Shown here one piece after another: positions 1 to 64,000 of a DNA stretch of 64,000 nt; position 1 is the first letter of the stretch, and each line of letters starts with the position of its first letter. Source of the DNA: Flavobacterium sp. (lineage in GTDB: Bacteria; Bacteroidota; Bacteroidia; Flavobacteriales; Flavobacteriaceae). The notes beneath the pieces were generated by a model. It was not told where the DNA came from, did no database searches, and was given only the letters and a program-made list of their open reading frames with translations. A program made the translations under genes and the position numbers. The stretch covers positions 62,001 through 126,000 of the forward strand of contig JACMPO010000063.1 of the NCBI GenBank assembly GCA_014377455.1, read 5' to 3'.

Positions 1-2
1 TT

Positions 3-317
3 TGGGACAAACATAATTTTTTACTTTTTAAAGGTCAGTATCAAGATAATCCAAACGATTATTTTACAGTAACTAAAGTAGATGAATCCTATAAAATAGA
101 AGTAACTAAACAAGAAATGCCTTTAACAACCAAAAGTTTTGTTGCAGAGTTCAATTTGTTATTTGATAAGAAATATCAATCTAAAATTATATTTGAAACT
201 ACTACTTTTTATGTTGATAAATATGGAATCAATACTAATATAGAAAACATTATTTTCTCGGGTTACATTGCCAATCAAAAGGTTGGTGATCTTGTTCCAG
301 CTAATTTTGGAGAATAA
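3..317 (+). CDS. C-terminal part of a CDS truncated by the window start (unknown product)
   Basis: Frame stays open from base 3 (WDKHNFLLFKGQYQDNPNDYFTVTKVDESYKIEVTKQEMPLTT...) to stop at 317; listed ATG at 117 is probably internal. Confidence 0.6.
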   Translation, partial: WDKHNFLLFKGQYQDNPNDYFTVTKVDESYKIEVTKQEMPLTTKSFVAEFNLLFDKKYQSKIIFETTTFYVDKYGINTNIENIIFSGYIANQKVGDLVPANFGE

Positions 318-350
318 AAAAAAACGTTCTGATTTCTCAAAACGTTTTAA
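318..350. terminator. Possible bidirectional terminator hairpin
   Basis: aaaaaaaacgtt...aacgtttt inverted repeat between convergent genes. Confidence 0.5.
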
Positions 351-363
351 TAGAATATTATTC

Positions 364-1194
364 TTATTTCTTTTTCATTTCTTTTTCGATCATATCGTAA
401 AACTCATCTATTTTTGGTAATACAACTATTCGAGTACGTCTGTTGATTGCTCTATTATCTGCTGAATTATTATCAACTAAGGGAATGTATTCTCCTCTTC
501 CTGCTGCAATAAGTTGTGATGGTTTTACGCCTAAATCTTTGGTTAAAACTCTAACTATAGCTGTTGAACGCTTCACACTTAAATCCCAATTATCTAGTAA
601 AACTCCGTTTCCAGTGAAAGGAACATTATCTGTGTGACCTTCAACCATGCATTCAAAAGTAGGTTTATCATTGATAACTTTTGCAACTTTAGATAATACT
701 TCTTTTGCTCGATCACTTACCATGTAACTTCCGCTTTTAAACAACAATTTATCAGCAATCGAAATAAAAACTACACCTTTTTCTACATTAATGTTAATGT
801 CTGGATCAGATATTCCAACCGAACTTTTTAAACTAGTAACTAAAGCTAGCGTTACACTATCTTTTTTAGTTAAAGCGTCTTGCATTCTTGAGATTTTTAA
901 ATCTTTCTCTTTAATTGTTTCAAGAGCTTTTTCGATATTTTGTGCACCTTTTGTAGACAAAACCGTCATGTCTTTAGAAGCACTAATCAAGTCGGAATTA
1001 TTTTTTTTCAAATAATCATTTTGCTGATTTAGAGCTTCTTTTTCTGATAAACATAAATTCAATTTGACAGTTGTTGAATTCAGTAAATCCTGACATTCTT
1101 TGTTTTTTTGTTCTAAGTCGGCAATTTTCTTTTTTGCACCACATGATGTAAGTGTTAAAGCGACTAACGAAAGCATTAAAATTATTTTCTTCAT
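364..1194 (-). CDS. OmpA family lipoprotein
   Basis: Lipobox-like MKKIILMLSLVALTLTSCG, coiled-coil, C-terminal OmpA motif EGHTDNVPF...NRRTRIVVLP. Confidence 0.9.
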   Translation of the reverse strand: MKKIILMLSLVALTLTSCGAKKKIADLEQKNKECQDLLNSTTVKLNLCLSEKEALNQQNDYLKKNNSDLISASKDMTVLSTKGAQNIEKALETIKEKDLKISRMQDALTKKDSVTLALVTSLKSSVGISDPDININVEKGVVFISIADKLLFKSGSYMVSDRAKEVLSKVAKVINDKPTFECMVEGHTDNVPFTGNGVLLDNWDLSVKRSTAIVRVLTKDLGVKPSQLIAAGRGEYIPLVDNNSADNRAINRRTRIVVLPKIDEFYDMIEKEMKKK

Positions 1195-1270
1195 AAATTA
1201 AAATTTGAGTTACAAAATTACAAATTATTACCAATTAGTGACTACAAAATTTGCAAACTAATAAATCAGA

Positions 1271-2263
1271 TTATTTAAAAATCTTTTCTCCCTTGATAAA
1301 ATAATTAAAAATGATACTTTTTGTTTGATAGTAATTTGCTTTTTGAACAGTACTTCTTTTTTTATAATTTGTAGAAATATATTTGTAAAAATAATAATGT
1401 GCTTTTAAAATGGCAGTAAAATGAATCCATTTTCCTTTACTTAAAAATTGTAATCCAGCAATTCCATCTAAAATCACTCTAATAAATACTATAGAAAATA
1501 ACTGATTTTTGGGTAAATTTTTAATCAACATAAATAACGAATTTCTAAAATTCAGAAATGTCTTCATCGGATTTCCTTCATTTAATGTGGCACCGCCAAT
1601 ATGATAAATTGTAGATTTAGAATTGTATTTTACTTTGTAACCCAAATTATATGCTCTCCAACATAAATCAATTTCTTCTTGATGCGCAAAAAAATCAGCA
1701 TCAAATCCATTTAATTGTTTAAAAATATCTTTCCTGATAAAAAAACAAGCGCCACTGGCCCAAAATATTTCAGTTTGGTCATCATATTGACCTGAATCTT
1801 TTTCTAGAGTATTAAAAATTCTTCCTCTACAAAAAGGAAAACCATATTTATCAATAAAACCACCTGCACCGCCAGCATATTCAAATAAATTTTTATTTTT
1901 ATAATCTAAAATTTTAGGTTGAATAATAGCTGTATTGGATTCGTTCTCAAATTGTGAAATGATCGGTGAAAGCCAATTTTCAGTTACTTCAACATCTGAG
2001 TTTACTAATGCATAATATGGTTCTGATACATTTATAAGTGCTTGGTTATAACCTTTTGCAAAACCATAATTTTCGATATTTTCAATAATTTTAATCGTTG
2101 GAAAATTATCTTTTACAAATTGAATTGAATTATCAGTTGATGCATTATCAGCAAGATAAATGGTAGCTTCGGCAGAATATAAAACAATATTTGGCAAAAA
2201 TTGACTTAACAATTTAACACCGTTCCAGTTCAAAAGTACTACAGCAATTTTTTTATCGTTCAT
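1271..2263 (-). CDS. Glycosyltransferase family 2
   Basis: VVLLNWNG...LADNASTDNS...VNSDVEV motifs typical of GT2 rhamnosyltransferase-like enzymes. Confidence 0.9.
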   Translation of the reverse strand: MNDKKIAVVLLNWNGVKLLSQFLPNIVLYSAEATIYLADNASTDNSIQFVKDNFPTIKIIENIENYGFAKGYNQALINVSEPYYALVNSDVEVTENWLSPIISQFENESNTAIIQPKILDYKNKNLFEYAGGAGGFIDKYGFPFCRGRIFNTLEKDSGQYDDQTEIFWASGACFFIRKDIFKQLNGFDADFFAHQEEIDLCWRAYNLGYKVKYNSKSTIYHIGGATLNEGNPMKTFLNFRNSLFMLIKNLPKNQLFSIVFIRVILDGIAGLQFLSKGKWIHFTAILKAHYYFYKYISTNYKKRSTVQKANYYQTKSIIFNYFIKGEKIFK

Positions 2264-2266
2264 AAT

Positions 2267-2713
2267 TTATTCTCCAAATTCAGGAAGTTGATTTAAGAAA
2301 ATATATTTTTCGTTTTCAAAATCCATTTGACAAAAGTAATGTTTTAGTCCATTAGAAACCATTAAGTATTTTGCTTTCAAAACCAAATTATATCGAGCAA
2401 TTTGATCAAAAGTTTGTTGCGAAATAGAAATGGATGGCGCCTTGCATTCTATCAATAAAAAAATTGAGCCATCTGTTTGATAAACAATAATATCGTAACG
2501 TTTATTTAAACTGTTAACTTTAATTAATTTTTCAACATTAATGTAAGATTTAGGATAATTTTTATCTAAAATTAAGTTTTGAATTACATGTTGCCGAACC
2601 CATTCTTCTGGAGTTAAAATGATAAATTTTTTTCTAATTTCGTCAAAAATTAAAACTTTATTTTCACTATTTTTGAACCGAAAGTTATAGTCTGGAAAAT
2701 TAAGTTTTTGCAT
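2267..2713 (-). CDS. Stand-alone type I restriction HsdR N-terminal-domain protein
   Basis: 148 aa with nuclease-like KRYDIIVYQTDGSIFLLIECKAP core, as in HSDR_N_2 proteins beside holA in Bacteroidota. Confidence 0.8.
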   Translation of the reverse strand: MQKLNFPDYNFRFKNSENKVLIFDEIRKKFIILTPEEWVRQHVIQNLILDKNYPKSYINVEKLIKVNSLNKRYDIIVYQTDGSIFLLIECKAPSISISQQTFDQIARYNLVLKAKYLMVSNGLKHYFCQMDFENEKYIFLNQLPEFGE

Positions 2714-2763
2714 TTTACAAATTTAATCAATATAACAATAACTGGAAACTGAATACTTAAAAA

Positions 2764-3768
2764 ATGGACGAAGTTGTAAAAATTATTAACGATATAAAAT
2801 CTGGAAATATTAAACCTATTTATTTTTTGATGGGTGAAGAACCTTATTATATTGATAAATTAACCGAATATATCGAGCAAAATGTTTTACAAGAACACGA
2901 ACGCGATTTTAATCAAACCATTTTATATGGACGAGATGTAACTATTGAAGATGTTATAGGTACTGCCAAAAGATTCCCTATGATGTCTGATAAGCAAGTA
3001 GTTGTAGTAAGAGAGGCACAAGAATTAGCACGTACAATCGAAAATTTAGATTCATATGTTTTAAATCCGCAACCAACTACGGTGTTGGTTATTGCATTTA
3101 AATATAAAATGCTTGATAAGCGCAAAAAACTCATAAAATCTGTAGCTAAAAATGGATTGCTGTTTGAAAGTAAAAAAATGTACGATAACCAAGTTGGAAC
3201 TTGGGTTTCAAGAGTTTTACAAAGTAGAGGTTACAGTATAGAGCCAAAAGCTAACGTTATGTTAGTAGAATTTTTAGGTAATGATTTAAGTAGAATAAGT
3301 AATGAAATAAATAAATTACAAATTATTTTATCTAAAGGAAGTCAAATTACAGCTAAAGATATTGAGGTCAATATTGGAATTAGTAAAGATTTCAATTTTT
3401 TTGAATTGCAAAATGCACTCGGTTCAAAAAATCAATTAAAAGCATATCAAATAGCGCAATATTTTGCTGAAAACCCTAAGGATAATCCTTTGGTTGTTAT
3501 AACAAGTCAGGTTTTCAACTTTTTTGTAAAACTGCTAAAATATCATGGGTTAAAAGATAGGAATCCTAAAAATGTTGCATCAGTTTTAGGAGTTAATATC
3601 TATTTTTTAAAGGATTACGATCTTGCATTGAGAAATTATCCAATGAAAAAAGTAAGTTCTATAGTAGCAACCTTGAGAAACATTGATGTTAAAAGTAAAG
3701 GTGTAGGGTCGAATGCGATTCCAAATCATGATTTGCTCAAGGAAATGTTAGTAAAGATTTTTAATTAA
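2764..3768 (+). CDS. holA: DNA polymerase III subunit delta
   Basis: IKPIYFLMGEEPYYIDKL..., 334 aa delta-subunit architecture. Confidence 0.92.
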   Translation: MDEVVKIINDIKSGNIKPIYFLMGEEPYYIDKLTEYIEQNVLQEHERDFNQTILYGRDVTIEDVIGTAKRFPMMSDKQVVVVREAQELARTIENLDSYVLNPQPTTVLVIAFKYKMLDKRKKLIKSVAKNGLLFESKKMYDNQVGTWVSRVLQSRGYSIEPKANVMLVEFLGNDLSRISNEINKLQIILSKGSQITAKDIEVNIGISKDFNFFELQNALGSKNQLKAYQIAQYFAENPKDNPLVVITSQVFNFFVKLLKYHGLKDRNPKNVASVLGVNIYFLKDYDLALRNYPMKKVSSIVATLRNIDVKSKGVGSNAIPNHDLLKEMLVKIFN

Positions 3769-3804
3769 TTTTAATTTCCGATATTTGCAAACTGAATTTT
3801 TAAA

Positions 3805-3987
3805 ATGGGAATGAATAAAAACACAGTTTTAGGCTGGGCAACTTTTATAATGGTACTTATGGGACTTATTTTAATAGGTCTTGGAGTTTATCGTTATGCA
3901 GATGTTGCAGGTTGGGGATTTGGCGCTGTTGGAGTAGGTTTTCTAGCTAATGCTTGGGTCTTTAATGCCTTAAAAGGAAGAGTTTAA
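3805..3987 (+). CDS. Small CAL67264-like membrane protein
   Basis: ~60 aa, two TM segments, MNKNTVLGWATFIMVLMGLILIGLGVYRYADVAGWGFGAVGVGFLANAWVFNALKGRV. Confidence 0.75.
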   Translation: MGMNKNTVLGWATFIMVLMGLILIGLGVYRYADVAGWGFGAVGVGFLANAWVFNALKGRV

Positions 3988-4137
3988 TAAATAGTAGATG
4001 TAAGTTATTAGATTTAAGATTAAAGAAACTTAGTTTTAAACATTTAATTTAAACTTATTTCTTAATAGTAAAAATCAGACTTCTAATATCTAAATATCTA
4101 GAATCCAAATATCTAATATCTAATATCAAAAAATAAT

Positions 4138-5832
4138 ATGTCAGACGATAAGAAAGTAATTTTCTCAATGCAAAAATTGAGTAAATCGTATCAAGGAAGT
4201 GACAAACAAGTATTGAAAAATATTTATTTAAGCTTCTTTTACGGTGCAAAAATTGGTATTCTTGGACTTAATGGTTCGGGAAAGTCCTCATTATTAAAAA
4301 TAATTGCTGGGGTTGATAAAAATTATCAAGGTGATGTTGTTTTTCAACCAGGTTATAACGTTGGTTATTTAGAGCAAGAACCAATTTTGGACGATTCCAA
4401 AACTGTAATTGAAATTGTAAAAGAAGGTGTTGCAGAAACAGTTGCAATTCTTGATGAATTCAATAAAATTAATGATATGTTTGGACTTCCAGAAGTTTAT
4501 GAAGATGCCGACAAAATGGACAAACTCATGGAACGTCAAGCCTTGTTACAAGATAAAATTGATGCAAGCGGTGCATGGGAATTAGATACAAAATTAGAAA
4601 TTGCAATGGATGCGTTACGCACTCCAGAAGCAGATACACCAATTAAAAACTTATCTGGCGGTGAACGCCGAAGAGTTGCTTTGTGCAGATTATTATTGCA
4701 ACAACCTGACGTTTTATTATTAGATGAGCCTACAAACCACTTGGATGCTGAAAGCGTACTTTGGTTAGAACAACATTTAGCACAATACGCTGGAACTGTA
4801 ATTGCAGTAACTCACGATAGATATTTCCTTGATAATGTTGCAGGTTGGATTTTAGAATTGGATAGAGGTGAAGGTATTCCATGGAAAGGAAATTATTCGT
4901 CTTGGTTGGATCAAAAATCAAGCAGAATGGCTTTGGAAGAAAAAGTTGCCTCTAAACGTAGAAAAAATTTGGAACGTGAATTAGAATGGGTTCGTCAAGG
5001 AGCAAAAGGACGTCAAACCAAACAAAAAGCACGTTTGCAGAATTATGATAAATTGTTAAACGAAGATCAAAAAGCATTAGATGAAAAACTAGAAATCTAC
5101 ATTCCAAATGGACCACGTTTAGGAACTAATGTAATTGAAGCTAAAGGTGTTGCAAAAGCTTTTGGGGACAAATTATTATATGACGATTTAAATTTCACCC
5201 TGCCACAAGCGGGAATTGTTGGTGTAATTGGACCAAACGGTGCTGGAAAATCTACCATTTTTAGGATGATCATGGGGGAACAAGAAACTGATAGTGGCGT
5301 TTTTGCGGTAGGTGAAACAGTTAAAATTGCTTATGTAGATCAAGCGCATTCTAACATTGACGTTAATAAATCCATTTGGGAAAATTTTTGCGATGGTCAA
5401 GAATTAATTATGATGGGTGGAAGACAAGTAAATTCTAGAGCCTATTTATCACGTTTCAATTTTGGTGGAAGCGAACAAAACAAAAAAGTTTCAGCACTCT
5501 CTGGAGGAGAAAGAAACCGCTTGCATCTTGCAATGACTTTAAAGGAAGAAGGTAATGTTTTACTGTTAGATGAACCAACTAACGATTTAGATGTTAATAC
5601 ATTACGTGCTCTAGAGGAAGGTTTAGAAAACTTTGCTGGTTGTGCCGTTGTAATCTCGCACGATAGATGGTTTTTAGATCGAATTTGCACACACATTTTA
5701 GCTTTTGAAGGGGATTCACAAGTGTATTTTTTTGAAGGTGGATTCTCTGATTATGAGGAAAATAAGAAAAAACGTTTGGGTGGCGACCTTACTCCTAAAC
5801 GTTTGAAATATAAAAAATTAATTAGGAATTAA
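4138..5832 (+). CDS. ettA: ABC-F family ATPase (EttA-like energy-dependent translational throttle)
   Basis: Two Walker A/B pairs (GLNGSGKSS, GPNGAGKST), LSGGERRRVALCRLLL and SALSGGERNRLHLA signatures, ABC-F linker; 564 aa. Confidence 0.9.
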   Translation: MSDDKKVIFSMQKLSKSYQGSDKQVLKNIYLSFFYGAKIGILGLNGSGKSSLLKIIAGVDKNYQGDVVFQPGYNVGYLEQEPILDDSKTVIEIVKEGVAETVAILDEFNKINDMFGLPEVYEDADKMDKLMERQALLQDKIDASGAWELDTKLEIAMDALRTPEADTPIKNLSGGERRRVALCRLLLQQPDVLLLDEPTNHLDAESVLWLEQHLAQYAGTVIAVTHDRYFLDNVAGWILELDRGEGIPWKGNYSSWLDQKSSRMALEEKVASKRRKNLERELEWVRQGAKGRQTKQKARLQNYDKLLNEDQKALDEKLEIYIPNGPRLGTNVIEAKGVAKAFGDKLLYDDLNFTLPQAGIVGVIGPNGAGKSTIFRMIMGEQETDSGVFAVGETVKIAYVDQAHSNIDVNKSIWENFCDGQELIMMGGRQVNSRAYLSRFNFGGSEQNKKVSALSGGERNRLHLAMTLKEEGNVLLLDEPTNDLDVNTLRALEEGLENFAGCAVVISHDRWFLDRICTHILAFEGDSQVYFFEGGFSDYEENKKKRLGGDLTPKRLKYKKLIRN

Positions 5833-5857
5833 TAACAATTTTGTTACATTTGTAAAG

Positions 5858-5884
5858 AATCCCATGTAATTGGGATTTTTTTAT
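5858..5884 (+). terminator. Rho-independent terminator
   Basis: AATCCCatgtaattGGGATTttttt after the ABC-F gene. Confidence 0.8.
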
Positions 5885-5935
5885 ATTATTAAATAACAAA
5901 ATCCTCGTTTTTAATTAGTACTTAAAAAAAAAATT

Positions 5936-8143
5936 TTGAAACTTTTAAAAAATATAATTTTCCTCTTGATATTAGTTTTTTTTCAAGTTCTATTTTCGCA
6001 AGAACCAGTTCGTTCAAAGCAACAAATAGAAAAAATGCTTTTCAATGCTGGTGATGAGCTATATAATTTAAATTGTGACAAATCTTTAAATCATGCTAAA
6101 ATTGCATTAAATGATGCTCACATTTTAAAAGATAATGTATTAATAGCGAAAGCTTTAAATGTTATAGGTTTAAATTTTGAAGAATTTTCAGATCCTAAAA
6201 AAGCAATAAGTTATTTCGATAAAGCTTTGATTCATGCCAAATTAACTACTAATGATTCTATAAAAGATTGGATTTATAATAATTTAGGAAACGTTTACAC
6301 GTACAGAAAAATAGATTTCAAAAAAGGTATTCAATATTATAAAGAAGGTCTTAATTATTCAAGAAAAATAAAAGATTCTACTGAAATTACTTATACACAA
6401 CTCAATATATCTGGAGCTTATTTTGCTATCAATGATTTTAAAAATGGTATAGAATATTTAGATGCTTCTAAAAAGTATGTTGAAAAAAATGGGGAACTTG
6501 AATCCAAAATTACTTTGGCAACTCAATATGGTTCTTACTATGATTATCTAAATGAAAATAAAAAATCAGAATTTTATTTTTTAAAAGCTGTTTCGTTAGG
6601 TAAAAAAATAAAATCAGAACTTTTAGATACAAATTTGAGTGAAGTATATCACGATTTTTCTAATCATTATAAAAAAGTCGGAAATTTTAAACAAGCATTT
6701 TATTATTTGGATTTACATAATAAGATGCAAGAAAAAATTTATAATGAAGAACGATTAAAAAAAGTTAAAATTGCTGGAAATCAAATAGAACTGGACGAAT
6801 ACAGAAGACAAATTGATAAAATAGAAAGCGAAAAACATGAACAATTAGTTAATTTAAAGGAATCTAAATTAATTGTATTATTGTTTATAATCATATTCTT
6901 GATTCTGTTATTGCTAGTATATTCCTTATATAAAAATAAGTCCTTTCGAGAAGAATCTAATCAAGAATTAAAACTTGCAAATATTGAATTAAAAATTGCT
7001 AAAGATAAAGCAGAAGTTGCTTCACAATTAAAAACTCAGTTTGTATCAACTATAAGTCATGAATTGCGAACTCCACTATACGGAGTCGTGGGAATCACCA
7101 ATATAATTTTAGACGAACATCGTGAATTAGCAAATAGTCCACATCTAAATTCATTAAAATTTTCTGCTCGATATTTATTATCATTGGTTAATGATTTACT
7201 TCAAATAAATAAAATAGAAGAAAATAAAATTACTTTAGAGAACATGATTTTTAATCTCAATGATGAAATAAAAACAATTATAGATTCACTGCAATTTATT
7301 GCAATTAAAAATTCTAATAAATTAACAAACGATATTGATACAAAAATTCCTGAATGTTTGATAGGTGATAAATTAAGATTGTCACAAATTTTTATGAATT
7401 TAGTGAGTAATGCTTTAAAATTTACTAAAGAAGGTGAGGTAAAAATTTCAGCTAAGCTCGAAAAAATAGAAGGTACTAAACAGTTTATAAAATTTGAAGT
7501 TATTGATAATGGAATTGGAATTGCTGAACAAGATCAAGTTAAAATTTTTGAAAAATTTGTTCAAATAGAGCGAAAAGAAGGTGACTATCAAGGCACTGGA
7601 TTGGGTTTATCAATAGTTCAAAGGCTAGTTGAGCTTTTTGGTAGCGAAGTGCACCTTGAAAGTAAAGAAGGAGAAGGAACTAAATTTTCATTCACAATAG
7701 GTTTTGATGCAGACGAAAGTAAAAAGAAAGAAATAATAAATAGTATTGAAGTTGACTTATCATCTAATTTTATTTATAAAATTTTGGTTGTGGAGGACAA
7801 TAAAATAAATCAAGTTGTGACAAAAAAAATACTTGAAAACAATAATTTTAAATGCAAAATACTTGAAGATGGTTATGCCGCAATCAATTTGCTTGAAACC
7901 GAAACTTTCGATATTATATTAATGGATATTAATATGCCCGTAATAAATGGTTTTGAAACTTCAAAATTGATTCGGAAAAAAGGCATTACAATTCCAATAA
8001 TCGCTTTAACCGCTTTTGATAAACAAGAAATAATGGAAGAAGCCTTAAGTGCCGGAATGAACGATATAATTATCAAACCTTTTGAGCCTGTAAAATTATT
8101 TCAAATAATTACAAATTTAATACACACAAAAAATGCTGATTAA
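5936..8143 (+). CDS. TPR-containing hybrid sensor histidine kinase / response regulator (TTG start)
   Basis: N-terminal TPR-like repeats, TM segment, HisKA box (FVSTISHELRTPLYGVVGI), HATPase, REC domain (ILMDINMP, PIIALTA). Confidence 0.92.
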   Translation: MKLLKNIIFLLILVFFQVLFSQEPVRSKQQIEKMLFNAGDELYNLNCDKSLNHAKIALNDAHILKDNVLIAKALNVIGLNFEEFSDPKKAISYFDKALIHAKLTTNDSIKDWIYNNLGNVYTYRKIDFKKGIQYYKEGLNYSRKIKDSTEITYTQLNISGAYFAINDFKNGIEYLDASKKYVEKNGELESKITLATQYGSYYDYLNENKKSEFYFLKAVSLGKKIKSELLDTNLSEVYHDFSNHYKKVGNFKQAFYYLDLHNKMQEKIYNEERLKKVKIAGNQIELDEYRRQIDKIESEKHEQLVNLKESKLIVLLFIIIFLILLLLVYSLYKNKSFREESNQELKLANIELKIAKDKAEVASQLKTQFVSTISHELRTPLYGVVGITNIILDEHRELANSPHLNSLKFSARYLLSLVNDLLQINKIEENKITLENMIFNLNDEIKTIIDSLQFIAIKNSNKLTNDIDTKIPECLIGDKLRLSQIFMNLVSNALKFTKEGEVKISAKLEKIEGTKQFIKFEVIDNGIGIAEQDQVKIFEKFVQIERKEGDYQGTGLGLSIVQRLVELFGSEVHLESKEGEGTKFSFTIGFDADESKKKEIINSIEVDLSSNFIYKILVVEDNKINQVVTKKILENNNFKCKILEDGYAAINLLETETFDIILMDINMPVINGFETSKLIRKKGITIPIIALTAFDKQEIMEEALSAGMNDIIIKPFEPVKLFQIITNLIHTKNAD

Positions 8144-9384
8144 TACCAGCGTTTTTTATTTTGTTTCGATGCAACCGATTTCCTTGAATTGGTTTCCTTA
8201 TTTTTATTTCTTAAGTCAGGTTTTGCATCTGGATTTTCAGGAACATCAGTATATGGGTAAGGATGTTCTTTATCTATTTTAATAGTCATCTTAATAAGCT
8301 TTTCGATATCTTTTATGTAAGGTTGTTCGTCCGATGCACAAAACGAAATTGCCAAGCCACTATTTCCGGCTCTACCTGTTCTACCAATTCGGTGAACATA
8401 AGTTTCAGCAATGTTTGGGATATCAAAATTAATAACATAAGGTAAACTTTCAATATCTATTCCACGAGCGGCAATATCGGTAGCAACCAAAACCGAGATT
8501 TCTTTATTTTTAAATGCTTCTAAAACTCGTTGTCTGGCATTTTGAGATTTATCGCCATGAATAGCTTCTGCAGTAACATTGTTTTTTTTTAATGCTTTTA
8601 CGACATTATCAGCGCCATGTTTAGTTCGTGTAAAAACCAAAACATTATCAATTTTATCATTTCTAATAATGTGATAAAGCAATTTTCGCTTATCTTCTTT
8701 CCCTACAAAATATAATTTTTGATTTACATTTTCAGCAGTGCTGGAAACTGGTGTAACCGAAACATATTTTGGTGTTTTTAAAAATGTATCCGCAAGTTCT
8801 CTTATTGCCATTGGCATTGTAGCAGAAAATAAAAGCGTTTGACGATTGTCTGGAGTGAGTTTTACAATTTTTTTAACATCATTTATAAATCCCATATCAA
8901 GCATTTGATCTGCTTCATCAAGAACTAAAAAATGCAAATCGTTTAAGTCAATAAATCCTTGTTTGTGCAAATCCAATAGTCTTCCGGGCGTAGCAATTAA
9001 AATATCAATCCCTTTTTTAAGTTGATCCACTTGCGACATCTGATTTACTCCACCAAAAATAACCATCGATCGGATGTTGGTATATTTTCCGTAAGTATTA
9101 AAACTTTCATCAATTTGGATTGCCAGTTCACGAGTAGGAGTAACCACTAGCGTTCTAATAATTTTTCTTTTATTTGCCGATCCTGATATTTTATGTAAAT
9201 AATTTAATATAGGGATGGCAAATGCAGCAGTTTTTCCGGTTCCTGTTTGCGCACAACCTACTAAATCTGTTCCAGCAAGAATAATAGGAATCGCTTGTTC
9301 TTGAATAGGAGTTGGGTTTTCATATCCTTCTTCGGTTAAAGCCGTTTGTATATTTTTTATTAAATGTAAATCGTTAAATGTCAT
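8140..9384 (-). CDS. DEAD-box RNA helicase
   Basis: AQTGTGKTAAF, PTRELAIQ, VLDEADQMLD, SATMP, HRIGRTGRAG motifs. Confidence 0.97.
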   Translation of the reverse strand: MTFNDLHLIKNIQTALTEEGYENPTPIQEQAIPIILAGTDLVGCAQTGTGKTAAFAIPILNYLHKISGSANKRKIIRTLVVTPTRELAIQIDESFNTYGKYTNIRSMVIFGGVNQMSQVDQLKKGIDILIATPGRLLDLHKQGFIDLNDLHFLVLDEADQMLDMGFINDVKKIVKLTPDNRQTLLFSATMPMAIRELADTFLKTPKYVSVTPVSSTAENVNQKLYFVGKEDKRKLLYHIIRNDKIDNVLVFTRTKHGADNVVKALKKNNVTAEAIHGDKSQNARQRVLEAFKNKEISVLVATDIAARGIDIESLPYVINFDIPNIAETYVHRIGRTGRAGNSGLAISFCASDEQPYIKDIEKLIKMTIKIDKEHPYPYTDVPENPDAKPDLRNKNKETNSRKSVASKQNKKRWY

Positions 9385-9576
9385 AGTTGTAAATTTCTTT
9401 CTTAAAGAATAATATTTTGCAAAGATAGTTTTTATAATTTAAGAGACATTATTCTTCTTTTAACCTATTTTGAAATTTAAAAATAAAATTTCCCTGATAA
9501 GGCATCACATTATGCTTTTAAAATATAATTGTATAACTTTGAGAAATCAATCTAACTAAATTTTATTATATTATTT

Positions 9577-11610
9577 ATGAAATTAACTCAACATTTACTG
9601 GTATTCGTACTTGCAGGGACATTAACTATAAGTTGTACAAAAAAAGAAGCTCCTTTTGTAGATCCGTTATTAACAAATAGAGACACTGCTGTAAATCCAT
9701 CCGAAGATTTTTATCATTATGCTAATGGTGGATGGTTTAAAAAAAATCCTATTCCGTCAACCGAAAAAAGTAATGGTATTTTCAGAATGATTCAAGATAC
9801 CATAAACAATCAAGTTAAATCTATTTGTGAAAATTCGGCAAAATCTAAAACTCCTAAAGGCAGTAATAAACAGAAAATAGGTGATTTTTACGCATCGGGA
9901 ATGGATTCTCTTACCATAAATAAAAATGGAATTTCACCTTTAAAAGAGGAATTTGCTACTATCGAAAAAGTCTGTGATATTCCAACCTTATTAAAAACAA
10001 TAGCTCATTTACACACTATTGGTGCTGGACCAGCATTTAGTTTTTATGTATCGCAAGATGATAAAAAAAGTGATAAAATTGCGTTACAATTTATGCAAGG
10101 CGGACTTGGTTTACCGCAGCGCGATTATTATTTTAATACCGATGATGAAAATATAAAAATTAGAGTTGCTTATATAAAGCATATTGAAGCAATGATGAAA
10201 TTAATGAAAATTGACGATGCTGACGCTGCAAAAAACTCTATTTCAATCATGAAATTAGAGACCGATTTAGCCAAATCTTCTCGAAAATTAGAAGCATTAA
10301 GAGATCCAGTTAAGAATTATAATAAAATGAGTTTAGCTCAATTTAATGCACTTACTCCAAACATAAATTGGACTAATACTTTACAAGATTTAGGAATTTC
10401 AAAAGCAGATTCAGTTATAGTGGGTCAACCAGAATTCTATAAAGCATTGAACAAGATGATTAAATCATATTCTATTGCCGATTGGAAAACATATTTAAAA
10501 TGGGATTTAGTAAATACTTATGCATCTTATTTAGATAAAAACATTGAACATCAAAATTTCAATTTTTATGCCACAACTTTAAACGGAGTTAAAACCCAAA
10601 AACCACGTTGGAAACGCATTGTAGAGCAAACAGATGGAGCTCTTGGCGAACTAATTGGTCAGGTTTATGTAGAGGAATATTTACCTAAAGGGTCTAAAGA
10701 AAAACTGTTGGAAATTGGAAATAACATTCGCGATGTATATGCCAATCATATAAAAAAACTGGATTGGATGAGTGCCGAGACTAAAGTTAAAGCTCTCAAT
10801 AAATTGAGCAAAATTGTTATGAAAGTGGGATATCCCGATAAGTGGAAAGATTTAAGTTCCATCACAATCGAAAAAAATGCTTATTGTAAAAACAAGATTG
10901 CAGTAAACAAATGGGAATATAATTACATGATAAACAAGTTCGGAAAACCAGTAGATAGAGCTGAGTGGGGAATGTATCCACAAACCTATAATGCCTATTA
11001 CAATCCAAGCAATAACGAAATTTGTGTTCCCGCTTGCAACATTTTGGTTCCCGGTTATGAGGGGAAAATGCCCGACGATGCTATTTTATATGGAATCATT
11101 GGAGGTTCTACTTTTGGACATGAAATCACACACGGCTTTGACGACCAAGGAAGTCAGTACGACGATAAAGGAAATTTAAACAATTGGTGGACACCAGCCG
11201 ATTTGTCAAAATTTAAAGCTAAAACCGCTCTTATAGTTTCGCAATTCAGCAAATTTAAAGTAGGCGATAAAAATGTAAATGGTGATGCCACCCAAGGCGA
11301 AAACATTGCCGATTTAGGTGGAGTTGTTATGGGATATGAAGCCTTTAAAAAAACAAAACAATACAAAACCAACGAAATTATTAGCGGATTAAATCCAGAC
11401 AAACGCTACTTTCTGTCCTATGGTTACGCCTGGATGGTAAATGCGAATAAAGAGTCGTTGGCAAATCAAATTATGAGCGATGTTCATTCGCCAGCACAAT
11501 ACAGAATTAATGGACCGCTTGCCAATATTCCAGAATTTTATAAAGCTTTTGGTATTAAAAAAGGAACACCAATGCGACAAGACGATAAAGATCGAGTTGT
11601 AATTTGGTAA
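9577..11610 (+). CDS. M13 family metallopeptidase lipoprotein (PepO-like)
   Basis: Lipobox (LTISCTKK), HEITHGFDDQG zinc motif, ENIADLGG, 677 aa. Confidence 0.95.
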   Translation: MKLTQHLLVFVLAGTLTISCTKKEAPFVDPLLTNRDTAVNPSEDFYHYANGGWFKKNPIPSTEKSNGIFRMIQDTINNQVKSICENSAKSKTPKGSNKQKIGDFYASGMDSLTINKNGISPLKEEFATIEKVCDIPTLLKTIAHLHTIGAGPAFSFYVSQDDKKSDKIALQFMQGGLGLPQRDYYFNTDDENIKIRVAYIKHIEAMMKLMKIDDADAAKNSISIMKLETDLAKSSRKLEALRDPVKNYNKMSLAQFNALTPNINWTNTLQDLGISKADSVIVGQPEFYKALNKMIKSYSIADWKTYLKWDLVNTYASYLDKNIEHQNFNFYATTLNGVKTQKPRWKRIVEQTDGALGELIGQVYVEEYLPKGSKEKLLEIGNNIRDVYANHIKKLDWMSAETKVKALNKLSKIVMKVGYPDKWKDLSSITIEKNAYCKNKIAVNKWEYNYMINKFGKPVDRAEWGMYPQTYNAYYNPSNNEICVPACNILVPGYEGKMPDDAILYGIIGGSTFGHEITHGFDDQGSQYDDKGNLNNWWTPADLSKFKAKTALIVSQFSKFKVGDKNVNGDATQGENIADLGGVVMGYEAFKKTKQYKTNEIISGLNPDKRYFLSYGYAWMVNANKESLANQIMSDVHSPAQYRINGPLANIPEFYKAFGIKKGTPMRQDDKDRVVIW

Positions 11611-11637
11611 TTTAGTAATTTTTAAAAATTTAATTTT

Positions 11638-11680
11638 AAATCGCTCCCTAAATATTAATTTTTAGGAGCGATTTTTTTTT
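11638..11680 (+). terminator. Rho-independent terminator
   Basis: AAATCGCTCCctaaatattaatttttaGGAGCGATTTTTTTT. Confidence 0.85.
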
Positions 11681-11850
11681 AATTTTCAAATATATTATAG
11701 CAATTTATTTTACCTAGTGCTGTACTATTTTTTATTTTTAATATTTTTAAGTTTATAATTCTAATTTTTTTAACAAAAAAATATATACATACTGATATCG
11801 TAGTAACAAATAAATCTGTAATTTCGTTAAAATTTAAAATCAAAAAAACA

Positions 11851-12537
11851 ATGATAACCAATAACATTTTAGTCTCAAACGCTACCGATTATGACAAAGC
11901 AACTTTCTACAGAAAAACTTATTTGCATGTTGCTTTAGCAATTTTAGGATTTATTTTTGTAGAATATTTATTGCTTTCTTTTGTGCCAACCACAGCAATT
12001 GCTTGGATGATGGGAGGTTACAGATGGCTTTTTATAATTGGATTATTTTGGTTGGGAACCACAATGTCAAATCGATTTGCTTTTAATCCATCACGAAACA
12101 TGCAATATTTAGGATTAGGAATTTATGTTGTTTTAGAAGCAATTATTTTTCTGCCAATGATTGCAATGGCATATTTCTATTCTGGAGGTGAAATGCTAAG
12201 TCAAGCTGTAGCAATAACATTATTTATGTTTACAGGATTGACCGCTGTAGTATTTTTCACAAAAACCGATTTTTCTTTTTTACGAACTGCATTGGTTGTT
12301 GGTGGTTTTGTTTCATTAGGAATTATAGTGGTAGGAGCTATTTTTGGTTTCAATCTTGGTTTGTGGTTTTCAGTTGGAATGGTTGTACTAGCATCAGCAA
12401 GTATTTTATATCAAACTTCACAAATAAAAGATCAATATGGAACCGAACAATATGTTGGTGCCTCACTCCAATTATTTGCTTCAATCATGCTTTTATTTTG
12501 GTATGTATTGCGAATCCTAATGAGCAGAAGAAGCTAA
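11851..12537 (+). CDS. Bax inhibitor-1 / YccA family membrane protein
   Basis: Seven hydrophobic segments, 228 aa, family-like sequence. Confidence 0.8.
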   Translation: MITNNILVSNATDYDKATFYRKTYLHVALAILGFIFVEYLLLSFVPTTAIAWMMGGYRWLFIIGLFWLGTTMSNRFAFNPSRNMQYLGLGIYVVLEAIIFLPMIAMAYFYSGGEMLSQAVAITLFMFTGLTAVVFFTKTDFSFLRTALVVGGFVSLGIIVVGAIFGFNLGLWFSVGMVVLASASILYQTSQIKDQYGTEQYVGASLQLFASIMLLFWYVLRILMSRRS

Positions 12538-12551
12538 TTATCAAATTATTA

Positions 12552-12588
12552 TAAAAAAAAGAGTCTGGGAAACTAGACTCTTTTTTTG
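12552..12588. terminator. Rho-independent terminator
   Basis: aaaaaaagagtctgggaaactagactcttttttt. Confidence 0.85.
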
Positions 12589-12606
12589 TTTTATATCGTA
12601 CTATAA

Positions 12607-12726
12607 CTACAAAACCTTTTTTATCAAATAATATACAACGATAAAAACGATAACAGTTCCAAAACAACCAAAACGTGTATTTTTAGCTGCTAAAAAAGCC
12701 CCTAAAAATGCTATAATATTTTTCAT
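12607..12726 (-). CDS. Small hydrophobic protein, 39 aa, not in the ORF list
   Basis: Read by hand: MKNIIAFLGAFLAAKNTRFGCFGTVIVFIVVYYLIKKVL*; predicted TM segment; located between PCD gene and a terminator. Confidence 0.5.
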   Translation of the reverse strand: MKNIIAFLGAFLAAKNTRFGCFGTVIVFIVVYYLIKKVL

Positions 12727-12742
12727 AATTCTTTCTTTAAAA

Positions 12743-12997
12743 TTATTTAGATGAATTTTTTAATTGATACGTTTTAATAATAAAGGAAGCCAAATCTAAA
12801 TCTAGTTTAGTTATTGCATTTTTATCGTGCGTAAAAAGCGTGATTTCAAGTTGAAAAGCTTTGTGTATTTTACAATCGGGATGATGATGTATTTGATCAG
12901 CATAAACAGCAATTTCAAGTAAAAACTGAGCTAACTCGGTTTGCGATTTAAATTCAAAATTGTGTACTAATTTTCCGTTTTTTTCTTCAAATTTCAT
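12743..12997 (-). CDS. 4a-hydroxytetrahydrobiopterin dehydratase (pterin carbinolamine dehydratase-like)
   Basis: 84 aa, ADQIHHHPDCKIHKAFQLEITLFTHD resembles the PCD/DCoH HHPxxxNxYxxVxixLxTHD signature. Confidence 0.85.
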   Translation of the reverse strand: MKFEEKNGKLVHNFEFKSQTELAQFLLEIAVYADQIHHHPDCKIHKAFQLEITLFTHDKNAITKLDLDLASFIIKTYQLKNSSK

Positions 12998-13007
12998 TAT
13001 CTATGAT

Positions 13008-13754
13008 TTAATAGTTTCCATTTAATAAAGCGCCACCAATAGTCGATTTTGTAGCGATTCCCAATTTTTTCATCATTTCATAAGTAGTACAAACAGCTGC
13101 CGAAGTTACTGGAATACCAATTTGTGATTGAATTAAATCTATTGCTTCTAATGATGCCATTTGTACGCAAGCAGAAGCAACTAATACATCAACTCCTGTC
13201 AAGTCTAATCGCTTGTATATTTCTAGCAAATTCATAGGGTTTTGATTTGCAACTTCTAAATTATCAGCTATTTCGAGGGCAATAAAATCGACTACTTCAA
13301 AACCTTGATCTTCGATATAGTCAACAACTAATTGGGTTAAGGGTTTCATGTAAGGCGTTATGACAGCTACTTTTTTTGCACCAAGTATTTTAAGTCCGTT
13401 AATTAATGCTCCAGCCGAAGTTACAATAGGAGTAGGGAAGTTATTGGCAACGGTTTCTTGATGCAAATTTAGTTCAGAAACGCAGTGATAACCTTTTCCC
13501 ATACTCATAATGGCAACTAAACAAGCATAACCCATAACATCAACTTGTGCATCTGATAATTCTTGAGCACATTTCAAACTCATGGCATCCATGGCTTCAA
13601 GTTCTTCTTTAGTCACTTTTTTCATCCGCATTCTACTGCTATGAAACGTAAATCGTTCGGGCAATATGGTTTCTCTAGCTCTAAAAATTGCAGGTATTTC
13701 GGTTTCCATCGTTACGTTTGAGGATGGAACTATTTGACCTATTTTGTATTTCAT
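13008..13754 (-). CDS. Maleate cis-trans isomerase / Asp-Glu racemase superfamily
   Basis: IGQIVPSSNVTMETEIP..., YACLVAIMSMG and VLVASACVQMASL catalytic cysteine regions as in maleate isomerases. Confidence 0.85.
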   Translation of the reverse strand: MKYKIGQIVPSSNVTMETEIPAIFRARETILPERFTFHSSRMRMKKVTKEELEAMDAMSLKCAQELSDAQVDVMGYACLVAIMSMGKGYHCVSELNLHQETVANNFPTPIVTSAGALINGLKILGAKKVAVITPYMKPLTQLVVDYIEDQGFEVVDFIALEIADNLEVANQNPMNLLEIYKRLDLTGVDVLVASACVQMASLEAIDLIQSQIGIPVTSAAVCTTYEMMKKLGIATKSTIGGALLNGNY

Positions 13755-13823
13755 ACTTTTTTAGTTTGCAGTTTCAGTGATAGTGAGCAGTTTGAAAACT
13801 GAATCCTGAGACTGAATATTTAT

Positions 13824-14732
13824 TTAAATTTCCTTAACTGTATTTACAATTGTACCAATTCCTTCTATAGTTGCTTCGACAATATCTCCATCATACAACC
13901 ATTCTTGAGGATTTCTACCAGCACCAACGCCTGATGGAGTTCCAGTTGCAATAATATCGCCAGCTTCTATAGTGAAAACCGTACTCAAATCTTCAATCAA
14001 ATCGTTGATGTTAAATAATAAGAATTTTGTATTTGAGTTTTGTTTTTCAACTCCATTTACTTTTAATGATAAATTCAGATTATGTGGATTTTCTATTTCA
14101 TCTTTGGTAACTAAAAATGGTCCCAATGGTGCAAAAGTGTCTTGACCTTTTGATACAATCCATTGTCCTTCACGGCGACAATCTCGTGCTGAAATGTCAT
14201 TAATGACGGTATAACCAAAAACATAATCCATTGCATCAGTTTTAGGGACATATTTTCCTTTTTTACCAATAACAACAGCCAATTCAACTTCCCAATCCAG
14301 TTGCGAAGTCAATTTTGTATTTTTAATTATTTCGGTATTTGTTCCCGTAACTGTTGTAGTAGGTTTAGAGAAAATGATTGGTTTTTGTGGTAATTTACCA
14401 GTTGTATCAAGTGTTCGAGCACTTTCGGCAACATGTTCGGTATAATTTAAACCGATACCAATAATATTTTTTCTAGGTTTTTCAATAGGAGCTAAAATAG
14501 TAATTTGGTCTAATTGACACCCAATTTCGTCAAAGGTTTCTTTAGAAGTTTCAAGCACTAATTCGGTAATTTCAGCAATAATTTCAAAACCCAAGTCAAT
14601 CAAATCAAGCATGTCATCGGGCAAAGGAAAATTAGATATTTTACCAAAATCTTCCATGTCAATTACAAGATTATTGTGCAAAAATCCTAATCTGGAATCA
14701 GTTTCGTTAGTTTTATAAGTAAGTAGTTTCAT
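13824..14732 (-). CDS. Fumarylacetoacetate hydrolase family protein (acylpyruvate hydrolase candidate)
   Basis: IIGIGLNYTEHVAES, DWEVELAVVIGKKGKYV, GYTVINDISARDCR, GDIIATGTPSGVGAG motifs. Confidence 0.92.
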   Translation of the reverse strand: MKLLTYKTNETDSRLGFLHNNLVIDMEDFGKISNFPLPDDMLDLIDLGFEIIAEITELVLETSKETFDEIGCQLDQITILAPIEKPRKNIIGIGLNYTEHVAESARTLDTTGKLPQKPIIFSKPTTTVTGTNTEIIKNTKLTSQLDWEVELAVVIGKKGKYVPKTDAMDYVFGYTVINDISARDCRREGQWIVSKGQDTFAPLGPFLVTKDEIENPHNLNLSLKVNGVEKQNSNTKFLLFNINDLIEDLSTVFTIEAGDIIATGTPSGVGAGRNPQEWLYDGDIVEATIEGIGTIVNTVKEI

Positions 14733-16078
14733 TAGTTAGATTCTGTTAATTTGTCTGTTTCTTTTAATGATAAATTATACCAATCTATTTTTCTAGAAAA
14801 GTACATAACTAAGGCTAAAATGATAAAAATTCCAATGCTTCCTATTAATAATGCATAATCCTCTAATTGAATAATAACATAAATAAAAGTGTATAAAATT
14901 GATAAAATTCCAATTATTAAATAGGTAAGTTGCGTTGATTTTAAAATTGCTTTGATATATCCCGCGATTAATAATAAGGTTGCAAATGCAGAAATTATAA
15001 AGGCTAAATTAAAAGTTAAATGCTCTGATATTGATAATAATAAAGTATAAAACACAATTAAAGCAATGCCAATTAAGATATATTGTATTGGATGTATAAA
15101 AATTCGATTTAATATTTCGATGAAGAAGAAAGTTAAAAAAGTAAATGCGATAAAAAGGATGGCATATCGAATAGATCTAAAAGCTTTTTGATAATTATCA
15201 ACAGGCAATAATAAATCAATTCCAAACAACGACTCATTAACTTGATACTTGCTGCCAATCCAGCTTTGAGGATAATTTCTGTTTAGGTGCAAAATATTCC
15301 AATTTGCAGTAAATCCTTTGTCAGTTATTTGACGATTATCAGGTAAAAATGCACCATTAAAACTTGGTGTTTTCCAAGGAGAATTGATCGAAACATCTGT
15401 AATTTTTCCGACAGGAGTAAAATAAAGAATTTGACTTCCTTTTAAATCTAAATTGAATGAAAAATTATATTTTAAACTATCATTTGGTTCAATTTTTACA
15501 GGTGCATTTATACCAGTTTTAATAATATCGGTCGATTCAACTCCTGGATTAAAAGAACTTGTAGAGGCATTCCAGTTAAGTTTAATTTGTTTTTCGATTC
15601 CACGTAAATCATCGATTCCGAGTGACAGCGTAGCTTTGCTAAATTCAATATCTTTAAAAGGAATATCACTATTTAAAAATTTAATTTCATCAAAATTTCC
15701 AGATAAATTAATTTTAGAATTGTAAACAACAATTTCATAAATTCCTCTGTTTCGTTGTTCTGGAAGTATTTTTCCATCAATTTTTAGTTGAGACGGCAAA
15801 AAATGAATATAATCTTTAATTTTTACAATTTTCGTAGTTGTATCTTTATTTTTTTTAGTTACTTCTTTCATGTATTTGTAAAACGGAACTGATACAATTG
15901 GTCCAACTAAGTTTTGTGAATTTGCCCATTTACCACTTACTTCGCTAATCGCTTGTTCTTGAGTGGCTTGTCGTTCGTTAATTAAACTTTCAATCATTGC
16001 AGTTGGAATTAATAACAACAGTGTAATGAATAGAATAGTTCCTATTTTAAAATATATGTTGGTTTTAAGTGATTTCAT
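14732..16078 (-). CDS. creD: CreD family inner membrane protein
   Basis: N-terminal TM, large extracytoplasmic domain, five C-terminal TMs; stop codon overlaps ATG of the FAH gene (TAATG). Confidence 0.85.
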   Translation of the reverse strand: MKSLKTNIYFKIGTILFITLLLLIPTAMIESLINERQATQEQAISEVSGKWANSQNLVGPIVSVPFYKYMKEVTKKNKDTTTKIVKIKDYIHFLPSQLKIDGKILPEQRNRGIYEIVVYNSKINLSGNFDEIKFLNSDIPFKDIEFSKATLSLGIDDLRGIEKQIKLNWNASTSSFNPGVESTDIIKTGINAPVKIEPNDSLKYNFSFNLDLKGSQILYFTPVGKITDVSINSPWKTPSFNGAFLPDNRQITDKGFTANWNILHLNRNYPQSWIGSKYQVNESLFGIDLLLPVDNYQKAFRSIRYAILFIAFTFLTFFFIEILNRIFIHPIQYILIGIALIVFYTLLLSISEHLTFNLAFIISAFATLLLIAGYIKAILKSTQLTYLIIGILSILYTFIYVIIQLEDYALLIGSIGIFIILALVMYFSRKIDWYNLSLKETDKLTESN

Positions 16079-16110
16079 AGTTTTATATTAGAGAGGTTAT
16101 TTACTGTAAT

Positions 16111-17217
16111 TTAAGTTTGCTGATGACCGTTATTTTCTTCATAATCTCTCGATTGATAAAGTCCTAATTTTTCTATCACAGGCAAATCATTAAACAAAAA
16201 TAAACAAGCATCTTCGATTTTAGATTTATTGTGATGCTCATGCCAAGCCCAAGATGGAACACAAAAAATATCACGTTCAGCCCAGTCAAATCGCTTTCCG
16301 TTAATTATGGAATATCCTTTTCCCTTAGCACATTGATAGACAAATGAACCCGTATGTTTATGTGCTTTTCCCTTAAATTCTGGTGGTAATAGTTGCATTG
16401 ATGCACCCATAGTTTGCATTACATGTCCTCCAGTTAACGGATTAGAATATTGCATTAAAATTCCGTCAAATTTATCTACTTCTTTTACTTTTTGTATTTC
16501 TATTAATGCAGGATAAACTGCTTTCCACGAATATTTGAATAATGGTGAGTAGGGTTTATCCCAATTGGAATCGGCTGGAATTAATCCAGCACAACCAAAA
16601 GTACTTGGCGAATAATTTACTTTATTTATTAAAGCTTGTTTTCCTTCATGAACAGCATAATCATTTGCTTCTAAAGCATTAACTAGAGGAATGTCTAATC
16701 CGTCTTGCCAAATACAAGTTTTTCCACCTTCTATAACACCATGTTCATGCCAAGTTGAATTAGGAGTTATGACAAAATCGTTCACTTCAAAAGTTATTTT
16801 ATTTCCGTCAACTACTGTGTATCCACCTTTGCCTTCCATTATAAATCGCAAAGCAGATGCTTTATGTTTATGCGCTGATGTGCTTTCGCCAGGTCGAGTT
16901 ACTTGAATTCCAGTGTATAACCAACCGACTGCTGCAGAAACATCTTTTCGTTTGTCATTTACTAAATAAACTACGCGTCTTCCAGCTTGTTCAGGAGTAA
17001 CTAATTCAGATGATTTTAAAACTAGTTCACGTAAATCGTCATATTTCCAGAGCATTGGAACCGATGAGCTTCGTGGTTCCCAAGGTTCAATATCGTTGGC
17101 AACGGTCCATAATGCACCTGCGCCAAACGATTCTAATTCTTTATAATACGCCTCGAGTTCGGGAGAGTTTTGAACTCTTGCTCTTCCAATTTGATCGTCT
17201 GAATGGTTATCGTTCAT
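16111..17217 (-). CDS. Cupin gentisate 1,2-dioxygenase-like ring-cleavage dioxygenase
   Basis: Bicupin with TSAHKHKASALRFIMEGKGGYTVVDG, WHEHG and AHKHTGSFVYQCAKGKGYSIINGKRFDW...WAWHEHHN. Confidence 0.9.
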   Translation of the reverse strand: MNDNHSDDQIGRARVQNSPELEAYYKELESFGAGALWTVANDIEPWEPRSSSVPMLWKYDDLRELVLKSSELVTPEQAGRRVVYLVNDKRKDVSAAVGWLYTGIQVTRPGESTSAHKHKASALRFIMEGKGGYTVVDGNKITFEVNDFVITPNSTWHEHGVIEGGKTCIWQDGLDIPLVNALEANDYAVHEGKQALINKVNYSPSTFGCAGLIPADSNWDKPYSPLFKYSWKAVYPALIEIQKVKEVDKFDGILMQYSNPLTGGHVMQTMGASMQLLPPEFKGKAHKHTGSFVYQCAKGKGYSIINGKRFDWAERDIFCVPSWAWHEHHNKSKIEDACLFLFNDLPVIEKLGLYQSRDYEENNGHQQT

Positions 17218-17368
17218 GTTTTTATTTTTTTGACCATTAAAGTATTGAGAAAATTAAGGATTTTACTTTTGTAAATTATATTTAATAAGATTAAATTTAT
17301 AAAATTTTTGAAGTTAAAATTTCAAGTGTAACTTAATGAACCTTAATATCTTAATGGTTTGTTTATTG

Positions 17369-18346
17369 CTATTTATTAAATTCCTCATGATTATCGATAA
17401 ACGTAATTTTTCGGGTAGGAGCAATGTTCACTCTTAAATCAAAGATATCAAATCTATTGTAATGTCCCAGTATATCGTGCATTTGTTTGGGTTGAATACA
17501 TTTTTCTAAATCGATATCAGCATAAACAATTCCTTCATCATCGATTAATGGTTCACCGATTACTGCTCCATTTGGTCCAATAAATCCTGAAAAAGCTGAA
17601 TTTTTTCTAGTTAAAAGCTCATCTACATTTGGAACATCTTTTCTCAAAGCATCTTTAATTTCTTTTGAAATTGTGGAACACGATACAACAGTAAATAATT
17701 TCCCTTCAAACGAATGAGCACAGGCACGAATTTTTATTGCTTCTGCCATATCATAATCTGGCGGAGCTACTGGCAACGAAATATAGTTGGCAATATGTAT
17801 TAATTCTCCTTGTGCCAAAAGCGTAAAACGTGCCAATGTATTTGTGTTTTCGCCACAAGCTAAAGTTCCAATTGGTCCAATTTCCGTGTTGTAAACTTTT
17901 AGAGAGGAACCATCACCGCTTGTCCATGTAAGTTTTTCAGCCCAAGTTGGGACTAATTTTCGGTGTTTACCAATTAGAATTCCATTGTTGTTGATAATTA
18001 AATTGGTGTTGTAAATTTCTCCAAACGAATCACCTCGTTCATTAATTCCAATAACAACATGGCAGTTCAATTTTTTTGCCGCTTGATACAAAGGTTTCAT
18101 TACTTCATCATCAATTTTTACAGCTGATTTATATAATTTTTCATACCAAATACTTCCTTGAACTGGAGTCATAATCCAATTCCAATAAGGATATCCCGAA
18201 ATAAAAACTTCTGGAAATGCGACTAAATTTGCTCCGTTGGATGTTGCTTCTTTCATGAATGCAATTGCTTTTTCAATAGTTTTTTCTACGTTTAAAAAAA
18301 CTGGAGAAGTTTGAACTGCTGCGGCTTTGAATTTTTTAAAGTCCAT
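17369..18346 (-). CDS. Carbon-nitrogen hydrolase (nitrilase superfamily; nitrilase or amidase)
   Basis: Glu in AFPEVFISGYPYW, Lys in KHRKLVPTWAEKLTW, Cys in GTLACGENTNTLARF. Confidence 0.9.
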   Translation of the reverse strand: MDFKKFKAAAVQTSPVFLNVEKTIEKAIAFMKEATSNGANLVAFPEVFISGYPYWNWIMTPVQGSIWYEKLYKSAVKIDDEVMKPLYQAAKKLNCHVVIGINERGDSFGEIYNTNLIINNNGILIGKHRKLVPTWAEKLTWTSGDGSSLKVYNTEIGPIGTLACGENTNTLARFTLLAQGELIHIANYISLPVAPPDYDMAEAIKIRACAHSFEGKLFTVVSCSTISKEIKDALRKDVPNVDELLTRKNSAFSGFIGPNGAVIGEPLIDDEGIVYADIDLEKCIQPKQMHDILGHYNRFDIFDLRVNIAPTRKITFIDNHEEFNK

Positions 18347-18367
18347 TTAAGATTTGAGTATTAAGTA

Positions 18368-18793
18368 TTAAGACAAAACGTAATTCATAATTTTTCTTTT
18401 CATAACTTCATCAAGAGGCTCTGATTTTATACTTTGCCTATCTTCTTGAATTTTCACATTTACTAAAGTAACTTCGCCTTTCAGAACAGTTTCGTTTTTT
18501 TGATTTAGGAATTCAAATTCACAAATAACCGATGAATTTTTGAGTTCTTTTACCCAAAGTTTTTTAGTAAGTAGATCCCCAAGTCGTGCAGCGGTTTTGA
18601 ATTGAATTTTTAAATCGACTGTTGGGATTCCATTTGTTTTATGAATTTGGGAAAATGGTCGCTCTAATGCTTCTTCAAACCAGTCTTCTACTAAGTCGTT
18701 CAGCATTTCAAGAAATCGTGGGTAAAATACTATTCCGGCGTAATCAATGTGTTTGAAACGTATTTTTTCTTGTTTTTCAAAAGGTTGGTTCAT
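18368..18793 (-). CDS. Acyl-CoA thioesterase (4-hydroxybenzoyl-CoA thioesterase-like hotdog fold)
   Basis: RFKHIDYAGIVFYPRFLEMLNDLVEDWFEEAL hotdog motif, 141 aa. Confidence 0.88.
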   Translation of the reverse strand: MNQPFEKQEKIRFKHIDYAGIVFYPRFLEMLNDLVEDWFEEALERPFSQIHKTNGIPTVDLKIQFKTAARLGDLLTKKLWVKELKNSSVICEFEFLNQKNETVLKGEVTLVNVKIQEDRQSIKSEPLDEVMKRKIMNYVLS

Positions 18794-18857
18794 ATTTTAA
18801 TTTTTAGCCACAAATTACATAAATTTTCACAAATTATTATCTTATTACCTAATTATT

Positions 18858-18962
18858 GCTGGTGGTTTAGCCCAGATAGTAGCGGTATCCTTTTCTTTCT
18901 TGGTATTGCGAGGTACAAAGCAATGCCAAAAAAGAAAAGATATAGCGGATAGCTGGATTAGC
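18858..18962. repeat. Dispersed palindromic intergenic element, copy 1
   Basis: TTAGCCCAGATAGTAGCGGTATCCTTTTCTTTCTTGGTATTGC...GCAATGCCAAAAAAGAAAAGATATAGCGGATAGCTGGATTAGC: long imperfect hairpin; ends match 32136-32213. Confidence 0.85.
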
Positions 18963-18973
18963 TTCAAATAATA

Positions 18974-20554
18974 TTAAAACTTTTCGGTACTTGCTTTTTT
19001 CCAAAATCTGAAATATTCGTTTGGAACCATACTTGCTTCTAGCAACGAACCTACTTTTAGTTCGGGATATGTTTCTTCGTAAGTTTCTATTTTGGTTCTA
19101 TCAATTCTGGTGCTAACCACTGTTCTATCTACATCATTAGGATGGATTAATCCTGCAGATGCAATTAAATCCATGGCGCTTTTAACAGTTTCGGCATGAT
19201 ATCTGGCAACTCTAACGCTTTTTTCTTCTGGAACTAGCCCATTCATTAATTCTGGATTTTGGGTTGCAACGCCTGTAGGACAAGTATTTGCATGACATTC
19301 TAAGGCTTGGATGCAACCTAAGGCAAACATCATACCTCGAGCAGAATTACATAAATCGGCACCAAGAGATAAATTTCGGATAATGTCAAACCCTGTAATT
19401 ACTTTTCCGCTGCAAATTATTTTTATTTGGTCTTTTATTGCAAATCCGTTTAAACAGTCGTAAACAAATGCCAAAGCATCTCGAAGTGGCATTCCAACAT
19501 GATCGGAATATTCTTGTGGCGCAGCTCCAGTGCCACCTTCGCCACCATCGACTGTTATAAAATCGAGGTACGTGTTAGTTTGAACCATCGCTTTGCAAAT
19601 GGAAATAAATTCAGATTTGTTACCGATACAAATTTTCATTCCAATAGGTTTTCCACCCGAACCTTTTCGGAGTAGTTTTACAAAATCCATTAGTTCAAGT
19701 GGTGTTGTAAAAGCAGAATGACTTGGTGGCGATAATACATCTTGACCTTTTGAAACCAATCGAATTTCGGCTATTTCATCGGTTACCTTTTCTTTTGGTA
19801 AAATTCCTCCATGACCAGGTTTTGCTCCTTGTGAAAATTTAATTTCGATCATTTTCACATTGCTAAGCATCGCTCTTTTAGTGTATTCTTCAAAGCAAAA
19901 TTTACCATCTGAAGTGCGACAACTAAAATATCCTGTACCTATATTCCAAACTACATCGCCACCTAAAAGATGGTAGGGTGAAAGTCCACCTTCGCCTGTA
20001 TTATGAAAAAATCCTCCTTGTTTTGCTCCATTATTTAAGGCAATAATGGCATTTTTGCTTAAAGAACCAAAGCTCATAGCGCTAATGTTAAACATGCTAG
20101 CATTATAAGGTTGTAAACATTGTGAAGAACCAATTTTAACTCTAGGATTTTCATCTACTTCACTAAACGAAATAGCGCGAATACTGTGATTAATCCATTC
20201 GTAGCCTTCTTTATAAACGTCCAATTGTGTCCCAAATGGCATGGAATCTGATTCATGTTTGCTTCGCTGATAGACAATACTTCGTTGCTGACGGTTAAAA
20301 GGTTTTCCATCCAAATCGGTTTCTACAAAATATTGACGTACTCCAGGACCAAGACTTTCTAACAAATAGCGCATTCTACCTAGTAAAGGAAAGTTTCTGC
20401 GAATAGTTTTTTTAGATTGATACATATCATACAATCCCATCAAAATTAAAGGAACAAATAGCAACAGAAAAAATATGAATTTCCAGTTGATGTAAATTAA
20501 GATTCCTACTAATAATAAAATAGTTATGCTTGTAATTATAAATGCCTTTCTCAT
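18974..20554 (-). CDS. FMN-binding glutamate synthase-like protein
   Basis: GltS FMN domain sequence (NISAMSFGSLSKNAIIALNNGA, GEGGLSPYH, TVDGGEGGTGAAP, CPTGVATQ) with N-terminal TM segments. Confidence 0.92.
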   Translation of the reverse strand: MRKAFIITSITILLLVGILIYINWKFIFFLLLFVPLILMGLYDMYQSKKTIRRNFPLLGRMRYLLESLGPGVRQYFVETDLDGKPFNRQQRSIVYQRSKHESDSMPFGTQLDVYKEGYEWINHSIRAISFSEVDENPRVKIGSSQCLQPYNASMFNISAMSFGSLSKNAIIALNNGAKQGGFFHNTGEGGLSPYHLLGGDVVWNIGTGYFSCRTSDGKFCFEEYTKRAMLSNVKMIEIKFSQGAKPGHGGILPKEKVTDEIAEIRLVSKGQDVLSPPSHSAFTTPLELMDFVKLLRKGSGGKPIGMKICIGNKSEFISICKAMVQTNTYLDFITVDGGEGGTGAAPQEYSDHVGMPLRDALAFVYDCLNGFAIKDQIKIICSGKVITGFDIIRNLSLGADLCNSARGMMFALGCIQALECHANTCPTGVATQNPELMNGLVPEEKSVRVARYHAETVKSAMDLIASAGLIHPNDVDRTVVSTRIDRTKIETYEETYPELKVGSLLEASMVPNEYFRFWKKASTEKF

Positions 20555-20558
20555 TGTT

Positions 20559-21284
20559 TTATTTTATTAAATAGAGTACTAATATACCAGTTATTATTAT
20601 CATTCCATAGCTAATCATTGTGCCTAGCAAAACATATTCGCTTTTAATATCTTCATTTTTTTCTGAAAAACGAATGATACTTTTTCCAGTGATTAAAAAT
20701 CCAATAGCACTATATTCTCCTAATATCATGAATGTTAAGATAATTATTCGATCGAAAATTCCGATTAAAAATCCATTTTTATCTGTTTTAACCTCGTTAT
20801 TATTTGTATTTTGAAACCGTTTTGTAAGTAAACCAATAAAGTAACCAAACGGAGTTGTTATTAGGAAATAACTTAAAAAAAGCAAACTGATGCTGTAATT
20901 ATTTATTGGAAGTAGAAGCGTTTTAAGAACCAGTTGAGATATTCCAAAATAAATTCCCCAGCACAAAATAATAATCGTAATGTGAAGTGCTTGATCTATC
21001 GTAAAAATGATGGTTTTAGATAAATTGGTTTTATTTAATTCCACTTTGATTCCATCAATGATATAATGTAATAAACTTATTATAAGAGAAATAACTAAAT
21101 TTTTAGTAAACAGAAATGTTAACCCAAAAACGATTAGAATATGAAGTAGCATGGCAACAGAAAACCATTTTTTACTATGTACCATTTTTTTGGTTTGAAA
21201 TAAAAAATCTGCTAGAAGATGCGCTAAAAGCATTCTAATAAGGAAGTTGCCTTGAAATTCTGTAAAAAAGTAAAATTTAAGCAT
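20559..21284 (-). CDS. DUF3307-type membrane protein
   Basis: LLAHLLADFLFQTKKMVHSKKW...LLHYIIDGIKVE; overlaps satD-like gene by 8 nt. Confidence 0.8.
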   Translation of the reverse strand: MLKFYFFTEFQGNFLIRMLLAHLLADFLFQTKKMVHSKKWFSVAMLLHILIVFGLTFLFTKNLVISLIISLLHYIIDGIKVELNKTNLSKTIIFTIDQALHITIIILCWGIYFGISQLVLKTLLLPINNYSISLLFLSYFLITTPFGYFIGLLTKRFQNTNNNEVKTDKNGFLIGIFDRIIILTFMILGEYSAIGFLITGKSIIRFSEKNEDIKSEYVLLGTMISYGMIIITGILVLYLIK

Positions 21285-21915
21285 TGTGATACATTTGTTC
21301 GAAATAGTTTACATATTTTGAAAAAGTATTCCAGTTTCCAGCGTTTGAATGTTGATTAACTGTGGATTGTGCCAAACCCAGAAGTTTTGCGATGTCTTCT
21401 TCTATTAATCCATTTAGTTTGTAAAATAGAACTTTAGCTTGGATAGAAGTAATGTCATTAATAAGTGTGTTTAACAAAACACTTTCTATTTTCAATGCAT
21501 TGGAATTAGTATCGGTGGCATCTATTATTAACAATTGTTTGCTGGATTTTAACTGATCCAAATTACGACCCGAAAGCCTAAAAGCTTCACCATCAGACAT
21601 TGAAAGCTCTTTTTTGTCAATTTTAATTGTCCCTATTCCTAGAGATAATCGCACATCTTGTGTTTTTTTGTTTTCTTTTTCGAAGCTTTTAATCCAGAAT
21701 TTTATCAGTAGTGCAATTCGTAAACTTGATGCTGTTGAAGGTGTTTTTACTTGAAAAGCGTCACCACGATACCATTCATATTTAATTTCGAACTTTTTTT
21801 TTATTAGTTCCAAACCTTCGTTAAATTGAGCAAAAGCATCTTCTTTACTACCAAAATCAATTTCGGTAGAACTAACAATATCTGCTGTAATTATTCCAAC
21901 ATTAACTTGTTTCAT
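21277..21915 (-). CDS. SatD-like protein with C-terminal HTH
   Basis: GIITADIVSSTEIDFGSKEDAF..., nucleotidyl-cyclase-like fold pattern, C-terminal IAKLLGLAQSTVNQHSNAG HTH. Confidence 0.75.
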   Translation of the reverse strand: MKQVNVGIITADIVSSTEIDFGSKEDAFAQFNEGLELIKKKFEIKYEWYRGDAFQVKTPSTASSLRIALLIKFWIKSFEKENKKTQDVRLSLGIGTIKIDKKELSMSDGEAFRLSGRNLDQLKSSKQLLIIDATDTNSNALKIESVLLNTLINDITSIQAKVLFYKLNGLIEEDIAKLLGLAQSTVNQHSNAGNWNTFSKYVNYFEQMYHNA

Positions 21916-21957
21916 AATTTCTCCTAAAAATTAAATACATTACAAATATAAAAAAAA

Positions 21958-22038
21958 ATTATCGTGTATTAAACCGATAATATATTATTATCGTGTATTA
22001 GACCGATAATTTAATATTATCGTGTTTTAAACCGATAT
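21958..22038. promoter_or_regulatory. Three operator-like repeats at 29-bp spacing upstream of the satD-like gene
   Basis: TTATCGtgtattaaacCGATAA (21959-21980), TTATCGtgtattagacCGATAA (21988-22009), TTATCGtgttttaaacCGATAT (22017-22038). Confidence 0.75.
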
Positions 22039-22042
22039 TATA

Positions 22043-23632
22043 TTACTTTAATTTAAACCTTTGAATTTTTCCAGTTTCTGTTTTTGGCAAATGATCTACA
22101 AAATTAATAACTCTTGGATATTTATAAGGGCTTGCTACTTGTTTGAACCACATTTGAATATCATTTTTTAACTCATCTGATGCTTTATTCAAATTTTTTA
22201 AAACAATATAAGCGCAAACTAGCATTCCACGATCTTCATTTGGCAAACCTACAACGGCACATTCTGAAATCAATTCGTGTGTTAAAAGCACACTTTCTAC
22301 TTCAATTGCTCCAATATTATATCCAGAAGAAATAATCATATCGTCACCTCGAGCCACAAACCAGAAATAGTCATCATCATTTTGCCGAAAAATATCTCCT
22401 GTTATATTCCAACCGTTTTGTACATATTCTTTTTGTTTGTCAATTCGATTTAAATATTTACATCCAGTAATTCCGCGAACTGCTAATCTACCAGCTTCAT
22501 TTCTAGGTATTTCATTACCTTCAGAATCAACAATTTTAGCTTCATAACCTGTTATTGCTTTTCCAGTTGATCCAGGTTTAATATTAAATTCGTTTGATGA
22601 AATAAAAATATGAAGCATTTCAGTGGCGCCAATTCCATCTATAATTTTTAATCCGGTGGCATCAAACCATTCTTGCCAAACTTTTATAGGTAAACTTTCA
22701 CCTGCTGAAATACATTTACGTAAACTGGAAATATTATATTCCTTAACTTTTGTTGTAATTATTCTCCAGGCAGTTGGCGCTGTAAAACAAATGGAAACAT
22801 TAAAATCCTGAATGGCTTTTAATAGTAAATCGGGCGTTGGTTTTTCGATTAAAAAAGTGGTTGCTCCATAATAAAACGGAAATAAAACCAATCCACCAAG
22901 TCCAAATGTAAAACCTATAGGTGGACTTCCTATAAAAATATCATTTTCAGTTGGTTGTAAAGAATATTTTGGAAAACATTCACAAATATTTAAAATATCT
23001 CTGTGATAATGTGAGGTCATTTTAGGCAAACCTGTTGTGCCAGATGTAAATCCAATTAATGCCACTGAATCTGCTCTAGAATGAAAATTAGAGAACTTTT
23101 TTGATTTGGTAGAAATTCCTATTTCCAAATCGTCATTTCTGAAATAACTAATTTTTTTGATAAATTTAGAATTTACCAATTTCATTTCGTCTTTTAATTC
23201 AGAGTCGCACAAACAGATTGCAATTTCAGCACAATCTATTATCGTTGTTAATTCTTTACTTCGTAGTAACGGCATTGTTGCAACTACAATGCCTCCAGCT
23301 TTTATAATTGCAAACCAACACGCAACCATCTTTGGGTTATTTGCGGATCGCAATAAAACTCTGTTTCCAGATTGCAACCCTAAATCATCAATAAGAAAAT
23401 GTGCGATTTGATTGGCTTTTTCATACAAATCTTGGTAAGTCCAAGTTTCTTCAAATGTTCGAATACATATTCTGTTTGCTCTTCCATTTTTTATATGATT
23501 ATCAAGTAATTTATCAACACATTGCACCAGTTCAGGATGTTGAAATTGAGGTAAATCGCTGAAAACAGTTTCCGCTAATAAGTCAGAACTTGGCAAATTA
23601 TCCTCAGCAAAAGTGTCTTCGTAATTTTTCAT
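22043..23632 (-). CDS. Benzoate/2-aminobenzoate-CoA ligase-like AMP-binding enzyme
   Basis: GFTSGTTGLPKMTSHYHRDI, IDGIGATEMLHIF, TGDIFRQNDDDYFWFVARGDDMIISSGYNIGAIEVE, PKTETGKIQRFKL; aryl-CoA ligase pattern. Confidence 0.85.
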   Translation of the reverse strand: MKNYEDTFAEDNLPSSDLLAETVFSDLPQFQHPELVQCVDKLLDNHIKNGRANRICIRTFEETWTYQDLYEKANQIAHFLIDDLGLQSGNRVLLRSANNPKMVACWFAIIKAGGIVVATMPLLRSKELTTIIDCAEIAICLCDSELKDEMKLVNSKFIKKISYFRNDDLEIGISTKSKKFSNFHSRADSVALIGFTSGTTGLPKMTSHYHRDILNICECFPKYSLQPTENDIFIGSPPIGFTFGLGGLVLFPFYYGATTFLIEKPTPDLLLKAIQDFNVSICFTAPTAWRIITTKVKEYNISSLRKCISAGESLPIKVWQEWFDATGLKIIDGIGATEMLHIFISSNEFNIKPGSTGKAITGYEAKIVDSEGNEIPRNEAGRLAVRGITGCKYLNRIDKQKEYVQNGWNITGDIFRQNDDDYFWFVARGDDMIISSGYNIGAIEVESVLLTHELISECAVVGLPNEDRGMLVCAYIVLKNLNKASDELKNDIQMWFKQVASPYKYPRVINFVDHLPKTETGKIQRFKLK

Positions 23633-23674
23633 ATTTAAGATTTTATCTTAATACTTTTTATTCCAGTCTTAAAA

Positions 23675-25993
23675 CTATTTCTCATTACTCTTGGGTTTCA
23701 ATGCTTTTTTCATTCCTTCTATTTGTTTTCTTTCTGATAATTTTAAAGGATATAAATGCGAAATTCCCATTTTATATTGATTTGGAATGTCTTGAGCATG
23801 AAATTGTTCGTATGCTTGAGCATTTCTGACAAAATTTGCATCAAGTAATAAAGGTCTTCCTAAAGCAACAATATCGGCTTTTCCATTCAAAATTATAGTA
23901 TTGATTTGGTCAATATCTTGAATAGAACCTGCCGTTATTGTTGGAATATGAACTGTATTTCGCACAGCATTTGAAAATGGTGTTTGCCACATTCTACCTG
24001 TTTGTGGTTTTTGATGTTCAACAGTATTTCCAGTAGAAACATTTATAACATCGGCACCAGCATTTTTAAAAGCAGTTGTAATAGTAATTACATCACTTTC
24101 TGAAATTCCATTTTCAGCCCAATCGGTTGCTGAAATCCGCACAGACATTGGTTTTTCTTTTGGAAAATTACTTCTCATTTCAGTGAAAACTCGTATTGGA
24201 AATTTTAATCGGTTTTCGATAATGCCACCAAATTCATCTTTTCTAATATTTGTTAAAGGTGATAAGAAAGAGGCTAATAAAAATCCGTGATGTGCTTGCA
24301 ATTCAATCATATCAAAATCAGCTTCATTGGCATTTTTTGTGGCTTGAACAAACTGAGTAGTGACCAAATACATATCTGATTTGGTCATTTCTTTTGGAGT
24401 TAAAGAATTTTCAGAAAATGGAATGGCAGAAGCAGACAATAAATCCCACGGTTTTCCATTAAATTTTTCTTCCCACGGAATTTTTGTTGCTCCTTTTCGA
24501 CCTGAATGACCAAGTTGAATTCCGATTTTAGTATGTGTATTTTTATGTATAAAATTAGTTATTTCTTTCCACTCAATAATCTGATTTTCATTATAAATAC
24601 CTGCACAACCTAAAGTTATACGTCCGTTTTCAGAAATGGCCGTCATTTCGGTTATAATTAATCCTAATCCTCCAATTGCTCGAGAGGTGTAATGTTGAAA
24701 ATGCCAATCATTTACTAAACCATCTAAAGCAGTGTATTGACCCATTGAAGACATTGCAATGCGATTTTGCAACCTTATTTCTCTTAATTTATATGGTGTA
24801 AAAGCGATTGATTGATTGCTATTTATAGATTCATTAAAATCCCTTGACTGCGCTTGGGAAGACAATAAATAAAATTCGTTTAATACCTTGTCTGTAAATG
24901 ATTTATCTCGAAGTTTTAAATTTTCGTAAGTAACTTTTTTAGAACGTGTCATACAGCCAAAGGCAAATTGATAAAATGGATGTTGCATATTTCTATCCAT
25001 ATTTTCAAACCAATCTAACGAAACTAATGCCGCATACTGTATCATCTCAACTGCTGTCCGACGAGATTTATCATATTGATTAAAAGCTTCTTGCACATTA
25101 TTTGGATTTGCAATCACAGCATCTGATAATCCAATTGCCGAATCCATTGCTAATTTTGTCCCAGAACCAATAGAGTAGTGGGCTGTGGCTTTTGCATCTC
25201 CCAGTAATACAATATTTTCATGAAACCATTTCTCATTGGTAACATGAGGGAATTGTCTCCAATGGGATTTATTGGAAATTAAAGGATGTCCGTCTAATTC
25301 CTCTTTAAAAATTTCTGAAATTTTGTTAATTGTATCTTGTTCGTTTGCAACTTGAAATCCTAATTTTTGATAAGTATCCTCGCTACATTCAAAAATCCAA
25401 GTACTTCTGTCTTTTTCATATTGATAACTATGTGCAACCACTGTTCCATGAGGTGTGGATCTGAAAAAATAGGTAAAAGCATCTAATGGTTTTGTAGATC
25501 CAAGCCAAACAAAACGGTTTTTTTTCAATGAAACTTTAGTTCCAAAATAGTCTTGAAACTGAGTTCTAATCTGACTTCCAATTCCATCGCAGGCGACAAT
25601 TATATCGGAATCTCGATACTGATTTAAATCATCAACATTTTGTTCAAAATGCAAATTAACACCTTGCTCTAAACAGCGTTTTTGTAGTAATTGCAGTAAT
25701 TTTTTTCTGGAACAGCCACAAAATCCGTTTCCAGCAATATTTACGGTTTGTCCATCTCTGGCAATAATTATATCATCCCAATATGAAAATTCACTTCGAA
25801 TTAATTCATAAGATTGCATATCTCGTTTTAAAAATTCGCCTAATGTTTCGTCAGAGAATACCACTCCAAAACCAAAACTTTCTCCATCTTTATTTCGCTC
25901 GAAGATGTCTATTTGGCAATTTGGTAAAGCTTTTTTGGTTAATATTGAAAAATATAAACCGCCTGGACCACCACCTATTACTGTTATTTTCAT
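23675..25993 (-). CDS. Bifunctional FAD monooxygenase / old-yellow-enzyme fusion (2-aminobenzoyl-CoA monooxygenase/reductase or salicyloyl-CoA 5-hydroxylase type)
   Basis: N-terminal GGGPGGLYFSILTKK FAD fold with GD motif (VLLGDAKATAHYSIGSG), C-terminal OYE domain (IAMSSMGQYTA..., IGIQLGHSGRKG, FDMIELQAHHGFLLASFLSP). Confidence 0.9.
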   Translation of the reverse strand: MKITVIGGGPGGLYFSILTKKALPNCQIDIFERNKDGESFGFGVVFSDETLGEFLKRDMQSYELIRSEFSYWDDIIIARDGQTVNIAGNGFCGCSRKKLLQLLQKRCLEQGVNLHFEQNVDDLNQYRDSDIIVACDGIGSQIRTQFQDYFGTKVSLKKNRFVWLGSTKPLDAFTYFFRSTPHGTVVAHSYQYEKDRSTWIFECSEDTYQKLGFQVANEQDTINKISEIFKEELDGHPLISNKSHWRQFPHVTNEKWFHENIVLLGDAKATAHYSIGSGTKLAMDSAIGLSDAVIANPNNVQEAFNQYDKSRRTAVEMIQYAALVSLDWFENMDRNMQHPFYQFAFGCMTRSKKVTYENLKLRDKSFTDKVLNEFYLLSSQAQSRDFNESINSNQSIAFTPYKLREIRLQNRIAMSSMGQYTALDGLVNDWHFQHYTSRAIGGLGLIITEMTAISENGRITLGCAGIYNENQIIEWKEITNFIHKNTHTKIGIQLGHSGRKGATKIPWEEKFNGKPWDLLSASAIPFSENSLTPKEMTKSDMYLVTTQFVQATKNANEADFDMIELQAHHGFLLASFLSPLTNIRKDEFGGIIENRLKFPIRVFTEMRSNFPKEKPMSVRISATDWAENGISESDVITITTAFKNAGADVINVSTGNTVEHQKPQTGRMWQTPFSNAVRNTVHIPTITAGSIQDIDQINTIILNGKADIVALGRPLLLDANFVRNAQAYEQFHAQDIPNQYKMGISHLYPLKLSERKQIEGMKKALKPKSNEK
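24840..24862 (-). repeat. In-frame palindromic repeat encoding SSQAQSRD, copy B
   Basis: Coding-strand TCTTCCCAAGCGCAGTCAAGGGA; 20/24 identical to 61021-61044 in an unrelated gene. Confidence 0.75.
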
Positions 25994-26097
25994 TTATGAT
26001 ACACTTGTTTTTATAACTATTTTTCGAGATATTATTTTTTTATGACTTAAATATATGTAGATTTTAGAAATATTTTATGAATAAACATTTCTTTTCT

Positions 26098-26700
26098 TCA
26101 TCGTTTCAAAGAAAAAATTTCACCAATTTTAGAATAGTTAGAACCTGCTAATCTAGAAACTGGCTTATAATTTTCTAAATTTATTTTAAAATTATCTAAT
26201 AAAATGGTGTCGTCAAAATGCATCATTACAATTTGACCAATGATAACACAAGCACCTCCATTTTTATGATTTTCAAGAAAATAATGATGTACCATTTCGC
26301 ATTCAAAAGTTATGAGACTTTCTTTTACTCGCATGGGCATTATTTTTTCTGATGCAATTTTAGAGAGACCTACAATTTCAAATTCATCAACATCAGATGC
26401 AAAGGGTCGGGCTGTCGCATTCATTTTTTCGACCAAATCTTCAGTGACCATATTTACCACAAATTGCCCGTTTGCCAATATGTTATTCAAAGTGTCTTTA
26501 TTAGTATTATTTCCTCTAATTGTAGAAAACATTACGTGCGGTGGATCTTCACCAACCGCGTTGAAATAGGAAAATGGGGCTAAATTATGAATTCCGTTTT
26601 GGTCTATGGTCGAAATCCAGCCTATTGGTCGCGGAATTATTGCTCCAGTTAAGAGTTTATATAGTGCAGTTTGATCTAAATCGACTGGATTAAAATTCAT
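26098..26700 (-). CDS. Flavin reductase family protein (DIM6/NTAB type)
   Basis: LLTGAIIPRPIGWISTIDQNGIHNLAPFSYFNAVGEDPPHVMFS. Confidence 0.9.
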   Translation of the reverse strand: MNFNPVDLDQTALYKLLTGAIIPRPIGWISTIDQNGIHNLAPFSYFNAVGEDPPHVMFSTIRGNNTNKDTLNNILANGQFVVNMVTEDLVEKMNATARPFASDVDEFEIVGLSKIASEKIMPMRVKESLITFECEMVHHYFLENHKNGGACVIIGQIVMMHFDDTILLDNFKINLENYKPVSRLAGSNYSKIGEIFSLKR

Positions 26701-26827
26701 AACTATTGTTTATTACAAATTAAATCAAAAAACAATTCTTACGATAACGATTTTGTAACTTTATTTTGCAAATTTTTAGTTCTAAATTTATTTATCTGTA
26801 CATTTATAGCTGTGTAAAATTAAAAAT

Positions 26828-28735
26828 ATGAGCTATTATAAAATCGAAAATCTTGAAAATTATTTTAAGATGTATAATAAATCGGTGCGAGAGCCAAGAA
26901 AGTTTTGGGGAAAAATAGCCGATGAAAATTTTAGTTGGTATCAAAAATGGGACAAGGTTTTTGAGTTTGACATCCAAGAATCAAATTTTAAATGGTTCGT
27001 AGATGCAAAATTAAACATCACAAAAAATTGTATTGATAGACATTTGGCAAGACGAGGTGAAAAAACAGCGCTTTTGTTTGAACCTAATAGTCCAGATGAA
27101 AGTGCACAACACATTTCGTACAACGAACTTTACATTAGAGTTTCTAAAATGGCTAATGTTTTGCGTGAACAAGGAATTAAAAAAGGCGATCGCGTTTGTA
27201 TTTATCTTCCAATGATTCCAGAATTGGCAGTTTCAGTTTTGGCTTGTGCTCGAATTGGTGCTGTTCATTCGGTAGTATTTGCTGGTTTCTCGGCAACAGC
27301 GTTATCCACGAGAATAAATGATTCTCAATGCAAAATGGTAATTACATCTGATGGAAGTTATCGTGGGAATAAAACAATCGATTTAAAAGTAATTGTAGAT
27401 GAAGCGCTGGAAAAATCACCAGTGGTAGAAAAAGTATTGGTTGTGAAAAGAACCAGTTCTCAAGTTGTTATGAAAAACAGCAGAGATTTTTGGTTACAAC
27501 CTTTATTAGATGAAGCTTTGTCAAATAATGTAGCTGAAATAATGGATGCGGAAGATCCTTTATTTATTTTGTATACCTCGGGTTCCACTGGAAAACCTAA
27601 AGGAATGGTTCACACAACAGCGGGTTATATGGTCCAAACTGCCTATTCATTTAAAAATGTTTTTAATTATGAAGAAAATGATGTTTATTGGTGTACCGCA
27701 GATATAGGTTGGATTACTGGGCATTCCTATATTCTTTATGGACCTTTATTAAATGGTGCAACAACAGTGATTTTTGAAGGTGTTCCTTCATATCCAGATT
27801 TTTCTCGGTTTTGGGAAATTATCGAAAAACATCAAGTCAATCAATTTTACACTGCGCCAACTGCTATTCGTTCTTTGGCGAAAGAAAGTTTGGATTTTGT
27901 ACAACGTTTTCCATTAAAATCCTTAAAAGTTATTGGATCTGTTGGTGAACCAATTAATGAAGAAGCTTGGCATTGGTACAACGCACATGTTGGCGGAAAA
28001 CGTTGTCCATTAGTTGATACTTGGTGGCAAACCGAAACTGGAAGTATCATGATTTCTCCAATTCCGTTTGTAACGCCAACAAAACCAACTTATGCATCGT
28101 TACCTTTACCAGGAATTCAACCAGTGTTAATGGATGAATTGCGCAATGAAATTGAAGGCAATCAAGTAACAGGAAGTTTGTGCATCAAATTTCCATGGCC
28201 ATCTATGGCGAGGACTATTTGGAATGATCATCAACGTTATAAAGAAACTTATTTTACTGCATTTCCGGGAAAATATTTTACTGGAGATGGTGCTTTGCGC
28301 GATGAAGTTGGTTATTACAGAATTACAGGTAGAGTGGATGATGTGATTATAGTTTCTGGACATAATTTAGGAACAGCACCAATTGAAGATGCAATAAATG
28401 AGCATCCAGCTGTGGCTGAAAGTGCTATTGTTGGATTCTCACATGATATAAAAGGAAATGCACTTTACGGATTTGTTATTTTAAAAGAGATTGGCGAAAC
28501 ACGAAATCAAGAAAATTTAGTAAAGGAAATCAACCAGTTGATATCGGATCAAATTGGCCCAATAGCCAAGTTAGATAAAATTCAGTTTGTAAGCGGTTTA
28601 CCTAAAACACGTTCCGGAAAAATTATGCGCAGAATTTTAAGAAAAATTGCCGAAGGAGATTTCTCCAATTTTGGTGATATCTCAACATTATTAAATCCCG
28701 AAATTGTCGAAGAAATTAAAGAAGGAAAATTATGA
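26828..28735 (+). CDS. acs: Acetate-CoA ligase
   Basis: Acs-type motifs ILYTSGSTGKPKGMVHTTAGYM, DTWWQTETGS, GRVDDVIIVSGHNLGTAPIEDA, PKTRSGKIMRRILRKIA; 635 aa. Confidence 0.95.
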   Translation: MSYYKIENLENYFKMYNKSVREPRKFWGKIADENFSWYQKWDKVFEFDIQESNFKWFVDAKLNITKNCIDRHLARRGEKTALLFEPNSPDESAQHISYNELYIRVSKMANVLREQGIKKGDRVCIYLPMIPELAVSVLACARIGAVHSVVFAGFSATALSTRINDSQCKMVITSDGSYRGNKTIDLKVIVDEALEKSPVVEKVLVVKRTSSQVVMKNSRDFWLQPLLDEALSNNVAEIMDAEDPLFILYTSGSTGKPKGMVHTTAGYMVQTAYSFKNVFNYEENDVYWCTADIGWITGHSYILYGPLLNGATTVIFEGVPSYPDFSRFWEIIEKHQVNQFYTAPTAIRSLAKESLDFVQRFPLKSLKVIGSVGEPINEEAWHWYNAHVGGKRCPLVDTWWQTETGSIMISPIPFVTPTKPTYASLPLPGIQPVLMDELRNEIEGNQVTGSLCIKFPWPSMARTIWNDHQRYKETYFTAFPGKYFTGDGALRDEVGYYRITGRVDDVIIVSGHNLGTAPIEDAINEHPAVAESAIVGFSHDIKGNALYGFVILKEIGETRNQENLVKEINQLISDQIGPIAKLDKIQFVSGLPKTRSGKIMRRILRKIAEGDFSNFGDISTLLNPEIVEEIKEGKL

Positions 28736-28754
28736 CATTGCTATTGAATAAAAT

Positions 28755-29945
28755 TTAATTTTCAAAAAATCCAACCGTTCCGCCAACCCAATCTTTATCT
28801 TTATTGAATTTTACGCCAATCATTTCGCCACGACTCAATCGTACTAAATTGGTTACTAAAGTTGGTGATTTAGCGTCTTTTTTCCATACGGCAAGTAGTC
28901 GAACTTCGGCTTTTACTTTTCCGTCTGGCGATTTAATTACAGGTTTGTAGTTGACTTTTTTCTGTAAAATATATAAATCTTTTTCTTTTACAGCTTCAAT
29001 ATCTCCTGGTTTTACGTGAAATATTACTCCAGTTCCTGAGAATGAAAACAATGGTTTTAAAACATAATTTTCTAAATCGGTTGGAATTTCTTTTAAGTCA
29101 GATAGTAAAGTAGTTTCTATAAAGTACTTTCCTTTTAAGTAAGGTAAAATAAATTTACTAATCCTGAAAAACCAATTTGGATGACCAGCCCATTCTACAT
29201 CCAATTCGTCTGAAAAATCGAAGTACAATTTCAAATCGGTTAGCAAATCCAATTCGTCAAAAATGACACGATTGTAAATTCGCTTTATTAAAATTTCTTT
29301 TCCTTTAGTATTGTTGTAAAACAACTGATTTCCTTTTTTGATAATGTCATTAACACAAACGGTTTCAATTCCTAAATCACGTTTACAGTAATAAAAATCA
29401 ATTTTAGTATTTTGCTTTTCGGGTTCTATTTCCAATAAAACTACATTTTCTTTTGGATGATTATTGCAAATGGCTTCTTCTATAATTTGAAGATATTCTT
29501 CTTTAGAAAGTCCATTAAAAAACGGAGTTAAATCCGATAAAAACGGATAATACTTTTGAAATTTCTCTGCTAAATTATTTTGAAAATTATACAATGAAGG
29601 AAATCCTTGCACTTCAATTAACTTCGGAATTACCTTTCCGTCTTCTTCACAAATTCCGAAATCAATCGCTAAAAAAGTAGTGTGATTGTCTTCATTTGGA
29701 ACTTTTCTATTTAAATCTAATGCTTTGTTTGTCAATGCAATAAAATCATCTTTTTTGATGAAATCAATAACTTCTTGACTGGCTTCTAACAATTGATTTT
29801 TTAAATCATTCGGAATAAAAAAAGGCGTTTCACCAATTCTAAAAGTTACTTTATAATCAAAATCAGATGTGATATCGTTTATGAAATTTTCGTATTTTTC
29901 AGTAGTGAAATTTTCGTTGAATTGGGTTCTGTATTTTGGATTCAT
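28755..29945 (-). CDS. ATP-grasp-like amidoligase candidate
   Basis: FLAIDFGICEEDGKVIPKLIEVQGFPS, LKPLFSFSGTGVIFHV, KAEVRLLAVW; first of a co-directional ligase cluster. Confidence 0.65.
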   Translation of the reverse strand: MNPKYRTQFNENFTTEKYENFINDITSDFDYKVTFRIGETPFFIPNDLKNQLLEASQEVIDFIKKDDFIALTNKALDLNRKVPNEDNHTTFLAIDFGICEEDGKVIPKLIEVQGFPSLYNFQNNLAEKFQKYYPFLSDLTPFFNGLSKEEYLQIIEEAICNNHPKENVVLLEIEPEKQNTKIDFYYCKRDLGIETVCVNDIIKKGNQLFYNNTKGKEILIKRIYNRVIFDELDLLTDLKLYFDFSDELDVEWAGHPNWFFRISKFILPYLKGKYFIETTLLSDLKEIPTDLENYVLKPLFSFSGTGVIFHVKPGDIEAVKEKDLYILQKKVNYKPVIKSPDGKVKAEVRLLAVWKKDAKSPTLVTNLVRLSRGEMIGVKFNKDKDWVGGTVGFFEN

Positions 29946-30035
29946 TTTAGGTGTATTAAGATTTGAGTATTAAGAATTAAGACTAAAAATCAAGACCTTA
30001 TAAAAATCTTAATACTTGATACTAAAGTCTTGATA

Positions 30036-30866
30036 CTAATTTGACAAAGCTTTCTTATATTGCATTAAGTCATTAATTGCAATCCGCAAAAAATTGGGTA
30101 TAATCGTTTCGTTTGTTTTAAAGATTTTATCTTCGTCCAATAAATCTTCCAGCATATTTCTAAATTTCGTTCTGCCTTTCATGGCAATGATTTTCTTACG
30201 TTTTTCTTTATCTTTTAGGTTAGCTATAAAACTTAACGCATCGGCTTCAGGATGAAATTGTGTTCCTACAAAATAATCTGAAAAACGAACTGCCATAATC
30301 GCACGTTCATAATCGCCACGATGATTTCTAATTTTTTCTAATGATAAAATTTTGGCGCCTTTTTTCTTGAATATACTTAATCTGGGTTGCACTACTTGAT
30401 AATCACGACTGTCAATAGCGAAAAATGGATTTTGCAAACCATCAAAAATTGGGTCGTTCATTCCTTCTTCAGTTTTGTGCATCGACATTACCCCAAATGA
30501 AGTTGATTTTCGTTTCGTGATTTTAGCCAATCCGAAGTGGTTGCAAGCCATTTGAAACGAATGACAAATGAATAAAAGGTGTTTTTTAATTTTGTTTTCC
30601 TCGTTCCATCTGGACAATTCGTCAATGAAATTATAATATTTTATGTCCCATTTTCCGTCGCCTTCCAATGGATTTCCTGGTCCACCTGTGGAAATGTAAA
30701 TATCAAATTTTTCAATATTTGGAAATTCATTTTTCCCTCTAATATCAAATATCTGAAAAGTCACAATTTGGTTAAACCTATTTATAATATCAATGATACA
30801 ACGCATTCCTTGATTGGGTTCGCCATCGTACATATCTAAAATTGCTACTCGTATTTGGTTACTCAT
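30036..30866 (-). CDS. Class I glutamine amidotransferase-like protein
   Basis: DIYISTGGPGNP, LLFICHSFQMACNHFG (nucleophile Cys context), GTQFHPEAD (catalytic His/Glu). Confidence 0.85.
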   Translation of the reverse strand: MSNQIRVAILDMYDGEPNQGMRCIIDIINRFNQIVTFQIFDIRGKNEFPNIEKFDIYISTGGPGNPLEGDGKWDIKYYNFIDELSRWNEENKIKKHLLFICHSFQMACNHFGLAKITKRKSTSFGVMSMHKTEEGMNDPIFDGLQNPFFAIDSRDYQVVQPRLSIFKKKGAKILSLEKIRNHRGDYERAIMAVRFSDYFVGTQFHPEADALSFIANLKDKEKRKKIIAMKGRTKFRNMLEDLLDEDKIFKTNETIIPNFLRIAINDLMQYKKALSN

Positions 30867-31009
30867 TTTTTACAATTTGGTTAGGCAAAGATAACTTTTC
30901 AATATCAAAAAACAACTTCAATTTCTAAAGTCAATTTCAAAAGTCAATTTCAATTTCAATTTCAAAAATCAACAACAACTTTCAACTCGCAACTAGCAAC
31001 TAGCAACTT

Positions 31010-32119
31010 TTAAAGTCCTTTTGTGAATTCACTAGTGATTAAATCAACAACTTTTGTCAAATCATTCGTTTGGTCAAAAACTTTCAATTGTTTGTCGGCT
31101 CCAGTTCCTTCTCTTAGAATGGTTTGTACGTAATTTATTTGTTCCCGACTTCCCAATTCATCAACTACATCATCCACAAAATCAAGTAATTCCAGAATTA
31201 ATTCTTTTGTTTCTACTTCTCTCTGCAATCCAAAATCAATCATATTTCCTTCGATTCCGTAACGTGCCGCTCTGAATTTATTTTCTTTAATTAGCGCTAT
31301 TCGATACATATTGAAACTTGTATTGGAAATATTCAATTTGTATAATTTAGCCACAATTGCCTGAATAATAGCTACAATACACATCGCTTCGTCAACGGTC
31401 AAACTCATATCACAAATGCGAAATTCAATCGTATCATAAAACGGATGCAAACGCAAATCCCACCAAATTTTCTTCGGATTATCGATACAATTGGTTTTTA
31501 CTAATGTTTCTAAATAATTATCATACGAAGAAACCGAATCAAAATACTCTGGCAAACCAGTTCGTGGAAATTTATCAAAAACTTTGGTTCTGAACGATTT
31601 ATAACCCGTATTTCTTCCTTCCCAAAAAGGAGAATTGGACGATAAAGCAAAAATATGCGGTAAAAAATAACACGCCTGATTCATCAATTGCAAACCTTGT
31701 TCTCGGTTTTGAATTCCAACGTGGCAGTGCATACCAAAAATTAAATTGGAACGTGCTGCATCCTGTAATTCATTGACAATAGTATGATAACGTGGATCAT
31801 CAGTAATTGGCTGATCTTGCCATCTCGAAAACGGATGTGTTCCAGCACCACCAACAACCAAGCCTTGTTTGTCAGCAAGTTCTACAATTTTACTCCGTAA
31901 ATAACGAATTTCCTTACTTGCATCGTCAACATTCTGACAAATATTCGTACCAACTTCCACCACTGATTGGTGCATTTCGGCTTTAACTTGCTCGTTCAAA
32001 ATGATTTTTGCACCATCCACAATTTTTGACAAATGCGAACGCAAATCACGTGTTTGTGGGTCTATTATTTGATATTCCTCTTCTACACCTAACGTAAATA
32101 CAGGTAATTTTTTTGACAT
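31010..32119 (-). CDS. Carboxylate-amine ligase, glutamate-cysteine ligase type 2 (YbdK-like)
   Basis: MSKKLPVFTLGVEEEYQIIDPQTRDL..., GMHCHVGI, FRICDMSLTVDE. Listed ORF start (32158) reads through the 32136-32213 repeat, so start set to MSKK. Confidence 0.9.
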   Translation of the reverse strand: MSKKLPVFTLGVEEEYQIIDPQTRDLRSHLSKIVDGAKIILNEQVKAEMHQSVVEVGTNICQNVDDASKEIRYLRSKIVELADKQGLVVGGAGTHPFSRWQDQPITDDPRYHTIVNELQDAARSNLIFGMHCHVGIQNREQGLQLMNQACYFLPHIFALSSNSPFWEGRNTGYKSFRTKVFDKFPRTGLPEYFDSVSSYDNYLETLVKTNCIDNPKKIWWDLRLHPFYDTIEFRICDMSLTVDEAMCIVAIIQAIVAKLYKLNISNTSFNMYRIALIKENKFRAARYGIEGNMIDFGLQREVETKELILELLDFVDDVVDELGSREQINYVQTILREGTGADKQLKVFDQTNDLTKVVDLITSEFTKGL

Positions 32120-32135
32120 ATTTCTTTTTTTATAA

Positions 32136-32213
32136 GCTAATCCAGCTATTCGTTCCAATCTTTTTTTTTAAAGAAAAAAAGAAAAGGATTTCCACTACTA
32201 TCTGGGCTAGAGC
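32136..32213. repeat. Dispersed palindromic intergenic element, copy 2
   Basis: GCTAATCCAGCTATTCGTTCCAATCTTTTTTTTTAAAGAAAAAAAGAAAAGGATTTCCACTACTATCTGGGCTAGAGC; ends match reverse complement of 18858-18962. Confidence 0.85.
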
Positions 32214-32301
32214 TTTTCGTATTCAATTAACATTTTGAATAAATGAAACTAATTATTCATATTAAGGACTAATTCTGAAAACTGTGACTGAAAAATGCCA
32301 A

Positions 32302-33243
32302 CTATTTAGCCGCATTCTTAATAAAATCACCCCAAGTTAAATTCATTTTTTCTGGTTTTTGTTTTTTGGCTGCTGCAATTGCCATTTTTGCCGATGTTTC
32401 AACAACCCATTCAAAATTTTCTACGCCAACCGATGTCAGTTCAGCATCTGGAGCAGGATTTCCAAAATCTATAGCATACGGAATTCCGTCACGTACTGCA
32501 AACTCTACGGTATTAAAATCATAACCTAAACCTTTACAAAGTTTTAAAGTATAATCTTTTACAGTCGCTAATAATTTTTTATCAACTGCTGGACCATCAA
32601 TTACATACCTTAAATGATGCGGATTTCTTGGTTCATATTGCATAATTCTAACATCTTTGCAACCCAAACAATACACTCTAAAATATTCCGTAAAGACAAT
32701 TTCTTCTTGCAACATCATTACTAATTGTCCTGTTTCTCGGTGTTTTTCCCAAAATTCTTCTTTATTTTCTAGTCGGTAAACATTTTTCCAACCACCACCA
32801 GCATAAGGTTTCATGTATGCTGGAAAACCGATATAATCAAAAATCCCATCCCAATCCATAGGATATTTCAAGTTTCTAAAGGACTTTGAAGTAGTATCTG
32901 TTGGATGTTCTGCAGATGGTAAAATCACAGTATTCGGTAACGGAACGCCCAATGTATCTGCCAAAGCATTATTAAAAAACTTATCGTCCGCACTCCACCA
33001 AAACGGATTGTTGATAACATTGGTTCCTGTTAAAGCCGCATTTTTCAAAAAGGCACGATAAAACGGAACATCTTGCGAAATTCTATCAATAATTACAGCA
33101 TATTCGCCACCTTTATTTTGAATTACTTTATCAATCGAAACAGCTTCGGCAATAATATCTTTTTCACCTTTTGAATTTACTCTATCTATAAATGCTTGTG
33201 GATAAGTATCTTCCATTCCAAACAAAATTCCAATTTTCTTCAT
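32302..33243 (-). CDS. RimK/D-Ala-D-Ala ligase-like ATP-grasp protein
   Basis: MKKIGILFGMEDTYPQAFIDRVN; YMKPYAGGGWKNVYRL, EYFRVYCLG, FNTVEFAVRDGIPYAIDFGNPAPDAE ATP-grasp pattern; start moved from 33273 to MKKIG. Confidence 0.8.
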   Translation of the reverse strand: MKKIGILFGMEDTYPQAFIDRVNSKGEKDIIAEAVSIDKVIQNKGGEYAVIIDRISQDVPFYRAFLKNAALTGTNVINNPFWWSADDKFFNNALADTLGVPLPNTVILPSAEHPTDTTSKSFRNLKYPMDWDGIFDYIGFPAYMKPYAGGGWKNVYRLENKEEFWEKHRETGQLVMMLQEEIVFTEYFRVYCLGCKDVRIMQYEPRNPHHLRYVIDGPAVDKKLLATVKDYTLKLCKGLGYDFNTVEFAVRDGIPYAIDFGNPAPDAELTSVGVENFEWVVETSAKMAIAAAKKQKPEKMNLTWGDFIKNAAK

Positions 33244-33291
33244 TTTAATTGTAATTGCGAGTTTGCAAAGCAATCTCTGGTTATATAATTA

Positions 33292-34005
33292 TTAGTAAAA
33301 CTTAATTCGTGATAAATAATGCGGAAACATTTCCTTCCAAACGGGCCAGTCGTGTTCTCGATTTTGTCTAACATCAAACCAATGTGGTATTTGACGATCG
33401 TTTAAAACTTTATTTAATTTCAAATTTGCATCAAAGCAAATATCCCAATTGGATGTTCCAAGTACTATATCCATATTCCAAATTTCATGATCATTTAATC
33501 CATATAAATAATCTTCGGGTGAATTATAAAAGACATCATCATCATGATGGCCATCCATAAAACTTTTAATATTAAAAGCACCACTCATTGAAAAAACATG
33601 GCTTACAAAGCCAGGATGTCTGAAAGCAAAATTTATAGCATGATAGCCACCAAAACTGCAACCTGCTACAGCTACTTTACCAGAACTTGTATTGTTTTTT
33701 AAACGTTCGACTATTTCATGGCAAATAAATTTATCATACCATACATGATTTTGAATTCGGTGTACGGGATGAATTTTTTTATTATAAAAACTATCTTTAT
33801 CAATACTGTTTGGACAAAATATTTGAATTAATCCCTGCTCAATATACCATTTTGCACTTTCAATCAAACCTTGATCTTTATTTTCGTGATAACTTCCCAT
33901 TGAAGTAGGAAATAATATAACAGGATATCCCGCATGCCCAAAAACTAGCATTTCTATCTCTCGATTTAAATTAGGTGAGTACCATTTAAAATATTCTTCT
34001 TTCAT
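33292..34005 (-). CDS. Esterase family alpha/beta hydrolase
   Basis: VAVAGCSFGGYHAINFAFRHP nucleophile elbow (GCSFGG), H in REHDWPVWKEMFPHYL. Confidence 0.88.
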   Translation of the reverse strand: MKEEYFKWYSPNLNREIEMLVFGHAGYPVILFPTSMGSYHENKDQGLIESAKWYIEQGLIQIFCPNSIDKDSFYNKKIHPVHRIQNHVWYDKFICHEIVERLKNNTSSGKVAVAGCSFGGYHAINFAFRHPGFVSHVFSMSGAFNIKSFMDGHHDDDVFYNSPEDYLYGLNDHEIWNMDIVLGTSNWDICFDANLKLNKVLNDRQIPHWFDVRQNREHDWPVWKEMFPHYLSRIKFY

Positions 34006-34138
34006 TTTTTTTGATCCTAATACAACTTTTATAATTATAATTCTTTAATTTGATAAGTATAATATTATACGCGAAAATTAAATAACTTACTTTAACAATT
34101 ATACTAAAAAAAAGAATGTGAAAAATATAAAATTAGCA

Positions 34139-34159
34139 TAATCGTAATAATTACGATTA
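34139..34159. promoter_or_regulatory. Perfect 21-bp palindrome upstream of the ligase cluster
   Basis: TAATCGTAAT-A-ATTACGATTA in a ~320-bp AT-rich intergenic region. Confidence 0.5.
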
Positions 34160-34326
34160 AATGTTTTTTTACACCTATAATTTGCAAATAATATAAAAAA
34201 TGAATTAATAATAATCGCTGTATTTTTAAATTATCAATGAATTTAAAAAATTGAATGTTTTTTTTAAGTTACTGGCAGATATAGTTTTTCAACTTGACTA
34301 AATAAGATAGGAGTAAAGATAAAACT

Positions 34327-34722
34327 TTATTGAGATACTATTAACTGGACTTGACTTTTTAATCTTTCACAAATCATATTTAGCATTCTTTTATTTAAGT
34401 TAGAAGAGTTTTTAGCATAATCAAAATATTCTTCTACTGTAAAAAAACCTATAATTATTCCTTTCAAAATACTCCGAAATATTTCGTCTCGATGAATAGA
34501 ATGTTCAATATGAGCTAGTTTTTTATCGGGAGATAATGTAAAAAATATACTCTTTTGCTTTACAACATAATTAATATATACTTGAATCAGTAAATTATTT
34601 TGCAGTTTTATAATTGGTCTTAATGTTCTATTTTGAAACAATTCTTCACTAGATGATTCATTAGTTATTATTCCAATTGTTTCTCCACGTAAAGTTGCTA
34701 TAAAATTTTCGCGTTCTTCCAT
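34327..34722 (-). CDS. Hypothetical protein
   Basis: 131-aa ORF, co-directional neighbours, no recognised motif. Confidence 0.6.
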   Translation of the reverse strand: MEERENFIATLRGETIGIITNESSSEELFQNRTLRPIIKLQNNLLIQVYINYVVKQKSIFFTLSPDKKLAHIEHSIHRDEIFRSILKGIIIGFFTVEEYFDYAKNSSNLNKRMLNMICERLKSQVQLIVSQ

Positions 34723-34741
34723 TTTTTTTTAAAGATAAAAA

Positions 34742-34770
34742 AAAACCTCTGCAATTAAGCAGAGGTTAAA
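34742..34770 (-). terminator. Rho-independent terminator of the OmpA gene
   Basis: Minus strand AACCTCTGCttaattGCAGAGGTTTTTTTTT. Confidence 0.85.
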
Positions 34771-34799
34771 TATATTTTTTAAGAATAAGTTGTTAATTA

Positions 34800-36167
34800 T
34801 TATTTTTCAACTCTAAATGTTACTCTTCTTACTAATCTTCTAGCTGCGTCTGATCCAATTTCAACAGAAGAGTCTTCTCCTTTAGAAGCTATTGACAATC
34901 TTGATGGAGACACACCTGCTTTTATTAATGTCTTTTTAACATTTTCTGCTCTAGCAGTAGCTAAAACATTATTAGAATCGGTAGAACCTATTTCGTCTGC
35001 ATGACCAATGATTTCAACATTAGCGGTTGGATTATTTCTTAAATAAGTCAAGATAAAATCAATTCCTTCGGTAGATACATCAGTAGGTTGTGTTTTAGAC
35101 GTTTCAAAATAAGTTGAAACAAACCCTTCATTAATTAAACGTTTAATCATATCAACATTTGATTTCTCTGAAGTTTCTTTAGTTGATTTTTCTATATATC
35201 GCTCTAATTCGTCAGGAACACCATTTCGGTTAATGTCAACCATTTTACCTCTAGAATCTACTGCAACACCAGCTACCGAGTTATTTTCTTGATCTAAATA
35301 ATCTGGCACGCCATCTTTATCAGAATCATTCATTAGCGTTTCCATATCGCCAACTCTTTTGTTTAAAGCTTCAATTTCTTCATTGCGTTGATCAGCAATT
35401 TTTGCCCAATCTCCGTGCATTTTGCCATGACTTCCAAATGAAAAACTTAATCCTAATGATGTTGTGATTATTTGACCAGAAAGGTTATTTTTTGTATCAG
35501 AGTATGATCCGTCCCAGTTAAAATGTTGACGATAGTTCGTTAAATTACTAACATCTAAAAAAACAGCCAAATTTTTTGCTATTCTAAACTCTGGTGTAAT
35601 ACCTAATATTAAACCACCATTATATTCAGTTATTCCATAATTCTGATTGTGGGATTCAGGTTCTCCTAGTACTGGTGTATTAGCTGTTTGTGATTTCATT
35701 CCTTCAAAAACGACACCACCGTGAAAAAGAAAGTTAAATCTTCCGAAAGTATCTTCGGCACCTAAAAGTCTACTTGCATTTATAATTGCTTGAATTCCAA
35801 AACTGTAAACATCCATGTGAAATGGCAAACTTCCATTTCCTGGAATATTATTAATTTTATCGTATTGTAAGTTAGCCTTTAAACCAAATTTTGGTGTAAG
35901 CATGTGACGAATACCGATATTGTAATTATTTAATTGTGCATCTCCAAAAAATCTATTCGGATTACCTGAATAATAACCTTCTGAATATGGTCTAACACCT
36001 TTACTTTGTCCAACACTCAATTCAAGCGTCCATTTATTAATAGAGTCAAAACTAGCTTTGTTGTAAGAACGTTTTTTATCGCCATTGAAGTCAGCTTTTT
36101 GAATTTTTTGGGCAAACGAAAAATTAAATACTAAAACAAGTAAAAATGATAACGTAATTTTTTTCAT
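34800..36167 (-). CDS. OmpA family outer membrane protein
   Basis: Signal peptide MKKITLSFLLVLVFNFSFAQ, beta-barrel, thrombospondin type 3-like DSDKDGVPDYLD, C-terminal OmpA domain (EIIGHADEIGSTDSN). Confidence 0.92.
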   Translation of the reverse strand: MKKITLSFLLVLVFNFSFAQKIQKADFNGDKKRSYNKASFDSINKWTLELSVGQSKGVRPYSEGYYSGNPNRFFGDAQLNNYNIGIRHMLTPKFGLKANLQYDKINNIPGNGSLPFHMDVYSFGIQAIINASRLLGAEDTFGRFNFLFHGGVVFEGMKSQTANTPVLGEPESHNQNYGITEYNGGLILGITPEFRIAKNLAVFLDVSNLTNYRQHFNWDGSYSDTKNNLSGQIITTSLGLSFSFGSHGKMHGDWAKIADQRNEEIEALNKRVGDMETLMNDSDKDGVPDYLDQENNSVAGVAVDSRGKMVDINRNGVPDELERYIEKSTKETSEKSNVDMIKRLINEGFVSTYFETSKTQPTDVSTEGIDFILTYLRNNPTANVEIIGHADEIGSTDSNNVLATARAENVKKTLIKAGVSPSRLSIASKGEDSSVEIGSDAARRLVRRVTFRVEK

Positions 36168-36286
36168 AAATATTAAAATTAATTGAGGTAACAATTTGCA
36201 AATATATAAGTTTGTTGCTATCTGGCAAGCAATAAAGCAATAAAATTATTTTTCAAACGTTTTATTAACATCAAAAAGCTTAATTT

Positions 36287-36700
36287 ATGAGGATATCTAA
36301 AACTTTTCTTACAGTAGATATTGTGATATTCAATGATGTAGTATCATTCAAACAAATTTTATTGATAAAAAGAAAGCATGATCCTTACAAAGATTATTGG
36401 GCACTACCTGGAGGATTTGTAAATGAACATGAAGATTTAGAAGTTGCAGCTTTGAGAGAATTAAAAGAAGAAACAAATTTACATTTTTCTAGTTTAAAGC
36501 AACTTAAAGCATTTGGAAAGCCTTTTCGTGATCCAAGAAGCCATGTTGTAAGTATAGCTTTTGTAGGGTCTACTAACCAATATTTAGATATTAAAGCAGC
36601 TGATGACGCAAAGGAAATAGGATGGTTTTCAATTGATAATTTACCAAATATAGCTTTTGACCACCAAGAAATTATTAATTTTGCTCTTGGTAGTTTGTAA
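36287..36700 (+). CDS. NUDIX hydrolase
   Basis: Nudix box GGFVNEHEDLEVAALRELKEETNL. Confidence 0.95.
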   Translation: MRISKTFLTVDIVIFNDVVSFKQILLIKRKHDPYKDYWALPGGFVNEHEDLEVAALRELKEETNLHFSSLKQLKAFGKPFRDPRSHVVSIAFVGSTNQYLDIKAADDAKEIGWFSIDNLPNIAFDHQEIINFALGSL

Positions 36701-36710
36701 TTTTTTAATA

Positions 36711-37976
36711 TTAATTGGTACTAACAAAACCATTTTTATCAGTTGGGAGTTCAAAAATTTCTAAATCAAAATACGAAATGGAAGCTATAATATGATCAAA
36801 AATATCCGACATTATGTATTCATACTCTACAAAACGCTGGTCTTTTGAAAATGTATAAATCTCGAGTGGAATTCCTTGAGCAGTGGGTTGTAATTGCCTG
36901 CATAACAAAATCATTTCTTGGTTTAATTCAGGATAATTTTCAAGATAGTTTGTAATGTATTTTCTAAACAACCCGAAATTGGTCATGTTTCGACCATTAA
37001 TTTTTAACGATTTGTCTATTTTATGATTCGTATTGTATGCATCAATTTCTACCTGTCTTAACTCGATGTAAGTTGATATAAGTTGAATTTTTTTAAGATT
37101 ATTTAATTCCTCTTCATTTAAAAATCGAATGGTTTTGGCTTTTATCAATATATGTCTTTTGATACGTCTACCATAAGAATTTTGCATGCCACGCCAGTTT
37201 CTAAACGAATCTGAAATTAAGCTATAGGTAGGAATTGTAGTAGTTGTATTGTCAAAATTTCTAACTTTTACAGTTGCTAAATTTATTTCGATTACATCAC
37301 CATCTGCACCAAACTTGTCGAATGTTATCCAATCGCCAATACGAACCATATCATTTAAAGATACTTGAACGCTCGCGACAAATCCTAAAATTGTATCTCT
37401 AAATATTAAAATTATTACCGCAGACACAGCACCAAGAGTACCTAAAAGCGTGTTAGTCTTTATTGCGAAAATTTCCGAAATAATTATTATAATTCCAAAC
37501 AGCCACAGCACAATCATGATGACTTGTATGTAACTGTCAATGGGTTTGTCGCTGTATTTTGATTTTTCTTTTAAAAAATCTCTAATGGCTTTAAATATGC
37601 TCCTAACAATCCAAAGCACCAGTATTATAATATATATTTCAACTAGTTTTCCAAAGATTGTTTCCCAATACACAAAACTCTCTAATATTATGGGAACAGA
37701 TTTGTAAATAAATAAAAACGGTATTAAATGAGCAATGTATTTTGCAGTTTGATTTGAAACTAATAAATCGTCAAATCTAGTTTTAGTTTTTTTTGCAATT
37801 ACAGCCATTATTGTAACTAATACGAATCGGAATACTCCGTAAATACAATAGGCAAAAATTGTTAATATAATGATATTAAAAGTTAAACTAATGTAAGAAG
37901 CAGTATTGTCACCCAGATTAATCTTGCGCAATAAAGGATACAACCAATCAAATATTTTTTCTAAAAATTTATGCAT
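36711..37976 (-). CDS. MscS-type mechanosensitive ion channel family protein
   Basis: N-terminal TMs, LGTLGAVSAVIILIFRDTILGFVASVQVSLNDMVRIGDWI. Confidence 0.92.
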   Translation of the reverse strand: MHKFLEKIFDWLYPLLRKINLGDNTASYISLTFNIIILTIFAYCIYGVFRFVLVTIMAVIAKKTKTRFDDLLVSNQTAKYIAHLIPFLFIYKSVPIILESFVYWETIFGKLVEIYIIILVLWIVRSIFKAIRDFLKEKSKYSDKPIDSYIQVIMIVLWLFGIIIIISEIFAIKTNTLLGTLGAVSAVIILIFRDTILGFVASVQVSLNDMVRIGDWITFDKFGADGDVIEINLATVKVRNFDNTTTTIPTYSLISDSFRNWRGMQNSYGRRIKRHILIKAKTIRFLNEEELNNLKKIQLISTYIELRQVEIDAYNTNHKIDKSLKINGRNMTNFGLFRKYITNYLENYPELNQEMILLCRQLQPTAQGIPLEIYTFSKDQRFVEYEYIMSDIFDHIIASISYFDLEIFELPTDKNGFVSTN

Positions 37977-38253
37977 TTTTTAAATACTTTCGTTCGATAT
38001 AAAAAGTCCCAAACGGAATAAGCGAACCAGCCAAAACAATGGCAAATTCCTTCCCATTCCAGCTTTGATTTTCCTTAATCATAAAAGCCAAATATATATA
38101 GGAAATAAATAAAATACCATGTGTCATTCCTATTGGGAAAAGCAATGATTTATACAATTCGGGATTGGAATGTTTATTGAAAATCATGTTTACAAACAAG
38201 GCTAAATAAGAAACTCCTTCTGCTATGGCGACAAATTTGAAAATTTTATTCAT
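37969..38253 (-). CDS. DUF3817-type membrane protein
   Basis: FKFVAIAEGVSYLALFVNMIFN...GMTHGILFISYIYLA; start moved to MNKIFKF. Confidence 0.85.
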   Translation of the reverse strand: MNKIFKFVAIAEGVSYLALFVNMIFNKHSNPELYKSLLFPIGMTHGILFISYIYLAFMIKENQSWNGKEFAIVLAGSLIPFGTFYIERKYLKNA

Positions 38254-38337
38254 TACTATTTTTTTGCCAAAATTAAGTAATATCATTAACAATAAATCTA
38301 CAATTGGGATTACTTTTGCAATTAAGAATTTTATACA

Positions 38338-38853
38338 ATGAGTAAACGCGATTTGAAAAAATATGTTTCAGAGTTGACGAAAGTGCAACTAGAGGAACAA
38401 ATAGTGGAATTATATGATAAATTTATAAATGTAAAAACGTATTATAATTTTGTTTTTAACCCAAATGAAAACAATTTAGTTAAAGATGCAAAACTTAAAA
38501 TTTCAAACGAATATTTCCCAATTCGAGGTAAAAGACCTAAAATGCGTCGATCGGTGGCTCAAAAATTTATAAAACATTTTATTCTTTTGGGTGTAGATCC
38601 ATTTATTATTGCCGATGTAATGTTGTATACCATAGAAATAGCGCAAACTTTATCGTCTGAACGCGAAATAAAACAAGAAGCTTTTTATAAAAGCATGTTA
38701 AGTTCCTATCAGCAAGCAGTTTCCTATATGATAGAACAAGGAATATTAGCTGAATTTAAAAGTAGAGTAGTGGCTATTAACGAAGAAAGTATCCATCAAA
38801 ATTGGAGTACTAAATATGAATTTAATGCCATTGTAGAGCGATTTGACTACTAA
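38338..38853 (+). CDS. DUF6155-like hypothetical protein
   Basis: MSKRDLKKYVSELTKVQLEEQIVELYDKFINVKTYYNFVFNP, 171 aa. Confidence 0.65.
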   Translation: MSKRDLKKYVSELTKVQLEEQIVELYDKFINVKTYYNFVFNPNENNLVKDAKLKISNEYFPIRGKRPKMRRSVAQKFIKHFILLGVDPFIIADVMLYTIEIAQTLSSEREIKQEAFYKSMLSSYQQAVSYMIEQGILAEFKSRVVAINEESIHQNWSTKYEFNAIVERFDY

Positions 38854-38931
38854 AATAAATCTAAAAAAAAGAGTAATAATTAGCGTTACAAGACTTTTTT
38901 AGATTAATTTTGCAAAATTGTAAAATTCAAT

Positions 38932-40467
38932 ATGTCAAATATAGATTTATCGCTTATAAAAGAAGAAAAAAAGGAACTTTACGGTTACCAATTGGGCGAT
39001 ATCGACAAAATTTTTGAACGAATAGATAATGCTCCAAGTAATTATCATTTATTATATCAATTGCCTACTGGAGGAGGAAAAACAGTTATTTTTTCTGAAA
39101 TTACAAGAAGATATCTAGAACAACACAATAAAAAAGTGGTTGTTTTAACGCATCGTATTGAACTTTGTAAGCAAACTTCCAAAATGCTAAAAGGGTTTGA
39201 CGTAAAAAATAAAATTATAAACAGTGCTATAAAAGAACTTCCTGATCAAGACGAATATTCTTGTTTTGTAGCGATGATTGAAACATTAAAAAACCGATTG
39301 AACGACGAAAAGTTAGAGATTGATAATGTAGGATTAGTCATTATTGATGAAGCTCATTTTAATTCGTTTAGAAAATTGTTTAGTTCGTTTAAAAATTCGT
39401 TTATTTTAGGAGTTACAGCAACGCCTTTAAGTTCCAATATTAAATTACCAATGTATGAAAATTACAACGAATTGATAGTTGGCGACACAATACAATCATT
39501 AATAGACAAAGGATTTTTAGCAGAAGCAACTACTTACAGTTACGATGTAGGTTTGACATCACTTAAAGTAGGAATTAACGGCGATTACACTGTAAAATCG
39601 TCAGATGATTTGTACAGTAATATGGTAATGCAGGAAAAGTTATTGCATGCATACACTGAAAAATCTTTAGGTAAAAAAACTTTAATTTTTAATAACGGAA
39701 TCAATACCTCATTGCATGTTTATGAGAGTTTTAGACATGCAAAATATAATATTAGACATTTAGATAATACAACATCTGCTGAAGAGCGAAAAGAAATTTT
39801 GCAATGGTTCAAGAAAACTCCGGATGCTATTTTAACTTCGGTTGGAATATTAACAACTGGTTTTGATGAACCAACAGTAGAAACTATAATTTTAAACAGA
39901 GCAACAAAATCGTTAACGCTTTATTTCCAGATGATTGGTCGTGGTTCGAGACGATTACCAAATAAAAATAGTTTTACAGTAATCGATTTAGGAAATAATG
40001 CTTTACGTTTTGGTTTATGGAATAACACTATTGATTGGCAGCATATTTTTAAATCACCCGAATATTACTTGGAAAGTTTGCGCGAAGATGCTGATATTGA
40101 AAGTAACTTTAAATATGTTATGCCAGAAGAACTTCGTAAAAAGTTTGGTAAAACAATCGATATTTCAATGGATATTCACGAAGAATTTAAGTTTACAGTT
40201 AAAAATAATTTAAAAGCTAAATCGATTATAGAAAAATCATTAGAACAACATGCCAAAATGTGTGTTGAAAATTCAGATGATTTGATTAAAGCTAAAAAAT
40301 TATCTCGTGAACTAAATGATGATTTTGAATATCGAATTAAGCAATATTGCGTTTGCTTAGGAAATGTTACCAAAAATTATAGAACGTGGCTTGCAGAAGA
40401 TTATTTTCTAAAACTTACATTATTGATTGGTAAACTAAACCGGATTAAAGTTATGAGCGAATTATAA
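38932..40467 (+). CDS. DEAD/DEAH box helicase (superfamily II)
   Basis: LPTGGGKTVIFSEI, IDEAHF, GVTATPLS, QMIGRGSRRLP. Confidence 0.93.
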   Translation: MSNIDLSLIKEEKKELYGYQLGDIDKIFERIDNAPSNYHLLYQLPTGGGKTVIFSEITRRYLEQHNKKVVVLTHRIELCKQTSKMLKGFDVKNKIINSAIKELPDQDEYSCFVAMIETLKNRLNDEKLEIDNVGLVIIDEAHFNSFRKLFSSFKNSFILGVTATPLSSNIKLPMYENYNELIVGDTIQSLIDKGFLAEATTYSYDVGLTSLKVGINGDYTVKSSDDLYSNMVMQEKLLHAYTEKSLGKKTLIFNNGINTSLHVYESFRHAKYNIRHLDNTTSAEERKEILQWFKKTPDAILTSVGILTTGFDEPTVETIILNRATKSLTLYFQMIGRGSRRLPNKNSFTVIDLGNNALRFGLWNNTIDWQHIFKSPEYYLESLREDADIESNFKYVMPEELRKKFGKTIDISMDIHEEFKFTVKNNLKAKSIIEKSLEQHAKMCVENSDDLIKAKKLSRELNDDFEYRIKQYCVCLGNVTKNYRTWLAEDYFLKLTLLIGKLNRIKVMSEL

Positions 40468-40597
40468 ACTGCTTAAAAAAGTATTATATATCTGCACTAT
40501 AATTTATATTATGTAAAATAGGATGTTTTAACTTTATAATCCATCTATCTGCTTATATATCGTAAAAATCTATCTAAAGAAAAAAAGTGAACTAATT

Positions 40598-41869
40598 TTA
40601 TCTAACTATAGTTTGCTTTCTATCTGGTCCAACGGAAACTATTTTTATAGGAACTTGAATTTCATTTTCGATAAATTCAATATAATCTTTAAGCTCTTTT
40701 GGTAAATCTTTATATTCAGATAATCCAGTTAAATCTGCTTTCCAACCTTTAAATTCTTTGTAAATTGGCGTTACGTTTTCTTTCTCGATATTATATGGTA
40801 AATGCTGAATAATTGATCCTTTATAATTGTAATCTGTGCAAACTTTTAAAGTATCAAATCCAGAAAGTACATCGCCTTTCATCATCATTAATTGCGTTAC
40901 TCCATTTATTTGAACGGCATATTTTAGTGCCACTAAATCCAGCCAACCACAGCGTCTTTTTCGACCTGTAACCGAACCAAATTCGTTACCAATTTTAGCC
41001 ATCAAATCGCCAGCTTTGGTAAAATCTTCTGTTGGAAATGGTCCGCTTCCAACTCTAGTGGTATATGCTTTGAAAATTCCGTAAACTTCTTTAATTTTAT
41101 TGGGAGCAATTCCTAAACCTGTACAAGCTCCAGCAGCAGTTGTATTGGAAGATGTTACAAATGGATACGTTCCAAAATCTACATCGAGCAATGAACCTTG
41201 TGCTCCTTCGCAAAGTATTGATTTTCCTGCCTTTTGTGCCTGATGCAAATATTCTTCACTATCTATAAAATCTAACTTTTTTAATTCTTCTATAGATTCA
41301 AAAAATTCTTTTTCTAGTTCTGGCAAATTATATTGAATCGAAACATCATAAAATTTAATCATTTCCTCATGTTTATTTGCTAAAGCACGATATTTATTTT
41401 TAAAATCTTCAAGTTCAATATCTCCAACTCTTATACCATTTCTTCCCGTTTTGTCCATGTAAGTTGGTCCAATTCCTTTTAAAGTCGAGCCAATTTTAGC
41501 TTTTCCTTTTGATGCCTCAGATGCTGCATCCAGCAATCTATGTGTTGGAAGTATTAAATGCGCTTTTCTTGAAATGATTAACTTAGATTTTAAGTCGAGA
41601 TTAAATTTGGCCAATCCATCAACTTCAGTTTTGAAAACAACAGGATCAATTACAACGCCATTTCCAATAACATTTATATTATTATCATGGAAAATCCCTG
41701 ACGGAATGGTTCTTAAAACATGTTTTATTCCATCAAATTCTAGAGTATGTCCCGCATTTGGACCACCTTGAAAACGCGCAATGATGTCATATTTTGATGT
41801 CAAAACATCTACAATTTTTCCTTTTCCTTCGTCTCCCCACTGTAATCCTAATAATAAATCTACGGTCAT
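40598..41869 (-). CDS. purA: Adenylosuccinate synthase
   Basis: LLLGLQWGDEGKGKIVD, GPNAGHT, CEGAQGSLLDVDFGTYPFVTSSNTTAAGA. Confidence 0.98.
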   Translation of the reverse strand: MTVDLLLGLQWGDEGKGKIVDVLTSKYDIIARFQGGPNAGHTLEFDGIKHVLRTIPSGIFHDNNINVIGNGVVIDPVVFKTEVDGLAKFNLDLKSKLIISRKAHLILPTHRLLDAASEASKGKAKIGSTLKGIGPTYMDKTGRNGIRVGDIELEDFKNKYRALANKHEEMIKFYDVSIQYNLPELEKEFFESIEELKKLDFIDSEEYLHQAQKAGKSILCEGAQGSLLDVDFGTYPFVTSSNTTAAGACTGLGIAPNKIKEVYGIFKAYTTRVGSGPFPTEDFTKAGDLMAKIGNEFGSVTGRKRRCGWLDLVALKYAVQINGVTQLMMMKGDVLSGFDTLKVCTDYNYKGSIIQHLPYNIEKENVTPIYKEFKGWKADLTGLSEYKDLPKELKDYIEFIENEIQVPIKIVSVGPDRKQTIVR

Positions 41870-41871
41870 TC

Positions 41872-41919
41872 TGTTTTTGTTTGTTGTTTTTGTTTGTTGT
41901 TGTTGTTGTTTTTGTTGTG
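41872..41919 (-). repeat. CAA-rich low-complexity leader of purA
   Basis: Minus strand CGCACAACAAAAACAACAACAACAACAAACAAAAACAACAAACAAAAACAG immediately before ATG. Confidence 0.8.
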
Positions 41920-41959
41920 CGTTTAATTTATTTCGAAATTCAATTAAAATTAGTGTGCT

Positions 41960-42418
41960 TTATTCTTCTATTTTCTTTGTTCCATAAAAATAAAGCGAAT
42001 GACTATTGATATTGATATTAAAAATTTCTTCTATAGTTTTTTTTATGGTTTGAATTCTTGGGTCACAAAATTCGATAACTTCACCAGAATCGGTCATAAT
42101 TATATGATCGTGTTGTTTATCAAAATATGATTTCTCATAATGCGCTTGGTTTTGTCCAAACTGATGTTTGCGAACCAAACCACAATCTAAAAGTAATTCA
42201 ATCGTGTTGTACAGTGTAGCTCGCGAAACTCTGTAGTTTTTATTTTTCATCTTGATGTATAAATTTTCAATATCAAAATGTTCTTCACTATCATATATTT
42301 CCTGCAAAATTGCGAAACGTTCGGGAGTTTTTCGATGTTCTTTAGCCTCAAGATATAGTGTAAAAACATTTTTTACTACTTCTTGATTTTTTCTATTATC
42401 AGTTGCGATTAATGTCAT
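41960..42418 (-). CDS. Fur family transcriptional regulator
   Basis: [67 protein letters not shown]. Confidence 0.93.
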
Positions 42419-42525
42419 AGTTGCAAAGATAGTTTTTAGTTTAAATTTTCTAAAATTATGAGTTTAAAGTTTTAAACCTTTTGTTAATAAAATTATTCTT
42501 CAGATAAAAGTATTACGGATAAAAA

Positions 42526-44757
42526 TTAATTTGTGTAAACTCGAGTAACTTTATCTATTCCGTCCATCTTTTTCACGTTATCAATTAGCTTTTTTAGTAT
42601 TGTGTTGTTTTGAACCACAACTGTAACTTGACCATTAAAAATCCCTGCTTCACCACTTAATGAAATACTTTGAATGTTAACATTCATTTGACTAGAAATC
42701 ACTCTAGTAAGTTCGTTTGTTAATCCTAAGCTATCCATGCCTGTAATTTTTAAAATAGCTTTAAATTCTTGTTGTGAAGAGTCAATCCATTTTGCTTGCA
42801 TCACTCGATATGCATAGTTTGATTGCATACTCAATGCGTTTGGGCAATCGCGTTTATGAACTTTAATACCTTCGTTAATTGTTACAAACCCAAAAACTTC
42901 GTCACCAGGAATGGGATTGCAACAGGTAGAAAGTTTATAATCCAATCGGTCTTGTTCTTTGCCAAAAACTAGTAAATCAAAATTATTACTAAGAACTTGT
43001 TTATTAATATCTTCAGGTGCGTTGCTTGGCGAACGCTTGATTTTATTTTTGAAAAAATTTATTAAAGTATTGCTTTTCTGAGCAGCATAATCTTTTAATT
43101 GTTGGTTTTCAATGGCTCCAGCTCCAACTCTATAAAATAAATCGAGACTGGTTTTTAATTTAAAAAAGTTTACTAATTCGTTTATAACACTTTCACTTAA
43201 AGTGATTTTAAGATGTTTTAATTTTCTGGTTAATAACTCTTTACCTTCTTCTGCTATTTTTTTGGTATCGTCGTTTAAAACATTTCGTATTTTATTTTTA
43301 GCTCTCGAGGTGGTAACATATTCAAGCCAATGTAATGTTGGTTTCTGATTTATCGATGTTATAATTTCAACTTGATCTCCACTTTTTAATTCATGATTTA
43401 GTTGTACTAATTTTCCATTAACTCTAGTTCCTCTAGTTCTAATTCCTATATCTGAGTGAATACTAAAAGCAAAATCTAGCGAGGTTGCTCCTTTTGGCAA
43501 GGATTTTATTTCTCCTTTAGGTGTAAATACAAAAATTTCTTTTGCATACAAATTCATTTTGAAATCTTCAACAAAATCTACTGCATTTGTTTCAGAATTT
43601 TCAAGTGCTTCTTTTAACAAATTGAGCCATACATCCAGTCCACTTTCTTCGGTTGCACCTTGTTTATATTTGTAATGTGCAGCATATCCTTTTTCAGCAA
43701 TTTCGTCCATACGTTCACTGCGAACTTGAATTTCTACCCAGCGACCTTTTGGACCCATTACGGTAATGTGAAGTGCTTCGTAACCAGAAGATTTTGGCGA
43801 TGAAATCCAATCTCTTAGCCTACTTGGACTTGGACGATAATGATCGGTAACTATGGAATAAATTTTCCAAGCTAGAAATTTTTCGTCATGCAAATTTGAT
43901 TTGTAAATAATCCGTAAGGCAAATTTGTCGTAAACTTCATCAAAAGTCACATTTTGAGCCGCCATTTTACGTCTTATGGAATATATAGATTTTGGTCTAC
44001 CCTTAATAGTAAACTCCACATTTTCTTCATCCATCGATTTTTTTAAAACATCAGAAATCGATTTGATATATTCATCTTGCTCTTCTTTAGTTTCCTTTAT
44101 TTTGCTAACAATCTCATTAAAAATTCTTGGTTCAGTGTATTTGAGTCCTAAATCTTCAAGCTTAGTTTTGATATTGTATAAACCCAATCTGTGGGCTAAT
44201 GGTGCATAAATATAAAGGGTTTCGGAAGCAATTTTGACTTGCTTGTAATCGGGCATGGAATCCATGGTTTGCATATTATGCAACCTATCTGCTATTTTAA
44301 TCAGTATTACGCGAACGTCATCGTTTAAAGTGAGTAACATTTTACGGAAATTTTCGGCTTGCATCGAAACGTTCATTTCCTTTTTTACTTGCGAAATTTT
44401 TGTAAGTCCTTCTACAAGTTGTGCAATTTTTGGGTTGAACATTCGTTCAATATCTGCAATTGTAATATCAGTATCTTCTACAACATCGTGCATTAATGCA
44501 GCTGCAATACTTGTAGGACCAAGTCCAATTTCTTGAGCTACAATTTTTGCAACACCAATTGGGTGAAATATGTACGCCTCACCCGATTTTCTTCGTTGGT
44601 CTTTATGAGCATCAACAGCCACATCAAATGCCTTTCGAATTAGTTTTTTATCTTCCACAGTTAGTGTCTGATAACTTATCCGAAGCAATTCTTTGTATTC
44701 TCTGGCTAGTGCTTTATTTTCTTCTTCTACTTCAACTTGTGTCATATTAAAAAACAA
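42526..44757 (-). CDS. RelA/SpoT family bifunctional (p)ppGpp synthetase/hydrolase
   Basis: HD domain (AALMHDVVEDTD), synthetase domain, TGS and ACT domains; 743 aa. Confidence 0.96.
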   Translation of the reverse strand: MFFNMTQVEVEEENKALAREYKELLRISYQTLTVEDKKLIRKAFDVAVDAHKDQRRKSGEAYIFHPIGVAKIVAQEIGLGPTSIAAALMHDVVEDTDITIADIERMFNPKIAQLVEGLTKISQVKKEMNVSMQAENFRKMLLTLNDDVRVILIKIADRLHNMQTMDSMPDYKQVKIASETLYIYAPLAHRLGLYNIKTKLEDLGLKYTEPRIFNEIVSKIKETKEEQDEYIKSISDVLKKSMDEENVEFTIKGRPKSIYSIRRKMAAQNVTFDEVYDKFALRIIYKSNLHDEKFLAWKIYSIVTDHYRPSPSRLRDWISSPKSSGYEALHITVMGPKGRWVEIQVRSERMDEIAEKGYAAHYKYKQGATEESGLDVWLNLLKEALENSETNAVDFVEDFKMNLYAKEIFVFTPKGEIKSLPKGATSLDFAFSIHSDIGIRTRGTRVNGKLVQLNHELKSGDQVEIITSINQKPTLHWLEYVTTSRAKNKIRNVLNDDTKKIAEEGKELLTRKLKHLKITLSESVINELVNFFKLKTSLDLFYRVGAGAIENQQLKDYAAQKSNTLINFFKNKIKRSPSNAPEDINKQVLSNNFDLLVFGKEQDRLDYKLSTCCNPIPGDEVFGFVTINEGIKVHKRDCPNALSMQSNYAYRVMQAKWIDSSQQEFKAILKITGMDSLGLTNELTRVISSQMNVNIQSISLSGEAGIFNGQVTVVVQNNTILKKLIDNVKKMDGIDKVTRVYTN

Positions 44758-44847
44758 TAGTTAAATTTAGAGACAATTTTTGGATTGCACAACTTATTTA
44801 ATTCCAATGATTTTATAATTTGATTATCTAATTCGACCAACATGATT

Positions 44848-45798
44848 TTAGTCATTATTTTCAATCTGTTTGTAAGCATCGATAACTTTTTTCACTAATC
44901 GGTGACGTACAATATCCTTATCATCTAAATAAATAATTCCGATGCCTTCGATATCTTTTAAAACTAAAATTGCTTCTTTAAGTCCCGAAATCGTTCGTCT
45001 AGGCAAATCCACTTGTCCTGGATCGCCTGTTATGATGAACTTTGCATTCTTTCCCATACGTGTTAAAAACATTTTCATTTGAGAATGGGTTGTATTTTGA
45101 GCTTCATCTAAAATCACAAATGCATTGTCCAACGTTCGACCGCGCATAAATGCTAAAGGCGCAATTTGGATAATTCCTTTTAGAATATAATCTTCAAGCG
45201 TTTGAGGTGGTAACATATCGCGCAATGCGTCATATAAAGGTTGCATGTAGGGATCTAATTTTTCTTTTAAATCTCCGGGCAAAAAACCTAAATTTTCTCC
45301 AGCTTCAACAGCCGGTCTTGTTAAAACAATTCGTTTTACTTGCTTTTCTTTCAAGGCTTTCACAGCAAGAGCAACTCCAGTATAGGTTTTTCCGGTTCCA
45401 GCTGGACCAACAGCAAAAACCATATCATTTTTAAAAACCGATTCGACTAACCGTTGCTGATTAGGCGTCATTGCCTTAATGAGCTTACCTCCTATTCCAT
45501 GAACCAAAATTTTATCATGATCGGGCATACGTTGCTCTTCGTGAGAATCACCTTGAATTACACGATCAATTACGTTAGAATCAATAGTATTGTATCTCGT
45601 AAAATGCAACATCAGTCGGTTAAATCGTTTTTCAAATTCGTCTAAAACTTCCTTTTCTCCAAAGGCTTTAATTGTGGTACCACGAGCCACAATCTTTAAT
45701 TTAGGATAATATTTTTTAATAGTTTCAAGATGAGTGTCTTGAGCACCCCAAAATTCCTTTGGTGCAATGTCGTGTAATTCAATAATACGTTCGTTCAA
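44848..45798 (-). CDS. PhoH family protein
   Basis: FAVGPAGTGKTYTGVALAVKAL, LTRPAVEAGENLGFLPGDLKEKLDPYMQPLYDAL. Confidence 0.96.
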   Translation of the reverse strand: MNERIIELHDIAPKEFWGAQDTHLETIKKYYPKLKIVARGTTIKAFGEKEVLDEFEKRFNRLMLHFTRYNTIDSNVIDRVIQGDSHEEQRMPDHDKILVHGIGGKLIKAMTPNQQRLVESVFKNDMVFAVGPAGTGKTYTGVALAVKALKEKQVKRIVLTRPAVEAGENLGFLPGDLKEKLDPYMQPLYDALRDMLPPQTLEDYILKGIIQIAPLAFMRGRTLDNAFVILDEAQNTTHSQMKMFLTRMGKNAKFIITGDPGQVDLPRRTISGLKEAILVLKDIEGIGIIYLDDKDIVRHRLVKKVIDAYKQIENND

Positions 45799-45905
45799 AT
45801 TGAGATTTTTTTTATGTTAATTTTTGCTAATAATTAGTAGCTTTGCATACAACCAAATTTACTGAATTTTATAATTAGAATTCGCAATTAGTTATAAACA
45901 ATTTT

Positions 45906-46736
45906 ATGTCAATAATTACACTTACTACTGATTACGGATTGAAAGACCACTTTGTGGGCGCATTAAAGGGAAAGTTATTATCTGAGTTTGGTCAAGCCAT
46001 AATTATTGACATATCACATGAAATTGATCCGTTTAATATTTCCGAAGCTAGTTATATTATAAATGCAGCATATTCCAGTTTTCCAAAAGGTACTGTACAT
46101 TTGATAGGGGTTGATATCGAACGAAATAGAGAAACGCAGCATTTAGCGATTCAATGGAATGATCATTATTTTATTTGTGCAGATAATGGGATTTTGAGTA
46201 TTTTAATTCAGAAAATTAGACCTCAAAAAATGGTTGCCATAAACATTCATGATCGATTATTGCCCGATGCAACCGATTTAGATTTGTTTACCAAAGTGGC
46301 GTGTCATCTGGCAAAAGGCGGACTTCTTAATGTAATAGGTAAAGAAATTAACGATATAAAAGAAGTAACCGAGATGCAACCTGTAGTTTCTACTGAAGCA
46401 AATTCGATAATTGGGTATATAGTCTATTTTGATCATTTTGGTAACGCAATTACTAACATATCTAAGAAAATTTTCCTGGAAATAGCAAATTCCAGACCTT
46501 ATAAAATAAAGTTTAGAAATAAAGAAATCAAAACTATTTTTGCTAAATATTCTGATATTGGTATTTCAGTAAACTTTCCTATCAAAGATTACGAAGGACA
46601 AAAACTCGCAATTTTTAACGAGGCTGGTTTTTTAGAAATAGCAATTTTCAGAAGTAATCCATCCAAAATTGGCTCGGCAATTAGTCTTTTAGGTTTAAAA
46701 TACCGAGATACTATTACTATTGAATTCAAAAATTAA
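45906..46736 (+). CDS. SAM hydroxide adenosyltransferase (DUF62 family)
   Basis: ITLTTDYGLKDHFVGALKGKLL...IDISHEIDPFNISEASYI. Confidence 0.93.
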   Translation: MSIITLTTDYGLKDHFVGALKGKLLSEFGQAIIIDISHEIDPFNISEASYIINAAYSSFPKGTVHLIGVDIERNRETQHLAIQWNDHYFICADNGILSILIQKIRPQKMVAINIHDRLLPDATDLDLFTKVACHLAKGGLLNVIGKEINDIKEVTEMQPVVSTEANSIIGYIVYFDHFGNAITNISKKIFLEIANSRPYKIKFRNKEIKTIFAKYSDIGISVNFPIKDYEGQKLAIFNEAGFLEIAIFRSNPSKIGSAISLLGLKYRDTITIEFKN

Positions 46737-46843
46737 TTAACAATTGTTTATCATTTTTAGATTTTAATCCTTTAAATTAAAAAAAAACGTCATTAAATTA
46801 TAGTATTTTAATATTATTTTTTTAGATAAAATGGCTGTAAAAC

Positions 46844-46873
46844 TTGCGTAATTGAATAGATTTTATAAATTTG
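46844..46873 (+). promoter_or_regulatory. Bacteroidota-type housekeeping promoter
   Basis: TTG-N19-TAAATTTG matching -33/-7 (TTG / TAnnTTTG), 18 nt before ATG at 46892. Confidence 0.55.
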
Positions 46874-46891
46874 TTTAAATAAAATTTATCC

Positions 46892-47422
46892 ATGACACAA
46901 GAAGATATACTTCCGTTAATTTTAAAAAAGGACGATAAAGCGTTTACTACTTTATATAATATGTATTCCAAAAGTCTTTTTTCGGTGATTAGTAATTTAA
47001 TAAAAGAGCAGGAAGAAGCCGAGGATGTTTTGCAAGAAGTGTTCGTGAAAATTTGGAAAAACATTGAATCCTATAATGACACTAAAGGCCGATTTTATAC
47101 TTGGATTCTAAATATAGCGCGCAATACAGCTATCGACAAGTTGCGCTCTAAAGCCTTTAACAATAGCCAGAAAAACCTATCTTCAGATAATTTCGTACAT
47201 TTATTGGATGACAGTAACAAGTTAACCAATAGGATCGATACTATAGGAATTCAAGAATTTGTTAAAAAGTTAAAGCCCAAATGTATTCAACTTATAGAGT
47301 TATTATTCTTTCAAGGATACACACAGCAAGAAGCTTCAGACGAACTTGAAATTCCGCTTGGTACAGTCAAAACACAAAATAGAAATTGTATTAACGATTT
47401 ACGAAATTATTTAAAAGTATAA
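46892..47422 (+). CDS. ECF-type RNA polymerase sigma factor
   Basis: EAEDVLQEVFVKIWKNIESYNDTKGRFYTWILNIARNTAIDKLR and sigma-4 HTH. Confidence 0.95.
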   Translation: MTQEDILPLILKKDDKAFTTLYNMYSKSLFSVISNLIKEQEEAEDVLQEVFVKIWKNIESYNDTKGRFYTWILNIARNTAIDKLRSKAFNNSQKNLSSDNFVHLLDDSNKLTNRIDTIGIQEFVKKLKPKCIQLIELLFFQGYTQQEASDELEIPLGTVKTQNRNCINDLRNYLKV

Positions 47423-48211
47423 ATGGACATACAACAATATATAGAATCCGGAAATTTAGAACTTTACGTTTATGGAATATTAAACGAAAATGAAACTAAA
47501 GAAATTAGTGAGTTAGCGAAGTCCAATCGAGATATTTTTAACGAAATTGTCGCTATAGAAAAAGCTATACTCAATTTATCAAGTAGTTTTTCACCAGTCA
47601 TATCTGCTGAAAATTTTGAGAAAATTAAAGCTAAATTAGAACTGAAATACAGTAAGGTTGTCGAGATGAAGCCACGATCTAATGTAGGTCAATATTTGGG
47701 TTGGGCAGCAGCAGTTGCTTTGCTTCTTGGAGTTGGTTACCAATACAATAAGTTAAATGAAAGTCAAACTTTACTAGCAAATGTGCAAACAGAAAAATCA
47801 AATTTACAAAAATCAGTAGTTGATTTAGAGTTTAAAAATAAAGAAACAGCAACTGCATTAAACATTGTTAGAGATACTAAAAATACAGTTGTAACTCTTG
47901 GTGGTCAAGCAGTTTCGCCAACATCATTCGCAAAAGTGTATTGGAATAAAGAAACCCAAACAGTGTTTGTAGATGCGACAGGACTTCCAGAACCTCCAGA
48001 TGGTAAAGTATATCAAATTTGGTCACTAAAATTAAGTCCAGTTTTGACGCCCACAAGCATCGGATTATTAGATAATTTTTCTAGAAATAACAATAAAATG
48101 TTTGCAGTTCAAGGTACTTCGGGCGCCGAAGCCTTTGGAATTACTTTAGAACCCGCTGGTGGAAGTAAATCTCCAACAATGGAACAATTATACACACTTG
48201 GAAAGGTATAA
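47423..48211 (+). CDS. Anti-sigma factor (RskA-like)
   Basis: N-terminal ZAS-like region, single TM, C-terminal GLPEPPDGKVYQIWSL; follows sigma gene directly. Confidence 0.88.
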   Translation: MDIQQYIESGNLELYVYGILNENETKEISELAKSNRDIFNEIVAIEKAILNLSSSFSPVISAENFEKIKAKLELKYSKVVEMKPRSNVGQYLGWAAAVALLLGVGYQYNKLNESQTLLANVQTEKSNLQKSVVDLEFKNKETATALNIVRDTKNTVVTLGGQAVSPTSFAKVYWNKETQTVFVDATGLPEPPDGKVYQIWSLKLSPVLTPTSIGLLDNFSRNNNKMFAVQGTSGAEAFGITLEPAGGSKSPTMEQLYTLGKV

Positions 48212-48235
48212 ATAAATACCCTAATTAAACAATTA

Positions 48236-48265
48236 AATGCGGCCTAAAAAGTCGCATTTTTTTAT
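48236..48265 (+). terminator. Rho-independent terminator
   Basis: ATGCGgcctaaaaagtCGCATTTTTTT. Confidence 0.75.
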
Positions 48266-48371
48266 GTAATAAATTATAATAAAGCTCCATTTATTTTCTC
48301 AAGTAAGCATTCAGGAATAATAAAATTTGGAGTTTTACTATATTTTGAAATCTTTTCCTACTTTTGAAATT

Positions 48372-49994
48372 ATGAAAACAACTTCACTCCTATTTACTTT
48401 ATTTTTATTTATTACTTCAACAGTTTTTTCACAAAACACAACTCGTAAAGATACTTTGCAAGGCGGTTTACGTATTGAAAGAACATGTTTTGATGTAACT
48501 CGATACGATTTAAACATCAAAATTAATATCGAAGAAAAATCTATTACAGGATTTAACGAAATTTCATTTCTAGTGGTTAGCAATACTACTAAAATTCAAT
48601 TGGATTTATTTGATAATATGAAAATAGATTCCATTGTTTTCAATAAACATATCCTGCAATATAAAAGAGAATATAATGCCGTTTTCATAAATTTTGATTC
48701 TCAATTACAATCTGGTGAAAACCAAAAACTTCGATTTTACTATTCAGGAAAACCAATTGTGGCTAAAAGAGCACCTTGGGATGGCGGATTCACGTTCAAC
48801 AAAGATAAAAGCGGAAAACCTTGGGTTGGCGTTGCCTGTCAAGGAACTGGTGCTAGTTTATGGTATCCTTGTAAAGATTCGCAAAGCGATGAACCCGATA
48901 ATGGCGCTACAATTAAAGTAGCTGTTCCAAACGGACTGATGGATGTTTCCAACGGAAGATTTATTGGTAACGAAGGTTTGAAAAACGGTTACACACGTTG
49001 GGATTGGGAAGTAAAAAATCCAATAAACACCTATGACATAACTGTTAATATTGCTGATTATGCTCACATTCATGATGCTTTAAATAATTTGGATTTGGAT
49101 TATTATGTTTTAAAAGAAAACGAAGAAAAAGCCAAAAAACATTTTGAAGAAGCAAAGTTGATGTTAACTTGTTTTCAATCGAAGTTTGGGGAATATCCAT
49201 TTGCAAATGATGGGTATAAACTTGTTGAAACATCTTATTTAGGTATGGAACATCAAAGTGCTGTATCTTATGGAAATAAATATAAAAATGGTTTTTTAGG
49301 TAGTGATCTTTCTGGCACAGGAATTGGATTGCTTTTTGATTATATTATAGTCCATGAAAGTGGACACGAATGGTTTGGGAATAGTATTACTTCTCGCGAT
49401 ATTGCTGATATGTGGATTCATGAAGGTTTTACAATGTATACTGAATGTGTTTATCTAGAATGTCAATATGGTTACGAGAAATCTCAAAAATATACTAACG
49501 GACTTAAAGGAAATGTTAGAAATGACGAACCAATAATTGGTAAATACGGCGTAAATAAAGAAGGTTCAGGCGATATGTATTACAAAGGGGCATTGCTTTT
49601 AAATACCATACGACATATCATTAATAATGACGAAAAATGGTGGAAATTGCTATATAATTACGCAACAACTTTTAAACATAAAATAATTGATACCGAAACT
49701 GTAATTACTTTTTTTAATAAAGAATCTGGACTGAATTTAACATCAGTATTCAATCAGTATTTGCGTTTTAAAAACATTCCAATTTTAGAATTAAAACGAA
49801 CCAAAAAATATTTAGAGTACCGATGGAAAACTGACCAACAAAATTTTGAAATGCCTGTTGCTATATCTTTTGAAGCAAAAATTACTAGATTAAATGGTAA
49901 AAATAATTGGCAAAAATTAAAAATTAAAGTAAATAATTTAGATGAAATTTCAGTTTTGACAGACCATTTTTATGTTGATGTAGAAAAATTATAA
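48372..49994 (+). CDS. M1 family metallopeptidase
   Basis: Signal peptide MKTTSLLFTLFLFITSTVFSQ; HESGHEWFGN...IHEGFTMYTE; GMEHQSAVSYG. Listed start 48327 is probably too early. Confidence 0.93.
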   Translation: MKTTSLLFTLFLFITSTVFSQNTTRKDTLQGGLRIERTCFDVTRYDLNIKINIEEKSITGFNEISFLVVSNTTKIQLDLFDNMKIDSIVFNKHILQYKREYNAVFINFDSQLQSGENQKLRFYYSGKPIVAKRAPWDGGFTFNKDKSGKPWVGVACQGTGASLWYPCKDSQSDEPDNGATIKVAVPNGLMDVSNGRFIGNEGLKNGYTRWDWEVKNPINTYDITVNIADYAHIHDALNNLDLDYYVLKENEEKAKKHFEEAKLMLTCFQSKFGEYPFANDGYKLVETSYLGMEHQSAVSYGNKYKNGFLGSDLSGTGIGLLFDYIIVHESGHEWFGNSITSRDIADMWIHEGFTMYTECVYLECQYGYEKSQKYTNGLKGNVRNDEPIIGKYGVNKEGSGDMYYKGALLLNTIRHIINNDEKWWKLLYNYATTFKHKIIDTETVITFFNKESGLNLTSVFNQYLRFKNIPILELKRTKKYLEYRWKTDQQNFEMPVAISFEAKITRLNGKNNWQKLKIKVNNLDEISVLTDHFYVDVEKL

Positions 49995-50022
49995 CTAAAT
50001 ATTCAGAATAAATACAAAAACC

Positions 50023-50053
50023 AACCTCGTTTAAGCCACTTAAACGAGGTTTT
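50023..50053 (+). terminator. Rho-independent terminator, left copy of a duplicated hairpin
   Basis: AACCTCGTTTAAGccaCTTAAACGAGGTTTTT, 13-bp perfect stem. Confidence 0.85.
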
Positions 50054-50349
50054 TGTTAATCCTCTTTTATCCTAATGGTTATTTCAACATTAAGTTGATA
50101 CGTATCTTTTTTATAATGCATCGCGGCGCTAGGTTTCCCTATAGAAATTAAAGTAACAGATAAAAAGGCGGTTTGATGATTTATTAAATATTTCTCAAAT
50201 TTTTCAATTCAAAAAGAAAATGAATTACACAATGGGTTAAAATCCTTAACTCAATTAGGGTTTCCTCTAATTTTTTGTCAAAAAAGTAAGTTAGATTAGC
50301 AAAAGTTCTTTGATGATAGTTTGATGAACCTACAATTGAAGCAGGTGAG

Positions 50350-50616
50350 TCTCTTGGAGGTTGCAAGAGCAAATCAGACCAGTCTGACTATCTCTTGGAG
50401 GTTGCAAAAGCAAATCAGACCAGTCTGACGATCCCTTGGAAGTTTCAAGAGCAAATCAGACCAGTCTGACGGTCTCTTGGAGGTTGCAAGAGCAAATCAG
50501 ACCAGTCTGACGGTCTCTTGGAAGTTGCAAGAGCAAATCAGACCAGTCTGACGATCCCTTGGAAGTTGCAAGAGCAAATCAGACCAGTCTGACGGTCTCT
50601 TGGAAGTTGCAAGAGC
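50350..50616. repeat. 41-bp tandem repeat array, ~6.5 copies
   Basis: Units begin at 50350, 50391, 50432, 50473, 50514, 50555, 50596; consensus TCTCTTGGARGTTGCAAGAGCAAATCAGACCAGTCTGACGR. Confidence 0.97.
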
Positions 50617-50848
50617 TTTCATTCAAGCCATGATGGTGAGATTGGAAAGTTTATTAACTAGTTTGGATAACACCAAAGTGCTACACGATTTTGATAATTA
50701 TCAAGCGTCATTAACTGATTATGGCTACAGTCAGTACAAAGCCGGGAGTAAAACGCCAGGTTTTGAAACTAAAGTTAACGAATTGTCTCAATTCTTTAAC
50801 AGAACAGGAACGGTTAATAAACCAGCAACCGATACGCCACCAGCATAA
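50600..50848 (+). pseudogene. Short ORF (TTG start) that may be the 3' remnant of a larger gene
   Basis: Starts inside the last 41-bp unit (LEVARAFIQAMMVRLESLL...); 82 aa with normal-looking composition but no intact 5' region. Confidence 0.4.
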
Positions 50849-50875
50849 TAATGATACTATTACAATCCGTTTACT

Positions 50876-50912
50876 ACCCTTTCAAAATAATTGAAAGGGT
50901 ATTTTTTTTATC
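50876..50912 (+). terminator. Rho-independent terminator
   Basis: ACCCTTTCAAaataaTTGAAAGGGTATTTTTTT. Confidence 0.85.
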
Positions 50913-50926
50913 TAAAAAAGACCTAA

Positions 50927-51034
50927 TAACGCCAAATTTGACGTTGGGTAACCCCAAATTTGACGTCGAGAACCCCAAGTTTGACGTTGTATAACGCCAA
51001 ATTTGACGTCGAGAACGTCAAATTTGGCGGTTTA
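50927..51034. repeat. Five-copy 21/22-bp phased repeat, last copy inverted
   Basis: AACSCCAAATTTGACGTYG units beginning at 50928, 50950, 50971, 50993; inverted copy AACGTCAAATTTGGCGGTT at 51014. Confidence 0.9.
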
Positions 51035-51185
51035 GAAGAAAATCGTTGCAATTCATAATTTACCATTATACTCATGTAAGCACAAAAAGTATTCAACAAA
51101 TTAAAAGTACATTTGATGATTTGTACTATATTTAATTTTTTTATATTTGGAAAGTAATATGCTACTTTGTAGCGAGTATATACAA

Positions 51186-51200
51186 GTTAGTGGCAAGGCT
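51186..51200. other. Cassette-boundary-like motif upstream of small gene 1
   Basis: GTTAGTGGCAAGGCT; its core is the reverse complement of GCCACTAA at 51882. Confidence 0.45.
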
Positions 51201-51212
51201 AAAAAAAATCAT

Positions 51213-51875
51213 ATGAAAAGAACAATATCAATTCTAATTTTATTTTTCGCTATTTCGGCTGAATCGCAAAGTATTCTGCAAATAGATTCTCTTAATATTC
51301 AAATATGTAAATCATTAGAAAAATTTGATTCTCTTGATGAATTAAAATTCCAAGGAGTTTTACAAAATCACATGCCAGATTTTTACACACATTATAAAAT
51401 TGACACCAAGTCAAAATCTGATTCGCTAATGGATCTTGTTTACTATCGTCTTCAAAAAAATTGCAACACTTTCGTGGTTTTAATGTCAAAGTTAGAAGAA
51501 AACAAAAGTGATTGGGGAATGTCAGATTTAAAGCCAGAATCAGAAATTAGCGAAAGTGAATTAAAAAACTTCTTTTTGTTTAAAAAATTACACTATAAAG
51601 AATATGATGGAAAAATTGCGATGGTAAATCGTGATTCAAATCTTTGGAGTGAAAAATTTGAAGACGGAAGTTCCTCAAAATTAGAATTTAAAAAAACATC
51701 AGAATCAACCTTTGTTCTAAAGTTTATAGAAAGCAATAATGAGATGCGAAAGAATCTTAGTGTAAAAGGCGAAGAGTTCAAATATGGAATATATGGAAAA
51801 GGTCAAAACTATTATTCCGCATGGGTTCAATCTAAAGAAGGTAAATATTATACATTTAAACTGTATTTAGAATAA
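51213..51875 (+). CDS. Hypothetical secreted protein
   Basis: MKRTISILILFFAISAESQS signal peptide-like start; listed ATG 51147 lies upstream of the boundary motif. Confidence 0.7.
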   Translation: MKRTISILILFFAISAESQSILQIDSLNIQICKSLEKFDSLDELKFQGVLQNHMPDFYTHYKIDTKSKSDSLMDLVYYRLQKNCNTFVVLMSKLEENKSDWGMSDLKPESEISESELKNFFLFKKLHYKEYDGKIAMVNRDSNLWSEKFEDGSSSKLEFKKTSESTFVLKFIESNNEMRKNLSVKGEEFKYGIYGKGQNYYSAWVQSKEGKYYTFKLYLE

Positions 51876-51881
51876 AGGCCA

Positions 51882-52022
51882 GCCACTAAAAGCCGTTTCT
51901 CGCAATTGCGAATTTTGTTGTAAGTCCACGTTTACGTTTCGCAAGAATTTTTATCTTTAACGGAAAATAAAAAGTTCCGAAGCTCGCAACTACGAGAAGC
52001 GGCGGAAAGTTAGCAGTAATGG
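51882..52022. repeat. attC-like imperfect inverted-repeat element between two small genes
   Basis: Left GCCACTAAAAGCCGTTTCTCG; right CGAGAAGCGGC (51993-52003) and GTTAGCAGTAATGG (52009-52022). GCCGTTTCTCG/CGAGAAGCGGC pair at 10/11. Confidence 0.6.
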
Positions 52023-52037
52023 ACAAACACACATCAA

Positions 52038-52454
52038 ATGAAATCAATATTTTTTTTATCAATCTTTCTCCTTTTTTCGAAAAACGAAAATTGCAGTAAA
52101 AACAGTTTAAAGTGCAGCGATTTTAAAAGTGGAAAATTTGAATTGGTAAATTCAAAAAGTAAAAGAAAGTATATAATCAAAAGGAATTCTGAATTCCAAA
52201 CAGAAGATACTTATGCCTTAGAAAGTGGAAAGAAAATTAGCGGTCCAAAAATTTTCAAAATAAGATGGATAAATGACTGTGAATATAATTTGATGATTGA
52301 CACAATCAAAAACAAATGTGATGAAACAGATTTGTATATGAACTCTAAAGGTGGATTAAATGTAAAAATAATCAAAGTTGAAAATAATTGCGCAACCTTA
52401 ATTACAAGTTTGGAAGATATGAAAGTGGAATCCAAGCTTTGTAAAATAAAATAA
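52038..52454 (+). CDS. Hypothetical secreted/lipoprotein-like small protein
   Basis: 138-aa ORF with hydrophobic N-terminus MKSIFFLSIFLLFS and four or more cysteines. Confidence 0.65.
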   Translation: MKSIFFLSIFLLFSKNENCSKNSLKCSDFKSGKFELVNSKSKRKYIIKRNSEFQTEDTYALESGKKISGPKIFKIRWINDCEYNLMIDTIKNKCDETDLYMNSKGGLNVKIIKVENNCATLITSLEDMKVESKLCKIK

Positions 52455-52455
52455 A

Positions 52456-52490
52456 GCCACTACTGCCAACAGCCGTAGCTGTTGCGCTAC
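52456..52490. other. Left half of an attC-like element after small gene 2
   Basis: GCCACTACTGCCAACAGCCGTAGCTGTTGCGC; CCACTACTGCCAAC is the reverse complement of GTTAGCAGTAATGG (52009) at 12/14. Confidence 0.5.
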
Positions 52491-52531
52491 CCTTCCAAAT
52501 ATAAAAGTTTAAAAAAAATGAATATAACACG

Positions 52532-52562
52532 ACCTCGTTTAAGCCAATTTAAGCGAGGTTTA
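52532..52562 (+). terminator. Terminator-like hairpin, right copy
   Basis: ACCTCGTTTAAgccaatTTAAGCGAGGTTT; near duplicate of 50023-50053. Confidence 0.65.
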
Positions 52563-52814
52563 TTTTTGGATTAAAGTTGAAGTTTGTAAAAAAAGAGGAG
52601 CTTAAAAACAAGCTTTTCAAGTCGTAGAAAGCAGTTTTTAAAGAAGTTGTTGTTTAGTTTGTATTACAGATACTCTCCGTATTGCGATTTGGGTTTGCGC
52701 TAATAGAGCAACACACCAGAAAATAAAGAGGAAGACTTATAGAACAATCCCAGCATGCCGATTTAATCTATAAAAACAAAGTTAGAGTAGAACAAAATAA
52801 AGAGATAAGTTTAC

Positions 52815-53741
52815 TTAAGTTATCTTCATGTTAGAGGTTATTTCATTTAAAATTAATTGAATGTCAGACAAGTAATCAAACCAAGTAACATTTTCCAATC
52901 TTTTAAACCAAGTAAGTTGACGTTTTGAAAATCGTCTCGTATTTTTTTTAATTTCTTCTACGGCAGTTTCTAATGAAATTTTACCCTCAAAAAACTGAAA
53001 TAATTCTGAATAACCTACAGTTTGTAAAGCGTTTAAATTTTGATATGGTAACAAATTTTTTACTTCATCTAGTAATCCATTTTGCATCATTGCTTCTACC
53101 CTTTCGTTTATTCTTTTATAAATAATAGATCGATCTGCCTCAATTCCAATAAGTATAGGAGTAAAATTTCTGCTTACTTTTTCTTTATTCAAAAAGAAAC
53201 TGTAAGGCATGCCACTTCCTAAACATACTTCCACAAATCGCATCATCCGTTGGGGATTTTGTAATGTTTGTGGATTAGTTTTTGATAAAAAATTATAATA
53301 ATTGGCATCTAAAGTTTTTAAGTTTTCTTGCAGATAAGAAAGACCAAATTGTTCATAATTTAATTGTACTTGCGTTCGTACATTAGATTGAATTTCTGGA
53401 AATTCGTCATATCCTTTTAAAACTGCATCAACATACAATCCAGAACCGCCAACTAAAATTTGAATGGGATTTTCTTTAAATAATTCGTCTAATTTTGCAA
53501 TAACTTCTTTCTCAAAATGTCCGACTGTGTAGGGTTCAAAAATAGATTTATTTTGAATAAAATGATGTTTTGCGCTAGCAAGTTCAACCTTTGACGGAAC
53601 CGCAGTACCAATATTCATTTCTTTAAAAAATTGCCGACTGTCGCACGAAATAATATCGCAATTAAAATGTTTAGCAAGCGAAATACTCAAAGCCGTTTTG
53701 CCAATAGCCGTAGGACCAATAATGGTAATCAAATAATTCAA
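52815..53741 (-). CDS. miaA: tRNA dimethylallyltransferase
   Basis: GPTAIGKTALSISLA, DIISCDSRQFFKEMNIGTA, VGGSGLYVDAV. Confidence 0.97.
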   Translation of the reverse strand: MNYLITIIGPTAIGKTALSISLAKHFNCDIISCDSRQFFKEMNIGTAVPSKVELASAKHHFIQNKSIFEPYTVGHFEKEVIAKLDELFKENPIQILVGGSGLYVDAVLKGYDEFPEIQSNVRTQVQLNYEQFGLSYLQENLKTLDANYYNFLSKTNPQTLQNPQRMMRFVEVCLGSGMPYSFFLNKEKVSRNFTPILIGIEADRSIIYKRINERVEAMMQNGLLDEVKNLLPYQNLNALQTVGYSELFQFFEGKISLETAVEEIKKNTRRFSKRQLTWFKRLENVTWFDYLSDIQLILNEITSNMKIT

Positions 53742-53752
53742 AATGATTTTGT

Positions 53753-55114
53753 CTAAAATTTAATGATTTTTACATGTTTACTTCGTCGAAGGTGAGCTTG
53801 AATGATATTTTTTGAATCGCGATTGTTTTGCATCGGAATTAAAATGGTTTTCAAAATGGTACTATTATTTATTTGATAATTCAAATCATAAAAGCAATAT
53901 CCCATGTAAATTCCATTTTCAATCAAAATTGCACTGCGTTCATTCACATTTCGACCACGATCTATAATAATCATATTGTTACTCTCAAAGCTAGTGTCAT
54001 CAATAAATTCTTTAACCCTTTCGTTATAAATTTCTGCTAATTCTTTCCCAATACAAGCGCCATTACACTCTTTTATTTTAAATTGAAAACAATCATTTTT
54101 AGTTTCAAATAATCCGTTTAATTTTTGACATAAATTATAATGGGTTGTAATTCGGAACAAAGCACTTTTTGCTTCATTTAAAGAGGTAAATGCTGTAATT
54201 TCTTTTTTTCGACCATCTGTTTTCTCAATCTTTAAATTTAAGTAACCATGAACATCTTTCACGGCATACAAAGCGTGACTAAATAAAGTTTTAGACAATG
54301 CTTTATTATAAATTGGTTTGTTCACTTTTATTTCTTCACTTTCTTTTAAAAGTGCAATAAGTTCGCTTCCTGTTTCATCATAAGTCACCGTAAAAACTTC
54401 ATTTTGAATTTTTTTGCATTTGGTTGTAGTTCCCGTAAAATGCTGGTTAACCCGTTTTTTTATATTTCTACTTTTGCCAATATAAATGAGGTTTCCTTTT
54501 TGGTTATGAATGTAATAAACTCCAGTTTTACTTGGTAATCCAGCAATAATATCTAAAAGTTTTGGAGGAATCCCTTTTTCAACTTCAAGTTTAATAAAAT
54601 CTTTTACAATTACTTTTTCAATATCTTTATCGAGTAACATTTTGAATAATTTCACTGTGGCAAGTGCATCTCCACTTGCTCTGTGACGATCTGCCATTGG
54701 AATTCCGAGCGCACGAACAAGTTTTCCAAGACTATACGACATTTGATCAGGCAATAATTTTTGAGATAATGCTACTGTACAAATAGTGTGCGATTGAAAA
54801 TCAAAACCCAAGCGTCTAAACTCTGTTCTTAAAATACGATAATCAAACGACGCATTATGAGCTACAATAATACAATCCTGAGTAATTTCGATAATGCGTT
54901 TAGCAACTTCAAAAAACTTTGGAGCCATAACTAACATAGCATTATTTATTCCAGTAAGTTTAGCAACAAATGGTTGAATGGGTTTTTCTGGATTGACCAA
55001 ACTAATAAATTGATCTACAATTTCGTGTCCATTAAATTTATAAATGGCAATTTCAGTAATTCCCTCTTCATTAAATTGTCCTCCAGTAGTTTCAATATCA
55101 AGTATTGCGTACAT
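53753..55114 (-). CDS. DnaQ-like exonuclease fused to GIY-YIG endonuclease domain
   Basis: AILDIETTGGQFNEEGITEIAI exonuclease motif; SKTGVYYIHNQKGNLIYIGKSRNIKKRVNQHF GIY-YIG motif. Confidence 0.93.
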   Translation of the reverse strand: MYAILDIETTGGQFNEEGITEIAIYKFNGHEIVDQFISLVNPEKPIQPFVAKLTGINNAMLVMAPKFFEVAKRIIEITQDCIIVAHNASFDYRILRTEFRRLGFDFQSHTICTVALSQKLLPDQMSYSLGKLVRALGIPMADRHRASGDALATVKLFKMLLDKDIEKVIVKDFIKLEVEKGIPPKLLDIIAGLPSKTGVYYIHNQKGNLIYIGKSRNIKKRVNQHFTGTTTKCKKIQNEVFTVTYDETGSELIALLKESEEIKVNKPIYNKALSKTLFSHALYAVKDVHGYLNLKIEKTDGRKKEITAFTSLNEAKSALFRITTHYNLCQKLNGLFETKNDCFQFKIKECNGACIGKELAEIYNERVKEFIDDTSFESNNMIIIDRGRNVNERSAILIENGIYMGYCFYDLNYQINNSTILKTILIPMQNNRDSKNIIQAHLRRSKHVKIIKF

Positions 55115-55129
55115 TTTGTAAATCTATAA

Positions 55130-55957
55130 CTAATTATTTTTCAAATTTTCAAACAATTTTACACATTCTACAGCTTCTTTCACATCATGAACACGCAAAA
55201 TTTTGGCTCCTTTTTGAAGTGCAATTGCATTTAAAAAAGTGGTGCCATTTAAACTGTTTTGAGCATCTGTTTGCAATGTTTTGTAAATCATTGATTTTCG
55301 AGAAATTCCAACTAAAAGTGGTACTTCTAAAAATTGTAATAATTCTAATTTTTGCATCACTTCAAAATTATGATGCAGCGTTTTTGCAAATCCAAAACCT
55401 GGATCTACTATTATATCATTAATCCCGAAACCTCTAGCTTGACTTATTTTCTCAGAAAAATAAAACAACATTTCTTTTACAATGCTTTCATAATTGGCTA
55501 AGAATTGCATCGTTTGCGGATTGCCTTTCATGTGCATCATAATGTAAGGAACTTTCAAATTTCCAACAGTTTGCATCATATTTTCATCTAAACTTCCTCC
55601 AGAAATATCATTTATAATTACAGCGCCACTTTCAATACTTTTTCGTGCTACTTCACTTCTAAAAGTATCTACTGAGAGTAAAGTGTCGGGAAAATTTTTT
55701 AAAATACATTCAATCACTGGAAGCAATCGGCTTGATTCTTCACTTTCGGATACAAAAGCAACATTTGGTTTACTTGAATACGCTCCAAGATCAATAAATG
55801 TGGCGCCGTCTATAAGCATTTTTTCTACTTGAATTAGAATTTCCTCTTCATTTTTATATTTTCCACCATCATAAAAAGAATCTGGAGTACAGTTCAAAAT
55901 CCCCATTACTTTTGGGATTTCTAAATCAATAAGTTTACCTCGGCAATTAAGCGTCAT
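55130..55957 (-). CDS. folP: Dihydropteroate synthase
   Basis: VMGILNCTPDSFYDGGKY, FIDLGAYSSKP, IIVDPGFGFAKT. Confidence 0.97.
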   Translation of the reverse strand: MTLNCRGKLIDLEIPKVMGILNCTPDSFYDGGKYKNEEEILIQVEKMLIDGATFIDLGAYSSKPNVAFVSESEESSRLLPVIECILKNFPDTLLSVDTFRSEVARKSIESGAVIINDISGGSLDENMMQTVGNLKVPYIMMHMKGNPQTMQFLANYESIVKEMLFYFSEKISQARGFGINDIIVDPGFGFAKTLHHNFEVMQKLELLQFLEVPLLVGISRKSMIYKTLQTDAQNSLNGTTFLNAIALQKGAKILRVHDVKEAVECVKLFENLKNN

Positions 55958-56031
55958 TACTTTTGGGTTTTCAGATTTTGATATCAGAGAAAAATCTGTA
56001 CTTTTGAAAACTTAATACAAATATAGTTTTT

Positions 56032-56574
56032 ATGAAGAATACATCACAAGAATACGATAAAGTAATTAGCATTTGCCGTGATTTATTTATAAAAAAAATG
56101 ACCGATTATGGAAGTGCATGGCGGATTTTGAGATTACCGTCGCTTACCGATCAAATTTATATTAAAGCACAACGAATAAGAAGTTTGCAACAAAACGAAA
56201 TCCGAAAAATTGCTGAAGATGAAACGGGAGAATTTATTGGAATTATCAATTATTGCATTATGGCACTCATACAATTTGATAACGGAATTGCTTATCAACC
56301 AGATTTAAATTTAAAGCAAGCTGTTGATTATTATGATGATAAAGTAGCTTTAACTAAAGCTTTAATGGAAGACAAAAACCATGATTATGGCGAAGCTTGG
56401 CGCGAAATGCGCGTAAGTTCACTAACCGATTTGATTTTACAAAAATTATTACGGGTTAAACAAATTGAAGATAACAAAGGGAAAACTGTGGTTTCAGAAG
56501 GAATAGATGCTAATTATCAAGACATGATTAACTATTCAGTTTTTGCATTAATTCTTATGAAATTTGCACAATAA
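56032..56574 (+). CDS. DUF1599-type protein
   Basis: Two internal repeats (KKMTDYGSAWRILRLPSLTDQIYIKAQRI / DKNHDYGEAWREMRVSSLTDLILQKLLRV). Confidence 0.85.
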   Translation: MKNTSQEYDKVISICRDLFIKKMTDYGSAWRILRLPSLTDQIYIKAQRIRSLQQNEIRKIAEDETGEFIGIINYCIMALIQFDNGIAYQPDLNLKQAVDYYDDKVALTKALMEDKNHDYGEAWREMRVSSLTDLILQKLLRVKQIEDNKGKTVVSEGIDANYQDMINYSVFALILMKFAQ

Positions 56575-56634
56575 CACTTCATTAACAATTGAAACAAATA
56601 TTGTTATCTATATTTGTAGCTATAAACTTCTAAA

Positions 56635-57738
56635 ATGGAATCAAAAAAAACGAGCATTTCGTGGGCAATTAGGATTATAATTTCGTTATTGTTTATAGTT
56701 TCTGCCATTGCAAAAATGTATCCTTCACCCTATTTTGCTATTTCAACTTTTGAAGTAAAACAGCTTTATACACTTGGTTTTTCTGAAAAAATTGCACCTT
56801 ACTTCTCACGCATTTTAATTGGTATTGAATTAGCATTAGGATTTTTGATTTTACAAAATAATTTTCTTAAAAAGTTTTTGGTTCCAGTTACCACATTAAT
56901 GCTTTTAGTTTTTGTAGGACATTTAACGTATGTTACGTATCTAGTAGGCGGAAATACAGGAAATTGTGGATGCTTTGGGGAACTATTACCAATGACACCA
57001 GTAGAAGCAATTATCAAAAATATTGTGGCGATTTTTTTATTAGTATATCTATATAATATTTTACCTAACAGAATCAATCAAGGTAATTTTTGGATATTGA
57101 CAACAGTTTTGTTTTCAACTATCCTTGGAATTTTTATGGTTGCTCCTATTCAACCTCCAGCTTCAAAATATTCTATTGCAACACCTGCAGAAATAGAAAC
57201 TGATTCCATTCAAGACGAAATTAAAGCAGCTGTTACTGACAGTGTAATTCCACAATTAAATCAAAAAACAATTGTAAAAGACACTTTGAAAAAAGTTGCG
57301 GTTATTGCTGAAAATAACGATGAGCCTAAAAAAATCAAATCTGGTAATAGTCATTTTTTTGCAACGATAGATAATGGCAAAAAAATTCTATGTTATTTTG
57401 TTCCTGGTTGCGATCATTGTCGAGAAGTTGCAAAAGAACTTACTGAACTGAAACAAAAAAATAAAAATTTTCCAGATATTAAAATTCTTTTTATGAATGA
57501 AGAAGATTATCTAATTCCAGAATTCTTCAAATTTGCAGGAGCAACTTATCCATACAAAATAGTAGAAATTATTCCTTTTTGGAAAATTCTTGGTAATGGC
57601 AATCAAACTCCTGGAGTAAAATATCTTTGGAACGGAAATCAAATTAAATATTACACTGGGATTGAAGATAATAAATTTAATCAAAAAGAATTTGAGACCA
57701 TCGTGAATACGCCTTTCAAAGAATTGAAAAATAATTAA
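56635..57738 (+). CDS. BT_3928-like DoxX/MauE membrane protein with thioredoxin-like C-terminus
   Basis: N-terminal TM domain with NCGCFGELLPM; C-terminal YFVPGCDHCREVAKEL. Confidence 0.85.
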   Translation: MESKKTSISWAIRIIISLLFIVSAIAKMYPSPYFAISTFEVKQLYTLGFSEKIAPYFSRILIGIELALGFLILQNNFLKKFLVPVTTLMLLVFVGHLTYVTYLVGGNTGNCGCFGELLPMTPVEAIIKNIVAIFLLVYLYNILPNRINQGNFWILTTVLFSTILGIFMVAPIQPPASKYSIATPAEIETDSIQDEIKAAVTDSVIPQLNQKTIVKDTLKKVAVIAENNDEPKKIKSGNSHFFATIDNGKKILCYFVPGCDHCREVAKELTELKQKNKNFPDIKILFMNEEDYLIPEFFKFAGATYPYKIVEIIPFWKILGNGNQTPGVKYLWNGNQIKYYTGIEDNKFNQKEFETIVNTPFKELKNN

Positions 57739-57764
57739 ATTGCATAAACTTAAAAATTATAATT

Positions 57765-58259
57765 ATGAAAAAGTTGATAATGTTATTGGCAGTTGCTTTT
57801 GGAACTGTATCATGTAATTCACAAAAAAAAGAGTTTTCCAGTGAAGCATTAAATGGAAAATTAACAAATTTAGATGGAAAAGAAGTTACTTTTCAAAGTG
57901 TAATTGATGCTAACAAAGGTAAAACTGTAGTGGTTGAAATTTGGGCTTCTTGGTGTGGCGATTGCGTTAAAGCAATGCCAAAAATGAAGGAACTACAAGC
58001 ATCAAATCCCAATGTTGCCTACGTTTTTATATCAATGGACAAAACAGCCGATAAATGGAAAACAGGTATTGAAAAACATGATTTAAAAGGACAACATTTT
58101 TGGGTAAATGACGAATCTGGAATGAAAGGAAGTTTCGGAAAATCGATAGATTTAGACTGGATTCCAAGATATATTGTAATTAATAAAAAAGGAAAAGTAG
58201 TTTTATATCGTGCTATAGAAACTGATTTTGATAAAATTAATATAGAAATAACCAAATAA
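57765..58259 (+). CDS. TlpA family thiol-disulfide oxidoreductase
   Basis: VEIWASWCGDCVKAMPKMKEL active site. Confidence 0.93.
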   Translation: MKKLIMLLAVAFGTVSCNSQKKEFSSEALNGKLTNLDGKEVTFQSVIDANKGKTVVVEIWASWCGDCVKAMPKMKELQASNPNVAYVFISMDKTADKWKTGIEKHDLKGQHFWVNDESGMKGSFGKSIDLDWIPRYIVINKKGKVVLYRAIETDFDKINIEITK

Positions 58260-58261
58260 AA

Positions 58262-59014
58262 ATGAGAAATAAAATTGTTGCTGGCAATTGGAAAATGAAT
58301 AAAAATTCAGAAGAAACTGAAGATTTATTGAATGAATTAATTGACAAACTCCCAAATGATAAAGAGGTTCACGTTATTGTAGCACCAACTTTTATAAACC
58401 TAGCTTCGGCGGTAGATCATTTGGAGTTTACAAACATCACAGTTGCGGCACAAAACATGCATCAAAATGAAAATGGTGCTTACACAGGAGAAATATCGGC
58501 AGATATGCTAAAAAGTGTAGGAGTAAATACAGTAATTTTAGGACATTCTGAACGACGATCAATTTTTAAAGAAACTGATAATATAATTGCCAATAAAGTA
58601 TTGACTGCATTAACTCATGATATGACTGTTATTTTTTGTTTTGGTGAAGAATTGAAAGAGCGTCAAAACAAGCAACATTTCAATATAGTTGAAAATCAGT
58701 TGCGTGACGGATTATTTCATATTGAAAAAGATTCTTGGTCCAAAATAATTTTAGCATACGAACCCGTTTGGGCAATTGGAACTGGTGAAACAGCAAGTCC
58801 AGAACAAGCTCAGGAAATGCATGCTTTTATAAGAGAAACTGTTCGAAATACTTTTGGTAGTGATATTGCCGAAGACGTTTCGATTTTATATGGTGGAAGT
58901 GTAAAACCAGATAATGCCAAAGAAATATTTGGAAAACCAGATGTAGATGGAGGATTAATTGGTGGCGCTGCGTTAAAAGCAGATGATTTTGCCTCAATTG
59001 TTAATGCAATTTAG
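58262..59014 (+). CDS. tpiA: Triosephosphate isomerase
   Basis: MRNKIVAGNWKMNKN, ILGHSERR, AYEPVWAIGTG, YGGSV. Confidence 0.98.
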   Translation: MRNKIVAGNWKMNKNSEETEDLLNELIDKLPNDKEVHVIVAPTFINLASAVDHLEFTNITVAAQNMHQNENGAYTGEISADMLKSVGVNTVILGHSERRSIFKETDNIIANKVLTALTHDMTVIFCFGEELKERQNKQHFNIVENQLRDGLFHIEKDSWSKIILAYEPVWAIGTGETASPEQAQEMHAFIRETVRNTFGSDIAEDVSILYGGSVKPDNAKEIFGKPDVDGGLIGGAALKADDFASIVNAI

Positions 59015-59158
59015 ATTAGATTATTCATTCGCAAATTCGCAAATTAAAAATGAAAATTAATCTGCAACATTGCGGTTAATTTTTTTATATAACTCAGACA
59101 TCAGATAATTAAAAATTCTAAACCATTATTTAAATATAAAATTTCAAACAAGTTCAAT

Positions 59159-60049
59159 ATGCAAACAATAGCTGTTATAGGTGCAGGCACAATGGGAAAC
59201 GGAATCGCTCACACTTTTGCACAAAGTGGATTTACTGTTAAACTAATAGATGTTTCAGAAAAATCGCTCGAAAAAGGAATGGCAACTATTGCATCAAATT
59301 TAGACAGAATGGTGGCAAAAGCAACTATTTCTGATGAGCAAAAACATAAAACTATTCAAAAAATTATTACTTATACAGATCTTAAAGATGGCGTTTTAGG
59401 TTGTGACTTAGTTGTTGAAGCAGCTACCGAAAATGTTTCTTTAAAACTTCAAATTTTCAAGCAATTGAGTGAAGTTTGTGATCATAATGTAATTTTAGCA
59501 ACCAATACCTCTTCTATATCTATTACTCAAATTGCTTCTCAAGTTATACATTCAGAACGTGTAATTGGAATGCATTTTATGAATCCAGTACCTATCATGA
59601 AATTAGTTGAAATAATTCGAGGTTATTCTACATCTGACGAGGTTACTAAAATTATAATGGACTTATCAATAAAACTTGGAAAAACACCAACAGAGGTAAA
59701 CGATTATCCAGGTTTTATAGCCAACAGAATTTTAATGCCAATGATAAATGAGGCAATAGAATCATTATACAATTCAGTTGCCGGAGTTTATGAAATCGAT
59801 ACCGTTATGAAACTTGGAATGGCACATCCTATGGGACCTTTACAATTGGCAGATTTCATTGGACTAGATGTATGTTTATCCATTTTAAATGTAATGTACG
59901 ACGGCTTTAAAAATCCAAAATATGCTCCATGTCCACTTCTTGTAAATATGGTAATGGCTGGAAAACTAGGAGTAAAATCAGGCGAAGGGTTTTATGATTA
60001 TAGTGAAAATAAAAAAGCAGAAAACGTTTCAAAACAGTTTCTGCGTTAA
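59159..60049 (+). CDS. 3-hydroxyacyl-CoA (3-hydroxybutyryl-CoA) dehydrogenase
   Basis: IAVIGAGTMGNGIAHTFAQSGF, ATNTSSISITQIA, GMHFMNPVPIMKLVEII. Confidence 0.96.
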   Translation: MQTIAVIGAGTMGNGIAHTFAQSGFTVKLIDVSEKSLEKGMATIASNLDRMVAKATISDEQKHKTIQKIITYTDLKDGVLGCDLVVEAATENVSLKLQIFKQLSEVCDHNVILATNTSSISITQIASQVIHSERVIGMHFMNPVPIMKLVEIIRGYSTSDEVTKIIMDLSIKLGKTPTEVNDYPGFIANRILMPMINEAIESLYNSVAGVYEIDTVMKLGMAHPMGPLQLADFIGLDVCLSILNVMYDGFKNPKYAPCPLLVNMVMAGKLGVKSGEGFYDYSENKKAENVSKQFLR

Positions 60050-60087
60050 CTAATAACTATAAACCACAAACTTCCAACAAAATCTAA

Positions 60088-61347
60088 ATGTCAAAAATAA
60101 TTCCTTTTAAAGCTGTAAGACCTACACCAGATAAAGTTAGTTTAGTAACTTGTCGAAATTATGATGATTATTCGCCAGCAGAGTTAGCATCTTGGTTGGA
60201 TTTTAACCCGTATTCATTTTTGCATGTCATCAATCCAGCTTATATCCATTCTCAAAAAATAACTTTAGACAAGCGATTTAAAGGTGTTTTACACAAATAT
60301 CAGGATTTTAAAACCGAGGGAGTTTTTGTTCAAGAAGATAAACCCATTTTATATTTATATGAAATAAAATCTAAAAATCACTCGTTCATAGGAATTGTAG
60401 CTGGAACTTCTATTGAGAATTATAAAAATAATACAATAAAAAAACACGAAGATACCTTACAATATAGGGTTGAGTATTTCAAAGATTATTTAAATCAAAC
60501 AGGTTTTAATACCGAGCCAGTATTGATAACTTATCCAGATAATCAGGAATTAAATGAATGGATTTTAGATAAAAAAAAAGAGCAAGCTGTTTATAATTTT
60601 TCAACTACAAATAAAGAAAAACACACGCTTTGGACAATTAATAAAGATTCAGAAATCGAGTGGATACAAAATAAGTTTGAACAAATCCACGAACTCTACA
60701 TTGCAGATGGACATCATCGATCAGCATCAGCAGAATTATTATATGATGAAAATTTAAATTCTAAAAATGAGAATCTCAGCTATTTCATGAGTTTTTTAAT
60801 AGCGGAAAGTCAGGTTAAAATTTATGAATTTAACCGTATTATTCGAGATTTAAATGGAAATTCTAAAGAAGAATTTATTGAAAAATTAGCAAAAAATTTC
60901 ATTATAAAAATAAAAAATCAGGAACTCTGGAAACCCGAAAGTAAATTTGAATTTGGAATGTATCTTGACGGAAATTTTTATGCTTTATTTTATAAACAAA
61001 AAAACAATACTTCAATTTTGTCCTCCCGAGCGCAGTCGAAGGATAACATATTAGATAATTTAGATTCACAAATTTTATACAACACCGTTTTGAAAACCAT
61101 TTTGGGAATTCAAGATTTACGAAATGACGAGCGAATTGAATATATTCCAGGTAAACAATCCATTTTGACAATTAAAGAATTAGTCGATGAAGGAGAATTT
61201 GAAGTGGGATTTATGCTTTTCCCATCCGACATTTCAGAAATCAAAGCACTAGCAGATAACAACTTAATAATGCCACCAAAAAGTACCTACATAGAACCCA
61301 AATTTAGAAGTGGATTACTTATTTACGAACTGGCAAATATAATTTAA
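60088..61347 (+). CDS. DUF1015 family protein
   Basis: FKAVRPTPDKVSLVTCRNYDDYS, IADGHHRSASAE; 419 aa. Confidence 0.9.
   Translation: MSKIIPFKAVRPTPDKVSLVTCRNYDDYSPAELASWLDFNPYSFLHVINPAYIHSQKITLDKRFKGVLHKYQDFKTEGVFVQEDKPILYLYEIKSKNHSFIGIVAGTSIENYKNNTIKKHEDTLQYRVEYFKDYLNQTGFNTEPVLITYPDNQELNEWILDKKKEQAVYNFSTTNKEKHTLWTINKDSEIEWIQNKFEQIHELYIADGHHRSASAELLYDENLNSKNENLSYFMSFLIAESQVKIYEFNRIIRDLNGNSKEEFIEKLAKNFIIKIKNQELWKPESKFEFGMYLDGNFYALFYKQKNNTSILSSRAQSKDNILDNLDSQILYNTVLKTILGIQDLRNDERIEYIPGKQSILTIKELVDEGEFEVGFMLFPSDISEIKALADNNLIMPPKSTYIEPKFRSGLLIYELANII
61021..61045 (+). repeat. In-frame palindromic repeat encoding SSRAQSKD, copy A
   Basis: TCCTCCCGAGCGCAGTCGAAGGATA in codon phase with the DUF1015 gene. 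Confidence 0.8.
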
Positions 61348-61372
61348 AAACATAATTTCAACCTTATTTTGT

Positions 61373-61402
61373 AAACCCTTAAGAGCAATTTTAAGGGTTT
61401 TT
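61373..61402 (+). terminator. Rho-independent terminator
   Basis: AACCCTTaagagcaatttTAAGGGTTTTTT. Confidence 0.85.
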
Positions 61403-61445
61403 TACTTCAATTATAAATTTTAATTAAAAAAAATAAATGTTGTTG

Positions 61446-61470
61446 TAACAAAATATAGTGTCTTTCGTCT
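61446..61470 (+). promoter_or_regulatory. Candidate ECF sigma promoter
   Basis: GTAAC-N16-CGTC upstream of ECF sigma gene at 61513. Confidence 0.55.
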
Positions 61471-61512
61471 TCATCAAATAAGCATCAATCAAATCAAATC
61501 AATCTGACCAAA

Positions 61513-62022
61513 ATGAACCAAAACGACTTTATTAATATAATCAATCCTTTTAAAGATAAAGTCTTTCGCTTAGCAAAACGGTTGCTAGTAAGTACCGAAG
61601 AAGCTCAGGATGCAACACAAGAAGTGATGGTAAAATTGTGGACGAAAAACGAAAATTTAAATAGCCTATCTAGTGTAGAAGCAATGGCGATGACGATGAC
61701 AAAAAATTATTGTCTAGATCAATTAAAATCAAAACGAGCAAGTAATATGTCGCTAGTTCATTCAAATTATACAGATACAGAAGCTAGTTTACAACAAAAA
61801 ATTGAAGATAAAGACAGCTGGAATTGGGTTGAAAAAATAATTAATGAATTGCCTGAACAGCAAAAAATGATAATTCAAATGCGCGATATTGAGCAATATG
61901 AATTTGAAGATATTGCCAAAATGATGAATATGAACGAAACTGCAATTAGAGTTGCACTTTCAAGAGGACGTAAAACAATTAGAGAAAATTTGACAAAAAA
62001 ACACAGTTATGGAATTAATTAA
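61513..62022 (+). CDS. ECF-type RNA polymerase sigma factor
   Basis: STEEAQDATQEVMVKLWTK; C-terminal region 4 HTH. Confidence 0.95.
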   Translation: MNQNDFINIINPFKDKVFRLAKRLLVSTEEAQDATQEVMVKLWTKNENLNSLSSVEAMAMTMTKNYCLDQLKSKRASNMSLVHSNYTDTEASLQQKIEDKDSWNWVEKIINELPEQQKMIIQMRDIEQYEFEDIAKMMNMNETAIRVALSRGRKTIRENLTKKHSYGIN

Positions 62023-62461
62023 TATTGAAAGCTTAATAGAAAAATATTTTCAAGGAGAAACGACTTCGTCTGAAGAAACTGAGTTACGCACCTATTTTGA
62101 ATCGTCAAATGTAGCAACACATTTGAAGCACTACAAACCAGTTTTTATGTATTTCAAACAAGCAAAAAAAGAACAATTTACAGCTCCAATTGTATTAAAA
62201 CCAAAGAAAAGAAAATATGTTGCATGGCTATCTGCAGTAGCAAGCGTAGCAATTTTGTTAGGAGTGGGAACATTCATTTATTTAGATAATAAAAAAGTAG
62301 TGCATCCATCAGAATTTGGAACGTATGATAATCCAGAAATAGCGATGAAAGAAACCCAGAAAGCATTGGCTCTATTATCTGGGCACATCAATACTGGGAT
62401 TGAAAGTGTGGAAATATTATCTGAATATAAATATTCCAAGAATAAAATTTTTAAAGAATAA
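62009..62461 (+). CDS. Putative anti-sigma factor / membrane protein
   Basis: Overlaps sigma gene; N-terminal cytosolic part then one TM (YVAWLSAVASVAILLGVGTFIYL). Confidence 0.75.
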   Translation: MELINIESLIEKYFQGETTSSEETELRTYFESSNVATHLKHYKPVFMYFKQAKKEQFTAPIVLKPKKRKYVAWLSAVASVAILLGVGTFIYLDNKKVVHPSEFGTYDNPEIAMKETQKALALLSGHINTGIESVEILSEYKYSKNKIFKE

Positions 62462-62526
62462 CAATCATTAATCAATCGAAATCTGAAATAGTTTCAGATT
62501 ATAAATCAAATTTAAAATTTAAAAAA

Positions 62527-63042
62527 ATGAAAAAATTAATTTTAGTAACCGTTTTCGCATTAGTTTCAAACACCTTTTTTGGGCAATCTGTTTTTGATAA
62601 ATTTGATAATCAAGACGATATTACCACGGTAATTGTAAATAAAAAAATGTTTTCGTTAATGAGTAAAGTCGATTTGAAAGACAAAGAATCGCAACAATTT
62701 CTTAATTTGATTAAAAAGCTAGATAATTTGAAAGTTTTTGTAACCTCTAGCGATAAAAAATCAGACGAGATGAAAGCATCCGCTGATAAATTTATCAAAT
62801 CTGAATCGTTAGACGAGTTAATGCGTATTAATGAAAAAGGTAAAAATGTGAAAATTTATGTAAAATCAGGAGCATCAGATTCGCAAATTAAAGAGCTGTT
62901 AATGTTTATAGAAGGTTCAGGCAAAGAACAAACTGTGTTAATGTCATTATCTGGAAATTTCGATTTAGATGAACTTTCTGTTCTTACTGACAAAATGAAA
63001 CTACCTGGTGGCGCTGAATTAAAAAAAGCTAGTAAAAAGTAA
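62527..63042 (+). CDS. DUF4252-type exported protein
   Basis: Signal peptide, DDITTVIVNKKMFSLMSKVD..., cluster context. Confidence 0.85.
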   Translation: MKKLILVTVFALVSNTFFGQSVFDKFDNQDDITTVIVNKKMFSLMSKVDLKDKESQQFLNLIKKLDNLKVFVTSSDKKSDEMKASADKFIKSESLDELMRINEKGKNVKIYVKSGASDSQIKELLMFIEGSGKEQTVLMSLSGNFDLDELSVLTDKMKLPGGAELKKASKK

Positions 63043-63073
63043 ATTATCAATATAGTATTAAAAAATTCTAGCC

Positions 63074-63613
63074 ATGTATAAAATAATAATTTTCACAACA
63101 ATGCTATTATGTTTACTTTTAGTAAGTTGTCAATCGGAACCAAGTTTACAAAAATATTTTGTGGATCATCAGGAAAAGCCTGGATTTGTAGCGGTTGACA
63201 TTTCTCCAAGTATACTCAATATTAATCAGACAAAACTATCTTTAACAGAAAAAAAGACATTGGCATCTTTTAATAAAATGAACTTGCTAGCTTTCAAAAT
63301 AAATGATAAAAATAAAAATCAATATGTTACAGAAAAAGACAAAGTGGTTTCGATTTTAAATGATACGGTAACTTACAAACAATTGATGAAGTTTGGGTCT
63401 GGAAAACAGGGTGCATCCGTGAGTTATGTAGGTGATGAAAATCATATTAATGAATTTGTACTTTTTGGGAATAAAAGCGATAACGGTTTTGCGGTTGTAC
63501 GGATTTTAGGTGACAATATGAAACCAGAAGATGCGATGACGATGATTTCGGTTTTGAAAAATTCAAAAATTGATATGAAGCAATTTGAATCTTTAAAAGG
63601 ATTAATGAAATAA
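63074..63613 (+). CDS. DUF4252-like lipoprotein
   Basis: Lipobox MLLCLLLVSCQ, FVAVDISPSILNI; follows paralogue. Confidence 0.8.
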   Translation: MYKIIIFTTMLLCLLLVSCQSEPSLQKYFVDHQEKPGFVAVDISPSILNINQTKLSLTEKKTLASFNKMNLLAFKINDKNKNQYVTEKDKVVSILNDTVTYKQLMKFGSGKQGASVSYVGDENHINEFVLFGNKSDNGFAVVRILGDNMKPEDAMTMISVLKNSKIDMKQFESLKGLMK

Positions 63614-63642
63614 AAAATTTGAGGTTAGTTATGAATGAGAAA

Positions 63643-63668
63643 AAGTCCCGAAAGGGACTTTTTTTTTA
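63643..63668 (+). terminator. Rho-independent terminator
   Basis: AAGTCCCgaaaGGGACTTTTTTTTT. Confidence 0.9.
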
Positions 63669-63805
63669 GAATAAATAGCTATTTAAATTTACATATTCGA
63701 TTGGTAACTGTTTATTTTGGTATGAACTGAACTTCGTTTCCTTTATTAAAAAAATTCTGTGAGCACTCGCTATTATTGTATCAATCATTTTATAATCAAT
63801 ATTCA

Positions 63806-63832
63806 AAAAGCCCATTGCAAAATGGGCTTTTC
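63806..63832 (-). terminator. Terminator hairpin downstream of the T9SS cargo gene
   Basis: AAAAGCCCATTgcAAAATGGGCTTTT. Confidence 0.7.
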
Positions 63833-63853
63833 CAAATTAAATCAACCACTTGT

Positions 63854-64000
63854 TTATTGAACCAGTACTTGTTTTGTTGCTTTACCTTGAGTAGTCATTA
63901 CTTCTACATAATAGCTGCCTTTTGCTAAGTCTGCCGTAGTAATTACAGTAGTTGTAGCGGTTTTTACTAGTTGCCCCAACAGGTTATAAAAGTTTACTTT
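63854..64000 (-). CDS. C-terminus of a T9SS type A sorting-domain protein (truncated by window end)
   Basis: Minus-strand reading KVNFYNLLGQLVKTATTTVITTADLAKGSYYVEVMTTQGKATKQVLVQ*. Confidence 0.85.
   Translation of the reverse strand, partial: KVNFYNLLGQLVKTATTTVITTADLAKGSYYVEVMTTQGKATKQVLVQ

Follow-up and report, generated by a model that had tools for sequence, protein, structure and literature searches.

RAYT-REP systems (REPtrons, with GTAG REPs and REPINs) combine a single nuclease gene, which is inherited vertically and has flanking hairpins, with many dispersed copies, solo or in inverted pairs, whose type matches that of the enzyme. The enzyme is an HUH/Y1 tyrosine transposase and the tag is GTAG. 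The CGTC-tagged REPs, including the Rickettsia RPEs, have an unpaired 5' CGTC, often TGTC, next to a short hairpin with a perfect stem of 8-9 bp, whose first pairs are A-T, and a loop of 4-5 nt (PMC3733652). They form mostly head-to-head dimers, have some copies within ORFs, occur in Bacteroidetes and were reported without an associated transposase gene (Di Nocera 2013, PMC3733652).

The window analysed here, a stretch of 64,000 nucleotides from a Flavobacterium draft genome (3.3 Mb, 94.7% complete, 269 contigs), contains a repeat that resembles both. As in RAYT-REP systems, the family has a nuclease gene embedded in cognate hairpins and matched in type to the dispersed copies; we call this organisation REPtron-like as a working layout, not as a membership. 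In contrast to those systems, the nuclease is of the GIY-YIG type and the tag is GTCA; neither a flanking Y1/HUH gene nor GT[AG]G at the hairpin foot is found with the element. With the CGTC-tagged REPs it shares the terminal unpaired tag (CGTC, TGTC or CCTC there; TGTC(A) and variants with CGTC(A) here), head-to-head dimers and intragenic copies. It differs from them by its 4-bp arm, with mostly G-C or C-G outer pairs instead of an 8-9 bp stem with A-T at the first two positions, by its YGAG...CGAR motif, by an inner part of 5-45 nt and by the linked GIY-YIG nuclease.

A sequence-only reading of the window proposed the family as an undescribed one. This is too broad for REP-like repeats within ORFs, which are already described, TGTC-tagged ones in Bacteroidetes included (PMC3733652); it is the association with a nuclease that we have not found described. 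A survey of open-access papers on GIY-YIG proteins with REP, REPIN or MITE gave no link between them.

The repeat and its copies inside genes

The repeat interrupts a DUF1015 gene in frame, where it is read LSSRAQSKD, and its GC content is 0.64 against 0.29 for the gene (Table 1). The sequence-only reading placed this GC-rich palindrome correctly and without mismatch, but set its start too late: the unit opens with TGTCA, here TGTCC. Three of the four arm pairs are formed and one is a C.A mismatch. TCCTCCCGAGCGCAGTCGAAGGA has no further match in the window at up to three mismatches, with 0 expected from shuffles. A second copy, listed as the first in that reading, is likewise present and in frame, but decayed, its peptide being SSQAQSRD and not SSRAQSKD. 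TCTTCCCAAGCGCAGTCAAGGGA has four mismatches to the query and is missed by the pattern search by itself; all four pairs of its arms are formed, and it falls in a variable linker of the host ORF.

Table 1. Positions of the two repeat copies and of their host ORFs in the window.
Feature	Position	Strand	Basis or remark
Solo hairpin repeat, DUF1015 gene	61019-61043	+	pattern search, consensus from copies
Tag TGTCC	61019-61023		part of the solo repeat
Arm TCCC	61024-61027		part of the solo repeat
Core GAGCGCAGTCGA	61028-61039		part of the solo repeat
Arm AGGA	61040-61043		part of the solo repeat
TCCTCCCGAGCGCAGTCGAAGGA	61021-61043	+	window search, 0 mismatches
DUF1015 (PF06245) ORF, 419 aa, host of the insertion	60088-61347	+	PF06245 E=8e-88
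Second, decayed copy TGTCT-TCCC-AAGCGCAGTCAA-GGGA	24840-24864	-	in frame, read LSSQAQSRD
TCTTCCCAAGCGCAGTCAAGGGA	24840-24862	-	within the decayed copy
772-aa FAD-monooxygenase / old-yellow-enzyme-type (FAD/OYE-type) fusion ORF	23675-25993	-	function named from sequence, not family scan

Orthologous proteins with the same residues would have spoken against an insertion, according to the sequence-only reading. Among 29 DUF1015 orthologues from related species of the same order, none carries the repeat; the closest species vary in the length of the surrounding loop, and the remaining ones have a shorter loop.

The genome-wide search suggested by the same reading finds 20 exact GAGCGNAGTCGA cores in the window's genome, and none with the reversed pattern as a control. 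Congeners hold 121 (G008), 88 (G015), 55 (G030) and 46 (G006), and G004 has 31; across genomes, the reversed pattern gives 0-1 matches each, against up to 121 real cores. From 340 copies in the examined loci, the consensus unit is T-GTCA-NNYY-GAGCGNAGTCGA-RRNN, 25 bp long, with the tag T-GTCA conserved at 85-95% per position. The four arm pairs are paired in 94, 94, 94 and 88% of these copies, versus 72, 71, 41 and 40% with right flanks shuffled. The arms covary, with all four Watson-Crick types at two of the pairs and no pairing past the four arm positions; the outer pairs are mostly G-C or C-G. Folding energies of single units in single-stranded form are not significantly below those of shuffles, the energy parameters giving no reward for tandem G.A pairs, and covariation is used as the structural evidence instead. 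An RNA family identity was rejected, Rfam giving no match in three repeat loci.

Of the close inverted pairs in F. chungbukense (G015), counted from copy coordinates, 20 of 21 have their tags outward, which is the REPIN layout. Copy number and position differ strongly between Flavobacterium species, where immobile copies would have counted against the sequence-only reading; its picture of a dispersed, gene-invading imperfect palindrome of Flavobacteriaceae holds. The insert is a REP-like hairpin in solo form, and further copies are dispersed through Flavobacterium genomes, essential genes included.

In the window's genome, in-frame copies occur in the genes for DUF1015, FAD/OYE, LeuRS, AlaRS, BioF, BioD, HemW, KdtA, RfbD (two copies, in two different frames), an E2-type acyltransferase (three copies) and a cyclase-type protein, the hosts being named from recognisable sequence and not from family scans. 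BioF and BioD each have an in-frame copy in this same genome (G000:C196; L111, L011). The peptides encoded are SSRAQSRD, ERSRG and SAVE, and in antisense CAQS, TALGM or STALD. From one recurring peptide, the sequence-only reading deduced selection on frame or a frame-biased insertion. We reject both, since the in-gene copies of this single genome use at least five of the six reading frames and give several peptides. No frame mechanism is needed: host loops tolerate insertions and the core is free of stop codons in all six frames, so that survivorship of multiple-of-three insertions in tolerant loops suffices.

In relatives' LeuRS, BioD, RfbD and other proteins, the insert is absent or the same loop holds a different translated repeat: CHAELDSAS (LeuRS, L192), CHSELVSES (RfbD, L202) or, in the linker of FAD/OYE, CHSERSEES (L210). 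CYAELVSAS is a further translated repeat of these loops (RfbD; L202, L197). Judged by sequence comparison, the loops of LeuRS, RfbD and FAD/OYE are recurrent insertion-tolerant sites across species. The clearest empty site is that of BioD, ISND-KTVIH versus ISNDCHPERCRRTVIH. The net change in length is 7-14 aa in clear cases; AlaRS (4 aa) and the second RfbD copy show smaller changes. No target-site duplication is seen at the in-gene copies compared with orthologues.

A GIY-YIG nuclease gene among the repeats

A small GIY-YIG nuclease gene was first seen inside a cluster of eight copies in a related genome (G007). It encodes a single-domain protein of about 100 aa from the UPF0213/YazA superfamily, matching PF01541 with 70-72 bits (cut-off 22.6). 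The nearest solved structures, UPF0213 proteins 1zg2 and 1ywl, belong to the same fold family by profile (E=1e-20). Residues Y7, Y17, G19, R27 and E65 are invariant in 14 nuclease sequences; we take them to be the catalytic residues. PADLOC gives no match for the nuclease, which we rejected as a defence gene on this ground. At L151, L152 and L154, the C-terminus (GKD..SSTSSD) runs into the downstream repeat, which is the source of its stop region.

We searched 60 relatives for homologues of this nuclease. The 15 GIY-YIG loci nearest to the query lie between hairpins without exception, 13 by a strict scan and two (L157, L161) on separate inspection; in G030 the gene is within an array of more than 20 copies. 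As controls, 27 Y1_Tnp and 27 DUF1015 loci have no element within 600 bp (0/54 together). A set of 80 named Bacteroidota loci was chosen for its resemblance to repeat-flanked genes; a hairpin occurs within 700 bp in 77 of them and on both sides in 58, against 1 of 400 loci in a Markov-shuffled background. The nearest repeats at these 80 loci are oriented tag-outward in a ratio of 47:21 upstream and 51:16 downstream of the nuclease, at median distances of 71 bp and 55 bp, respectively. A draw from the whole phylum Bacteroidota shows hairpins at 13 of 19 scorable GIY-YIG loci. No other gene common to the repeat neighbourhoods was noticed in the clusters inspected. The GIY-YIG nuclease gene is tightly linked to the repeat family.

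Four Flavobacterium species share the gene downstream of the nuclease, and the array nearby ranges from 1 to 22 cores: the nuclease gene is therefore stable and the repeats are dynamic. Short GIY-YIG ORFs also occur in tandem, with a spacing of ~350-358 bp (G023:C1:181321-182972 and G007:C24:34487-36498; L180, L179); these arrays are possibly duplicated nuclease-repeat units.

The type of repeat matches the type of nuclease. Repeats beside different nucleases share the frame GTCA-NNN-Y-GAG-[inner]-CGA-R-NNN, with inner parts that vary between CGNAGT, CTTGT and long AT-rich hairpins; CGTC(A) tag variants adjoin L156 and L158-L160. GAGCTTGTCGA adjoins the nuclease in G002, G005, G026, G028 and G042, and was therefore predicted to be dispersed in these genomes. 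The counts agreed: 20, 20, 23, 24 and 23 copies, respectively, are the top five of 61 genomes. G032 has 17 copies, with a GIY-YIG fragment 135 bp from three of them, and every remaining genome at most 7. On the nuclease tree, built from few columns, repeat type changes 13 times versus 23.5 when shuffled, and 0 of 200 shuffles are as low.

Hairpins of the YGAG...CGAR type frame both sides of GIY-YIG genes in Methylobacterium bullatum, M. aquaticum, Sphingomonas parapaucimobilis and Planktothrix agardhii, Alphaproteobacteria being sampled through plasmid records. The alphaproteobacterial and cyanobacterial tags are CTCA, GTTCA and GTCA. In M. aquaticum there are two hairpins against an appreciable shuffle background (mean 0.33, maximum 3); the two are, however, near-identical and flank the gene. 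On plasmid p1 of P. agardhii (L308:1-4231), the repeat-flanked gene lies between an MmeI-type restriction-modification gene and DISARM drmA. The sampled Bacillus YazA and Cupriavidus homologues have no flanking hairpins; the Bacillus loci (L304, L309) differ also by their conserved operon.

The window's genome has two GIY-YIG genes (on C211 and C193), and no close cognate nuclease of the GAGCGCAGTCGA family is found among the GIY-YIG genes of this draft. TGAGGNACGAAG has just two copies in the 3.3-Mb genome, both within 560 bp of the C211 gene. The C193 gene was rejected as the cognate: it is distant (E=1e-12 to the profile) and not embedded in hairpins, and the copies nearest to it fall inside the adjacent cyclase-type and HemW genes. 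The GAGCGCAGTCGA family may be an orphan in this genome, or its nuclease gene may be lost from the 269-contig draft. Like the window's genome, G006 (46 copies) and G004 (31 copies) contain only distant GIY-YIG relatives; copies therefore persist without the nuclease. Elsewhere in the window's genome (L018:1200-1933, G000:C19), a longer and unrelated palindrome, GTCGCTCTTCGAGACGTTCCGAAGGACAGTCTCGAAG with its relatives, flanks one Y1 transposase gene, as a separate RAYT-type pair.

Proposed mechanism and its alternatives

We consider it likely that the insert is a solo REP-like hairpin and that its family has an autonomous partner in a single-domain GIY-YIG nuclease, whose gene is passed on vertically within a cluster of these hairpins. 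This small nuclease is probably the long-missing partner of the repeat, and its best candidate. By analogy with RAYT-REP systems, it would recognise the hairpin when single-stranded or extruded. The shape recognised would be that of the 4-bp covarying arms, followed by 5'-YGAG...CGAR-3', where tandem sheared G.A pairs could arise, and then by the variable inner hairpin. After nicking near the GTCA tag, presumably by the nuclease, the released unit would reach new places through copying or insertion by host repair, as REPIN-like inverted pairs with outward tags or as solo hairpins. Copies within genes would survive in tolerant loops if they span a multiple of three bases, because the core is free of stops in every frame.

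The element, its covarying structure, its dispersal, the in-gene copies, the linkage and the type matching are observed; binding and cleavage of the hairpin, its mobilisation and the chemistry of insertion are inferred. No GIY-YIG enzyme is known to join DNA strands, and insertion is therefore the weakest step. Homing GIY-YIG endonucleases are comparable as selfish-looking genes linked to the DNA that they would cut; in contrast, there is no intron or intein here, and what spreads is a 25-bp hairpin that occurs at many non-homologous sites.

Linkage is not a proof of mobilisation, since the gene might be regulated by the repeats, or the repeats held in check by the nuclease. The enzyme would then be a host or self-limiting resolvase that cuts or restrains extruded hairpins, nearby repeats would be autoregulatory or hot spots, and mobility would come from elsewhere. 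Three points suit such a role: some members of the GIY-YIG superfamily are structure-specific nucleases, genomes that lack a close cognate still keep repeats, and the gene stays syntenic while the array changes in size. However, the tag-outward orientation, the matching of repeat type by genome and phylogeny and the growth of arrays around the gene resemble a replicator partner, and the inspected clusters offered no other shared gene beside the repeats. We regard restraint as clearly the less likely of the two roles.

Mobilisation by RAYT/IS200-type Y1 transposases, as for classical REPs, with the GIY-YIG neighbourhood being secondary, is improbable. Y1_Tnp genes are present in 35 of the 60 relatives, one Y1 locus of the window's genome (L018) has flanking palindromes, albeit different ones, and TnpAREP subclass 2.6 of Bacteroidetes is reported with 'atypical' flanking structures (PMC6006769). 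Against this, the element lies within 600 bp of none of the 27 Y1 loci, its tag is GTCA and not GT[AG]G, and there is no Y1 (PF01797) match in G030 (55 copies), G004 (31 copies), G031, G011 or G012; the missing linkage and these repeat-rich genomes led us to reject a Y1/RAYT partner for this element. That each in-gene copy is an ordinary small insertion or duplication, or a conserved protein motif, would fit the variable length of host loops in orthologues but has a negligible chance of being right, given that at least nine unrelated genes of one genome hold the identical core, in at least five frames, that the chance expectation is 0 and that the arms covary.

With the GIY-YIG nuclease as partner, we lean towards a wider reading: a widespread class of REPs would owe its spread to single-domain GIY-YIG nucleases and not to tyrosine transposases, as a second, independent kind of REPtron in at least Bacteroidota, Alphaproteobacteria and Cyanobacteria. 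The linkage names a small, concrete and testable enzyme with a matched substrate in each species. If true, this would bring a further class of nuclease into DNA-hairpin mobility and supply the missing enzyme for CGTC/TGTC-type repeats, which would also sprinkle in-frame peptides over essential genes. The linkage likewise accounts for the GC-rich peptides that recur in the essential enzymes of AT-rich Flavobacteriaceae.
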